DNA from: Sulfuricurvum sp.
Lineage (GTDB): Bacteria > Campylobacterota > Campylobacteria > Campylobacterales > Sulfurimonadaceae
Direction of reading: 5' to 3'
Length of the DNA stretch: 45,390 nucleotides
NCBI GenBank assembly: GCA_030696285.1
Contig: JAUYSQ010000011.1
Span: 1 to 45,390 of the forward strand
A model generated the notes under the pieces. It was not told the origin of the DNA. It did not search any database and saw only the letters and a list, made by a program, of their open reading frames with translations. Made by a program: the position numbers and the translations under genes. How positions within the stretch are numbered: the stretch's first letter is position 1; each line of letters begins with the position of its first letter. Shown piece by piece: positions 1 to 45,390 of this stretch.

Positions 1-1
1 C

Positions 2-250
2 CATCCGGGATGTACGGAGAAAGACATGCACGATCTGAAGCGTTTTACCACCGATGAACTCAAGATGAATCCCGAACAGGCACAGGTCTTTACCCCGACC
101 CCTGGAACCTATTCGGCGGTGATGTACTACACCGAGATGGACCCAAAAACCCGTGAAAAAATCTTCGTCGAAAAAGATACCGCGCGTAAAGAGAAACAAA
201 AACAGATTGTCGTACAAAAAGAGAGCTTTAAAAGCGGGTTTGCGAGTTAG
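2..250 (+). CDS. YgiQ-family radical SAM protein, C-terminal fragment
   Basis: Only the last 82 codons lie in the window; the reading frame is open to the left edge, so the ATG at 26 is internal. The fragment begins HPGCTEKDMHDL and contains the block QVFTPTPGTYSAVMYYTEMDP. These match the C-terminal region of the large YgiQ-type (UPF0313) radical SAM proteins as I know them, with the iron-sulfur domain upstream and outside the window. The tail is lysine-rich and typical of the end of this family. The cellular role of YgiQ proteins is not firmly known. The gene converges on the GGDEF-EAL gene, and its TAG stop overlaps the stop of a decayed EAL tail on the other strand. Confidence 0.75.
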   Translation, partial: HPGCTEKDMHDLKRFTTDELKMNPEQAQVFTPTPGTYSAVMYYTEMDPKTREKIFVEKDTARKEKQKQIVVQKESFKSGFAS

Positions 251-303
251 TTAAGCGATTTTGGCTTGCCGGTATAATACCCTTGTGAATAATCAATATT
301 ACT
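247..303 (-). pseudogene. Decayed C-terminal tail of an EAL-domain gene
   Basis: Minus-strand translation from 303 to the TAA at 247-249 gives SNIDYSQGYYTGKPKSLN and a stop. This is the characteristic end of an EAL domain (compare YSQGYYTGKPHFL at the end of the adjacent gene and NIDYAQGFYIGKP at the end of the second GGDEF-EAL gene). The frame is closed by a stop codon at 304-306, so only about 18 codons survive. At DNA level 263-291 matches 349-377, inside the intact gene, at 23 of 29 positions. It is probably the leftover of a tandem paralogue or of a replaced tail. Confidence 0.7.
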
Positions 304-335
304 CTATTACGGACATTGTAGCATCAAACGGCTAA

Positions 336-2249
336 CTATAAAAAGTGCGGTTTACCCGTATAGTATCCTTGCGAATACGTAATCCCAAGCTCAGTAATAA
401 TGGTGAGTATCTCCTCGGTTGCGACGAACTCAGCAATGGTTTCGATACCGATACGATGAGCGAAATCAACGATGGATTCAACGACAATTCTGTGGCGTGA
501 ATTTTGATCGATCGTACGGATAAGGGAACCGTCGATTTTTAAAAAATCAACATTGAGTTTGAGAATATTTTCAAAGTTTGAATAGCCACTCCCAAAATCA
601 TCGATTGCGATGGCAGCTCCAAGTTCTTTCATACGGGTGATAAATGAGGCGACTTCTTCGAAGTTTTCGATTCCTTCAGATTCTAAAATTTCGAAAACAA
701 CGCGGCTTGCTGTCCCTGTTTGTTTTAAAATTCGCTCAATATTGGCGAGGGTATAAGGATCGAGAATATCGGTGCTGGAGAGGTTGATAGAAAAATGTTC
801 AGTGCGTTGAGCGAATGTATGACACGCTTGATAGATTACCTCTTGTGTGATATTTGAGTAGAGTTTAGTTTTTTGGGCAATCGGTAAAAAATCGTTGGGA
901 GGGATGAGTGTTCCATCATCACGTTGGATTCGGACCAATGTCTCATATTTTTCGATCACCCCTGTTTTGCAATTGACAATCGGTTGGTATTGGCAAACAA
1001 TACGGTGTTCGATGAGGGCTTGGCGTATTTGTGCGGACATCGCAATATTCATTTTATACTGCTCTTCAATCCCTTCACTCGGATCATACAGAGAGTAGGG
1101 TTTTTTAAGAGCGCGGGCTTTATTGAGGGCAACATCAGCATGAATGAGAGGTTTATCACTCATAATAGCTACCCCTATGGTGGCCCGAAGATGAAAGGTT
1201 TCATCTCCGATAATAAAATTTCTCTCTCCGAAGGTAGCGAGTAAGCTCTCAATATTCCTTTGAATTTTTTCTCGTGAAAAATCACGCGGGAGAATTGTGG
1301 CAAATTCATCCCCGCCGATACGGTAAGGTTGTACTTTCATCTCGCTGAGCCAATATGCTATTTGGTTGAGGAGATCATCGCCTGCATCGATTCCAAAAAA
1401 ATCATTAATCTCTTTGAAATCATCAATATTGAAAATAGTGATCGTATTGTCGGGGAAGAGAAGCAGATCCTCTTGAAGTTTTAGACGGTTCGGAAGGGCG
1501 GTTAATGTATCGTGATAAAGATTTTGGGTGAGCTCGCGTGTTTTTTCTTTTACTTTTTGTTCTAAATCTTGGTTAATACTTTCAATCGTGTGTGAATAAT
1601 TTTTAACGCTTTGCTGCATGGCGTCAAAAGCATTGATAATGTCTAAAAACTCGCTCTGAGAGTAGGGGGTATCAAAGGATAAACTCTCTCCCGGCTTAAA
1701 ATTGTGTAGTTTATTGGCAATATGTTTGATGGGAAAGAGGAGATGGTTGATCCATGATGTCAGTAATAGTAACGAGATCATGGAGATTAGACTGATTAAT
1801 CCCAAAAGAAAATAGAAATACATCATTGTTTCGTCTACTGTTTTTCCTGAGTAGGTGAGGGAGAGGGTTCCGATGGGAATGATTGTGTTGGGTTTAAAAA
1901 GAGTTTTAGATACTGAAATGGTATGAGATTGAGGTGTGGTATCCGGTTGATAGGAGTAGAGAATAGTTCCATATTCGTTGATTAAAGTGATATGGGTTAC
2001 CTCTTTTAGCTTTGCAATGGAGGCAAGTTTTTCATCAATAGTGGGTGTAAGTCCTAAAAAAAGGGAGATGGCGACTGACTTATCAACTGTATCGAGCAGC
2101 AAGCGTGCCTTTTGCTCTTCTGCGCTCAAGGTGGTATGCCGAACAATAAAATACGTTGAGAGAAGTAAAACTAAAAGAATAATGGAACCGGCAGTGATAA
2201 GCGTAATAAAAATTTTCGTCGACAGCTTGGCATTTTTAAAATTGTTCAT
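336..2249 (-). CDS. Membrane-bound GGDEF-EAL cyclic-di-GMP protein
   Basis: A 637-residue inner-membrane protein that should make and/or break cyclic-di-GMP. A transmembrane segment near residues 12-36 and a second near 142-165 bracket a periplasmic sensor region. A HAMP-like linker and a short coiled coil ending in EKTREL follow. The diguanylate cyclase motif is intact (GGDEF, residues 312-316), with no RxxD inhibitory site directly before it. The EAL domain keeps most phosphodiesterase landmarks: YETLVR in place of EAL, INLSS, FEILESEG, DDFG (D550, D551), LKIDGS and QGYYTGKP. Both activities are therefore plausible, and hydrolysis looks more complete than in the paralogue at 9440-11368. The start overlaps the stop of the YfiR-like gene by four bases, so it is the last gene of a TonB receptor/YfiR-like/GGDEF-EAL operon. 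Confidence 0.93.
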   Translation of the reverse strand: MNNFKNAKLSTKIFITLITAGSIILLVLLLSTYFIVRHTTLSAEEQKARLLLDTVDKSVAISLFLGLTPTIDEKLASIAKLKEVTHITLINEYGTILYSYQPDTTPQSHTISVSKTLFKPNTIIPIGTLSLTYSGKTVDETMMYFYFLLGLISLISMISLLLLTSWINHLLFPIKHIANKLHNFKPGESLSFDTPYSQSEFLDIINAFDAMQQSVKNYSHTIESINQDLEQKVKEKTRELTQNLYHDTLTALPNRLKLQEDLLLFPDNTITIFNIDDFKEINDFFGIDAGDDLLNQIAYWLSEMKVQPYRIGGDEFATILPRDFSREKIQRNIESLLATFGERNFIIGDETFHLRATIGVAIMSDKPLIHADVALNKARALKKPYSLYDPSEGIEEQYKMNIAMSAQIRQALIEHRIVCQYQPIVNCKTGVIEKYETLVRIQRDDGTLIPPNDFLPIAQKTKLYSNITQEVIYQACHTFAQRTEHFSINLSSTDILDPYTLANIERILKQTGTASRVVFEILESEGIENFEEVASFITRMKELGAAIAIDDFGSGYSNFENILKLNVDFLKIDGSLIRTIDQNSRHRIVVESIVDFAHRIGIETIAEFVATEEILTIITELGITYSQGYYTGKPHFL

Positions 2250-2776
2250 TCAACCCACCGTACCATTTGATAAAGGCTATCATTAAAATGATAGTCTCCT
2301 AATGTTAACGTATTTTTATTCAAATAAATGATAGTGGAACGTTCAATGGCAATCGACCCTAGCGCACCAAGGGGTAAATCGGCAATATTGTAGACAAATG
2401 TGGGAATTTTTTTCTCTTTACTGTGAGCAATTGCTTTTAGGATTGAGGCTTGACTCGCTTCGAGCAGATACAAGAAGGAGAGGTCGCGTCGCGCAGAGAG
2501 TTCATTAATATGGATTGCTACGGCGGTAAATTTTATGGAGCCTACTTGACCTTTATGATACGCATTGATTTTATCCGTGACACTTAGTGCAAATGCCTTC
2601 CGATCATCATCATAGATAACTCCCAGCGTGACTTTCGACGAGTTGCTACGGTTTTTAATATCACTGTCAAGTGCCATAATTTTAGGAAGCATCCGAGTTT
2701 GGACATCGAGTAAGAGAGTGTTCTCGGCGAATAAAACAGTACTGATGTAAAAATAGAGGATAAGAAAACGGCACAT
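2246..2776 (-). CDS. YfiR-like periplasmic protein (DUF4154-like)
   Basis: A small exported protein. The start is set at the ATG at 2774-2776, giving 176 residues with a clean signal peptide (MCRFLILYFYISTVLFAEN). The longer frame from 2836 would run back into the receptor gene. The mature part has the rhythm of YfiR/DUF4154 proteins, which are periplasmic regulators of inner-membrane diguanylate cyclases: a beta strand near KVTLGVIYDDD, a middle segment LSFLYLLEASQ, and a C-terminal stretch with a conserved-looking IYLNKNTL. The family call rests on this pattern and on position: one base after a TonB receptor and overlapping a GGDEF-EAL gene, an order known for YfiR-like genes. I infer that it relays a signal from the outer membrane or periplasm to the GGDEF-EAL protein. 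A periplasmic binding-protein fragment is the alternative. Confidence 0.6.
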   Translation of the reverse strand: MCRFLILYFYISTVLFAENTLLLDVQTRMLPKIMALDSDIKNRSNSSKVTLGVIYDDDRKAFALSVTDKINAYHKGQVGSIKFTAVAIHINELSARRDLSFLYLLEASQASILKAIAHSKEKKIPTFVYNIADLPLGALGSIAIERSTIIYLNKNTLTLGDYHFNDSLYQMVRWVE

Positions 2777-2777
2777 T

Positions 2778-4781
2778 CTAAAACTTCCACCCCGCGCGTA
2801 TCCAGCAGGTGCGATCGGACACTGGGTAATCATCACTGTATGTCAAGGGAGTGGCAGGATAGCGAACGACGGTATTGGCAATATTTTTTATGATTCCTTG
2901 GGCATACCATCCTTTATGGGTGTTCATATTCCATCCCAGCGTAATATCGAGGGTATTATAGGCTTCTAGTGTCTCACGAGTATCACGATCGTGACGTTTT
3001 TTAGCTCCCACGTAATTCCAAATGCCCCCCATGCTCCAGTCATCATTGAGATCATACGCATACGCTGCCTTGATCAAATGCGATGCCGCATACGGGAGAG
3101 GAGACTCATTACCCATGTTATCCCTCACTGTTCCGTGAATGTAACTATAGGAAAGGGAAAGAGTGTCTTTGGGAGTGAGTTTTCCCCGTAATTCGGCTTC
3201 CCCCCCTACAATAGTATTTTCTCCGTAATTTTGAAACGTATTGTTTGCATCACGGACAATCTGATTGGAATTTTCAAGATAAAAAAGATTGATCCCCATT
3301 GTTGCTTGAGGAGTGAATTTATACAGATACTGTGCTTCGTAGGAGGTAACATGTTCAGGTTCCAACTCCGGATTTCCGATTCGTTCCGGATTGTTGCCGA
3401 CATACATCTCCTGCCAAGAAGGGAGGCGGATGCTGTTGCCGATCATTGCTTTAAAAATATGGCTATAGGAGGGTTGATAGACGAGAGAACCTCGCCCGTA
3501 CCAATACAAAGGCGATCGGTCACTTTTAATCCCTCCCCATGTGATTGCCAGTGCCCATCGATCGTTGATGTCGATTGTATCGCTGAGATAAAACTCGTGA
3601 ACATGACGCTTGGCGGCATCGGCATTGAAAAAAGGAGCCGTATCGGTATAATCGACGAGACCGATACCATCCGATCTGTCGGTTGAAACAGATGACAGAT
3701 CGATAGCACTCTCGTATTTGAGCGTATAGCCACCCGTCAGAGTATGGTTTTTAAATCCTTTATATTCAGCCGTGATTCCTCCATGCAGAAGACGATTTTG
3801 AAGCATTAGCATTGCCCAATATCCCTCGGGATACAACGTGCTTGGAGGCAATGTCAGAGAGTTGCTTGCCCATTCATCTTCCATGATTCCTGCTTTGAAC
3901 TTAAGGGTTAAATCGTCGGTTATACTTTGGCGATACTCTCCTTGGAGATACCATGAGTCGTTCTGTCGTGTCCCATCTTCATTGGGGAGAACGTTAAAGT
4001 TTCCGAAGGCGCTTCCGCTGTGGTATTCGTTGACGCGTCCCTGAATGGTCAATTGCTGCGTTCTAAGACTCATACCTAAACCTAGATGATCGCTGCTGAG
4101 GTTGGCAAAACCGCTTGGTGAAGGACCGTATTTAGAACTTCCTTGGACGCTGATGGGTGTATGGAGATCATTGGTTTGATAAAAAACGTCGGTAGCGAGT
4201 TTCCACTTCTCGCCCTGATAAAGATTCCAGCCTCCGATTGTTCGGCTTTGGTTATTTCCAAGCGAAGCAAAAAGAGTACTGCCTAGAGATGAACCGGATG
4301 CATAGGTAATGACATTGATCGTCCCGGCATAGCCATTGACCCCCTCCACGAAACTGCCACTTCCGCGTACTACCTCGATTCTTTGAATGAGTTCGATGGG
4401 AAAATCGAGATACGCATTGTACGAATCAAAACTGATATTGTTGACGACGACTCCGTCGATGACGAGCTTGGTTTGACCGTAAGCGAGAGGATTGGAGCCA
4501 CGTATGATAGGGGTTCGATTATTAAGATTATCGGTCGTCATATCAACGGAAGGGACGAACAGCAATGCTTCACCGAGCGTTTTTGCCCCAAATTTCATGA
4601 TATCATCGGTATGAAGAACCGAAAGGATAAAGGGCTGGTAATCAATATTTTGATTGGTTTGCGTTGCGAGTTGCGTCGTCTCAGAGATATCTTCCAGAAG
4701 TGAGGCAGCCAAATCGGTATCGGATGCCAAAGCGTATGCTGCAAAAAATGATAAGGATAGAGCCCACGGAAGTATACGCAC
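2778..4781 (-). CDS. TonB-dependent outer-membrane receptor
   Basis: A 667-residue receptor for energised uptake of a scarce ligand across the outer membrane. The GTG start at 4779-4781 has AGAGGTG just upstream and gives a signal peptide (MRILPWALSLSFFAAYALAS). The plug domain spans about residues 45-165, with FGAKTLGEALLFVPSV, an IRGSNP segment, and the closing IQRIEVVRGSGSFVEGVNGYAGTINVIT. The rest is a beta-barrel ending in an aromatic residue (AGWKF). The substrate cannot be read from sequence; iron chelates or another metal complex are usual. It heads an operon with the YfiR-like and GGDEF-EAL genes, so ligand binding may feed c-di-GMP signalling. It is divergent from the S4 protein, with overlapping -10 elements between them. 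Confidence 0.92.
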   Translation of the reverse strand: MRILPWALSLSFFAAYALASDTDLAASLLEDISETTQLATQTNQNIDYQPFILSVLHTDDIMKFGAKTLGEALLFVPSVDMTTDNLNNRTPIIRGSNPLAYGQTKLVIDGVVVNNISFDSYNAYLDFPIELIQRIEVVRGSGSFVEGVNGYAGTINVITYASGSSLGSTLFASLGNNQSRTIGGWNLYQGEKWKLATDVFYQTNDLHTPISVQGSSKYGPSPSGFANLSSDHLGLGMSLRTQQLTIQGRVNEYHSGSAFGNFNVLPNEDGTRQNDSWYLQGEYRQSITDDLTLKFKAGIMEDEWASNSLTLPPSTLYPEGYWAMLMLQNRLLHGGITAEYKGFKNHTLTGGYTLKYESAIDLSSVSTDRSDGIGLVDYTDTAPFFNADAAKRHVHEFYLSDTIDINDRWALAITWGGIKSDRSPLYWYGRGSLVYQPSYSHIFKAMIGNSIRLPSWQEMYVGNNPERIGNPELEPEHVTSYEAQYLYKFTPQATMGINLFYLENSNQIVRDANNTFQNYGENTIVGGEAELRGKLTPKDTLSLSYSYIHGTVRDNMGNESPLPYAASHLIKAAYAYDLNDDWSMGGIWNYVGAKKRHDRDTRETLEAYNTLDITLGWNMNTHKGWYAQGIIKNIANTVVRYPATPLTYSDDYPVSDRTCWIRAGWKF

Positions 4782-4840
4782 CTATTCACCTCTATCTTTA
4801 AATATAACTTTCTTAATAATATCAAAATAAAAGTTAATTA

Positions 4841-4852
4841 ATCACCTCCTTA
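4841..4852 (-). promoter_or_regulatory. Free-standing perfect Shine-Dalgarno-like sequence
   Basis: The minus strand reads TAAGGAGGTGAT here, an 11-12 base complement of the usual 16S rRNA 3' end. It lies about 60 nt upstream of the receptor start, which has its own ribosome site. No ATG or GTG follows at normal spacing. A TTG at 4825 is too far away and opens a frame that runs inside the receptor gene. Confidence 0.35.
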
Positions 4853-4866
4853 CCTACATTTTAGTT

Positions 4867-4874
4867 ATTATAAT
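4867..4874. promoter_or_regulatory. Overlapping divergent -10 elements
   Basis: ATTATAAT carries TATAAT on the plus strand (4869-4874, towards the S4 gene) and TATAAT on the minus strand (4867-4872, towards the TonB receptor). No clear -35 hexamer is visible for either, which is common in Campylobacterota promoters. Confidence 0.45.
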
Positions 4875-4915
4875 CTACAATAAAAACTTCAAAACTACTA
4901 GAAACGGAATACTTT

Positions 4916-5164
4916 TTGCGTATCGATAAATTTTTAAATGCGGTCAATCTCACCAAACGTCGTGCAGTAGCTCAGGATATGATTGAAGAGGGGGTTGTTC
5001 TCATCAATGGCAAAGCCGTTAAATCCTCTAAAAATGTGGCAATCGGGGATATCATTACCCTTGTGTATCTAGCCCGAGAGCAACGCTTTGAAGTGCTGCA
5101 GCTCCCCACTATCAAATCAACCCCAAAATCTCAGCAGCATCTCTATGTCAAGGAGCTTGTGTGA
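4916..5164 (+). CDS. S4-domain RNA-binding protein
   Basis: An 82-residue protein that is almost entirely an S4 RNA-binding fold: MRIDKFLNAVNLTKRRAVAQDMIEEGVVLINGKAVKSS, with the strand pair and GDIITL turn of the family. It resembles Hsp15/RqcP-like small S4 proteins that bind ribosomal RNA or stalled 50S subunits; which one is not decidable. The start is TTG at 4916, preceded by a weak CGGA. The stop overlaps the GTG start of trpD by four bases, so the two are translationally coupled. S4 protein, tsaE, lptB and rpoN in this order is a familiar Campylobacterota cluster; trpD is the added member here. Confidence 0.85.
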   Translation: MRIDKFLNAVNLTKRRAVAQDMIEEGVVLINGKAVKSSKNVAIGDIITLVYLAREQRFEVLQLPTIKSTPKSQQHLYVKELV

Positions 5165-6141
5165 ATCCGACAAAAAGCGATTTTGAAGCATTGTTCGAAC
5201 ATCGTTTAAGCGATGAGGAGATGCGGCAGTTTTTACTGTCACTGCCGTTGAATGATTCTACCTCTGCCTCGATGATTGCGACGGCAGCTGAGGTAATGAA
5301 ACAGCACGCCATCAAGCTTCCGGTATCGCAAGAACTTACATCGAAGCTGATCGATGTCGTCGGTACGGGGGGAGATAAAAGCGGAAGTTTCAATGTCAGC
5401 TCCACGGTAGCGATTCTTCTCTCTGCATGCGGTGCGTATGTGGCAAAGCACGGTAACCGCTCTATTACTTCCAAATCAGGCAGTGCCGATGTCCTCGAAC
5501 ATTTAGGGGTTAAACTCGATTTGCCTTTGGAAAAAAATGCGAGATTGCTGGAAGAGACCGGATTTGCGTTTTTATTTGCCCAATACCACCATCCGGCGAT
5601 GAAATTCATCATGCCGATCCGACGCAGTATCCCAGAAAAGACGGTTTTTAATATTTTGGGGCCCCTGACCAATCCGGTAGGGCTATCGAAAATCCTTTTG
5701 GGTGTATTTGATGAGGTATTTGTCTCCAAAATGGTTGAAGCCGCTCGAACCCTAGGGATGAAATCGGCAATTGTAGTGAGCTCACGTGAAAAAATGGATG
5801 AGATCAGCATCAGCGATATCACCTATGCGGCAAGGTTACAGAATAATAAAATTGACTATTTCGAAATTGACCCTGAATCAATCGGGATTAAAAAAGTACC
5901 GTTTGAAGCGATTTTAGGGGGCGAAGCGCAGGAAAATGCGACGATTCTTACCAATATTCTGAATAATCGTGCTACTGATGCACAACGCGATATGGTCCTT
6001 ATCAATGCTGCGTATGCGTTGATTGCAGAGGGAGCCGCACGGGATGTTCAAGAAGGGCTGGAGATAGCTCGTGATGGGCTGCTTAGTGGTAAAGCAGCAA
6101 AAAAATTAGCCCAAATTATTGCCGTATCGTCCAAGCTATGA
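5161..6141 (+). CDS. trpD: Anthranilate phosphoribosyltransferase
   Basis: A 326-residue enzyme of tryptophan synthesis that joins anthranilate to PRPP. Visible motifs are GTGGD (residues 68-72, pyrophosphate loop), the KHGNRSITSKSGSADVLE block that binds PRPP and anthranilate, and GPLTNP. The start is GTG at 5161, overlapping the S4 gene stop. The stop overlaps the ATG of tsaE. Length is slightly short for the family (about 340) but all core motifs are present. It sits alone among non-tryptophan genes, so the rest of the trp pathway must lie elsewhere. Confidence 0.96.
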   Translation: MNPTKSDFEALFEHRLSDEEMRQFLLSLPLNDSTSASMIATAAEVMKQHAIKLPVSQELTSKLIDVVGTGGDKSGSFNVSSTVAILLSACGAYVAKHGNRSITSKSGSADVLEHLGVKLDLPLEKNARLLEETGFAFLFAQYHHPAMKFIMPIRRSIPEKTVFNILGPLTNPVGLSKILLGVFDEVFVSKMVEAARTLGMKSAIVVSSREKMDEISISDITYAARLQNNKIDYFEIDPESIGIKKVPFEAILGGEAQENATILTNILNNRATDAQRDMVLINAAYALIAEGAARDVQEGLEIARDGLLSGKAAKKLAQIIAVSSKL

Positions 6142-6548
6142 TGACATTGACGTTAGATGAGCTCCCCCAACTGTGTCAACAAATAGAGCGTGCGCTTCCG
6201 CGAGGCGGAGTGGTGATTTTACAAGGGGATTTGGCCAGCGGCAAGACGACATTTACGCAAGCCTTCGCGACCTTTTTGAGGCTGGAAGATGCGGTTACCT
6301 CTCCGACATTTTCGCTTCAACAGGTGTATGGAGACCGGCTTTTCCATTATGATCTTTACAATTACGGATTTGAGAGGTTTTTGAGTCTTGGAATGATGGA
6401 AGAGCTGGAACGTCCGGGATATCATTTGATCGAATGGGGAGATGATGTACTGATCGGATGGCTAAAGAAGGCCGGATTTGACTACATTATTGTAAAAATC
6501 AGTAAAAGCGACAACGCTACGCGAGAGTATGAGGTAACAAATGGATAA
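6138..6548 (+). CDS. tsaE: tRNA threonylcarbamoyladenosine ATPase TsaE
   Basis: A 136-residue P-loop ATPase that assists TsaB/TsaD in making the t6A37 modification of ANN-decoding tRNAs. The Walker A loop is GDLASGKTT, followed by the family block VTSPTFSLQQVY and LFHYDLYNYG. The C-terminal part contains HLIEWGDDV, as in other TsaE proteins. It overlaps trpD by four bases (ATGA; a second ATG follows at 6141) and lptB by eight bases, so the whole set looks like one transcript. Confidence 0.93.
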   Translation: MMTLTLDELPQLCQQIERALPRGGVVILQGDLASGKTTFTQAFATFLRLEDAVTSPTFSLQQVYGDRLFHYDLYNYGFERFLSLGMMEELERPGYHLIEWGDDVLIGWLKKAGFDYIIVKISKSDNATREYEVTNG

Positions 6549-7275
6549 ATCAAAACATACATTAAAAATCGATAGTTTAGTAAAAACGATCAAAAACCAT
6601 GAGATTGTTCGCGGTGTCAGTATGGAACTGCATACGGGTGAGGTAGTGGGACTATTGGGACCCAATGGTGCGGGTAAAACAACCACCTTTTATATGATTT
6701 GTGGATTGGTGGAGGCAACAAAAGGTCATGTCTATATCGATGGTGAAGATGTATCAGGGTTGTCTTTGCACAAACGGTCCCAAATGGGGATCGGGTATTT
6801 GCCTCAAGAGGCATCGATTTTTAAAGATTTGAGTGTTGAAGAAAACCTTATCATCGCCGCTGAAGCAGGAAAACTTTCCAAGGAGATGCAAGGGCAGCGA
6901 ATCGAAGAGCTGCTGGAAATGTTCAACATCGAACCTATTCGAAATCGTCGCGGGATCAATCTCAGCGGTGGTGAGCGGCGACGTGCGGAGATCGCCCGTG
7001 CATTGGTCAATAAACCCCGTTTTTTACTTCTTGATGAGCCGTTCGCGGGGGTAGATCCTATTGCAGTCATGGACATTCAAAATGTCATCAAACAGCTTGT
7101 GGAGTATGGAATAGGGGTTTTGATTACCGATCATAATGTTCGTGAAACCCTTGCGGTATGTGATCGTGCGTACGTCATCAAAAGTGGTTCCCTTCTCGCA
7201 TCGGGTACCAGTGATGAGATTGCTCACAATACGGATGTGCGAGAACATTATCTCGGTGAATCGTTTAGGCTCTAG
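6541..7275 (+). CDS. lptB: LPS export ABC transporter ATP-binding protein LptB
   Basis: A 244-residue ABC ATPase that powers lipopolysaccharide extraction from the inner membrane with LptF/LptG. Walker A GPNGAGKTT is at residues 40-48, the Q-loop region is GYLPQEASIFKDLSVEEN, the signature LSGGE is at 141-145, Walker B FLLLDE is at 161-166, and the H-loop is ITDHNV. The ASIFKDLSVEENL and LINKPRFLLLDEPFAGVDPIAV-type segments are typical of LptB rather than other ABC ATPases. It overlaps tsaE and is followed three bases later by rpoN, the classic lptB-rpoN linkage. Confidence 0.96.
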   Translation: MDKSKHTLKIDSLVKTIKNHEIVRGVSMELHTGEVVGLLGPNGAGKTTTFYMICGLVEATKGHVYIDGEDVSGLSLHKRSQMGIGYLPQEASIFKDLSVEENLIIAAEAGKLSKEMQGQRIEELLEMFNIEPIRNRRGINLSGGERRRAEIARALVNKPRFLLLDEPFAGVDPIAVMDIQNVIKQLVEYGIGVLITDHNVRETLAVCDRAYVIKSGSLLASGTSDEIAHNTDVREHYLGESFRL

Positions 7276-7278
7276 CGC

Positions 7279-8550
7279 GTGGCAACACTACGGGTTAAAA
7301 CATCGGTTGAGCTTAAGAACAAGCTTTCCAATACGTTACGCAATTGGCTCCCTATTTTGCATAGCAGTCTGGGTGATTTGGGTGAAGCGATGGCGCCGTT
7401 TGTCGAAACCAATCCTCTTATAGAGATCAAATCAGGTTACGAGGAGTCTTTCGAGTCCAAAATACCGCGTAAAATTCAATACGGATATGTCCAAAACTCT
7501 CATACCGAAGCGATAGAGGCTCTGACAGTACAGAAAAAAAGTCTTTATGATGTGTTGGACGAACAGTGTGAAGAACCTCTCTTTCCGACACCTCTTTCGC
7601 AAGCCGTTGCCCGCCATGTGTGCGAAAACCTTGATGAGGGGGGATATTACGAGGGGATGAGTGAAGAATTTTGTACTCATGTTGGCATTTCATTCGAACA
7701 GTTTGAACAAATAAGGAACCGTTTTCGTCATATCGAGCCCGTCGGAATCGGTGCGCGTTCGCTGAAGGAGTCGTTTTTATTTCAGCTTGAGCATGCATCG
7801 ATCAGCGACAGTGCATACCCTCTTGCAGTTGAAATGTGTGAGCATTTAGAGGAGTTAAACCGCTATCACAAAGAGCTCCATTTTCACGAAGCAATGCGCG
7901 TAATCGGCAGTTTCAAAAATCCTCCTGCAATCGATTTTATGGAAGATTCCACGCAAGTCATCCCTGATTTGATGATTTTTATTGATTCCGAAACCGGGAT
8001 TGAGGTGAGTTTGAATGACCGCTATTATCCCACAATTATCATCGATGGAGAGTATGGGATCGATCATGCGTATATTCGCGACAAGATGAAAGAGGCCAAA
8101 AGTCTAATCGATGCTCTGGAGATGCGTAAAGCAACGCTCTATAAAGTGGGATTGATGATTGTTGAATATCAGTATGATTTTTTTATGGGGGGGGCGATCA
8201 GACCGCTTACCCTGAAGACCCTTGCCGATGAATTTGGACACAACCCTTCGACGATTTCACGGGCGATCGCCAACAAATACATTGCGTGCGATCGAGGTGT
8301 GTTTGCGATGAAAGAATTTTTTACGACGGCGATCGATGAGGATGTCTCCAATGCTGCCATCAAAGAGTACGTTCATGAACTCGTCAAAAATGAGTCGCAT
8401 AAAAAACCGCTCAGCGATATGAAATTGCTGGAGATGGTACAAGCAAAATTTAAAATTTCCATGGTACGCCGTACCATTGCCAAATACCGTTCGCAAGCCA
8501 ATATTGCAGGATCCTCCGAGCGTAAAAAACTGTATCAGCTGGGGCGATAA
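7279..8550 (+). CDS. rpoN: RNA polymerase sigma-54 factor
   Basis: A 423-residue sigma-54 factor starting at GTG 7279, three bases after lptB. The N-terminal region I (leucine-rich activator-responsive segment, ending NPLIEI) is present. The core-binding region runs through EEPLFPTPLSQAVARHVCENLDEGGYY. A helix-turn-helix follows (TLKTLADEFGHNPSTISRAIANKYI), and the RpoN box reads VRRTIAKYR at 396-404. In Campylobacterota sigma-54 drives mid-class flagellar genes; no flagellar gene is in this window. It is short compared with enterobacterial RpoN (about 477), as usual for this phylum. Confidence 0.96.
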   Translation: MATLRVKTSVELKNKLSNTLRNWLPILHSSLGDLGEAMAPFVETNPLIEIKSGYEESFESKIPRKIQYGYVQNSHTEAIEALTVQKKSLYDVLDEQCEEPLFPTPLSQAVARHVCENLDEGGYYEGMSEEFCTHVGISFEQFEQIRNRFRHIEPVGIGARSLKESFLFQLEHASISDSAYPLAVEMCEHLEELNRYHKELHFHEAMRVIGSFKNPPAIDFMEDSTQVIPDLMIFIDSETGIEVSLNDRYYPTIIIDGEYGIDHAYIRDKMKEAKSLIDALEMRKATLYKVGLMIVEYQYDFFMGGAIRPLTLKTLADEFGHNPSTISRAIANKYIACDRGVFAMKEFFTTAIDEDVSNAAIKEYVHELVKNESHKKPLSDMKLLEMVQAKFKISMVRRTIAKYRSQANIAGSSERKKLYQLGR

Positions 8551-8603
8551 TGGGCTTGATACTATCTTTCAATCAAAAATTTCCATTTACAATCAATATC
8601 ACC

Positions 8604-8676
8604 GTCATTCCCGCGAAGGCGGGAATCCAGCTCTGCCTTTATAGGGATGGATCCCCGGGTCAAGCCCGAGGATGAC
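8604..8676. repeat. REP/MITE-like hairpin repeat, copy R1
   Basis: 73 bp bounded by GTCAT and ATGAC. Two hairpins are seen: ATTCCCGC/GCGGGAAT with loop GAAG (8607-8626), and an imperfect ATCC-CGGG/CCCG-GGAT arm (about 8650-8673). The first hairpin fits the pattern ATTCCC-N8-GGGAAT known from Neisseria dRS3 repeats. It fills the gap between rpoN and the next gene, and its final ATGAC supplies an ATG in that gene's frame. Confidence 0.8.
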
Positions 8677-8692
8677 GAAAACTTCAAGATTA

Positions 8693-9433
8693 ATGATAAA
8701 ACAGCGTCTTGATGCTGAAGTAGCCTTGCGTAACTGTGCGGATGAGTTGAGTGACGATAAACCCGATCCTCTGATGATTGCGAGAGAGGCGGGGGATGAA
8801 TACCATGCATTGACGTGTGCGCTGTTTGCGTATGGAAATGTACGCGCTATTGTCTCTTTTCTACGCTCTCTGGATGCTGCATGGATAGATTGGAGCGAAG
8901 AGGAGATTGCACGTGCCACTGTGGGGAAATATTACCGTTTTCAAAACGCCGAGGACATCCTGCAATGGTTCGTTACGCTGGGACGTTTGAAGCAAAATGG
9001 GGGAGTCGAAGAGACGTTTAAGGGTGGATATAAGAGAGGTGGAGTATTAGAGGGGGTGAGTCATCTCATCGAAGCCCTGTACGACCTCAATGGCTATCGT
9101 TCTCAAGGATACACATTCCTTATTGGGAAACCCATTAAAAATCACTCGAGTGCATCGGCTATGAAACGGTGGATGATGTATTTACGTTGGATGGTACGTC
9201 ATGATACGCTGGATATGGGATTATGGGGTACGGTTTCCCCCTCTGAACTCATCATGCCGCTTGATACACATACTTTTAACGTATCCAAAAAACTGGGACT
9301 TTTAAGTCGTAATCAATGCGATCTTAAAGCCGCAATGGAACTCACCGAAACCCTTCGGAAATTTGATCCTTCTGACCCTATAAAATACGACTTTGCCCTC
9401 TATCGATTGGGGCAAGAGAAGCTTATCCTCTAA
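8693..9433 (+). CDS. TIGR02757/DUF2400 family protein
   Basis: About 246 residues, soluble, of unknown biochemical role. The segment DPLMIAREAGDEYHALTCALFAYGNVRAIVSFLRSLD and the later block SSASAMKRWMMYLRWMVRHD with PLDTHTFNVSKKLGLL are the hallmarks of the TIGR02757 (DUF2400) family. Such proteins look like helix-hairpin DNA-glycosylase relatives, but no activity is established. I place the start at ATG 8693. The frame extends to ATG 8672, but that codon is part of the repeat end, so the longer N-terminus is probably accidental. Neither candidate has a strong ribosome site. Confidence 0.82.
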   Translation: MIKQRLDAEVALRNCADELSDDKPDPLMIAREAGDEYHALTCALFAYGNVRAIVSFLRSLDAAWIDWSEEEIARATVGKYYRFQNAEDILQWFVTLGRLKQNGGVEETFKGGYKRGGVLEGVSHLIEALYDLNGYRSQGYTFLIGKPIKNHSSASAMKRWMMYLRWMVRHDTLDMGLWGTVSPSELIMPLDTHTFNVSKKLGLLSRNQCDLKAAMELTETLRKFDPSDPIKYDFALYRLGQEKLIL

Positions 9434-9439
9434 GAAGTT

Positions 9440-11368
9440 CTAACAGCATGGGCTTGGTTTTCCGATGTAAAATCCTTGGGCATAATCAATATTGAGCTCT
9501 TTAAGCTGGGCAAAAATCTCGGCACTTTCAACGTTTTCAGCGATGGAAGCCGCTCCAATTGCCTGAGCAAACAGTGAAATTATTTTTATGGCCGGAGCGT
9601 ATTTTTCGCTATAGGCGAGTTTGCTAATCAAGGTACCGTCAATTTTTAAATAATCAATATCCAAATGAATCAGTTTCTCAAGATTTGAATCTCCGCTTCC
9701 GAAATTATCGATGGAAATTTTTGCCCCTAAATGTTTCATCTGTGCAATGAAAAGGGAGATAGCAACATAGTGTTCATAAATATCCGATTCGGGTATCTCA
9801 AAAATAATTCGTCTGGCGGTATCAGTACTTACAACCATCTCTTCAATGTATCGTATTGTACGATGATCCAAAATATCGAGAGCACAGAGGTTGATGGAAA
9901 AATGTTCTTCGCGATCTTTGAAAATTTCGCATGCTTGACGGATAATTTCTTTGGTAATCTGAGGATAAAGAGCTGTTTTTTTTGCAATGTTTAAAAAATC
10001 AAGAGTAGGGATAAAACTGGCATCTTTATCAATCAATCGCGCAAGAGTCTCATAACTTAAGATATGACCTGTCAGAGTAGAGATTACGGGCTGGTAGTAG
10101 CAAATAATGCGTCCATCATAATAAGCCTCGCGTATAGAAGAGACGACCTGAAGGTTATGGAGATGTTGTAGTTCGAGCTCCAACTCTCCCTCGTAGATAA
10201 AAAATGGTTTTGAATTCTCATTGGCGTATGAAAGCGCTGCATCTGCATGGGAAAGAGAGAGTTTTTTACCCGTATCAATTCCCATGCGTACAACCAAAAA
10301 GACATTTTCATGGAGGGCACTAAAGGAATGATTCGAGAGGTGTTGAATAAAGTCTTCACAAAAAATACTTAGCTCTTCTGCTGAATTATTTTCTTCCATC
10401 AAAAGAACAAATTCATCACGTCCTAATCGGTAGGCGTTTAGATTCATTTTAGTCAGATAAAGTCCAAATTGCTGCAGTAGAGAATCCCCGATAGAGGAAC
10501 CAAAAAAATGGTTGAGTTCTGAAAAATTTTGAAGATGGAGAATGATAAGAGCGTGATGATGATTGCGATCCATATCGTAAATCAGACGATGGCGATTGGG
10601 TAGATGAGTGAGAGAATCTTGAAAACTCTCGTGAATCAGTTCTTTCGTTTTCTCTTCAACCTTTTCTTCTAAAATGGTAGTGGTTTCATGGAGCTTATCG
10701 GTTGTTAGTTCAACCTCTTCACTGAGACGCTCTGCGGTAGAAGAGAGGACATTACGATAGAGGATTAAAAAAGGCAGAATACCCAAAAACAGAAGAATGG
10801 ATTTTGCAACGGTATCAAAAATAGCTGTTTGGGAAAGTTTTTGTAAGGAAATAGGTTCTGTTGTGGCAACAATGAGAGTATGTATTCCGGACGAAGTTGT
10901 ATGAGGGAGGTAGAGGGTGTGATTACCATGCACCGTATCCAGCTGAAAGTAGGGCTGGTAGCTTTTAAATACTTTGCGAAGCAGATGATCATTTTTGCCG
11001 ATGGGATCAAGCGGTTGAACGAGAGTATCGGAATCTGAACTAAAAGCATTGGTCGTTCCATAGCGAAGAGTTTGATTTGCATCTATTACGACACTGTACA
11101 GGCGTGTCATGTCATATGTTTTGGCAAGGGAAGTCATTCTTTCTATCATTAATGCAATCTCAACCGGAGTGAGTTTTCCTGTGTCAAGATTTTCGTAGTA
11201 ATCCTCCTCCCCTATGAGCGCGGTGGATTCAGCAGCTTTTTGAAGGCTATTTTTAATATTCTGGAGATGGGTTTCTTTTGAATTGCTATATTCACGAATT
11301 CCCATACCAACCAATACGGCAAAAAACACGATTAAGGCAATAAAAAACTTTTTACTATCAACGCGCAT
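9440..11368 (-). CDS. GGDEF-EAL protein with degenerate active sites
   Basis: A 642-residue paralogue of the protein at 336-2249 with the same plan: N-terminal membrane segment (about 8-25), periplasmic sensor, second membrane segment (about 185-205), coiled coil, GGDEF, EAL. The cyclase motif is changed to GRDEF (316-320). In the EAL domain the metal-binding DDFG is DNFG (D554, N555) and the following GYSN is GDSN; YETLAR, LKIDGT and QGFYIGKP remain. I infer that catalysis is weak or lost and that it may bind c-di-GMP or GTP as a sensor. A divergent promoter region separates it from the TrkA-like gene. A TTGATA-N16-TATACT promoter is visible upstream. Confidence 0.92.
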   Translation of the reverse strand: MRVDSKKFFIALIVFFAVLVGMGIREYSNSKETHLQNIKNSLQKAAESTALIGEEDYYENLDTGKLTPVEIALMIERMTSLAKTYDMTRLYSVVIDANQTLRYGTTNAFSSDSDTLVQPLDPIGKNDHLLRKVFKSYQPYFQLDTVHGNHTLYLPHTTSSGIHTLIVATTEPISLQKLSQTAIFDTVAKSILLFLGILPFLILYRNVLSSTAERLSEEVELTTDKLHETTTILEEKVEEKTKELIHESFQDSLTHLPNRHRLIYDMDRNHHHALIILHLQNFSELNHFFGSSIGDSLLQQFGLYLTKMNLNAYRLGRDEFVLLMEENNSAEELSIFCEDFIQHLSNHSFSALHENVFLVVRMGIDTGKKLSLSHADAALSYANENSKPFFIYEGELELELQHLHNLQVVSSIREAYYDGRIICYYQPVISTLTGHILSYETLARLIDKDASFIPTLDFLNIAKKTALYPQITKEIIRQACEIFKDREEHFSINLCALDILDHRTIRYIEEMVVSTDTARRIIFEIPESDIYEHYVAISLFIAQMKHLGAKISIDNFGSGDSNLEKLIHLDIDYLKIDGTLISKLAYSEKYAPAIKIISLFAQAIGAASIAENVESAEIFAQLKELNIDYAQGFYIGKPSPCC

Positions 11369-11403
11369 ATTTTTTCCTTGCTGATGATTTTAGTGTAATG
11401 GTT

Positions 11404-11431
11404 AGTATAGCATATTTATTAACAATATCAA
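11404..11431 (-). promoter_or_regulatory. Sigma-70-type promoter of the degenerate GGDEF-EAL gene
   Basis: On the minus strand TTGATA (11426-11431) and TATACT (11404-11409) are separated by 16 nt, about 36 nt before the start codon. Confidence 0.5.
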
Positions 11432-11466
11432 TGAGTTTTAATGGAAAAAAACAAGAGGTAAAGTTA

Positions 11467-11475
11467 TGGTACAAT
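11467..11475 (+). promoter_or_regulatory. Extended -10 element upstream of the TrkA-like gene
   Basis: TGGTACAAT, an extended -10 of TGN-TACAAT form, lies 27 nt before the start at 11503. No -35 box is clear, and the upstream region is A-rich. Confidence 0.4.
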
Positions 11476-11502
11476 CACGCCAACAATTAGAGGCTAGGTA
11501 GT

Positions 11503-12912
11503 ATGAAAAAAATTTTAATTGTCAGCGATGGGGTTATCGGTCGCCATTTTGTTCAGCGTGTTATCGGTATCCATACGAGTGAAAATATTTACTATGTGAT
11601 TCATCCTGAAACTGAAGCGGTGTATGAGGGATACAATAGTACACGCTTTAAGTTTTTTAATTTTGATCCAACGAGTTATTATAAAATTTCCAACGTACTA
11701 AAAACGGATTTTACTCAGGCCATTTTGGCGATGGAAAATTATACAGAGCTTGAGCAAACGATTAAAAATATCCGTCTCTTGAAACCTAACATTCGAATTA
11801 TCGCGTTGGATTTGTGGAATACTAAAAGTGCTGATGATAGTGTTGAGTGGGTCAATATGCAACAAGTATTGGCGCTTAATCTTATCGATTCTCTCCCTAA
11901 TATCCCTGTTCTTGCCCAAAATATCGGTTTGGGAAATGGCGAGATCATGGAGGTTTTAGTCCCTTTTGGAAGTTCGTTTGTCTACCGTCATATTGGGGCA
12001 ATTGAGCAAAATAATTGGAAAATAGCGGCTATTTATCGAAAGCGTCAGTTGATTTTACCCTCCGATCAAAAGATGATCCAGCCTAATGATTTGTTGGTGT
12101 TGGTGGGTGAACCCAATGTATTAAAATCGATTTACCGTGCAATCAAGCGAGAATTGGGGCAGTTTCCGGCACCCTTTGGGAGTAAACTTTACCTTTATAT
12201 CGACATGGCATACGAAAAGCCAAAAATCATGTTTGAACTCGTGCGACGAAGCATTTATATCCAGCGTAAACTGGGGAAACCTTTGTTGATTAAAATTGTC
12301 AATCCTAGCAATATCGAAAATGTGCAACAAATTAAATTGTGTGCGCAAGAGGGTGTAGAGATCGAAATTGTGTATGATGTTAAGGTCGATGAAGAGATGA
12401 TTCTTGGAGACATTAAAAAACATCATATCGGTCTTTTTATCGTCTCCCAAGCATTATTCGCGAGACGATCCGTTCGCAAAAAATTGTATAAGGGAAATGT
12501 TCCTGTTTTAAAATTGGCCAATCGTTCCTTTTCAACGTTAAAAGAATCAGTGGTTATTTTGGGTGAAGAGAATCATGTTGAACACATTTCAACGACGGTT
12601 TTCGATGTTGCGTCTCAACTTGGATTTAATTTGCAACTGATTGATTATGCCCTAGAGGAGAGAGATAATATTACGCAGGCCATTGAACATTTCAATAACC
12701 TCTCTACGATTTTCTCCAAGTCAATCAATGTTGTAAAAACCGAAGAAAATCCTGTCCGTTTTTTACGAGAAAATGAAAACTTTTTGCAATGTCTCCCTTT
12801 TACCGGAAAAATGTTTGAAAATCCGATAAAGCGCTTTTTCGCGACGGATCCGGATATTTTATACACAAAACTTGATAGCTATCATCAGCTTTTTATTCCA
12901 ACGCAAATATAA
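11503..12912 (+). CDS. TrkA-like nucleotide-binding protein (COG3400-like)
   Basis: 469 residues, predicted cytoplasmic. The N-terminus MKKILIVSDGVIGRHFVQRV is a Rossmann-like start, as in TrkA-N domains, though the usual GxGxxG is not fully kept. Residues about 135-205 (NGEIMEVLVPFGSSFVYRHIG ... LILPSDQKMIQPNDLLVLVGEP) look like a TrkA-C/RCK-C domain. The C-terminal half has an alpha/beta pattern with no motif I can name. Proteins of this kind, annotated COG3400, are found next to aroB and an MscS channel in Campylobacterota. I infer a ligand-sensing role in potassium or other ion transport, but no channel subunit is fused or adjacent in operon order apart from the MscS gene two positions downstream. 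Confidence 0.65.
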   Translation: MKKILIVSDGVIGRHFVQRVIGIHTSENIYYVIHPETEAVYEGYNSTRFKFFNFDPTSYYKISNVLKTDFTQAILAMENYTELEQTIKNIRLLKPNIRIIALDLWNTKSADDSVEWVNMQQVLALNLIDSLPNIPVLAQNIGLGNGEIMEVLVPFGSSFVYRHIGAIEQNNWKIAAIYRKRQLILPSDQKMIQPNDLLVLVGEPNVLKSIYRAIKRELGQFPAPFGSKLYLYIDMAYEKPKIMFELVRRSIYIQRKLGKPLLIKIVNPSNIENVQQIKLCAQEGVEIEIVYDVKVDEEMILGDIKKHHIGLFIVSQALFARRSVRKKLYKGNVPVLKLANRSFSTLKESVVILGEENHVEHISTTVFDVASQLGFNLQLIDYALEERDNITQAIEHFNNLSTIFSKSINVVKTEENPVRFLRENENFLQCLPFTGKMFENPIKRFFATDPDILYTKLDSYHQLFIPTQI

Positions 12913-12915
12913 ATT

Positions 12916-12968
12916 AAGTCCATTTAAAGTATGATATAACTCTATTATATTATTTAATTTATGGACTT
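12916..12968. repeat. Inverted repeat flanking the aroB leader
   Basis: AAGTCCAT (12916-12923) and ATGGACTT (12961-12968) form a perfect 8-bp inverted repeat around an AT-rich spacer with ATATAA-like -10 candidates. The right arm ends just before the aroB ATG at 12972, where no good ribosome site is visible. Confidence 0.4.
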
Positions 12969-12971
12969 TTT

Positions 12972-14018
12972 ATGACACTTTCTATTAACCTCAACCGGAT
13001 CATTGACGACTCGTATCCGATTCATATCGGTGCGCTAAAAACAATCAAATGGGATGGAAAAGTCGCTATTTTAACCAACCCTAAAATCGCAGGGCTCCAC
13101 TTGCATACCCTTCTTTCCAATATTCAAGCAAAAGAGGTTTATATTATTACCGTAGCCGATGGTGAACAGTATAAAAATCTTCAGACCATTGAGTTTATTT
13201 TGGACCGTATGTTCGATCATAGGCTCAACCGAAAATCTCTTTTAGTTGCTTTTGGTGGTGGTGTCATTGGAGATATGGGGGGATTTGCATCGAGCCTTTA
13301 CAACCGTGGTATCGATTTTATTCAGATTCCAACGACACTCCTCTCTCAAGTCGATGCCAGCGTCGGGGGTAAAACGGGGGTGAATAACCGATTTGGCAAA
13401 AATCTTATCGGAGCATTTCATCAGCCTCGTGCCGTTCATATCGATCCTTCTTTTTTGACGACCTTACCTGCGAGAGAATTTGGGGCGGGAGTCGCTGAAA
13501 TCGTTAAGATGGCGGTGACCTTTAACGCATCTTTCTTTGAATGGCTTGAAGCCAATGACTTGCGCGAGGGAGAGAATCTGGCCGTTGCCATCTCAAAAGC
13601 GGTAGAGACGAAAGCGCGTGTTGTTGAAGAAGACGAAAAAGAGCAGGGACTTCGTGCCGCGCTTAATTATGGTCATACTTTTGGACACGTGATCGAAAAT
13701 GAGACCCATTATGAGACCTATCTGCATGGGGAAAGTGTGGCAATCGGAATGATAATGGCGAACAATTTAGCATGTGAGATGGGGCTGATGAGCGTCATTG
13801 AGATGAAACGGGTTCGCGCGTTATTAGAACGTTATAATTTACCGCTTTCGTATGAGATTAAAGATGTTGAAAAGTTTTATCAAGCCTTTTTCTTGGATAA
13901 AAAAAGTGCCGACAGTTCCATCACTTTTATCTTACCGAGAGGTATAGGGGCAGTTGAGATTACTGATGCTGTGGATACCAATATGGTCAAATCGATTTTA
14001 AGACGATTCCAAAAATGA
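12972..14018 (+). CDS. aroB: 3-dehydroquinate synthase
   Basis: A 348-residue NAD- and metal-dependent enzyme, second step of the shikimate pathway. Recognisable segments are DGEQYKNLQT, the NAD loop GGGVIGDMGGFASS, PTTLLSQVDASVGGKTGVN, KNLIGAFHQP, and the metal-binding GHTFGHVIENET with LHGESVAIGM. Length is normal. The stop overlaps the MscS gene by four bases (ATGA). It stands in the conserved run TrkA-like/aroB/MscS/mtaB/FtsH-like. Confidence 0.97.
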   Translation: MTLSINLNRIIDDSYPIHIGALKTIKWDGKVAILTNPKIAGLHLHTLLSNIQAKEVYIITVADGEQYKNLQTIEFILDRMFDHRLNRKSLLVAFGGGVIGDMGGFASSLYNRGIDFIQIPTTLLSQVDASVGGKTGVNNRFGKNLIGAFHQPRAVHIDPSFLTTLPAREFGAGVAEIVKMAVTFNASFFEWLEANDLREGENLAVAISKAVETKARVVEEDEKEQGLRAALNYGHTFGHVIENETHYETYLHGESVAIGMIMANNLACEMGLMSVIEMKRVRALLERYNLPLSYEIKDVEKFYQAFFLDKKSADSSITFILPRGIGAVEITDAVDTNMVKSILRRFQK

Positions 14019-15643
14019 GACACACAACACTTCTTGGGCGTATTCTCCTTTTTCTTTTTCTTACAACTTTTTCATTGTTTGCTGTTCCCGCTGAGGATGT
14101 GATAGCAGAGGACAATGCTGAGATAGAGAGACAAGCGGCTACGGTAGAGTTGCGAAATGAACTTCAGAAAACTCAAAAAGATCTTTTAAAAGAGAACAGT
14201 ATTTGGATAAAAAGCTATGACTCGTATATGGCGTATCGAGAAGCGCGTAAAAGTCTACTCGATGTAAAAGATCGGATCAATCAACTGCAAAACCGTTCCT
14301 CTAGCGTTGAGCGAAAGCTTGAACTTGAGGCCCTGCAAGCCAAAGAAAAAATTTTAACGGAACAAATTGATCTTTTAAGGGCTCAAGGGACGTCTCCTTT
14401 TGTTTTATTACTCAAACCTGATGAAGCGGGTGAATTGCCTAATATCACCAACCCTTTTGAAATCGTGATGGGGTTTTCGTACATTAAACGTCTCGGCAGT
14501 CAGTATCAAGATTATTTGGTGCGCAAAGAGGATCTTCAAGAAATTATCGCAAATTTTGATCAACAAATCTCTTTATATGAAAAAATTGTTGCTCTTAACC
14601 CAAGTGAGAGTGATATTGAACAACTTGGGACAACGAGAGTCAAGGTTGAAAAATTCAAGCTTGCACTTGAGACGTTGACAATGACGGCAGATGTCTATGA
14701 GAAGCGGATTGAGTCCACTGAAGCTAAAATCAATAAAGAGATTAAAGAGCAAATCTATAAACTTCTTAGTATTTTTGTCATCATCATTATATTGTTGCTG
14801 ATTGCTTTTTTGATTAAACGGGCAGTGAAGCGGTATGTTGTCGATAATGAACGTTTTTATATGATTAATAAAATAGTGACGTTTATCAGCGTAACGCTTG
14901 TCGTTATCATTGTCCTCTTTAGTTATATGGATAACGTTGGTTATCTTGCAACTGTTTTGGGATTTGCCTCTGCCGGTTTGGCAATTGCAATGCGCGATTG
15001 GTTTATGTCTCTTTTTGGGTGGATCGTCATTTTTGTGGGGGGATCTATTCATGTTGGAGATCGTGTTCGCTTTGTCAAAGAGGGGATGGAGTATGTCGGG
15101 GATGTTTTAGATATATCACCGTTACGTATTACTCTTATGGAAGATATAACCCTTACTACCATAGAGACAAACCGTCGGGCAGGGCGGATTATTTTTGTCC
15201 CTAATAATTACATTTTCACTTCCATGATTGCCAATTATTCACACGCCTCACTGAAAACTGTCTGGGATGGGGTTGATATTATGATTACGTTTGATTCCGA
15301 TCATAAAAAAGCGGTCTCGATTGCAAAAGAAATTTGCCGTAAATATTCAAAAGGGTATACGGAGATTACACGTAAGCAGCTTAACAAATTACGAGATCGT
15401 TACAGCCTCAAAAGTACCAATGTAGAGCCTCGTGTTTTTACCTTTATTGAATCCAACGGGGTAAAAATAAGTGCGTGGTATTTGACGAATGCGTATGCGA
15501 CATTAACCTTGCGCAGTACTATTTCTGCAGATATTGTGGATGCGTTTAATGCTGAGTATGATATTACGATTGCGTATCCGACGCAAACGTTTTATACCTC
15601 TCCGATGGTACCAAAAAAACAACCTCCAGCGGAGAACGAATGA
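14015..15643 (+). CDS. MscS-family mechanosensitive ion channel
   Basis: A 542-residue inner-membrane channel that should open under membrane tension on osmotic downshock. It has a signal-like N-terminus (LLFLFLTTFSLFAVPAED), a long charged, coiled-coil-prone periplasmic region (about 30-245), then membrane segments near 250-268, 288-308 and 315-345. The pore helix is recognisable as GFASAGLAIAMRDWFMSLFGWIVIF. A beta domain typical of MscS (IHVGDRVRF ... VGDVLDISPLRITLMED) and a cytoplasmic C-terminal domain follow. It overlaps aroB and mtaB by four bases each. The large periplasmic part makes it one of the longer MscS-like channels; its stimulus may be more complex than tension alone. Confidence 0.92.
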   Translation: MRHTTLLGRILLFLFLTTFSLFAVPAEDVIAEDNAEIERQAATVELRNELQKTQKDLLKENSIWIKSYDSYMAYREARKSLLDVKDRINQLQNRSSSVERKLELEALQAKEKILTEQIDLLRAQGTSPFVLLLKPDEAGELPNITNPFEIVMGFSYIKRLGSQYQDYLVRKEDLQEIIANFDQQISLYEKIVALNPSESDIEQLGTTRVKVEKFKLALETLTMTADVYEKRIESTEAKINKEIKEQIYKLLSIFVIIIILLLIAFLIKRAVKRYVVDNERFYMINKIVTFISVTLVVIIVLFSYMDNVGYLATVLGFASAGLAIAMRDWFMSLFGWIVIFVGGSIHVGDRVRFVKEGMEYVGDVLDISPLRITLMEDITLTTIETNRRAGRIIFVPNNYIFTSMIANYSHASLKTVWDGVDIMITFDSDHKKAVSIAKEICRKYSKGYTEITRKQLNKLRDRYSLKSTNVEPRVFTFIESNGVKISAWYLTNAYATLTLRSTISADIVDAFNAEYDITIAYPTQTFYTSPMVPKKQPPAENE

Positions 15644-16884
15644 AACCAAAAGTATATTTTAAAACCTTCGGGTGTCGAACCAACGTTTTTGATTCCCAAG
15701 TGATGATGAGCGGTCTTCAAGATTACGATGTGACAGAAAATGAGGATGAAGCACACATTGTCGTCGTCAACTCGTGTACGGTAACCAACGGTGCGGACGT
15801 GAGTGTACGCGGCTATATCAATAGCATCGAAAAACAGGGTAAGAAGCTTTTTTTGACAGGTTGCGGAGCACATACCAAAGGGGAGTCTCTTTTTGGCAGC
15901 GGAAAAGTGCATGGTGTATTTGGGCAATCGGAAAAAATGAAAATCAATACTCTCCTCTCGAGCGAAAGCCGTTTTTATGAAATCGGGGATTTAAACTACA
16001 TCGATGATGCGATTGTGGATGAATTTATCGGAAAATCAAGAGCTTTTATCAAAATTCAAGAGGGGTGTAATTTTCGCTGTAGCTACTGTATTATCCCTTT
16101 TGTGCGCGGTGATGCACGCAGTATGGATGAGGCAAAAATACTTGAGCAGGTTTCACGTTTAGCCGGAAATGGCTTTGGGGAGTTTGTTCTTACGGGAACC
16201 AATGTCGGAAGTTACGGGCAGGGCGAGGGGCGGAATATCGCGGCTTTGATGCAAAAAATGTCACTCATCCGAGGTGTTCGCCGTATCCGTGTGGGGAGTT
16301 TGGAACCGATACAGATCAATGAAGCGTTTCGTGAGATTTTGGATGAGCCGTGGTTAGAGCGTCATTTGCACATTGCCATTCAACACAGTTCCAATGAGAT
16401 GCTTCGGATTATGAATCGCCGTAATCGACATGAGAGCGATGTGGAACTTTTTGGGATGTTACACGATAAAGGATTTGCCTTGGGTACCGACTTTATTGTA
16501 GGGCATCCGGGAGAGACGGATAGTTTATGGGAAGAAGGGATGAAAAATATCAAAGAACTTCATTTGACCCATATCCACCCTTTTACCTATTCTAAGCGTG
16601 ACGGAACCCCCAGTGCAGTGATGAGTCCTCAGATTAACGGTGCCGTTTCACAAAGAAGAATGATAGAGCTAAATGCCCATATCGAATCGAATAATCGTAC
16701 TTTTCGTGATAATATTACTGTTCCCCTAGAGGTGCTTATCGAGTCGGGCAGTGATGGAGTGTACAGCGGATTGGATCAGTTCTTTAATAAAATTATCGTC
16801 AAAAGTGATGAAGATTTAACAGGAAATTGGATTACACTTGAGAAATATGAGGTGAAAAATGAACATAACATGGCCCAATTTTAA
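15640..16884 (+). CDS. mtaB: tRNA t6A37 methylthiotransferase MtaB
   Basis: A 414-residue radical SAM enzyme that converts t6A37 to ms2t6A in tRNA. The N-terminal MTTase domain starts KTFGCRTNVFDSQ (C12), with NSCTVTN and TGCGAHTKG supplying the other cluster cysteines. The radical SAM motif is C143-NFR-C147-SY-C150. The MtaB-type ending and VGHPGETD segment support MtaB rather than MiaB. It overlaps the FtsH-like gene by 26 bases. tsaE at 6138 belongs to the pathway that provides its t6A substrate, though in a separate operon. Confidence 0.92.
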   Translation: MKPKVYFKTFGCRTNVFDSQVMMSGLQDYDVTENEDEAHIVVVNSCTVTNGADVSVRGYINSIEKQGKKLFLTGCGAHTKGESLFGSGKVHGVFGQSEKMKINTLLSSESRFYEIGDLNYIDDAIVDEFIGKSRAFIKIQEGCNFRCSYCIIPFVRGDARSMDEAKILEQVSRLAGNGFGEFVLTGTNVGSYGQGEGRNIAALMQKMSLIRGVRRIRVGSLEPIQINEAFREILDEPWLERHLHIAIQHSSNEMLRIMNRRNRHESDVELFGMLHDKGFALGTDFIVGHPGETDSLWEEGMKNIKELHLTHIHPFTYSKRDGTPSAVMSPQINGAVSQRRMIELNAHIESNNRTFRDNITVPLEVLIESGSDGVYSGLDQFFNKIIVKSDEDLTGNWITLEKYEVKNEHNMAQF

Positions 16885-18517
16885 TCGTAATCAGCTCATT
16901 TTATTGGCATCAGGGGGAATTATCCTTGGGTTGTTGCTGTATGCACTGTTGCGTGATAGCAGTGATGTCGTCTCCTTGGATGAAGCTCGGCGTATCATTG
17001 AATCCAATCAGGTTGAAAAGGCTGTGATAGACACGCAATATCTTTATCTCTCTACAGCAGATAAGGGTGTTATAAAAATTCCAGCGTCGAACCTTCCTGT
17101 TGGATTAACCTCACATTTAAAAATTGAAGCGAAAAGCGGGAATGGATGGCTATGGTTTTTAGCCATTTTTGGTCTTATTGGCACAGTGGTGTGGTGGGTA
17201 ACAAAAAACCGACGACTAGAGATTTTTTCTCAAAGAGAGAGCGGTATTTCTAAGTCCGTTGATTCTGAACCACTTTCACAAGCAGCGCCTACCCCGGTAA
17301 AATCGAGTGTCCGTTTTAGTGACATCGGAGGGATCGGGGATGTTAAAGAGGAGCTTGAAGAGATTATCGATTTTTTACGCAATCCTAAACGCTATTACAG
17401 TTTTGGGGCGCGAATGCCGCGAGGAGTATTGCTTGTAGGACCTCCAGGTGTTGGAAAAACGATGATTGCCAAAGCGGTTGCCGCAGAGGCAGATGTACCG
17501 TTTTTTTACCAAAGCGGTGCCTCTTTCGTCCAAATATACGTCGGCATGGGGGCGAAGCGGGTTCATGAACTTTTTGCAGCGGCGAAAAAAAATGCCCCCT
17601 CTATTATTTTTATTGATGAAATTGATGCTGTCGGTAAAAAACGTGAGGGGGGCCGTAACGATGAGCGAGAGGGGACACTCAATCAGCTTCTTACAGAGAT
17701 GGATGGATTTGAAGAGACGAGCGGGATCGTTGTCATTGCTGCAACCAATAATATCGAAGTGATGGATGGTGCGCTGTTACGTGCAGGGCGTTTTGATCGT
17801 CGTATTTTTGTAGAGCTCCCAACGGCAAGTGAGCGCATATCGATTTTAGAGAAATATCTTCAGCATATTCCTCATGATGTTACCATTGATGAAATCGCTA
17901 AAATGACAGTAGGGTTTAATGGTGCATCCTTGGCCGCTTTGGTCAACGAGGCAGCGTTACTGTGTTTACGAAATAGAGAATTTCAAGTGAAAACAGACCA
18001 TTTTTTAGCAGTTAAAGATAAAGTGATGTTAGGTAAGAAACGCCTGGTTATGTTGAGTGAAAAACAGCGCCATCATCAAGCCCGTTATCAAGCAGGAAAA
18101 GTATTTATGGCAACATGGTTTGATCTGCCGTATGAAAAAATAACCCTTAGCAATGAGTCGATTACGCCACCAACGGCGGAACCTCTGTTAAAGCACGAGA
18201 TTGAAGCCCATGTGCGGATTCATCTCTCAGGGTTAATCGCGTGTGAGCTGCGTTTTGGTGAGCACTCCTCGAATGCTTCTCACGATCTCTTCGTCGCACG
18301 TGAGCTGGTACGAATGATGATCAACGAGTATGGTATGGGTGGTTCGTTGATTCCATCCCAGGGAGATGTATCCGGTTTGATCAATCGTCTCTACGAAGAG
18401 ACACAGATTTTGCTAGAACGGTATGAAAAAAGTGTGGATAAGCTCGATGAAATTCTGAGTGAATACGAGCAGATATCAAAAGCGCTGGCAAAAGAGACTA
18501 TGCATGATATTTTATAG
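16859..18517 (+). CDS. FtsH-like AAA+ protein with a ruined protease site
   Basis: A 552-residue membrane AAA+ protein. There are two membrane segments (about 12-31 and 95-114) with a small periplasmic domain between, the FtsH layout. The AAA module is intact: Walker A GPPGVGKT near 195-202, pore loop YVGMGAKRV, Walker B IIFIDEIDAVGKKR, and arginine finger region LLRAGRFDRRIFVELP. The zinc protease motif HEAGH is replaced by YQAGK (410-414), removing both histidines and the glutamate. The third-ligand region still reads SHDL. The protein is also short for FtsH (about 620-650). I infer an ATP-driven unfoldase or scaffold without proteolysis. A separate true FtsH is expected elsewhere. It overlaps mtaB and bioV. 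Confidence 0.9.
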   Translation: MNITWPNFNRNQLILLASGGIILGLLLYALLRDSSDVVSLDEARRIIESNQVEKAVIDTQYLYLSTADKGVIKIPASNLPVGLTSHLKIEAKSGNGWLWFLAIFGLIGTVVWWVTKNRRLEIFSQRESGISKSVDSEPLSQAAPTPVKSSVRFSDIGGIGDVKEELEEIIDFLRNPKRYYSFGARMPRGVLLVGPPGVGKTMIAKAVAAEADVPFFYQSGASFVQIYVGMGAKRVHELFAAAKKNAPSIIFIDEIDAVGKKREGGRNDEREGTLNQLLTEMDGFEETSGIVVIAATNNIEVMDGALLRAGRFDRRIFVELPTASERISILEKYLQHIPHDVTIDEIAKMTVGFNGASLAALVNEAALLCLRNREFQVKTDHFLAVKDKVMLGKKRLVMLSEKQRHHQARYQAGKVFMATWFDLPYEKITLSNESITPPTAEPLLKHEIEAHVRIHLSGLIACELRFGEHSSNASHDLFVARELVRMMINEYGMGGSLIPSQGDVSGLINRLYEETQILLERYEKSVDKLDEILSEYEQISKALAKETMHDIL

Positions 18518-19028
18518 CGGTTTCTCCCTCTTAAACGACCAAACTTTTTTTGACTCTTATTGTGAGAAGAGTGACTATACTGTTGCCGGCTTTAGCTATG
18601 GAGCGATTCGTGCAGCGCATTATGCGTCCCAATCAACGAAACGAATTGATACGTTACAGCTCTTTTCCCCTGCTTTTTTTCAGACGAAGAGTGAGTCCTT
18701 CAAACGGCTTCAGCTTGGAGGATTTTCCAAATCACCCCAAGGGTATCTTGACCGTTTTTTGGTGAGCTGTTTTGCCCCGTGTGAGGTGCAGGAGGTTGAG
18801 CTGGATTCGAGTGGTAATGAAGATCAGCTTCGTGAATTGCTCTATTTTGAATGGAATAGCGCCTTGATGAGCAGTATCGTCTTCAAAGGTATTCGGATAG
18901 AGGTGTATTTAGGATTGGAGGACAGAGTGATTGATGTAGAAGGGGCAAAAGAGTTTTTTCTCCCCTACGCAACCGTAACATCAATACGAACAGGAAACCA
19001 TTTTTTACAGGAGTGTATCAATGATTAA
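18504..19028 (+). CDS. bioV: Pimelyl-ACP methyl ester esterase BioV
   Basis: About 174 residues, an alpha/beta-hydrolase-like esterase that releases pimelyl-ACP for biotin synthesis, known from Helicobacter and relatives. The start is ATG 18504, giving MIFYSGFSLLND, which matches the family's short N-terminus. The longer frame from 18459 lies inside the FtsH-like gene. The nucleophile elbow is GFSYGA with Ser31. The likely acid is in LEDRVID and the histidine in GNHFL near the C-terminus. It overlaps the upstream gene by 14 bases and mogA by eight. No other biotin gene is nearby. Confidence 0.82.
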   Translation: MIFYSGFSLLNDQTFFDSYCEKSDYTVAGFSYGAIRAAHYASQSTKRIDTLQLFSPAFFQTKSESFKRLQLGGFSKSPQGYLDRFLVSCFAPCEVQEVELDSSGNEDQLRELLYFEWNSALMSSIVFKGIRIEVYLGLEDRVIDVEGAKEFFLPYATVTSIRTGNHFLQECIND

Positions 19029-19539
19029 AATAGGGGTAATTACGGCGTCAGACCGTGCCAGCGCGGGGATTTATGAAGATATTTCAGGGGTGGCTATTCA
19101 AGAGACGATGAAAGAGTATCTTAAATCTAAACACGAGATTGTGTATCGGTGTATCCCTGATGTGCAAGCGACGATCGAAGCGACCATGATCGAGCTGTGC
19201 GATGAGGGGTGCTGTCTCATCGTTACTACCGGAGGTACAGGTCCGGCATTGCGTGATGTGACTCCCGAAGCAACGGAAAATGTGTGTGAGAAGATGATGC
19301 CTGGATTCGGCGAACTGATGCGTCAAGTGAGTTTAAAATACGTTCCTACCGCTATTTTATCACGACAGACAGCAGGGATTCGGGGCAAAAGTCTCATCAT
19401 CAATCTCCCGGGTAAACCAAAATCAATACGTGAATGTCTGGACGCGGTGTTTCCTGCCGTTCCGTATTGCATCGATTTGATCGGTGGAGATTATTTGGAG
19501 TGTAACGAAGAAGTTATCAAGGCGTTTCGACCGAAATAA
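19021..19539 (+). CDS. mogA: Molybdopterin adenylyltransferase
   Basis: A 172-residue enzyme that adenylates molybdopterin before molybdenum insertion. Typical MogA segments are IGVITASDRASAGIYEDISG, TTGGTGPALRDVTPEATE and RQTAGIRGKSLIINLPGKPKSIRECLDAVFPAVPYCIDLIGG. The TTGGTG loop and the GKP motif are the MPT-binding hallmarks. It begins inside the end of bioV (8-base overlap). Molybdoenzymes must be encoded elsewhere. Confidence 0.95.
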   Translation: MIKIGVITASDRASAGIYEDISGVAIQETMKEYLKSKHEIVYRCIPDVQATIEATMIELCDEGCCLIVTTGGTGPALRDVTPEATENVCEKMMPGFGELMRQVSLKYVPTAILSRQTAGIRGKSLIINLPGKPKSIRECLDAVFPAVPYCIDLIGGDYLECNEEVIKAFRPK

Positions 19540-19541
19540 TA

Positions 19542-19550
19542 TGTTATAAT
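19542..19550 (+). promoter_or_regulatory. Extended -10 promoter element
   Basis: TGTTATAAT (TG-N-TATAAT), starting a few bases after the mogA stop and 25 nt before the GTG start of the outer-membrane protein. AGAGGAG follows as the ribosome site. Confidence 0.55.
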
Positions 19551-19574
19551 TTATTAAAATTAGAGGAGTGTTTT

Positions 19575-20411
19575 GTGAAGCATAAAATTTTCATTGCAAG
19601 TTTAGTCTTGAGTGCTGTAGCAACGAATAATCTCTGTGCCGATGAGAGTGTTAAAGTGAGTTCAAAAGAAGAAAAAATATCACTAAAAACACGCGATAGC
19701 ATAGAGATAGGGCTTCAAAGCTATTGGTATAAATATGAAGAAAAGGTCAATAACGCATTTTTTATGTCCAATACGGGATATAAATACGGTCTTTCGGCAA
19801 CTGGGATCAAAACGCTTGGTGATGATTATTATGTGATAGCGGATGCCCGTTATGCCACGGGTGATGTGAAATACAGCAGTGCATCGGGAGAGGGCTATGT
19901 GGCGGACAATAGGTATGAAGTGAGATTGCTTGTCGGGAATGAAGCATTAGTAGAAAATTATCTTTTAGCGTCGTATTTAGGGGTAGGGTATCGCCGTTTG
20001 GATAATGATCTCCGAGATTTAGGAGTCGGCGGCTACAGACGTACCAGCCAGTATCTGTATGTCCCTATTGGAGTGACCCATCGATTTTTAGTGGACGGAG
20101 CATCCCGTCTTTCTACCAATATAGAGTACGATTATTTTGTAAAAGGGGAACAAAAAAGTTATTTGTCGGATGTAAATGCGTGGTATGCCGCAGTTTACGG
20201 CGATCCGGTTGATAAACAAAAACATGGCTATGGGGTACGAATGAACAGCGCGTACGAAGAGCAGGATTGGTCAATAGGGGCATTTTTCAATTATTGGCAT
20301 ATCGGCGATTCGGAGAAAAGCTATTATATGGACGGAACCAATCTATACTATGCATATGAACCTAAAAACGATACGAAAGAGATTGGGATAGAAATAAAAT
20401 ATCGATTTTGA
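19575..20411 (+). CDS. Predicted outer-membrane beta-barrel protein
   Basis: 278 residues with a GTG start and a strong ribosome site (AGAGGAG, 6-nt spacing). The signal peptide is HKIFIASLVLSAVATNNLCAD. The mature part alternates aromatic and small residues in strand-like runs (IEIGLQSYWYKYEE, YYVIADARYATGDVKYS, YLLASYLGVGYRRL). It ends EIGIEIKYRF, the C-terminal aromatic expected of an outer-membrane barrel. I do not recognise a named family. Aromatic content is unusually high. It has its own extended -10 promoter and is followed by a bidirectional terminator, so it is likely a single-gene unit. Confidence 0.7.
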   Translation: MKHKIFIASLVLSAVATNNLCADESVKVSSKEEKISLKTRDSIEIGLQSYWYKYEEKVNNAFFMSNTGYKYGLSATGIKTLGDDYYVIADARYATGDVKYSSASGEGYVADNRYEVRLLVGNEALVENYLLASYLGVGYRRLDNDLRDLGVGGYRRTSQYLYVPIGVTHRFLVDGASRLSTNIEYDYFVKGEQKSYLSDVNAWYAAVYGDPVDKQKHGYGVRMNSAYEEQDWSIGAFFNYWHIGDSEKSYYMDGTNLYYAYEPKNDTKEIGIEIKYRF

Positions 20412-20439
20412 TTTTCCCCCACCTCAAGGTGTGAGAAAA
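20412..20439. terminator. Bidirectional intrinsic terminator
   Basis: TTTTC-ccc-CACCT-ca-AGGTG-tga-GAAAA: an inverted repeat with T-run and A-run flanks, placed exactly between the convergent ends of the outer-membrane gene (stop 20411) and sdhE (stop 20444). Confidence 0.65.
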
Positions 20440-20443
20440 TAAC

Positions 20444-21322
20444 TTATACGAAATCGACTTTAGTCACGTGGTGATTGAGTCCTAATTCTGCTGGAGTACA
20501 TCCAAGTGCAAGACCTACCATTTGTGGCATGTGTAAAACGGGAAGCTTTACATCACGACCGATGGCTTTGGATGCACCGTGGTGCTGAACATCAAGTTTG
20601 AGATGACACAGCGGACATGGTGTTACTATCCAGTCAGCATTAGCATCGATGGCACCTGCAAGAGCATTACCTGTCAATACAGCCGCCGTATGCGGTGATT
20701 GAAGCTCTGCATGGAAACCACAGCATTTATTTTTCTCAGCATAATCGACGTTCACACCGCCGCACGCGATGATCAAATCATCGAGAGAGGTTGGATTGTA
20801 TGGATTTTCACCGCCGTTGCTGAGGTTTTGAAGCTCGGACGGACGGATATTATGGCAGCCGTAGAACGGTGCAATGTTGAATTGGCTAAGGGGAACTTTT
20901 ACCAGTGCCGCAAGGTTTTCCAAACCAAAATCTTGTACAAGAGCATAAAGGAAGTGTGTTACTTCCGATGTCCCTTTGTACTCCAATCCTACTTCTGCAA
21001 GTTTGGCATTAACCCGGGCTTTGAGTTCAGGATTGGTATCAAGGCGGTGTTTGGTCATAGCCGTGTTAAGCTGGCAGGTATTACAGATGGTGACCATCGT
21101 AAGTCCCAATTTTTCCGCATAACAGATATTGCGGGCATTGAGAACCAATGAGAGAAAATCATCGTAATCTTGGAGATGAGAAGCACCACAGCATGATGCT
21201 TCATCGAGCAATACAAGTTCAATTCCGAGCTTTTCGGCAATTGCCAATGTCGATTTAAGAAGCTCAGGAGTACTTTCTCGAGCCGTACAGCCCGTATAAA
21301 GTGCGTATTTTAATTTTTCCAT
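20444..21322 (-). CDS. sdhE: Succinate dehydrogenase/fumarate reductase CCG-domain subunit
   Basis: 292 residues. Two CCG domains are seen: first CTARES ... DEASCCGASH ... ICNTCQ, then FYGCHN ... NKCCGFHAE ... VTPCPLCH. Such subunits, related to heterodisulfide reductase HdrB, carry an unusual iron-sulfur or zinc site. They replace the haem-bearing membrane anchor in non-classical (SdhABE-type) succinate:quinone reductases and in 8-methylmenaquinol:fumarate reductase, where the gene is called sdhC or mfrE. The symbol must not be confused with the flavinylation factor SdhE. It lies 10 nt after sdhB and ends the operon. No separate hydrophobic anchor gene is present. Confidence 0.88.
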   Translation of the reverse strand: MEKLKYALYTGCTARESTPELLKSTLAIAEKLGIELVLLDEASCCGASHLQDYDDFLSLVLNARNICYAEKLGLTMVTICNTCQLNTAMTKHRLDTNPELKARVNAKLAEVGLEYKGTSEVTHFLYALVQDFGLENLAALVKVPLSQFNIAPFYGCHNIRPSELQNLSNGGENPYNPTSLDDLIIACGGVNVDYAEKNKCCGFHAELQSPHTAAVLTGNALAGAIDANADWIVTPCPLCHLKLDVQHHGASKAIGRDVKLPVLHMPQMVGLALGCTPAELGLNHHVTKVDFV

Positions 21323-21332
21323 TCGAGTACTC

Positions 21333-22310
21333 CTAGAATTTAACGGTTGATGAAGATTGAATCAATTTTTTGATTTCATCAAGATTTTTAGATTTTGGCA
21401 TGTTCCATGGCATAACAATTTTTCCATTTTTAAACATAGCGAGTGCTTCCGGAATATGTTTCATGACACCGATATTGCCCTCAGAGTAACGGACAAGTTC
21501 ACCTTCATCTAAAAGACCGTGCTTTTGAATTGAATGGGCGAAACCTACCGCATGACGTGTTGCAACATTGTTTTTTGCGATACCTGCTTCAAATATCATA
21601 TTGTGAAGTTTTGTTATTTTTTCGATTGGATTGACATCTTTCGGACATGCTTCTGCACATTCCATACATTTGACACAATCCCAAACGCCTTCCGCCTCTT
21701 CGTTGACGATGTGAAGACGCTCTAATGCACCCTCATCCCGTACGTCTGCAGAGAAACGATAGGCGGCTGCAAACGCGGCAGGCCCGATAAACTGTTCATT
21801 AATGGCAAGCGCAGGACACGAATAGTGACATGCACCGCATTGGATACAATAATCGGCTTCGTTGAGTTTTTCCGCGTCATGCGGACTAACGAGATGTTCC
21901 GATGTTGGCTCTTCTATGATATCGCTGACCAAATAAGGGTTAACATGGGCATGCTTTTCCCAAAAATCTTTTTTATCAATAATTAAATCTTTAATAACCC
22001 GTTTTGTGCTGAGGGGCTCAATGGTGAGGTCAGTTCCAAAAATTTTAACGAGATCAAATAATCGTGATTTACACGCCAAAATGGCTTTTCCATTGATCTT
22101 GATTGAACAGACACCGCAAATACCATGGCGACAGCTTCGTCGATACGAAAGGCTTCCATCGTGATCCCATTTGATACGGTTGAGAATATCTAAAACGACC
22201 TCTTCGTGAGTAACGTTTAGGGTGTACGTATTATAAAAAGGGAGGTAGTCGGTCTCTTCGTTGAAACGAAAAACCTTAAACGTCACCTGTTGTGATGTGA
22301 GTGCATCCAT
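21333..22310 (-). CDS. sdhB: Succinate dehydrogenase/fumarate reductase iron-sulfur subunit
   Basis: About 325 residues from ATG 22308-22310, preceded by AAGGA; the longer frame starts inside sdhA. The [2Fe-2S] domain has CRHGICGVC and a later C in AILACKS. The C-terminal domain has two ferredoxin-like motifs, CIQCGACHYSCP and CVKCMECAEACP. In classical FrdB/SdhB the second motif lacks the second cysteine (CxxVxxC) and binds [3Fe-4S]; here it is complete, so a second [4Fe-4S] cluster is expected. That fits the CCG-type enzyme class. The gene is 10 nt downstream of sdhA. Confidence 0.94.
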   Translation of the reverse strand: MDALTSQQVTFKVFRFNEETDYLPFYNTYTLNVTHEEVVLDILNRIKWDHDGSLSYRRSCRHGICGVCSIKINGKAILACKSRLFDLVKIFGTDLTIEPLSTKRVIKDLIIDKKDFWEKHAHVNPYLVSDIIEEPTSEHLVSPHDAEKLNEADYCIQCGACHYSCPALAINEQFIGPAAFAAAYRFSADVRDEGALERLHIVNEEAEGVWDCVKCMECAEACPKDVNPIEKITKLHNMIFEAGIAKNNVATRHAVGFAHSIQKHGLLDEGELVRYSEGNIGVMKHIPEALAMFKNGKIVMPWNMPKSKNLDEIKKLIQSSSTVKF

Positions 22311-22320
22311 ATCGTTTTCC

Positions 22321-24033
22321 TTAATAAGATCTAGCTTTGACTTCATGGCGGCCAAGAGTGACATCCATGTAATCAAGGGTAATTGTGCCGTTTTTATCCA
22401 TGTACGCCATGGTGTGTTTCAAGAAGTTTTCATCATCACGTGTCGGGAAATCTTCACGGAAATGGGCTCCTCGGCTCTCTTTACGATCCAGTGCACTGGC
22501 AACGATAAAGAAAGAATAGTCTAACATATGGCCAAACTCGATGGCTTCTTGAAGTTCCGTATTGAAAATTTTTGATTTATCTTTGATACTGATGTTTTTG
22601 TAACGCTTGTTCAAATCTGCCAAAATTTCCATTTGTGCGCTCAACGTTTCGGCTGTTCGGAAAACACCTGCATTATCGGTCATAGAACTTTGAAGTTCAT
22701 CCCGCAATTTTGAAACCGATTCTTGACCATGATTGGTCAGGGCCCAGTTGATCTCATCGACCATACGCTGTGCATCTGCTTCCGTCGCAGTACGCAACGC
22801 AATGGTATCAATCTCTTCCACCATCGTTTTTCCGACATAACGTCCAAAAAGCAACGCTTCAAGAACGGAGTTGGCTCCCAAACGGTTGGCTCCATGGACA
22901 GATGAACAGGAACATTCACCCGCTGCATAGAATCCTTCGACAAATTCGGTATTGTTTTTACGAACGTGTCCCAGTTTGTCCATCGGAATACCGCCCATAG
23001 AGTAGTGCGCGGTAGCAGAGATCAAGATGGGCTCTTTAATCATATCAAGACCCAAAAAGGTGATTGCAAGATCACGAAGTTCCGGGAGACGTTCCATGAT
23101 TTTTTCTTTACCTAAATGGACAAGATCGATGTAAACGGCATCTTTACGCGGACCTACACCGCGTCCTTCACGAATCTCTTGGATAATAGCACGGGCAACG
23201 ACGTCGCGTGAAGCGAGTTCCATTGCATTCGGTGCGTATTTTTCCATAAAACGCTCGCCCAGTGAGTTGAGAAGCTTTCCCCCCTCACCACGAGCTGCCT
23301 CAGAGATGAGTACGCCGTTTCCAGAAAGCCCTGATGGGTGAAACTGTACAAACTCCATATCTTCGAGCGGGAGACCGTGACGGGCTACCAATGAGAGTCC
23401 ATCGCCTGTGTTAGCGTGAGCATTGGAATTGATTTTAAAGGCACGAGCATAACCGCCGGTTGCAAACATAACGGTTTTAGCATTGAAAAGTGCCTGCTCA
23501 CTGTTGCGGATATTGTAAGCGGCAACACCGTATACTTTGCCCTCATTGTACAAAAGATCAGCGACATACCACTCATCCCAAAATTCGACACCCTCACGAA
23601 ACGCTTGTTCGTAAATGGTTTGAAGCAAGGTAAGACCTGTACGGTCTTTGGCAAAACACGCCCTTGGAGAGGACTGACCGCCAAATGGGCGCTGAGCGAT
23701 GGTACCATCTTCATTACGGCTAAATGCCGCACCCATACGCTCGATCCAACGGATGGTTTCGGGTGCTCTTTGACACATAAACTCAACAACATCTTGGTCT
23801 GCCAAGTAGTCAGATCCTTTTACGGTGTCGAATTCATGCAATTCAACGCTGTCTGCATCACTAAAAGCGGCATTAATTCCCCCTTGCGCTGCCCCTGAAT
23901 GGGAACGTAATGGGTGAAGCTTGGTAATAACGGCTACTTTTTTACCTGCTTTTTGCAATTCGCGAGCCGCGGCGCATCCAGCTAAACCTGCGCCGACGAT
24001 AATCGCATCATACGTATGAACGGGAATACTCAT
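22321..24033 (-). CDS. sdhA: Succinate dehydrogenase/fumarate reductase flavoprotein subunit
   Basis: About 570 residues from ATG 24031-24033, which has AAAGGATG upstream; the frame extends to 24078 but without a good ribosome site. The FAD-binding start is YDAIIVGAGLAGCAAARELQKAG. The covalent-FAD histidine lies in RSHSGAAQGGINA. Substrate and active-site segments FVQFHPSG, ARGEGG, HYSMGGI and GANRLGANSVLEALLFGR are present. There is no twin-arginine signal, so the enzyme faces the cytoplasm, unlike periplasmic methylmenaquinol:fumarate reductases with similar subunits. It probably feeds succinate electrons to menaquinone, or runs in reverse as part of a reductive TCA cycle; the direction is not readable. 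Confidence 0.95.
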   Translation of the reverse strand: MSIPVHTYDAIIVGAGLAGCAAARELQKAGKKVAVITKLHPLRSHSGAAQGGINAAFSDADSVELHEFDTVKGSDYLADQDVVEFMCQRAPETIRWIERMGAAFSRNEDGTIAQRPFGGQSSPRACFAKDRTGLTLLQTIYEQAFREGVEFWDEWYVADLLYNEGKVYGVAAYNIRNSEQALFNAKTVMFATGGYARAFKINSNAHANTGDGLSLVARHGLPLEDMEFVQFHPSGLSGNGVLISEAARGEGGKLLNSLGERFMEKYAPNAMELASRDVVARAIIQEIREGRGVGPRKDAVYIDLVHLGKEKIMERLPELRDLAITFLGLDMIKEPILISATAHYSMGGIPMDKLGHVRKNNTEFVEGFYAAGECSCSSVHGANRLGANSVLEALLFGRYVGKTMVEEIDTIALRTATEADAQRMVDEINWALTNHGQESVSKLRDELQSSMTDNAGVFRTAETLSAQMEILADLNKRYKNISIKDKSKIFNTELQEAIEFGHMLDYSFFIVASALDRKESRGAHFREDFPTRDDENFLKHTMAYMDKNGTITLDYMDVTLGRHEVKARSY

Positions 24034-24089
24034 ACACCATCCTTTAATAGAAAATATTGTAAATACCAAAATTGGCATAAGTCGAATAG

Positions 24090-24132
24090 ATTATAGCGTT
24101 CTAACTCTTGGATAGAATTAAAAAGGGTTAGA
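24090..24132 (-). promoter_or_regulatory. sdh promoter region
   Basis: TATAAT on the minus strand (24090-24095) lies 57 nt before the sdhA start. Immediately upstream TCTAAC (24100-24105) and GTTAGA (24127-24132) form a 6-bp inverted repeat that could be an operator. No convincing -35 box. Confidence 0.4.
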
Positions 24133-24183
24133 GGAGCTATAAGAAAATGTATTAGCAGCGAATTGTCCAAAAAGGTAACAAGA

Positions 24184-24205
24184 AAGAAGCTATTGATCGC
24201 TTCTT
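24184..24205 (-). terminator. Intrinsic terminator of the degenerate GGDEF gene
   Basis: AAGAAGC-N8-GCTTCTT hairpin directly after the stop at 24214. On the minus strand a T-rich tail with a TTTTT run follows. Confidence 0.6.
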
Positions 24206-24213
24206 AGAAAGCA

Positions 24214-25407
24214 TTAGCGGAATGTATCCACTTGGTCACGCAGTTGTGCAACACGGTTTCCACCACTATTTTTGGCTCTTTCTGTCACTTTTTTTGCATC
24301 AAGGAGGGAATCCTCCAATGATTTGGCAGGGATTTTAACAATAAAACCGGCACTAAGCGTTATTTTTGTGGCTCCTTGTGAGGTAGCAAAAATAGAATCA
24401 CTTACCGAGGAGATAATTTTTTCAACTTCACTCAGAGCACTCTCTTTAGTGTTTCGCGACATTAAAAAAGCAAAACGATCATCATCAAGATGGGCAATAA
24501 TATCGAGTGCTTGTTCGTACATGGCTATGATTTCACCCAGTTTTTTAAAGATACCCCCCATCTCCTCTTTGGAGAGAGAACTGCTTAAACTCGCGTGTTG
24601 ATCAATTTCAAAAACGATCAGAAAGTGGTTGGTGGATTTTTTATGGGAGCGCTTGGCCGCATAGGATGTGTGCATCCCTTTTTCACTATTGATTCCACTT
24701 AATGGATGGAGTAAAAGGGGATTTGTATTGGTTGTGGGCATTCTTCGGGCAAGGCGTTTTACTATAAAGTTGATTTCATCGGTTCTTGCCTCAAGTTTCG
24801 ATCCATCTGTATCGAGAGAGCAGGCTTGGTTAATGTCGCGATAAATTTGATTGAGGCGCCAGCGGTAAAAGAAAAAGGTTCCAATCGTCAAAAGCAATAG
24901 GAACAGTACCGTGATTTTTGCGATTGCAATGGAGTCGTTGATACGTTGCACCTGGTAATCCATCATTTGATCGATTTCAACAAGGTAGAGATTACGTGCA
25001 GATACCATCCGTTCATGCATAGCTTCTCTGGAAACAGGCATGGATTCGATCCAAAACAATGCTGCTTCTTGAAAGCTGGTTGAGGCAGAGAGAAGGGCTC
25101 TGTCTAGGGAATCCTGGTCTTCTTTTGACGTAAAGATAAAATCCAAAAAGGCTTTGTTAGTGGAGAACTTGGTAAAAAGTGCCAGTTCAGAAATATCCCC
25201 ATTTAAGGTGATAGTAGCCATACTTAAATCATTCAGATTAGCTGCCATAATCTTTTTGATCAAGAAATGTTGATTTTTTAGGGCACTTAAATGATCGGAA
25301 TATTGACTAATATTGATAAGCTGTATACTAAGAGCTGAAACTCCGACCGTTAATACGATAAGAGCCATCTTTAAATTAAAGAAAATTTGCCGTATTGAAA
25401 GCTTCAC
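24214..25407 (-). CDS. Membrane protein with degenerate GGDEF domain
   Basis: 397 residues, GTG start (25405-25407) with AAGGA upstream. Membrane segments near 10-32 and 163-181 bracket a helical periplasmic sensor. The C-terminal third has the fold pattern of a diguanylate cyclase (LIVFEIDQHASLSSSL ... GEIIAMYEQALDIIAHL ... AGFIVKIPAKSLEDSLLDAKKVTERAKNSGGNRV), but the GGDEF signature is DDDRF (308-312). Catalysis is therefore unlikely. I infer a sensor or partner-binding role. It is divergent from thiL and carries its own terminator. Confidence 0.8.
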   Translation of the reverse strand: MKLSIRQIFFNLKMALIVLTVGVSALSIQLINISQYSDHLSALKNQHFLIKKIMAANLNDLSMATITLNGDISELALFTKFSTNKAFLDFIFTSKEDQDSLDRALLSASTSFQEAALFWIESMPVSREAMHERMVSARNLYLVEIDQMMDYQVQRINDSIAIAKITVLFLLLLTIGTFFFYRWRLNQIYRDINQACSLDTDGSKLEARTDEINFIVKRLARRMPTTNTNPLLLHPLSGINSEKGMHTSYAAKRSHKKSTNHFLIVFEIDQHASLSSSLSKEEMGGIFKKLGEIIAMYEQALDIIAHLDDDRFAFLMSRNTKESALSEVEKIISSVSDSIFATSQGATKITLSAGFIVKIPAKSLEDSLLDAKKVTERAKNSGGNRVAQLRDQVDTFR

Positions 25408-25502
25408 GAGGAGTTCCTTCTTATAAAGTTATCATATTCTCATATTTCGTACTATTTTAACATACTTTACTTCTCTTAACCGTCTCATAACGTCAAATGC
25501 TT

Positions 25503-25508
25503 TATAAT
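25503..25508 (+). promoter_or_regulatory. -10 element upstream of thiL
   Basis: TATAAT 40 nt before the GTG start at 25548, in the AT-rich divergent region. No clear -35. Confidence 0.4.
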
Positions 25509-25547
25509 TACTTTTTATTTTAATATTTAAAGACGACTGGGCAAAAC

Positions 25548-26372
25548 GTGAACATCGAAAATCATTTTATCGCACTTATGAGTCAAAAACGTTCTCGTAT
25601 CGGTGATGATGGTGCCGTATTAGGAGAATGGGTCTATTCCAAAGATATTTTTTTTGAAAATGTCCATTTCAAACGTCAATGGCTCTCATCTTACCAAATC
25701 GGCTATAAAGCAATGATTATTAATATTTCAGATGCGATTGCGATGAATGCCAAGCCAAAATATGCTTTGGTCGGGGTAGCGATGCCACGAAGTATGAGCT
25801 TGCACGATATGGGTGAGCTCTCTCGCGGGATGAGGGAGTGTGCTGATACGTTTGGAGTGGAAATTATCGGTGGTGATACGATTAGTAACGTTAAGCTCGA
25901 TCTTTCTGTCACGATTATTTCTAAAAGTAAGCACCCTTTGATGCGTAGAGGGTTAAGGGCGGGTGACTTGATAGCCCATACGGGTCAAATCGGAGAATCA
26001 CTGCGTCATTTGCGTTATCTGATGGCAGGGGGAAAAGTGAATTCTCAAAGTCGTTTTGTCCGTCCCGTTTTACGAGAAAAATTTATCCAAAAAGCGCGCC
26101 CTTATTTGCGTTGTGGAATGGATATCTCAGATGGACTTTACAGTGATGCAGGGAAACTTTGTTCTCTTAATCGTCTAGGGATACAGTGGAAGTCGAAGCT
26201 TCATAAAAACCGTGCTTGCAGCGGTGAGGAATATGAGATGTTAATCGCTTTTAATCCGATACACAAGCAAGCACTGATGAGAATTTCAAAATTAACGCGA
26301 ACCCCTTTTTCCATTATTGGAACAGCAAAAAGAGGCAAAGCGGTCAATCGCTGCAAAGCACACCATTTTTAG
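25548..26372 (+). CDS. thiL: Thiamine-monophosphate kinase
   Basis: 274 residues, GTG start. ThiL phosphorylates thiamine monophosphate to the active diphosphate. Seen are RIGDDGAVLG (metal-binding aspartates), NVHFKR, INISDAIAMNAKPKYALVGVAMP, GGDTI, and the late motif MDISDGLYSDAGKL. It is shorter than typical ThiL (about 320), with the loss mainly in the C-terminal half, but the catalytic aspartates remain. It starts a forward run with truD and psd. Confidence 0.9.
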   Translation: MNIENHFIALMSQKRSRIGDDGAVLGEWVYSKDIFFENVHFKRQWLSSYQIGYKAMIINISDAIAMNAKPKYALVGVAMPRSMSLHDMGELSRGMRECADTFGVEIIGGDTISNVKLDLSVTIISKSKHPLMRRGLRAGDLIAHTGQIGESLRHLRYLMAGGKVNSQSRFVRPVLREKFIQKARPYLRCGMDISDGLYSDAGKLCSLNRLGIQWKSKLHKNRACSGEEYEMLIAFNPIHKQALMRISKLTRTPFSIIGTAKRGKAVNRCKAHHF

Positions 26373-26384
26373 GAGCACAATATC

Positions 26385-27476
26385 ATGGAACGTCAGTATT
26401 ATTTACCTCATAGCTCAATCGAATTTCATTTTCGTCAAAGTGCCCGTGATTTCGTCGTGGACGAGATTCCACTTTACCCTTTTAGCGGTGAGGGAGAGCA
26501 TTTAGTGCTGCATGTGCGTAAAAAAAATCTTTCCACATGGCAGATGCTTGATATTTTCAGCAACCATTTGGGGATTAAAGGACGTGATATCGGCTATGCC
26601 GGGCTCAAAGATAAAAACGCACAAACGAAGCAGTACATCTCTATCCCGAAACAATACGAGCCGATGTTGGAAAATTTTGAGCATGAGGGGATTAAAATCC
26701 TTGAAAAGCAATATCACAATAATAAAATTCGGATCGGTCATCTCAAGGGAAACCGTTTTTTTATCCGTCTTAAAAAAGTTAACCCAACATCGGCCATGAA
26801 AATTCAAGAAGCGCTGAAAATGATTAAGAAAAATGGAATGCCCAATTATTTTGGATTTCAGCGTTTTGGCAATGATGGCGAAAATTACCTCAAAGGTAAA
26901 GCAATTTTAGAGGGGACGTTAAAAGAGAAAAGCAAAAAGCTTCATCAGTTTTATATCAACTCCTACCAAAGTTACCTTTTTAACGCATGGTTGAGCCGTC
27001 GACTTCAAATTTCTAAACTGGTGGAGAGTTTTAGTGCTGAAGAGTTGGCGCATGAGCTTTCGATGGACAAAAGTGAACTGGAGTCAATGAAAAAGCAAAA
27101 ACATCCTTTTAAACTGATGCACGGCGATGTTATGATGCATTATCCGTACGGTAAATTGTTCCATTATGAGAGTGATGAAGAGTGTGAGCGCTTTATGAAG
27201 CATGATATTTCATTTACGGGATTGCTTAGCGGCAAGCGCGCGACAAGAGCCGAGGGATTCGCCCAAACCATCGAGTCAGAATATGATACCATTGAAAAGG
27301 GAATCGATGGAGCGCGTCGGTATGGATGGGTTTTCCCCGAAGACATAGAGGGTCAATACAAAGAAAATGAAGCATGGTTCGAGCTTCACTTCACGCTTCC
27401 AAAAGGGTGTTATGCGACCGTACTGATCGAAGAGATCGCAAAACGTGAAATTCAAAACGATGAAAGTCAGGAGTAA
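26385..27476 (+). CDS. truD: tRNA pseudouridine(13) synthase TruD
   Basis: A 363-residue enzyme that makes pseudouridine 13 in tRNA. The catalytic aspartate is D76 in GYAGLKDKNAQTKQ. The family blocks NYFGFQRFGNDGEN, FYINSYQSYLFNAWLSRRL and the late FTGLLSGKRATRAEG are present. It lies 12 nt after thiL and is followed two bases later by psd, so the three probably share a transcript. Confidence 0.95.
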   Translation: MERQYYLPHSSIEFHFRQSARDFVVDEIPLYPFSGEGEHLVLHVRKKNLSTWQMLDIFSNHLGIKGRDIGYAGLKDKNAQTKQYISIPKQYEPMLENFEHEGIKILEKQYHNNKIRIGHLKGNRFFIRLKKVNPTSAMKIQEALKMIKKNGMPNYFGFQRFGNDGENYLKGKAILEGTLKEKSKKLHQFYINSYQSYLFNAWLSRRLQISKLVESFSAEELAHELSMDKSELESMKKQKHPFKLMHGDVMMHYPYGKLFHYESDEECERFMKHDISFTGLLSGKRATRAEGFAQTIESEYDTIEKGIDGARRYGWVFPEDIEGQYKENEAWFELHFTLPKGCYATVLIEEIAKREIQNDESQE

Positions 27477-27478
27477 CT

Positions 27479-28294
27479 TTGCAGCAACATTTTACATCAT
27501 CTTTATCTCAAACTTTTGGTCGTTTCGCGTCCAAAAAGCATTCAAAAAAGTTTCAAAATTTTATTAACCGTTCCTACGTCAAAATGATGGGATTGGACAT
27601 GGGTGATTTTAATGCACCTGAATCCTATCCAACGCTCAATGCCCTTTTTACCCGTCATCTGAATGTTCCCCGTAGTTTTTCAGCTAATCCAAGTGATATG
27701 ATCAGCCCGTGTGATTCGCTTATTACCGAAGCAGGGAGAATTCAAGAGGATAGGGCGTTGCAGATTAAAGGGATGAGCTACAGCGTTGATGGATTTTTAG
27801 GTGAGCATATTTCATCGGACAATAAGTCGCGGATACATGGAGGAGAATTTATCAATTTTTATCTCTCCCCGCGTGATTATCATCGTTATCATGTTCCGCT
27901 TGATATGCAAGTAACCAAGGCAATTCATATCACGGGTAAGCTTTATCCTGTTAACATTCCGACGTTGAAGCGAAAAATAGATCTCTTTATCGAAAATGAG
28001 CGTGTGGTCTTAGAATGTTTAACCACCAATGGGAAGCTTTTTTATCTTGTCCTTGTCGGTGCGTTGAATGTTGGAAAAATGGAGGTGAGTTTTGAACCTC
28101 GTATTCAAACCAATACGGCATTTGGAGGAGGTGTTTATGAATATGACAATCTTCACCTCAAAAAAGGAGATGATTTTGGATGCTTTCAAATGGGTTCGAC
28201 TATTATCTTTTTGAGTGAAAAAGGGATGATAGAATCCGATGTTACTGTCGGAGAAAGTGTGAAATATGGACAAATGATAGGGAGAATTTTTTAG
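27479..28294 (+). CDS. psd: Phosphatidylserine decarboxylase proenzyme
   Basis: 271 residues, TTG start at 27479 two bases after truD with AGGAG upstream. It forms phosphatidylethanolamine at the inner membrane. The self-cleavage site is G239-S240 in QMGSTIIFL, which leaves a pyruvoyl group on a 32-residue alpha chain. The INFYLSPRDYHRYHVP block with conserved histidines is clear. The gene ends against ppk2 on the opposite strand with only seven bases between. Confidence 0.95.
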   Translation: MQQHFTSSLSQTFGRFASKKHSKKFQNFINRSYVKMMGLDMGDFNAPESYPTLNALFTRHLNVPRSFSANPSDMISPCDSLITEAGRIQEDRALQIKGMSYSVDGFLGEHISSDNKSRIHGGEFINFYLSPRDYHRYHVPLDMQVTKAIHITGKLYPVNIPTLKRKIDLFIENERVVLECLTTNGKLFYLVLVGALNVGKMEVSFEPRIQTNTAFGGGVYEYDNLHLKKGDDFGCFQMGSTIIFLSEKGMIESDVTVGESVKYGQMIGRIF

Positions 28295-28301
28295 GTTCTT
28301 T

Positions 28302-29243
28302 CTATTCGTTAAGTGCTTCTGTCACTTTCAACGACATACTCGATTCCATTCGCTTAAGCTCTGCATCTCCGTCAATCAATATTTTTTTTGATATTTTAAA
28401 TGCAGACGGTTTTTTAGAAGAGTAATCCAATGTTTTTAAAATGTATTTAATACAATTGAGCCGTGCTTTTTTCTTATTATCGGAACGAATAATCATCCAA
28501 GGAGCATGTTCGGTATGGGAAGATAGAAGCATCGAGTATTTGGCAATGGTGTATTTGTCCCATAATTTCTGTGACTTGGCATCGACAGGTGAGAGCTTGA
28601 ATTGTTTGAGCGGATCGGTTTTACGCTCTTTGAACCGTTTTGCTTGTTCCTCTTTGGAGACTGAGAAATAAAATTTAAACAATACTATCCCTGAATTTAC
28701 CAGCATTCTCTCAAATGATCCCACTTCATGCAAAAATTCTTTGTGTTCCTCTTCGGTACAAAATCCCATAACCGGTTCAACCCCCGCACGATTGTACCAA
28801 CTTCGGTCGAAAAAAACTATTTCACCGGCACTGGGGAGATATTGGGAATAGCGTTGAAAATACCATTGTGTTTTTTCAATATCTGAGGGTTTACCCAAAG
28901 CAACGATCCTGGCTCCGCGTGGGTTAAGATGCTCCGTCATCCGCTGAATCGTCCCCCCCTTTCCGGCAGCATCACGCCCTTCAAAAATAATCAAAATTTT
29001 AAGCCCTTGCTCTTTAACATGATTTTGCAATTTTAGGAGTTCGATCTGAAGCGTTTTTAACTCTTCTTCGTACTCTAAAACCTCTTTTTTTACCCAAATA
29101 GGAAGGCGGATTTTTTTAGAATCCTTTTTACGATTGTCTTTTGTCTTTTTTGTATCATGGTCGCGACGATCTGGATGAACTACATCTTCTATTTTTTCTG
29201 CTTCCGTTATTTCTGCTTTAACTAGGGGACTTTTGGAGTTCAT
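28302..29243 (-). CDS. ppk2: Polyphosphate kinase 2
   Basis: A 313-residue PPK2-family kinase that transfers phosphate between polyphosphate and nucleotides. Walker A is FEGRDAAGKGG. The lid and Walker B region shows TQWYFQRYSQYLPSAGEIVFFDRSWYNRAGVEPVMGF. The last part has WDKYTIAKYSMLLSSHTEHAPW. The N-terminus is a charged, lysine-rich extension of about 50 residues. The sequence looks like class I (nucleoside diphosphate-acting), but substrate preference cannot be proved here. It shares the minus strand with the DUF255 gene, 10 nt apart. Confidence 0.93.
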   Translation of the reverse strand: MNSKSPLVKAEITEAEKIEDVVHPDRRDHDTKKTKDNRKKDSKKIRLPIWVKKEVLEYEEELKTLQIELLKLQNHVKEQGLKILIIFEGRDAAGKGGTIQRMTEHLNPRGARIVALGKPSDIEKTQWYFQRYSQYLPSAGEIVFFDRSWYNRAGVEPVMGFCTEEEHKEFLHEVGSFERMLVNSGIVLFKFYFSVSKEEQAKRFKERKTDPLKQFKLSPVDAKSQKLWDKYTIAKYSMLLSSHTEHAPWMIIRSDNKKKARLNCIKYILKTLDYSSKKPSAFKISKKILIDGDAELKRMESSMSLKVTEALNE

Positions 29244-29253
29244 TTTTTATCCT

Positions 29254-31167
29254 TTATAAGGTTGTTAAAAGAAGTGCATCGAGTTTTTGGAACTCTTCGG
29301 TGGAAGCGAAACAGCTATTTTCTCCGCAAATTAAAAAGCTTTTAAGTGTTTCATCCCGTTTGAAAAGGACGAAGGGGTAGGTGAGTGTGCCGCATTGCTG
29401 GAGCAGACTTTTTGGTGCTTTGATAATGCGATCTCCTTTGAGATAACGCACTGTTTGTTCGGTGAGTTTTGGAGTATAAATCGGACTTTTCATCAATTTG
29501 ATCGAGACGTATTCCAAGCTTTTAAACGCAAAATGGCGGTATTTGCCATCAATAAGGGACCCAAGGTCTAACAGTGTCTCAACCATAACTGCCACGGCAC
29601 TTGGATACGAGCCATCATCAAGTTCACAAATGGTGGGAAATTTCCCACGACTAAAATACCATGCGCCGCCTTCGTAAAACAGCTCTAACGCTTTGTTAGC
29701 AAGCTGTTGTGCCTGAATAAGGTATTGCTCCTCAAAAGTAGACTGATACGCTTCGATAAGGGTATTGGAAAGATAGGCATAATCTTCTAAAAATGCTTCG
29801 ATTTTAGGGACTTTGTGGATAAGCGTTGTGTGGTACAGTTGTCCGTTTAGCATCATCGTAGAGAGCAGAGACTCTAGAGAAGCCAATGCCTGTTGATGAT
29901 AGTGCGGTGTTTGACGTCCTAATACCAAGAGGGCTTTTATCATCATTGCATTCCATGCCGTATTGATCTTGCGATCGATGAATGGATACGCACGTATTTC
30001 TCTGATTTTTTTACACTCTATGACGAAACGCTCAAACCACTCTGGCCGTACTAGTGTTTCAAGTGTGATGATACAGTGTCCTTCAAAATTTCCCTCAGGC
30101 GAGATGACGAGAAGGCGCGTCGCTTCCTCAATATTTTTTACATCAGAGTTTTGGAGCGCTTGAAGTATGTCGTTGTAACGGTAGACGAAATATTTCCCCT
30201 CTTCTCCCTCAGTATCAGCATCGCTGGCACTGTAAAAAAGATTGTCTTCCATCATAAATTTCATCATAAAATCGGCTGTTTGGGTGGCAACTCTTGCATA
30301 CAATGGATTAGCAAATTGGACGCTTGCCCGTGCGTAAAGTTCACACAAAAGGGCGTTATCATAGGTCATCTTTTCAAAATGGGGAATGAGCCATGACTCC
30401 TCGGTACTGTAGCGGCAGAATCCACCGTCGATGAGGTCAAACATTCCGCCCCGTGCCATCGCATCGAGAGTATGCGTGATGATATTTTGACGCTCTTGAT
30501 CGGATTCGAGAGATTCTTGTGTCATCAGTGTTTTGAGAGTAGAGGTGTGGGGAAATTTCGGAGCTTTGGAAAATCCTCCGTTGATTGGGTCGAAATTATG
30601 TTCCGCTTGTTTGGAAAATTGGATCATGATTTTTTCATCCAGTTGGGTTGCTTGGGTCGGCATATTTTTAGGCTTCATAAAACCGGTGATCTCATCGGCA
30701 TTTTGGAAGAGTTTTTCGTCGTTTATGGCAACTTTTTCGGCGATGATAGCCGTAAGCTCGCTAAACCCCATCATCTGTTCACGATTGTGAGGGGGAATGT
30801 AGGTAGCGGCATAAAAGGGTTTGTTTTGCGGTGTACAAAAGATAGAAAGAGGCCATCCACCGCTACGACGGTTTAGCAGGACGTGCAGCTCTTGAAAATG
30901 TTTGTCGATGTCAGGACGTTCTTCACGATCGACTTTGATACAGATGAAGTGTTGATTCACAAATGCAGCAATCTCTTCATTTTCAAATACATCATGCTCC
31001 ATGACGTGACACCAATGGCAACTGCTGTACCCGATGGAGATAAAAATCGCTTTGTGCTCACGCCGTGCTTGTTCAAATGCCTCATCACACCATGGATACC
31101 AATCGAAGGGGTTATCTTTGTGCTGTTGGAGATAAGGGGAGTCTTCGAATGAGAGACGGTTTGACAT
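29254..31167 (-). CDS. DUF255 thioredoxin-fold protein (YyaL/SSP411 type)
   Basis: 637 residues. The N-terminal DUF255 domain is thioredoxin-like: [22 protein letters not shown], then [24 protein letters not shown] with CHWC, and [11 protein letters not shown]. The C-terminal two thirds are an alpha/alpha barrel resembling glycosidase/epimerase folds ([49 protein letters not shown]). Proteins of this family (Bacillus YyaL, animal spermatogenesis-associated protein 20) have no settled activity. The GGAG ribosome site supports the start. Confidence 0.9.
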
Positions 31168-31195
31168 TTAGTGCTCCAAAATGAAATACACTACT

Positions 31196-31546
31196 TTACC
31201 ACAACTCGACACCAAATTGACGGACAACGAGAGAAAAGAGGATAAAACAAATAACGGCAATCGCTATCGAAGCGAGTATAGCTGACCAAAATCCGATTCG
31301 TTCAAGCAGTATTGGAAACGCTAAAAACATAGGTAACGTTGGAACCACATACCAAAAGGTGTACCACGCATGGTTGGCTATTTTCTCAGTCGGCTGATGT
31401 TCGATATAGAGCCAAATAAGGGTTAAAAATGTCACGAGCGGCAATGCCGCGATGAGTCCGCCGAGTTTATCGCTTCGTTTTGCCATCTCAGAGACGAGGA
31501 CGACAATCGCTGCGGTGAGTAAATATTTTATGATAATCCACGTCAT
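31196..31546 (-). CDS. DUF3147 family membrane protein
   Basis: 116 residues, four predicted membrane helices (about 3-20, 29-48, 64-84, 88-110). The segment SEMAKRSDKLGGLIAALPLVTFLTLIWLYIEHQPTEKIANHAWYTFWYVVPTLPMFLAFP is the typical DUF3147 pattern. Function unknown. It lies 15 nt downstream of the OprD-like porin gene, so it may belong to the arsR-porin transcript. Confidence 0.82.
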   Translation of the reverse strand: MTWIIIKYLLTAAIVVLVSEMAKRSDKLGGLIAALPLVTFLTLIWLYIEHQPTEKIANHAWYTFWYVVPTLPMFLAFPILLERIGFWSAILASIAIAVICFILFSLVVRQFGVELW

Positions 31547-31561
31547 ATTTTTCCTTGATAT

Positions 31562-32806
31562 CTAAAATAGATAATCGGCAATAATACGGGTATTAAACTC
31601 ATCGTACGCACGATTTTTGTAGAACTCTGTGGTATCAGGATTATAGTCAATATAGGCCAAACGGCATCGCAATCGGAATGACTTGGTAGGCTGATACGTG
31701 GCATCGAAATTATATTCGTCCGAGTCAGGGCGCGGATTGTCGGTCAGAGAGCTAGGATCACTTTGTTTTGCATCGCTTTGATCGATTCGCAAATATTTAA
31801 GGGATGCTTCGACTGTTGTATCAAAACGGTGTGTCAGAATACCCCCATACGCTAACGCTCCCGCGTTTTCCGTTTCCCCGTCGATTTGAAAATCGGTATA
31901 GGTGATAAATCCTCCCCATCCCATTTTGGCATAACGTCCACCTGTCCCTGCCAGTGATTGATCTCCTATTTGAGTGAAAAGACCGGTCAAACTCCAATCA
32001 CCGTAATGAACTCCTACTTTCGTACCGATAAGATAGGTAGAAGACAATCCGATCAATTCGTTTCCGACGCCATTTTCGTTGAGATATTGAATCGCACCCG
32101 AAAGGTTGAAGGGGGAGTCTATGGATAAAAATTTTGGCATTTCGCTTTGAATATAGAGAGCATTCATCACATCGGGAACGTAATAATCATACACCTCATT
32201 TTTTATTCCCCATTTCTGCGATGTCGCTCCGATCATCGTAATATCACGATGAAATCCAAAGTTTTCAGTGGGTGAAATAAAACGGTCGGAGTCTTTGTAC
32301 TTCCATTTGGTGATATAGGCTCCCTTGAGTGTAATATCAGTTATTGACCGGTTTTCGATCATGAGCGCTTCAAAACTGTTGGGAAGCATCCGATTGTAAT
32401 AGTCATTGGTCAAAGGGGTATTAAGTCTTTGCCGTCCGTATTTGATGAGGGTATCTTCGTAGATATACGATAAAGCAGCTTCCCCTAAAATATTGATCGA
32501 ACTGCCATCACTTTTGAGGTTGCTTGTTTGTCCCGATTCGGGCATTTTGGTGAGCGATGTAATCCCATTGCTTGAGAAAAATGAAGCGTTGGCTTGGATT
32601 CCATAAAAAGGCGCAGTTTGATAACTCAGTATCCCACCGATGGTGAGCGCAGTTCGATCGGTTCGTAGATCCCGCTGCCCGTCATACCAAAACACACGTA
32701 TATCTCCACTTGCTTTTCCCTTTGTAAAAGCGTCGTTAAGGGTTTCTCCTTGCACGAAGAGAGGGATGATAAAAATAAGAGCAGAGGTTAAATATTTCAT
32801 TACCAT
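31562..32806 (-). CDS. OprD-like outer-membrane porin
   Basis: 414 residues, signal peptide MVMKYLTSALIFIIPLFVQGE (a second ATG three codons in is an alternative start). The barrel begins TLNDAFTKGKASGDIRVFWYDGQ, contains YGRQRLNTPLTNDYYNRMLPNSFEALMIENRS, and ends FNTRIIADYLF. The YGRQxLxTP segment is shared with the OprD-like porins of Campylobacterota, including the one at 43990. The gene begins two bases after the arsR stop and should be controlled by it. Substrate unknown; small sulfur compounds or organic anions are possible from the context. Confidence 0.85.
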   Translation of the reverse strand: MVMKYLTSALIFIIPLFVQGETLNDAFTKGKASGDIRVFWYDGQRDLRTDRTALTIGGILSYQTAPFYGIQANASFFSSNGITSLTKMPESGQTSNLKSDGSSINILGEAALSYIYEDTLIKYGRQRLNTPLTNDYYNRMLPNSFEALMIENRSITDITLKGAYITKWKYKDSDRFISPTENFGFHRDITMIGATSQKWGIKNEVYDYYVPDVMNALYIQSEMPKFLSIDSPFNLSGAIQYLNENGVGNELIGLSSTYLIGTKVGVHYGDWSLTGLFTQIGDQSLAGTGGRYAKMGWGGFITYTDFQIDGETENAGALAYGGILTHRFDTTVEASLKYLRIDQSDAKQSDPSSLTDNPRPDSDEYNFDATYQPTKSFRLRCRLAYIDYNPDTTEFYKNRAYDEFNTRIIADYLF

Positions 32807-32808
32807 AC

Positions 32809-33186
32809 TTATTTAACCGTTACTGCATCGTTAAAGAAAAGCTCTCGATTATTGTCAAAATTGGTTATTAATGTTTGGAAACATGCGGCAAGCTCTCGGA
32901 TGGTTTCGATATTGGGTTCGATATAAACTTTGTTTCCTTTTTTTTCGACGATAATAATCTTAGCCTCTTTAAGCTCTTTGATATGGGCGGAGATCGTTGG
33001 GAGGGAAAAATTAAAATGTTCGGCAACGGTACTGACGCAGGTAGCGATAGGGTTTACTTCAACCCCAGGTTGTTTTTTATCGAGAGAACACGTATATCCA
33101 CCCGTAAAGACATTTTTGAAAATCAGAAAACGTGTTTCATTGCTCAGGGCTTTGAAAATTTTTAATTTTTGTTCCATATCCAACAT
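32809..33186 (-). CDS. ArsR-family transcriptional regulator
   Basis: 125 residues (ATG 33186; an ATG three codons in is possible). A winged helix: KIFKALSNETRFLIFKNV, then HFNFSLPTISAHIKELKEAKIIIVEKKGNKVYIEP. The usual ArsR metal motif ELCVCDL is absent. An insertion between the first helix and the recognition helix instead holds cysteines in YTCSLDKK and IATCVST, which could sense thiols, sulfide or metal. It is followed by the porin gene two bases later. A palindromic site lies in the divergent region upstream, so it probably represses itself and its neighbours. Confidence 0.9.
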   Translation of the reverse strand: MLDMEQKLKIFKALSNETRFLIFKNVFTGGYTCSLDKKQPGVEVNPIATCVSTVAEHFNFSLPTISAHIKELKEAKIIIVEKKGNKVYIEPNIETIRELAACFQTLITNFDNNRELFFNDAVTVK

Positions 33187-33220
33187 AGATTACCTTTTTA
33201 TGGATGTTTTTTAAGTATTG

Positions 33221-33226
33221 ATTATA
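33221..33226 (-). promoter_or_regulatory. -10 element of arsR
   Basis: TATAAT on the minus strand 35 nt before the arsR start. The TTAGC-rich candidate operator lies directly upstream, across the -35 region. Confidence 0.5.
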
Positions 33227-33240
33227 GCATAAGATAAGTA

Positions 33241-33258
33241 TTAGCAAATTAGCTAATT
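33241..33258. promoter_or_regulatory. Candidate ArsR operator, site 1
   Basis: TTAGCAAATTAGCTAAT contains two TTAGC units 8 nt apart and the perfect 12-bp palindrome AATTAGCTAATT (33247-33258). It lies between divergent arsR and the periplasmic DsrE-like gene. Fifteen of 17 bases match site 2 at 33855-33871. Confidence 0.6.
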
Positions 33259-33290
33259 AGTAAATTTACATTATTTTTACATTGGGTGAT

Positions 33291-33296
33291 TATAAT
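33291..33296 (+). promoter_or_regulatory. -10 element of the periplasmic DsrE-like gene
   Basis: TATAAT 34 nt before the start at 33331. The AAAGG ribosome site follows. No -35 at canonical spacing. Confidence 0.45.
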
Positions 33297-33330
33297 GATA
33301 AACGTAAAATTATAATCCAAAAGGAATCGT

Positions 33331-33792
33331 ATGAAAAAATGGTTACTTATGCTCGCACTCTCAGCCGTTTTATGTGCAGAAGAAGGGGTAAAACAAGTTG
33401 TTTTCGATCTTAAAACGGGAAGTATCGAAACGTTTGAAAAGAAAGTGCTCCAAGGGATTGCCTATCATAAAAGTCATTATGAAGGGAAACTTGAAAAACT
33501 TGATGTGGCGGTTGTCATTCATGGTGATGCCTATAAGTTTTTCGTGAAAGATTTAAAAAACTCACCCTATAAAAACGATCAGAAACTCGCAGCGGCTCAT
33601 GATCAGCTGAGCAAACGGATCGCTGCGATGGCCGATACCTATGAAGTAGAGTTTTTAATGTGTGAAGCAACAATGAAAACATTGAAAATTGAGAAGAGCA
33701 ATGTGTATGATTATGTGAAATTAACGCCAAATTCAACCATCGGATTGATCGATAAACAAAACGAGCATTTTGCGTATATTCCGATTCACTAA
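33331..33792 (+). CDS. Periplasmic DsrE-like protein
   Basis: 153 residues with signal peptide MKKWLLMLALSAVLCAEEG. The mature part has the DsrE/F-like fold pattern: KQVVFDLKTGSIETFEKKVLQGIAYHKSHYEGKLEKLDVAVVIHGDAYKFFV, then KRIAAMADTYEVEFLMCEATMKTLKIEKSNVY. The single mature cysteine, in EFLMCEATM, is at the position where DsrE-like proteins often carry a sulfur-accepting residue. I infer a role in handling sulfane sulfur or thiols in the periplasm. It has its own -10 element and lies next to candidate operator site 1. Confidence 0.75.
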   Translation: MKKWLLMLALSAVLCAEEGVKQVVFDLKTGSIETFEKKVLQGIAYHKSHYEGKLEKLDVAVVIHGDAYKFFVKDLKNSPYKNDQKLAAAHDQLSKRIAAMADTYEVEFLMCEATMKTLKIEKSNVYDYVKLTPNSTIGLIDKQNEHFAYIPIH

Positions 33793-33816
33793 TCAGGATA
33801 AAGTGGACGTGAATCC

Positions 33817-33845
33817 TTGACAGATTATTTTTATTGTTATATCAT
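33817..33845 (+). promoter_or_regulatory. Near-consensus sigma-70 promoter of the rhodanese operon
   Basis: TTGACA (33817-33822), 17 nt, then TATCAT (33840-33845). This is the best sigma-70 promoter seen in the window. Candidate operator site 2 begins 10 nt after the -10 box. Confidence 0.7.
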
Positions 33846-33854
33846 ACAAACAAC

Positions 33855-33871
33855 TTAGCTATTTAGCTAAT
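33855..33871. promoter_or_regulatory. Candidate ArsR operator, site 2
   Basis: TTAGCTATTTAGCTAAT, 15 of 17 identical to site 1, at the expected transcription start of the rhodanese operon. A bound repressor here would block initiation or early elongation. Confidence 0.6.
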
Positions 33872-33895
33872 ATCTTAAGTATGTAGGAGTTGCAG

Positions 33896-34360
33896 ATGAT
33901 AAAGTTAAAAGTTGTACTAATGGTTGCGGGTTTGATGGTGGGATCGTCTCTCATTGCAGGAAATGCCGAAAGTGAAAAATTAATCAATGCGGCAAAACAA
34001 GAGGTAGGAGAGATGGCTCCAAAGCAGCTTAAAGAGATGTTGGATGCGGAAAAAAAAGTGATTATTTTAGACGTACGTGAGGAAAATCAGCGTGCTGAGG
34101 GGGAAATTTATGCTCTCAATATGCTTTCAATGACCCGTGGAAATTTGGAATTTGAAGTGCTGAATAAAATTAAAGATAAAAATACTGTAATTGTCACCTA
34201 CTGTCGGGGGGGAAGCCGTGGTGCATTGGCCGCTCAAACACTCAAAAAGCTTGGATATGTCAATGCAACAAACCTCAAAGGGGGCCTCAAGGGCTGGGCA
34301 GAAGAGGGGTATCCGATTGAAACCGGCTTAGGAATTACTCATTTGAGTAAAGAACAATAA
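33896..34360 (+). CDS. Periplasmic single-domain rhodanese
   Basis: About 154 residues from ATG 33896, which has AGGAG six bases upstream; the TTG at 33890 is in frame but less likely. The signal peptide runs through KVVLMVAGLMVGSSLIAGN. The rhodanese domain shows VIILDVREENQRAEGEI, the active-site loop YCRGGSRG with C103, and the closing NLKGGLKGWAEEGYPIE. It should move sulfane sulfur between donors and thiols in the periplasm. It heads an operon with a DsrE-like gene, dsbD and a thioredoxin gene. Confidence 0.88.
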   Translation: MIKLKVVLMVAGLMVGSSLIAGNAESEKLINAAKQEVGEMAPKQLKEMLDAEKKVIILDVREENQRAEGEIYALNMLSMTRGNLEFEVLNKIKDKNTVIVTYCRGGSRGALAAQTLKKLGYVNATNLKGGLKGWAEEGYPIETGLGITHLSKEQ

Positions 34361-34384
34361 ATACAACAAAGTAAGGAGAATACG

Positions 34385-34738
34385 ATGATTACCTTAATTT
34401 TGAATCACGAGCCGTATGACGGCAGTGACATCACCTACAATGCGCTCCGTTTGGCGAAAAACCTCCATAAAAATGGTGAAGAGGTCAATATATTTCTGAT
34501 GAATGATGCGGTCGATTTAGCGCGTCACATCTGTGTAAAACCTGAAATGTATGATTTTGATTTGCACGATATGCTCAAAAAAATGTATGAGCGCGGAGTA
34601 GGCATTCGTGCTTGCGGAACGTGCAATGCACGATGTGGGCTGTATAAAAACACCCCTTATTTTAGTGAAGAAATTAGCTCGACAATGGATCAGCTAACAA
34701 CTTGGGTCATAGAGAGTAAACACGTCCTAACGTTTTAA
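34385..34738 (+). CDS. Cytoplasmic DsrE-family protein
   Basis: 117 residues without a signal peptide: ITLILNHEPYDGSDITYNALRLAKNLHKNGEEVNIFLMNDAVDLA is the DsrE/F start. The cysteine cluster is C77-GT-C80-NAR-C84 in RACGTCNARCGL. Several sulfur-binding DsrE-like proteins carry a cysteine at about this place; three closely spaced ones could also bind metal. It pairs with the periplasmic rhodanese 24 nt upstream, which suggests sulfur transfer on both sides of the inner membrane. Confidence 0.85.
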   Translation: MITLILNHEPYDGSDITYNALRLAKNLHKNGEEVNIFLMNDAVDLARHICVKPEMYDFDLHDMLKKMYERGVGIRACGTCNARCGLYKNTPYFSEEISSTMDQLTTWVIESKHVLTF

Positions 34739-34778
34739 AAGTTATGCTAAAATGGTTGGATAATAATAAAGGGTAGAT

Positions 34779-36575
34779 ATGCGTTGGATAACAATGATAG
34801 TTTTTATGGTGATCAGTGTACTTGGGGTTAGCTTTCTCCAGCCTGATGAAGCATTTAAGCCAAAAATCACTGCTGTTGATGATGATACGGTGGCGGTAGA
34901 GATTGTCCTTGGAGATCAGATTTATCTCTATAAAGAGAAACTCAAAATTGAAGATATTGATGGGCAAGACGGGATTAATTTTACCACCATTAATACGGCC
35001 ACCAAAACAGTAGATCATGAAGGGGAGAAGGTTTATGAAGTCAGCCCGGTTACTCATATTGATCTAAGCAATAGCAAAGCGCTGAGCGGGGAACAAAAAG
35101 TTCGTGTCAAGCTCTCCTATCAAGGGTGTTCTTCTGCAGGGCTATGTTATGAACCGCAAGAGAGTGTTTTGGAGATTATGGTTGATGCAGATAAGCTAAG
35201 CGTTACAGATCCCTCTCATTTAAACGCTTCAGCTCTGATTGAGCCTAAAAAAGAGGTTGACCCTTCTAAAAACGGCTCTGAAACCGATCAAATTGCCAGC
35301 GTTATCCAAGGGGGGAGTTTGTGGTTTATCCTCATCAGCTTCTTTGGATTTGGACTGCTCCTCTCTTTGACCCCGTGTGTATTTCCGATGATTCCGATTA
35401 TTTCATCCGTTATTATTGCCCAGGGCGAGGGGATGGGGACAAAAAAAGCTTTTTGGCTTTCGCTGGTTTATGTTCTATCGATGGCAGTAGCCTACACGAT
35501 AGCGGGTGTTTTGGCGGGACTGTTTGGGGCTAATTTGCAAGCAGCGTTTCAGACACCGTGGATTATTACGGTATTTGCACTGGTTTTTGTCCTTTTATCC
35601 TTATCAATGTTTGATGTGTATGAACTTCAAATCCCTAATTTTATTCAATCGCGACTTTCTAAACTCGGCGGAGCGCGCAGTGGAGTTGCAGGTATCGCCA
35701 TTATGGGCTTTTTATCGGCGCTGATTGTGGGACCGTGTGTTGCTGCACCGCTTGCGGGAGCTTTGATTTATATTGGTCAAACAGGTGATGCATTGCTGGG
35801 GGGTATTGCGCTCTTTTCACTGAGTATGGGGATGGGTGTCCCCTTGCTTATTGTGGGGACTACGTCGGGTAAATTTATGCCGAAACCCGGAATGTGGATG
35901 GATGTAATCAAAGCGATTTTCGGGGTGATGCTGCTTGGTATTGCCATTTGGATGATGGGTCGTGTCTTGGATGAAAATACTACTTTATTGCTGTGGGGAG
36001 GATTGGCAATTTTTGTAGCGATTAATACGGGTGCATTAGAACCTCTGGGCGAACATCCTTCATGGAGTTCACGCTCCAATGTCAAAGCGCTTGGGTTTAT
36101 GATATTGCTGTATGGTATATCATTGTTGGCAGGAGGAATGGCGGGTGCTACAAATCTTTTGCATCCGCTTGATCCTTTTTTGAGGTCGGAGCAAGCACTT
36201 TCTGCTCCGGTGAGCGCGCATAAAACGTTTGAAAAAATCACTTCGATTGAAGAACTTGATGCGATTTTGGCAGAAAATAAAGGGAAACGTGTGCTGGTCG
36301 ATTTTTACGCCGACTGGTGTACTGCATGCAAAGAATATGAAGAAAAGACCTTTAGTGACGAAGCAGTTAAAACGGCTATGGATGCGTATGTGTTAGTACA
36401 AGTCGATGTTACGGCAAACGACGATGCTTCCCAAGCGATTACGAAAAAATACGGTATTTTTGGACCCCCCGCAATTTTATTTTTTGATGAAAAAGGGGTA
36501 AACAATGAGAGCGCAACGATTATCGGCTTCAAAGAGCCAAACGAATTTTTAGATCATCTAGGAGCGGTAAAATGA
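34779..36575 (+). CDS. dsbD: Thiol:disulfide interchange protein DsbD
   Basis: A 598-residue protein that carries electrons from cytoplasmic thioredoxin to the periplasm. All three modules are present. The N-terminal alpha domain (exported, ending near 150) has C117 and C123. The central eight-helix membrane domain has the redox pair C200 (LTPCVFP) and C320 (VGPCVAAP). The C-terminal thioredoxin domain has C514-TA-C517 in YADWCTACKEYEE. It lies 40 nt after the DsrE-like gene and overlaps the next thioredoxin gene by four bases, so its natural partner may be that protein. Confidence 0.95.
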   Translation: MRWITMIVFMVISVLGVSFLQPDEAFKPKITAVDDDTVAVEIVLGDQIYLYKEKLKIEDIDGQDGINFTTINTATKTVDHEGEKVYEVSPVTHIDLSNSKALSGEQKVRVKLSYQGCSSAGLCYEPQESVLEIMVDADKLSVTDPSHLNASALIEPKKEVDPSKNGSETDQIASVIQGGSLWFILISFFGFGLLLSLTPCVFPMIPIISSVIIAQGEGMGTKKAFWLSLVYVLSMAVAYTIAGVLAGLFGANLQAAFQTPWIITVFALVFVLLSLSMFDVYELQIPNFIQSRLSKLGGARSGVAGIAIMGFLSALIVGPCVAAPLAGALIYIGQTGDALLGGIALFSLSMGMGVPLLIVGTTSGKFMPKPGMWMDVIKAIFGVMLLGIAIWMMGRVLDENTTLLLWGGLAIFVAINTGALEPLGEHPSWSSRSNVKALGFMILLYGISLLAGGMAGATNLLHPLDPFLRSEQALSAPVSAHKTFEKITSIEELDAILAENKGKRVLVDFYADWCTACKEYEEKTFSDEAVKTAMDAYVLVQVDVTANDDASQAITKKYGIFGPPAILFFDEKGVNNESATIIGFKEPNEFLDHLGAVK

Positions 36576-36955
36576 ATAAGATAGTATTAGGGTTATCACT
36601 AATCGCCTCGTGTGCATTGGCAGAGATCAAGTGGGCACCCTCGTATGATGCCGCATTGGTTCAGGCTAAAAAAGAGAAAAAAAATGTCATGGTGATGTTC
36701 TCAAGAGAGGGATGCCCGGGATGTGAATACATGGAAGATGTTGTATTCGAAGAACCGGCGATTGAAGAGACTATTAACAAAGGATTCGTTCCCGTTCATA
36801 TAGATACCCAAAAAGATAAAATTCCGGCAGGGTTAGGGTATATCGGTACTCCAACTTTTCATTTTATCAATGCCAAAGGGGAGAAACTCAAACGTCATGA
36901 CGGCGGAGCGAATATCCCTACATTTATGGGAATATTAAACAGCGTTAAAAAGTGA
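36572..36955 (+). CDS. Periplasmic thioredoxin-fold protein
   Basis: 127 residues, signal peptide MNKIVLGLSLIASCALAEI, then a thioredoxin-like domain with the active site C48-PG-C51 in SREGCPGCEYMED and the cis-proline segment GTPTFHF. It resembles SoxW- or DsbD-partner-type thioredoxins. The four-base overlap with dsbD suggests that DsbD keeps it reduced. Possible clients are the periplasmic rhodanese and DsrE-like proteins or cytochrome thiols. Confidence 0.88.
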   Translation: MNKIVLGLSLIASCALAEIKWAPSYDAALVQAKKEKKNVMVMFSREGCPGCEYMEDVVFEEPAIEETINKGFVPVHIDTQKDKIPAGLGYIGTPTFHFINAKGEKLKRHDGGANIPTFMGILNSVKK

Positions 36956-36960
36956 AACCC

Positions 36961-37054
36961 GTCATACCCTATAGGGCACAAGAACCTCTTTGAGGTACCG
37001 TACTTGATACGGTATCCACTCTTTTTTGGATTCCGTGTCGTAGCACGGAATGAC
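36961..37054. repeat. REP/MITE-like hairpin repeat, copy R2
   Basis: 94 bp bounded by GTCAT and ATGAC. It contains CCCTATAGGG (36967-36976), ACCGTA-cttga-TACGGT (about 36997-37013), and ATTCCGTG-tcgtag-CACGGAAT (37030-37051). It fills the gap between convergent genes and may act as a terminator. Confidence 0.75.
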
Positions 37055-37063
37055 GAAGATTAT

Positions 37064-37594
37064 TTACTTCTTCCCCTCCACCAACTTCTCCAAAATATAA
37101 AGCTGCATCTCTTTGTGCGGTATCTCTTTTTCTAACGCTTCAGAGTAGATTTTTGCTACTTCTGTGGCATGAAGCTCATAGTTAAAATGGGGAAAATGAT
37201 TTTCCCATCCCCGTTTCAAAATGTGATGCGCTACAGAGTCGATGAGGTATTCTTTGAAAATCGCGTACATTGCAAAAAACATCCCGGTAAACAATACCGC
37301 CATAATGATGAGTAAATGACAGTCGACTTTAACCAGCTTGGCATGAAAGAGTGCCGCAGGCGGCAGCATTGCAATGTGCCACAGAATGATAAAAACAATA
37401 TAGCTTTTACCCACACTAAAGCGAAAGCCGGGGACGTTTCCTTCAAGTTTTAAACCGTCTTGGTACATTTTATTGGTTTTAAGCAAATCTCTAAACAGCA
37501 TAGGCGAATCAGAGAGGGTAAAAACATAGGGGATAATTTTATCGTTCAGTATACGGTTCGAATAGGCTGTAGCCCATGAAAGAAGTCTAAGCAT
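37064..37594 (-). CDS. Hypothetical two-helix membrane protein
   Basis: 176 residues, no family recognised. Two hydrophobic segments, about 65-85 (SYIVFIILWHIAMLPPAALF) and 93-112 (LLIIMAVLFTGMFFAMYAIF), separated by a short charged loop. The flanks are soluble, and the C-terminal 60 residues are helical and charged. It overlaps lpxB by eight bases, so it is co-translated with it; a role near the inner membrane and lipid A synthesis is a guess from position only. Confidence 0.6.
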   Translation of the reverse strand: MLRLLSWATAYSNRILNDKIIPYVFTLSDSPMLFRDLLKTNKMYQDGLKLEGNVPGFRFSVGKSYIVFIILWHIAMLPPAALFHAKLVKVDCHLLIIMAVLFTGMFFAMYAIFKEYLIDSVAHHILKRGWENHFPHFNYELHATEVAKIYSEALEKEIPHKEMQLYILEKLVEGKK

Positions 37595-38636
37595 TGGTTT
37601 CCTTAATTATTTTACTAACACGTACGGCGCTTCCATGCTCTAGTAGAGAGAGGAGAGCGCTTGCATCCGTGAAAAATTTTTCTCTGTCCATTTGAAGATA
37701 GCTATTATACAGATTTTCTGCCGTAACATCATTTTGAATAAACTCAGGATGAAGCGGTTTACCGTATTTGTGCATAAATAACAAATTTCCAAGCCCTGCA
37801 TAGTCAAGTTTTATCAAAGCACGTCCGATAATATAATCGAGTTTTTTTGCAATATAAACGAGAACAAACGGTGTTTTTATAAGACACGCTTCGAGTGTTG
37901 CCGTTCCGCTGCAGATAAATGCAAAATCCGATTGAGCGAGAGTCGTATGGGCATCGTTCGTAACGGTAAAATCGCTAATATCCCCATAGAGTTCATTTAT
38001 TTTTTGAAGGTCAAAATGAGGGGGTATGACCAGCATTGCTTGACATGGTATCCGTGAACGGACTTCTTTAAAAACAGCCATCAGTTTTTTGATTTCACCT
38101 GGGCGGCTGCCGGGCATAAAGGTGACGATCCCGGTAGGATTGAGATTGGGTTTGATAAGGGTAATCTCATCGAGCAACGGATGTCCGACGTATTCGATAG
38201 GAGCACTGGGTGAATAGTATGAGGGTTCAAAGGGGAGGATTGAACACAGCTTCGTAATTGTTTTCTCGAGTATGGGAATCCGTTTTTTCTTCCATGCCCA
38301 CGCCTGAGGAAGGATGTAATAGATAATTTCTAGATGGGGGTACTGCTTACGCAGTGCTTTGGCCAAGGGGAGGTTGAACCCCGAAGAATCAATCAACAGA
38401 ACTTTATCGACATCGCGGGCCAGCTCCACCATCTGATCTTTGAGGCGGAAGAAAAATCGAAGTTTTTTAAGGGCATCCACAAACCCCATAATGGCAGTAG
38501 AGCGCAAATCGACGATACTCTCCCCTAAGGATGCATCAAAAATCCCGCACAGTTCAACATCACTCCCGAGCTCTTTTGTCAGATAGCGCAGATGAACATT
38601 GGCAGAGTGCTCCAATGCAGATACTAATAGTTTCAT
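37587..38636 (-). CDS. lpxB: Lipid-A-disaccharide synthase
   Basis: 349 residues, slightly shorter than the enterobacterial enzyme (about 380). LpxB condenses UDP-diacylglucosamine and lipid X. Seen are the N-terminal LVSALEHSANVHLRYL, IYYILPQAWAWKKKR, VGHPLLDE, FMPGSRPGEIKKLMAVF, and FICSGTATLEACLIKTPFVLVY. It overlaps the cytochrome c gene by four bases upstream and the hypothetical membrane gene downstream. Confidence 0.95.
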   Translation of the reverse strand: MKLLVSALEHSANVHLRYLTKELGSDVELCGIFDASLGESIVDLRSTAIMGFVDALKKLRFFFRLKDQMVELARDVDKVLLIDSSGFNLPLAKALRKQYPHLEIIYYILPQAWAWKKKRIPILEKTITKLCSILPFEPSYYSPSAPIEYVGHPLLDEITLIKPNLNPTGIVTFMPGSRPGEIKKLMAVFKEVRSRIPCQAMLVIPPHFDLQKINELYGDISDFTVTNDAHTTLAQSDFAFICSGTATLEACLIKTPFVLVYIAKKLDYIIGRALIKLDYAGLGNLLFMHKYGKPLHPEFIQNDVTAENLYNSYLQMDREKFFTDASALLSLLEHGSAVRVSKIIKETNA

Positions 38637-38992
38637 GATCCTCCGTCTCCTCTGGAACTGCGTTCTGTTTTATCATGACTCGAGCTTTCTTTAAATTCAG
38701 AAAAAAACGTAGTCAGTGCATCTATTTGAGTATCACTGAGACCAATCGCAAAGGGGATCATTATCTGTGATAATTGAGTTGCCCCTTTCTTAGCGCGGTA
38801 TCCTTTGAGTTTATCAATCAAAAAAGGTTTACGTCGATTGGCAAGGGCCGGGTATTGACTGGAACCTCCGGCAGAAATTCCGTGGCACCCATTACACCCT
38901 TTTCCAAAATAGAGCTTTTTCCCTTGTTCATAGGCAGATGGGGTAGCAAAGAGTGCAATAGTACTAGCAAAAAGTAAAATAAAAGCGCGCAT
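38633..38992 (-). CDS. Periplasmic monohaem cytochrome c
   Basis: About 119 residues from ATG 38990-38992, with GGGGGA upstream; the longer frame from 39055 adds a poor N-terminus. Signal peptide MRAFILLFASTIALFATPS. One haem-binding site CNGCH near the N-terminus of the mature protein; the distal methionine is probably in QIMIPFA. Class I cytochrome c in style, resembling small c-type donors to oxidases. Its last codons overlap lpxB, so the two are co-transcribed, with no obvious functional link. Confidence 0.86.
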   Translation of the reverse strand: MRAFILLFASTIALFATPSAYEQGKKLYFGKGCNGCHGISAGGSSQYPALANRRKPFLIDKLKGYRAKKGATQLSQIMIPFAIGLSDTQIDALTTFFSEFKESSSHDKTERSSRGDGGS

Positions 38993-39057
38993 ATTCCCCC
39001 TTTTTAAACGTTCATAGATTACAATAACACTAATTATAGCAAAACACAGGAGCAACC

Positions 39058-40275
39058 ATGGTTATTGCGAATGCATTCATTTGTGATGCACACTCACAGC
39101 GTGTAGGGGATGTAAAGATTCACAATGGAGTGATTGTTGAGATTGGTGAATCATTAACCGATGATGAAATTATTGATGGAAGCGGATGGTATCTGCTTCC
39201 GGGATTGATCGATACCAATGTCAGGTTAAAAGATCTTCAATTAAGCGGTAAAAATCTTACTTCTCTTGCACGCGAAGCCCTTGTTGGTGGAGTGAGCCGT
39301 GTTGTTTTGAGTGGTGAGATGACACCGCGCGTGGACAATGAAATCACCTTAGAATTTGTCCAAAAGCATTATCGAAATTATGACGGCGCCAAGATAGAGT
39401 GTGCCATTAGTGCCGTGAATGAGGATGACCGATTAAGTAATATTGCTCTTTTACTTACAAAAGGGGGGCGGGCCCTTTATACCCATCTCAATGATGATTA
39501 TAACCTTATAATGCGGATGGCTCAGTATCTGCAAATGGCGGAAAAACCACTTTTCTATCAAGCGCAAGACAAGAGCCTTTTTGAAAGTGGCGTAATGAGT
39601 GATGGAAAAGTAGCAACCTCTCTCGGTCTCCCAGGTATTTCACCGATGTCCGAAGTGGTGCACATTGCGGCGATGATTGAAATTGCACGTCATTATAAAA
39701 TAAAAATCGTTTTCAAAAGCGTTACCGAACCCCGTTCGATAGAGCTTATTGCGCAAGCTCGTACCGAGGGAATAGAGGTAGAGTGTGAAGTATCATTGCA
39801 TCATCTATTGCGAAGTGATGAAGCGTGCTGTGGGTTCGACGCAGATGCAAAAATCAATCCGCCTCTCGTAAGCGAGACAAAACGGCTTTTACTTATCGAG
39901 GCTCTTCAAAAAGGTGAAATCCACTCCCTCAGTGCATTACACCAGCCCAATTCTGATGTTCATAAAGATATTACCTTTTTTGATGCCAATTACGGAACGA
40001 CGTCGATAGGTGAATATCTGCCGTTGTGCTATACCTATTTGGTGAAAAAAGAGATTATTGATATGGCGACATTGGTACACCTCGCTTGCACTGCACCCGC
40101 ATCTCAAATAGGGACAAAAGCGGGTGAAATCTGTATTGGTATGGAGGCTGATGTGATCCTGTTTAATCCGAATGAACTATTGAAGGTTACTCATCATCAT
40201 TCGCTGTATAAAAACGAAGTTTTATCGGGTCGGGTAATGATGGCGATACAAGGGGATGAGGTAACGCGATTTTAA
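39058..40275 (+). CDS. Dihydroorotase-like protein lacking metal ligands
   Basis: 405 residues of the amidohydrolase fold, closest to class I dihydroorotases (N-terminal beta sandwich, LLPGLID, C-terminal GTKAGEICIGMEADVILFNP). The metal-binding HxH is absent: D52-TNV-R56 stands where DxHxH should be, so N54 and R56 replace the histidines. Further motifs are also altered (YQAQDKSLF for HCED-like, ALHQPNSD for the DHAPH-like site). It is therefore probably non-catalytic, comparable to PyrC-prime proteins that serve as partners of aspartate transcarbamoylase. pyrB is not in the window. Confidence 0.85.
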   Translation: MVIANAFICDAHSQRVGDVKIHNGVIVEIGESLTDDEIIDGSGWYLLPGLIDTNVRLKDLQLSGKNLTSLAREALVGGVSRVVLSGEMTPRVDNEITLEFVQKHYRNYDGAKIECAISAVNEDDRLSNIALLLTKGGRALYTHLNDDYNLIMRMAQYLQMAEKPLFYQAQDKSLFESGVMSDGKVATSLGLPGISPMSEVVHIAAMIEIARHYKIKIVFKSVTEPRSIELIAQARTEGIEVECEVSLHHLLRSDEACCGFDADAKINPPLVSETKRLLLIEALQKGEIHSLSALHQPNSDVHKDITFFDANYGTTSIGEYLPLCYTYLVKKEIIDMATLVHLACTAPASQIGTKAGEICIGMEADVILFNPNELLKVTHHHSLYKNEVLSGRVMMAIQGDEVTRF

Positions 40276-40281
40276 ATTTAT

Positions 40282-40335
40282 GTCATTCCCGCGAAGGCGG
40301 GGATCTAGCTGGATTCCCGCCTTCGCGGGAATGAC
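40282..40335. repeat. REP/MITE-like hairpin repeat, copy R3 (perfect palindrome)
   Basis: 54 bp. The first 20 bases (GTCATTCCCGCGAAGGCGGG) and the last 20 are exact inverted copies with a 14-bp centre (40302-40315). Each arm is also a hairpin of ATTCCCGC/GCGGGAAT type. It sits between convergent genes. Confidence 0.85.
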
Positions 40336-40342
40336 GAGTGAA

Positions 40343-40642
40343 TTATAACGATTTTGCGTTCCGAAACTCAGAAATCTCAGCTTCAACCATGGCGTCGATC
40401 ATAATGGTATAAAGTTTGGTGAGAAGGTTGGGGGATACTCCGAATTCCATTGCTTTAGTACGAACGCGATCCATAACCGCTTCCATACGTTCCGCCCCTT
40501 TGATTTCATCGATAGAGTGTTTAAATTTTGCGGCTTGTTTGACGTAGGCATTGCGGGCTGCTATAAGTTCAACAATTTGATCATCCAATCCATCTATATG
40601 ATGACGAAGTTCTTCTAAACTTTTACAATCTTCAGTTTTCAT
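40343..40642 (-). CDS. Chorismate mutase (AroQ type)
   Basis: A 99-residue all-helical protein that isomerises chorismate to prephenate. The pattern LEELRHHIDGLDDQIVELIAARNAYVKQAAKFK ... RMEAVMDRVRTKAMEFGVSPNLLTKLYTIMIDAMVEAE matches the AroQ domain, including the helix-1 arginine and the later ERMEAV segment. It is a stand-alone domain, unlike fused PheA. It could also be a PchB-like isochorismate-pyruvate lyase; no siderophore genes are near. The ribosome site is weak (GGAT). Confidence 0.85.
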   Translation of the reverse strand: MKTEDCKSLEELRHHIDGLDDQIVELIAARNAYVKQAAKFKHSIDEIKGAERMEAVMDRVRTKAMEFGVSPNLLTKLYTIMIDAMVEAEISEFRNAKSL

Positions 40643-40864
40643 GAGTAATATCCTTATGATTTATGGTTCGTATATCATAGCATTATAAAAGTAAATATAC
40701 CGCCAGAAGAGCGTTTCCAACTCGTTTATAATATTTTTATCACATTATTCTTTATAATAATATCTTATTCGCTATTTTTTGATTCATTTTACATATTCTT
40801 ATAAATATTTAAGCATAATGGGAATAGCATACCCTCACTTTTAATAGAAACAGGAGAACCAACC

Positions 40865-42271
40865 ATGAACATTTCAAGACGTGACTTATTTAAATTTGCT
40901 GGTCTTAGTGTAGCAGCAGCTGCAGTAACAGGATGTACCGCAACAACATCAAGTGCAGCGCCTTCAGCGCTCAATACAGCGAATAGAATGCTAGGACGTC
41001 ACCAAGTCGTTATTATTGGTGGAGGTTGGGGCGGTTTAACCGTTGCAAAAGAGCTCAAAAAAATTGATCCAAAATTTGATGTAGCGATTATCGAAAAAAA
41101 TGAGAGTTTTATGTCATGTCCGCTTTCAAACTGTAATCTTGGTGGCATTGAAGGCTTTAATCTTGGAACTTTGACGCATGATTACGATCAAGCAATCGAG
41201 AAAAACGGATATGGAATGTTGACGGCAGCAGTTACGGGAATTGACCGTGATGCAAAAGTAGTTCATACTTCTAAAGGTTCTGTCGGTTACGATATCTTAG
41301 TTATGGCTGCTGGTATCGACTACAACTATAAAGGACAATTCCCTACATGGGATGCAGCAAAAATTGCAAAAGCAAAACGGTTGGCTCCTGCTGCATTGAT
41401 TCCTGGCGGTGAACATATTTCATTGGATCGTATGGTTAAAAATATGGAAGACGGTGATGTTGTTATCACAGTTCCAGCGGGTAAATACCGATGTCCTCCT
41501 GCACCGTTCGAGCGTGCGAGCATGATTGCAAACTTCATGAAAAAAGAGGGAATTAAAGGTAAAGTAATTATCCTCAATGAAACGGCTGAAGTAGCTAAGG
41601 GTGCAGCGTTTAAAGAGTCTTGGAAAGAGATCAATGCAGGTGTTGTAGAGCATAATGATAATTGTAAAATCGTTGATGTCGATTTTGATAAAAAAGTTAT
41701 TACGTACGTTCAAACTGTTTTCGCTAACAAAGAAGATGTCGTCGGTGTTAAAACAACAAAAACACAAAGCTATGGTGTTTTCAACTTTATCCCACACAAT
41801 ATGTCTAACCCGGTCGTTGAAATGTCAGGTGTAGCAACAACTCCGGATGGTTTCAAGAAAGTTAAAATGGCAACCAGTGCTGAAAAACCGGTTTCATTCC
41901 AAACGGCTACCGATAAAAATGTTTATGCAGTAGGCGATATCGTCGGTCATGCGATCCCTCCAAGCGGACAGTCAGCGATCTGGTCAGGTAAAGAATGTGC
42001 AAAAGAGATTGCTCACGTTCTTCACGGTAAATCATACAGTGTAGCATCAGCTCTTCCGTACAAAAGTGCAAACGTTTGTTACTCTATGGTAAACGGCAAT
42101 CCGGAAGAAGCGATTATGGTTAACCATGAGTTTATGGTTGCTGGTCCTGTTATCGGAAGTAAAGGGAGTGTTCCAAAAGGAGATACCGTGAACGATAAAT
42201 TCCGTTCAGCAGGTCTTGGAAAAGCGACTCGTGATTGGTATGCTGGCGCTATGAGAGATTTGTTCAACTAA
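40865..42271 (+). CDS. fccB: Flavocytochrome c sulfide dehydrogenase-like flavoprotein (FccB type)
   Basis: A 468-residue exported flavoprotein. The N-terminus has a twin-arginine motif (SRRDLFKF), a hydrophobic stretch and a lipobox-like AVTGC, so it is probably a Tat-exported lipoprotein. The FAD fold starts HQVVIIGGGWGGLTVAKELKK. MSCPLSNC contains the cysteine where FccB proteins attach FAD. YRCPPAPFERA and NVCYSM carry the expected redox cysteine pair. AVGDIVGHAIPPSGQSA is the second FAD-binding block. It should oxidise sulfide or a related sulfur compound in the periplasm. A classical FccA dihaem partner is not adjacent; instead a Rieske-like gene and a c'-like cytochrome follow. The ribosome site is strong (AGGAG). 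Confidence 0.9.
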   Translation: MNISRRDLFKFAGLSVAAAAVTGCTATTSSAAPSALNTANRMLGRHQVVIIGGGWGGLTVAKELKKIDPKFDVAIIEKNESFMSCPLSNCNLGGIEGFNLGTLTHDYDQAIEKNGYGMLTAAVTGIDRDAKVVHTSKGSVGYDILVMAAGIDYNYKGQFPTWDAAKIAKAKRLAPAALIPGGEHISLDRMVKNMEDGDVVITVPAGKYRCPPAPFERASMIANFMKKEGIKGKVIILNETAEVAKGAAFKESWKEINAGVVEHNDNCKIVDVDFDKKVITYVQTVFANKEDVVGVKTTKTQSYGVFNFIPHNMSNPVVEMSGVATTPDGFKKVKMATSAEKPVSFQTATDKNVYAVGDIVGHAIPPSGQSAIWSGKECAKEIAHVLHGKSYSVASALPYKSANVCYSMVNGNPEEAIMVNHEFMVAGPVIGSKGSVPKGDTVNDKFRSAGLGKATRDWYAGAMRDLFN

Positions 42272-42284
42272 ACGCTACTCCCCC

Positions 42285-42338
42285 GTCATTCCCGTGAAGA
42301 CGGGAATCTAGCTGGATACCCGCCTTCGCGGGTATGAC
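42285..42338. repeat. REP/MITE-like hairpin repeat, copy R4
   Basis: 54 bp, same plan as R3 but with paired changes: ATTCCCGT/ACGGGAAT (42288-42307) and ATACCCGC/GCGGGTAT (42316-42335). Both stems remain perfect. Its final ATGAC contributes an in-frame ATG upstream of the Rieske-like gene. Confidence 0.85.
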
Positions 42339-42399
42339 GAGAAATTTTACAAAAAACCTGCTAAACTTCAATACACAAAATCATTCACACGGAAACATC

Positions 42400-43128
42400 A
42401 TGGAAAGAAGAAATTTTTTAAAAGTAATTGCTGCAAGCGCAACCGTTGTTGCAGTGAGTCCATCTCTCATACGAGGAAATCTATATGCAGCCGATGGAAA
42501 TCTCTATCGTGCGTATGAAAAAACACAGCTTATCGGAGCTGATGGAAAGCCGATTTTGGCTTCGAAACTTGAAACAGAAGTCAATTATCTTTTTAATTAT
42601 CCTTATGCTTCAACCCCTTGTTTATTAGTAAACCTTCCAAAACCTACTGCAACAGATGTCGAGTTAACGTCTGAAATGGGAGAAAAGTACATTTGGAAGA
42701 GCGGTGTAGGTAAAAATCGTACGATCGTTGCCTTTGTGGCTATTTGTACTCATCAGCTCACTCATCCGACGCCAAGTGATAGTTTTATCATGTATGTCCC
42801 TGAAAAAACCAAAACGATAGCGTATGAAAAAAGCGGTATTATTGTTTGCTCGTCGCATATGTCAGCCTTTGATGTTCATGCAGGGGCAAAAGTCCTTGGA
42901 GGGGCAGCCACTCAGCCACTTTCAGCGGTTGTTTTGGAACACGCAGCGGATGACACCCTTTGGGCAGTGGGTATTTTAGGTTCCGATAAATTTCAAGATT
43001 ATTTCAAGGCATTTAAACCGGAGCTTAAACAGTTTTACAATGGACCCGCGGAAGCGAAAAAACTCGTTTCTATTTCGGCAAAAACAGTCAAGCTGACTGA
43101 GTTTTCCAAAGAACTAATTCAGTACTAA
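42400..43128 (+). CDS. Tat-exported Rieske-like [2Fe-2S] protein
   Basis: About 242 residues from ATG 42400, giving the twin-arginine start MERRNFLKVIAASATVVAVSPSL. The frame extends to 42334, but that ATG is the end of repeat R4. Rieske ligands are read as C-T-H in AICTHQLTHPTP and C-S-S-H in IVCSSHMSAFDVHAG; the second box lacks the usual CPCHGS form. The latter part has LGGAATQPL, as in Rieske domains. The neighbours suggest it passes electrons between the FccB-type flavoprotein and a cytochrome. It is not part of a cytochrome bc1 operon here. Confidence 0.82.
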   Translation: MERRNFLKVIAASATVVAVSPSLIRGNLYAADGNLYRAYEKTQLIGADGKPILASKLETEVNYLFNYPYASTPCLLVNLPKPTATDVELTSEMGEKYIWKSGVGKNRTIVAFVAICTHQLTHPTPSDSFIMYVPEKTKTIAYEKSGIIVCSSHMSAFDVHAGAKVLGGAATQPLSAVVLEHAADDTLWAVGILGSDKFQDYFKAFKPELKQFYNGPAEAKKLVSISAKTVKLTEFSKELIQY

Positions 43129-43134
43129 CTGTTC

Positions 43135-43218
43135 GTCATTCCGTGCACAGTTTGTCATTCCGTGCTACGACACGGAATCCACAAATGCTAATGGATCCCG
43201 TATCAAGTACGGGATGAC
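43135..43218. repeat. REP/MITE-like hairpin repeat, copy R5
   Basis: Full copy 43154-43218 with ATTCCGTG-ctacga-CACGGAAT and GATCCCGTA-tcaag-TACGGGATG arms, bounded by GTCAT and ATGAC. A truncated GTCATTCCGTGC copy stands just before it at 43135-43146. Confidence 0.75.
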
Positions 43219-43254
43219 GAGAGATTAAATATCAAACCCCCTAAAGGAGAAAAA

Positions 43255-43698
43255 ATGAAAAAACTTTTAACCACACTTGTACTTTCAGCAGTGTTGGCTG
43301 CCTCGGTAAATGCCGCTAACAAGGTAAATGGTCAAAGTAAGGCAGCTGCTCAAACAGACCATAAAACAATGTTGATGAAAGATATGCGTACTATGCTCGA
43401 TGCTATGGAACAGATTCAGCGCGGCGGATTGTACAGCTCAACTGAGGATATGAAAGCAGGAGTCAAAAAACTCCAAGGGACGCTTAAATCACTAGAGAGC
43501 GAAGAGGTAAAATGGATTTTGCCAAAAGATCAGGTGTATGCATACCAATTTGCTCAAAAATCAGCAAGTATGCTCCGTCTCTATTCAAACGATATGATTG
43601 TTTCCATCGAAGCGGGGCGAATGGATGATGCACTAGAGGATTATAATCAACTTCTAAAGCAATGTACATCGTGTCATATTCGTATTCGTAACTGGTAA
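43255..43698 (+). CDS. c'-like cytochrome with C-terminal haem site
   Basis: 147 residues. Signal peptide MKKLLTTLVLSAVLAASVNA. The mature protein is predicted all-helical and ends with the haem motif C137-TSC-H141 followed by IRIRNW. A single CxxCH within ten residues of the C-terminus of a helical bundle is the mark of cytochrome c'/c-556-like proteins. The upstream repeat R5 separates it from the Rieske-like gene, but its own AGGAG site makes independent translation easy. It is a plausible electron acceptor or gas-binding partner of the FccB/Rieske pair. Confidence 0.8.
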   Translation: MKKLLTTLVLSAVLAASVNAANKVNGQSKAAAQTDHKTMLMKDMRTMLDAMEQIQRGGLYSSTEDMKAGVKKLQGTLKSLESEEVKWILPKDQVYAYQFAQKSASMLRLYSNDMIVSIEAGRMDDALEDYNQLLKQCTSCHIRIRNW

Positions 43699-43704
43699 GC
43701 TATG

Positions 43705-43778
43705 CCGTTCGCCCTGAGCCCAGCTGCCCTATAGGGTATGTCTAAGGGTTCATGGTTCGACAGGCTCACCACGAACGG
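43705..43778. repeat. Dispersed inverted repeat, copy R6 (second family)
   Basis: Bounded by CCGTTCG (43705-43711) and CGAACGG (43772-43778), with GACAGGCTCA near the right end. It shares CCCTATAGGG (43727-43736) with R2 but lacks GTCAT ends. It resembles a widespread CCGTTCGCCCTGAGC-type repeat. Confidence 0.65.
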
Positions 43779-43989
43779 AAACAAACTTCTCTCAATTCAG
43801 CTTCAAACAACACTTTTTCTTCAGAGAATGATACTTTTTATCACATTTTTATCTTATAAGAGTATAAAATCCTAATATTAACATTAAAACAATATGGTAT
43901 AAAGACTTTTTTAAGAAATGAATGGTAAACTGCTCACATGATCCAAAATAAGAATAACTTATCTGGACGCTTTTATTTAAGGAGAAAGA
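43779..43989 (+). promoter_or_regulatory. Regulatory leader of the major porin gene
   Basis: AT-rich region after R6 with no coding frame. It holds a Fur-box-like 19-mer at 43824-43842 (GAGAATGATACTTTTTATC, 15 of 19 bases as in the E. coli consensus). TATAAA-type boxes lie at 43863-43868 and, with an extended TGG, at 43895-43903, and AAGGAGA stands just before the start. The promoter cannot be assigned to one box from sequence alone. Confidence 0.45.
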
Positions 43990-45285
43990 ATGAAATTAGG
44001 AAAATTAAGTCTAGTAGCTGTATTGGCTCTTGGAACAAGCGCGTTTGCTATCGATAACGTAAAAGTAAACGGTGAAGCTAAGCTGTGGTATCAAACATCA
44101 GAATTTTCTGGACAAGGTGCTGGTGCAACCACATCACAAGATTTTTTTGATCATAATACTAATTCAGTGGCTGAGGTGAAATTGAGCGTTGGTGCAACTG
44201 CAGATTTGTTACAAAATCTTAGTGCTGGTGTAAAAATGACTGCCCTTACAACACTTGGTCTTGAGAACAATCTTGTAGGTGCAGTACCTGCAGCTAAATT
44301 TACGAGCGCTGGAACATCTGCTGGAGCTGCTCAGTTAGATGATCAATCATGGGTAGAAGAAGCTTACTTGGCTTACACAATGGGTAAAACAACAGCTAAA
44401 ATTGGTCGCCAAGCATTAAGTACGCCGCTTGCATTTACAGAAAACTGGAACGTTGTTGACAATACATTTGAAGCAGCTGTTTTGTTAAATAATGACCTTC
44501 CTGATACAACATTGGTTGGTGCATGGGTTGGAAAACATAATGGTGTAGGCTTACTTCAGCCAACTGCAGGTCGTGGAACTACAGTAGCTTATAGTGGTGA
44601 TTTCAGCACATTTGCAACAGATGGTGCGTATGCATTTGCTGCTGTAAATAAATCAATTCCAAATACTACACTACAAGCTTGGTATTATGATGTTGTTCAG
44701 GTTGCTGATGCGTATTGGTTACAAGCTGATGCAAAAGTTATGGACATGGTTAATGTTGGTGTTCAATATGCAGGTATGGATCCGAAACTTGCATCAAGCG
44801 GAACTTCAGATAGAAGCACTGATGTGCTTGCAGTTAAAGCTGCTGTTGATGTTGCGGGTGTAAATCTTTATGCAGCATATTCAACTGTTGGTGCTGGTAC
44901 TTTAGGATTTGCAAACGTTGCGACGGGTGATAAATCAAGCGTGTATACTGCACTTGGTAGTGTTTACATGGATGGTGAGATCGCTGCGGCGCCGGATACT
45001 GATACATGGAAAATCGGTGCTTCTACTAAAATGGTTCCGGGTGTATCATTGTCTGCAAGTTATGCGCAAGCAGAAACGGGTAGCAATGGTGGAACAGCAG
45101 GTGCTATAGCAGGGGCTAGTACTCTTAATACTGATTTCACCGCATGGGACGTTATTGCCAATACTAAAGTTGGACCACTTGACGTGACAGCTATCTATAC
45201 TCAGTTTGATAAAGATGTTAAAGCAACAGATACAACTGATAAAACAACAGATACTCTCCGTATTATTGCTTCTTTGAAATTCTAA
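43990..45285 (+). CDS. Major outer-membrane porin (OprD-like, Campylobacterota type)
   Basis: 431 residues. Signal peptide MKLGKLSLVAVLALGTSAFA, then VNGEAKLWYQTSEF as the first strand. YLAYTMGKTTAKIGRQALSTPLAFTENWNVVDNTFEAAVL is the porin landmark also seen in the OprD-like gene at 31562. It ends TLRIIASLKF. It is rich in Ala, Thr and Gly, with codon use looking more restricted than in neighbouring genes, as expected for a highly expressed protein. It has a strong ribosome site (AAGGAGA) and a GC-rich terminator, so it is a single-gene, high-output unit. Confidence 0.9.
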   Translation: MKLGKLSLVAVLALGTSAFAIDNVKVNGEAKLWYQTSEFSGQGAGATTSQDFFDHNTNSVAEVKLSVGATADLLQNLSAGVKMTALTTLGLENNLVGAVPAAKFTSAGTSAGAAQLDDQSWVEEAYLAYTMGKTTAKIGRQALSTPLAFTENWNVVDNTFEAAVLLNNDLPDTTLVGAWVGKHNGVGLLQPTAGRGTTVAYSGDFSTFATDGAYAFAAVNKSIPNTTLQAWYYDVVQVADAYWLQADAKVMDMVNVGVQYAGMDPKLASSGTSDRSTDVLAVKAAVDVAGVNLYAAYSTVGAGTLGFANVATGDKSSVYTALGSVYMDGEIAAAPDTDTWKIGASTKMVPGVSLSASYAQAETGSNGGTAGAIAGASTLNTDFTAWDVIANTKVGPLDVTAIYTQFDKDVKATDTTDKTTDTLRIIASLKF

Positions 45286-45301
45286 GAAGTTCTTTCTCCT
45301 C

Positions 45302-45317
45302 AGGGCCTTCGGGCCCT
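45302..45317 (+). terminator. Intrinsic terminator of the porin gene
   Basis: AGGGCC-TTCG-GGCCCT, a perfect 6-bp stem closed by a stable TTCG tetraloop, 17 nt after the stop and followed by a T-rich tail. Confidence 0.85.
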
Positions 45318-45343
45318 TGTTATTCTTCTTAAATAAAGCTTTC

Positions 45344-45368
45344 GCGCTAGAATTCGTCACTCTAGCGC
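45344..45368. terminator. Second hairpin at the right edge
   Basis: GCGCTAGA (45344-45351) and TCTAGCGC (45361-45368) form a perfect 8-bp stem with a 9-nt loop. A T-run lies at 45383-45390. It may be a backup terminator or belong to the gene beyond the edge; not resolvable here. Confidence 0.5.
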
Positions 45369-45390
45369 ACTTCTTCTACTTGATTTTTTT

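Follow-up and report, generated by a model that had tools for sequence, protein, structure and literature searches.

What accepts the electrons of an FccB-type flavoprotein when no FccA subunit is encoded beside it? Flavocytochrome c sulfide dehydrogenase (FCSD) is defined by its haem subunit FccA, which is of the dihaem or the monohaem class I type. Many sulfidic habitats are dominated by Campylobacterota, and the FccB genes of these bacteria are listed under 'flavocytochrome c', with no electron acceptor known for them. The question is raised by a stretch of 45,390 nucleotides from Sulfuricurvum sp. (GenBank assembly GCA_030696285.1, contig JAUYSQ010000011.1; hereafter the window), in which no FccA gene was found beside fccB, and co-directional genes for a Rieske protein and a small c-type cytochrome follow it. 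A sequence-only reading of the window had proposed that the three products form one periplasmic redox module. The genes lie at the positions given by that reading, the sole shift being the Rieske start, from 42334 to 42400:

40865 to 42271, plus strand: fccB, encoding the FccB-type FAD flavoprotein P0001, with Tat signal, lipobox, FAD-linking Cys85 and catalytic Cys210 and Cys405
42285 to 42341, no strand: palindromic repeat of 57 nt between fccB and the Rieske gene, with a second copy (91%) at 40282-40338
42400 to 43128, plus strand: gene for the Tat-exported, AioB/SoxL2-like Rieske [2Fe-2S] protein P0002, with ligands C116/H118/C150/H153 and no cluster disulfide
43129 to 43230, no strand: repeat-rich insert between the Rieske and cytochrome genes, its ends approximate and set by eye (about 10 nt in relatives)
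43255 to 43698, plus strand: gene for the small, exported monohaem c-type cytochrome P0003, a b562/c'-type four-helix bundle with predicted His141/Met44 ligation

The flavoprotein comprises 468 amino acids and bears the twin-arginine motif SRRDLFK and the lipobox VTG-C24. A profile search matched its FCSD_central domain at E 1e-24 (87.3 bits against a cut-off of 27), and together these features confirm the FccB with Tat signal and lipobox described earlier; the C-terminal domain, FCSD-flav_bind, scored 20.7, below the cut-off of 26. Among solved structures its best relative was 5n1t, an FCSD flavin subunit (E 1e-44), with 1fcd and 3vrd also matched. When its cysteines were compared with these structures, as the sequence-only reading had proposed, Cys210 and Cys405 aligned with the known FCSD catalytic pair, and both are invariant in all 105 of 105 FccB homologues. 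The FAD-linking Cys85 is present in 56/56 proteins of the window's FccB lineage and in 13/28 of the other Rieske-linked lineage, and the lipobox in 42/56 and 8/28, respectively. Tethering through a lipidated flavoprotein, suggested by the earlier reading, is by these counts not conserved; as predicted from the lipobox, membrane attachment of FccB would be frequent, not defining. We further found a single FccB in the window genome, the other match in a search of its contigs being SQR-like; a dihaem FccA paired with this fccB would have spoken against the proposal. No dihaem FccA neighbour was found among the Rieske-linked loci inspected, nor beside any FccB inspected, and a small monohaem c-type cytochrome adjoins three FccB genes that have no Rieske neighbour.

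The Rieske reading frame opens at 42334, and the conserved start, with the Tat motif MERRNFLK, lies at 42400. The ligand set C116-x-H118/C150-x-x-H153 is invariant among 19 aligned Rieske proteins and the pattern C-x-H...C-x-x-H was found in 81/81, which together with the Tat motif upholds the assignment of a Tat-exported Rieske-like protein. The cysteine pair forming the bc1 Rieske disulfide was found in none of the 81. The missing disulfide points to a predicted potential of the module Rieske below that of bc1 Rieske proteins. The closest Rieske relatives of the window protein are 93-95% identical Sulfuricurvum-type proteins, and the nearest named types by sequence are SoxL2, AioB and the Sulfolobus SoxF Rieske. 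Scores stayed below cut-off for TIGR02694 (AioB; 50 bits, cut-off 95.65), TIGR03171 (SoxL2; 83.1 bits, cut-off 582.1) and Pfam Rieske (16.6, cut-off 20.3), and none of the family profile models names either the module Rieske or the module cytochrome. The AlphaFold model of the Rieske protein (pLDDT 83) had AioB as its best match (Foldseek E 3e-7), and also matched the Sulfolobus SoxF Rieske and a Thermus Rieske.

The cytochrome, of 147 amino acids, has a Sec-type signal and a CTSCH motif six residues before its C-terminus. Its predicted model (pLDDT 87) is a four-helix bundle resembling cytochromes b562 and c'. Structural alignment gave Z about 14 to b562 and to Kusta0087/0088, a fold match that by itself is modest evidence, since helical bundles easily reach Z about 13. 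This alignment placed residues 38-145 on residues 1-106 of b562, so that Met44 coincides with the b562 ligand Met7 and His141 with the ligand His102. All 79/79 cytochromes have Met44, the two CxxCH cysteines, His141 and Arg145. Because Met44 and His141 occupy the b562 ligand positions in the model and never vary, the protein is more likely a low-spin His/Met electron carrier than a high-spin c'. The c'-like cytochrome with terminal CxxCH of the sequence-only reading was right in predicted fold and in the motif near the end, but probably not in haem type, the predicted His/Met ligation differing from the typical high-spin form. At the profile level, a match to cytochrome c' reached E 7e-4, and Cytochrom_C_2 gave weak matches in 19/20 members (14.3 for P0003, below the cut-off of 26.5). 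Aligning the cytochrome family by HMM with b562 of E. coli yielded nothing useful over the full length, and the ligand positions are those of the structural alignment.

Linkage of the three genes was then assessed in an order sample of 150 genomes and a larger sample of 399, in which the Rieske gene was present in 20/150 and 50/399 genomes. In the order sample, fccB lay in the same cluster as the Rieske gene in 20/20 Rieske-bearing genomes. Across 84,980 species genomes, 242 Rieske relatives were found. In the best 80 of these 242 loci, which were read, FccB was found within 3 kb of the Rieske gene in 76/80 and the cytochrome in 65/80; for the 47 loci flanked by 2.5 kb or more on each side, the counts were 45 and 39. 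With F for FccB, R for Rieske, C for cytochrome and Y/Z for SoxY/SoxZ, the gene orders included F-R-C, F-Y-Z-R-C, R-C-F, F-R-Y-Z and R-F. Since the order varies, the linkage is not frozen synteny, and it spans many families and genera with differing flanks. The co-occurrence of FccB in 20/20 genomes and 45/47 complete loci supports the single module of the earlier reading, and shows it to be conserved. Occurrence of the Rieske and cytochrome genes apart from fccB, which that reading had named as contrary evidence, is almost never seen for Rieske; cytochrome homologues do occur elsewhere, notably directly behind cytochrome bc1 genes in five genomes. This is a second context with a Rieske-containing chain. 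The bc1 operon of several Campylobacterales (L129 4318-7369; also L127, L128, L065, L066, L069 and L080) ends with such a cytochrome homologue, behind a dihaem c subunit.

The linkage has exceptions. In one Sulfuricurvum locus (L137 5989-6729), a lone Rieske gene stands in its usual place with fccB and cytochrome cleanly missing, and the genome has no FccB match. In another (L167), Rieske and cytochrome genes occur without FccB within 3 kb, but FccB is encoded elsewhere in the genome. In some lineages the cytochrome gene is not adjacent to the FccB-Rieske pair. Tetra- and pentahaem cytochrome genes (L094 7846-8910, L095 7921-9105) lie near FccB-Rieske-SoxYZ clusters without the small cytochrome, and may stand in for it. 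Those source genomes that carry a taxon name are Campylobacterota, apart from one 'Petrimonas' bin (Bacteroidota); the contig concerned (L149) bears a Sulfuricurvum-like cluster and is probably misbinned.

A comparison of trees revealed that the FccB partner has been exchanged. In the FccB tree, built by a quick method, the Rieske-linked proteins fall into two distant lineages, one of them often with SoxYZ neighbours. In the Rieske tree, a single clade (100/98 support), mostly Sulfuricurvum, contains loci of both kinds: the FccB belongs to one lineage in 19 and to the second in 14. This mixed Rieske clade, set against the deep FccB split, indicates that the Rieske-cytochrome pair retained a neighbouring FccB through a swap of FccB. 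In Sulfuricurvum sp. PC08-66 (G089), the cluster carries an FccB of one lineage, and an FccB of the other is encoded by itself at another place in the genome. Linkage maintained through shuffled order and FccB switching is strong evidence of functional coupling.

The repeats between the module genes, also noted in the sequence-only reading, are real, and comprise the 57-nt palindrome pair and a different repeat in the Rieske-cytochrome insert. The gap between the latter two genes is 126 nt in the window, compared with a median of 10 and a maximum of 42 nt in 60 relatives, so the window repeats are local insertions into an otherwise tight pair. The REP-like palindromic repeat recurs intergenically at 40282-40338, 42285-42341 and 8610-8625, and its half-site has 5 matches in the window, where 0.24 are expected by chance. 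Downstream of the cytochrome gene lies an OprD/Opr-type porin gene (43990-45285), a homologue of which occupies the equivalent place in Sulfuricurvum sp. PD_MW2 (L082 3430-4743). A few kb upstream of fccB, positions 32809-36955 hold genes for an ArsR-type regulator, a rhodanese, a DsrE-like protein, DsbD and thioredoxin, a set with a possible role in periplasmic sulfur or redox handling.

Taken together, these findings lead us to propose that Campylobacterales have a conserved sulfide dehydrogenase module in the periplasm, in which electrons pass from flavin to Rieske cluster to cytochrome. We give this reading a probability of roughly 0.6; sulfide as the substrate, the order of the carriers and a stable complex are what we infer. 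The FCSD-type FccB would oxidise sulfide to sulfur or polysulfide by means of its cysteine pair and FAD, the AioB/SoxL2-type Rieske protein would stand in for the haem subunit FccA as electron acceptor, and the four-helix His/Met c-type cytochrome would take them from the Rieske protein and on towards terminal oxidases. In arsenite oxidase, the Rieske subunit AioB hands electrons from the oxidoreductase to cytochrome c, and the order flavin, Rieske, haem is suggested by this analogy. If this is true, the kind of Rieske outlet found in arsenite oxidase also serves a flavin sulfide dehydrogenase, and the Rieske-cytochrome pair names a likely acceptor chain for FccB and predicts its redox partners. 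Sulfide is the presumed substrate by analogy with the FCSD family and with DhsU1, an active enzyme with a Rieske neighbour according to PMC3504083. Against our reading count the locus without FccB and cytochrome (L137) and the second FccB lineage, about half of which is without the FAD-linking cysteine; so do the SoxYZ genes of some clusters and the Rieske-free activity of DhsU1 and SoxF, both taken up below.

Where SoxYZ lie inside the cluster, they hint at a different substrate, SoxY-bound sulfur. The module could then serve Sox, with FccB acting on this sulfur (loading sulfide-derived sulfur onto SoxYZ, oxidising it as SoxCD otherwise would, or restoring SoxYZ to activity in the manner of SoxF), and with Rieske and cytochrome as carriers; we regard this as possible, if rather unlikely. 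SoxY and SoxZ (Pfam) lie inside the cluster in 7/20 genomes and 14/80 loci (best 80 of 242), in several lineages, but they are missing from it in most loci, the window's included, and some genomes with SoxYZ in the cluster gave no SoxB match. The window genome encodes SoxXYZAB with no SoxC over the cut-off, its sox cluster residing on contig C281, away from fccB; SoxYZ adjoin FccB in part of the relatives. SoxB is enriched in Rieske-bearing genomes (odds ratio 4.3, p 4e-6; 399 genomes, kinship ignored). Among SoxB genomes, SoxC is rarer with Rieske than without (17/32 versus 87/102, p 4e-4, kinship ignored), yet more than half of the genomes with both Rieske and SoxB possess SoxC, and over all 399 genomes no association was found (19/50 versus 121/349, p 0.64, kinship ignored). 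The idea that the module generally replaces SoxCD had good support in the 150 genomes (2/9 versus 28/35, tallied by hand); it weakened in the 399 and was given up as a rule, surviving only as part of the Sox reading. The matter bears on sulfur handling in Sulfuricurvum, reported to be without soxCD (PMC4288042). A Rieske-wired sulfide dehydrogenase might even hand the sulfur it forms straight to SoxYZ; sulfide would then enter the Sox cycle without quinone and, where SoxCD is absent, the flavin-Rieske-haem chain would oxidise it; this we consider doubtful.

FccB could also reduce a soluble cytochrome c directly, as a monomer like SoxF or DhsU1, with Rieske and cytochrome co-regulated for another reaction, e.g. 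as a stand-alone carrier pair. Recombinant DhsU1 alone does reduce cytochrome c, and since neither DhsU1 nor SoxF needs a Rieske partner to reduce horse cytochrome c (PMC3504083), the module Rieske may be dispensable for electron transfer from FccB. Many Campylobacterales FccB genes have no Rieske neighbour, and the locus with Rieske and cytochrome at a distance from FccB fits as well. It is difficult to see, however, how linkage could stay near-universal through a change of FccB lineage and shuffled order if the proteins were not functionally coupled, and we hold direct reduction to be distinctly improbable. That the three genes are adjacent by chance or simple shared descent, with no functional meaning, would accord with the shared flanking genes of close Sulfuricurvum relatives; linkage in many families with different orders and flanks refutes it in practice, leaving it a negligible likelihood.

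Among known systems, SoxF (Paracoccus pantotrophus, Chlorobaculum tepidum) is a monomeric, FccB-like flavoprotein with a link to Sox, and module relatives contain SoxYZ; the window fccB differs by lying outside the sox cluster. To our knowledge, SoxF has not been described with a Rieske partner. AioB and archaeal SoxL2 are the nearest Rieske relatives by sequence and fold, and are exported Rieske domains of the same type, but the module Rieske falls under the family cut-offs, its two ligand pairs are separated by a longer loop, it carries an additional helical part at the C-terminus, and no molybdenum subunit AioA was found among its neighbours seen. The module cytochrome shares the predicted four-helix fold with cytochromes b562, c', c556 and Kusta0087/0088, and has a C-terminal CxxCH. 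It differs from c', which is high-spin, in its predicted His/Met ligation, sequence similarity being weak, and from native b562 in its covalent haem.

Earlier papers record Fcc homologues for Sulfuricurvum, Sulfurovum and Sulfurimonas (PMC4288042, PMC10066037 and PMC12403661), the second of them calling the Sulfurimonas enzyme non-canonical. In open-licence papers, nothing turned up on a Rieske protein alongside flavocytochrome c or a sulfide dehydrogenase, either in Campylobacterota at large or in Sulfurimonas, and the accessible portions of these papers and of PMC3504083 do not describe the module of three genes, how widely it occurs, the exchange of FccB partners or the cytochrome type. The earlier remark that no described system with this set was known holds, in these portions, for the three genes together, but not for a Rieske gene beside an FccB-type gene, which PMC3504083 reports. 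There, a Sulfurihydrogenibium relative has a Rieske gene between two FccB-type genes, DhsU1 and DhsU2, with sox genes alongside, and DhsU1 is an active monomeric sulfide dehydrogenase. Compared by description only, this cluster shares with ours the FccB-type enzyme beside Rieske, and has a cytochrome-like gene upstream and sox downstream; it differs in belonging to Aquificota and in having two FccB copies, and its Rieske is mentioned, not discussed as an electron partner. With FCSD itself (FccAB of Allochromatium vinosum and Thioalkalivibrio; 1fcd, 3vrd, 5n1t), the module shares the flavoprotein fold and family, the catalytic cysteines, the periplasmic location and Tat export, and the window protein has the predicted FAD-linking Cys85; in place of an adjacent FccA it has a Rieske protein and a four-helix cytochrome. 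As the defining haem subunit is missing, the module is an FCSD variant and not a member of FccAB, with partial precedent in the Sulfurihydrogenibium relative (PMC3504083).
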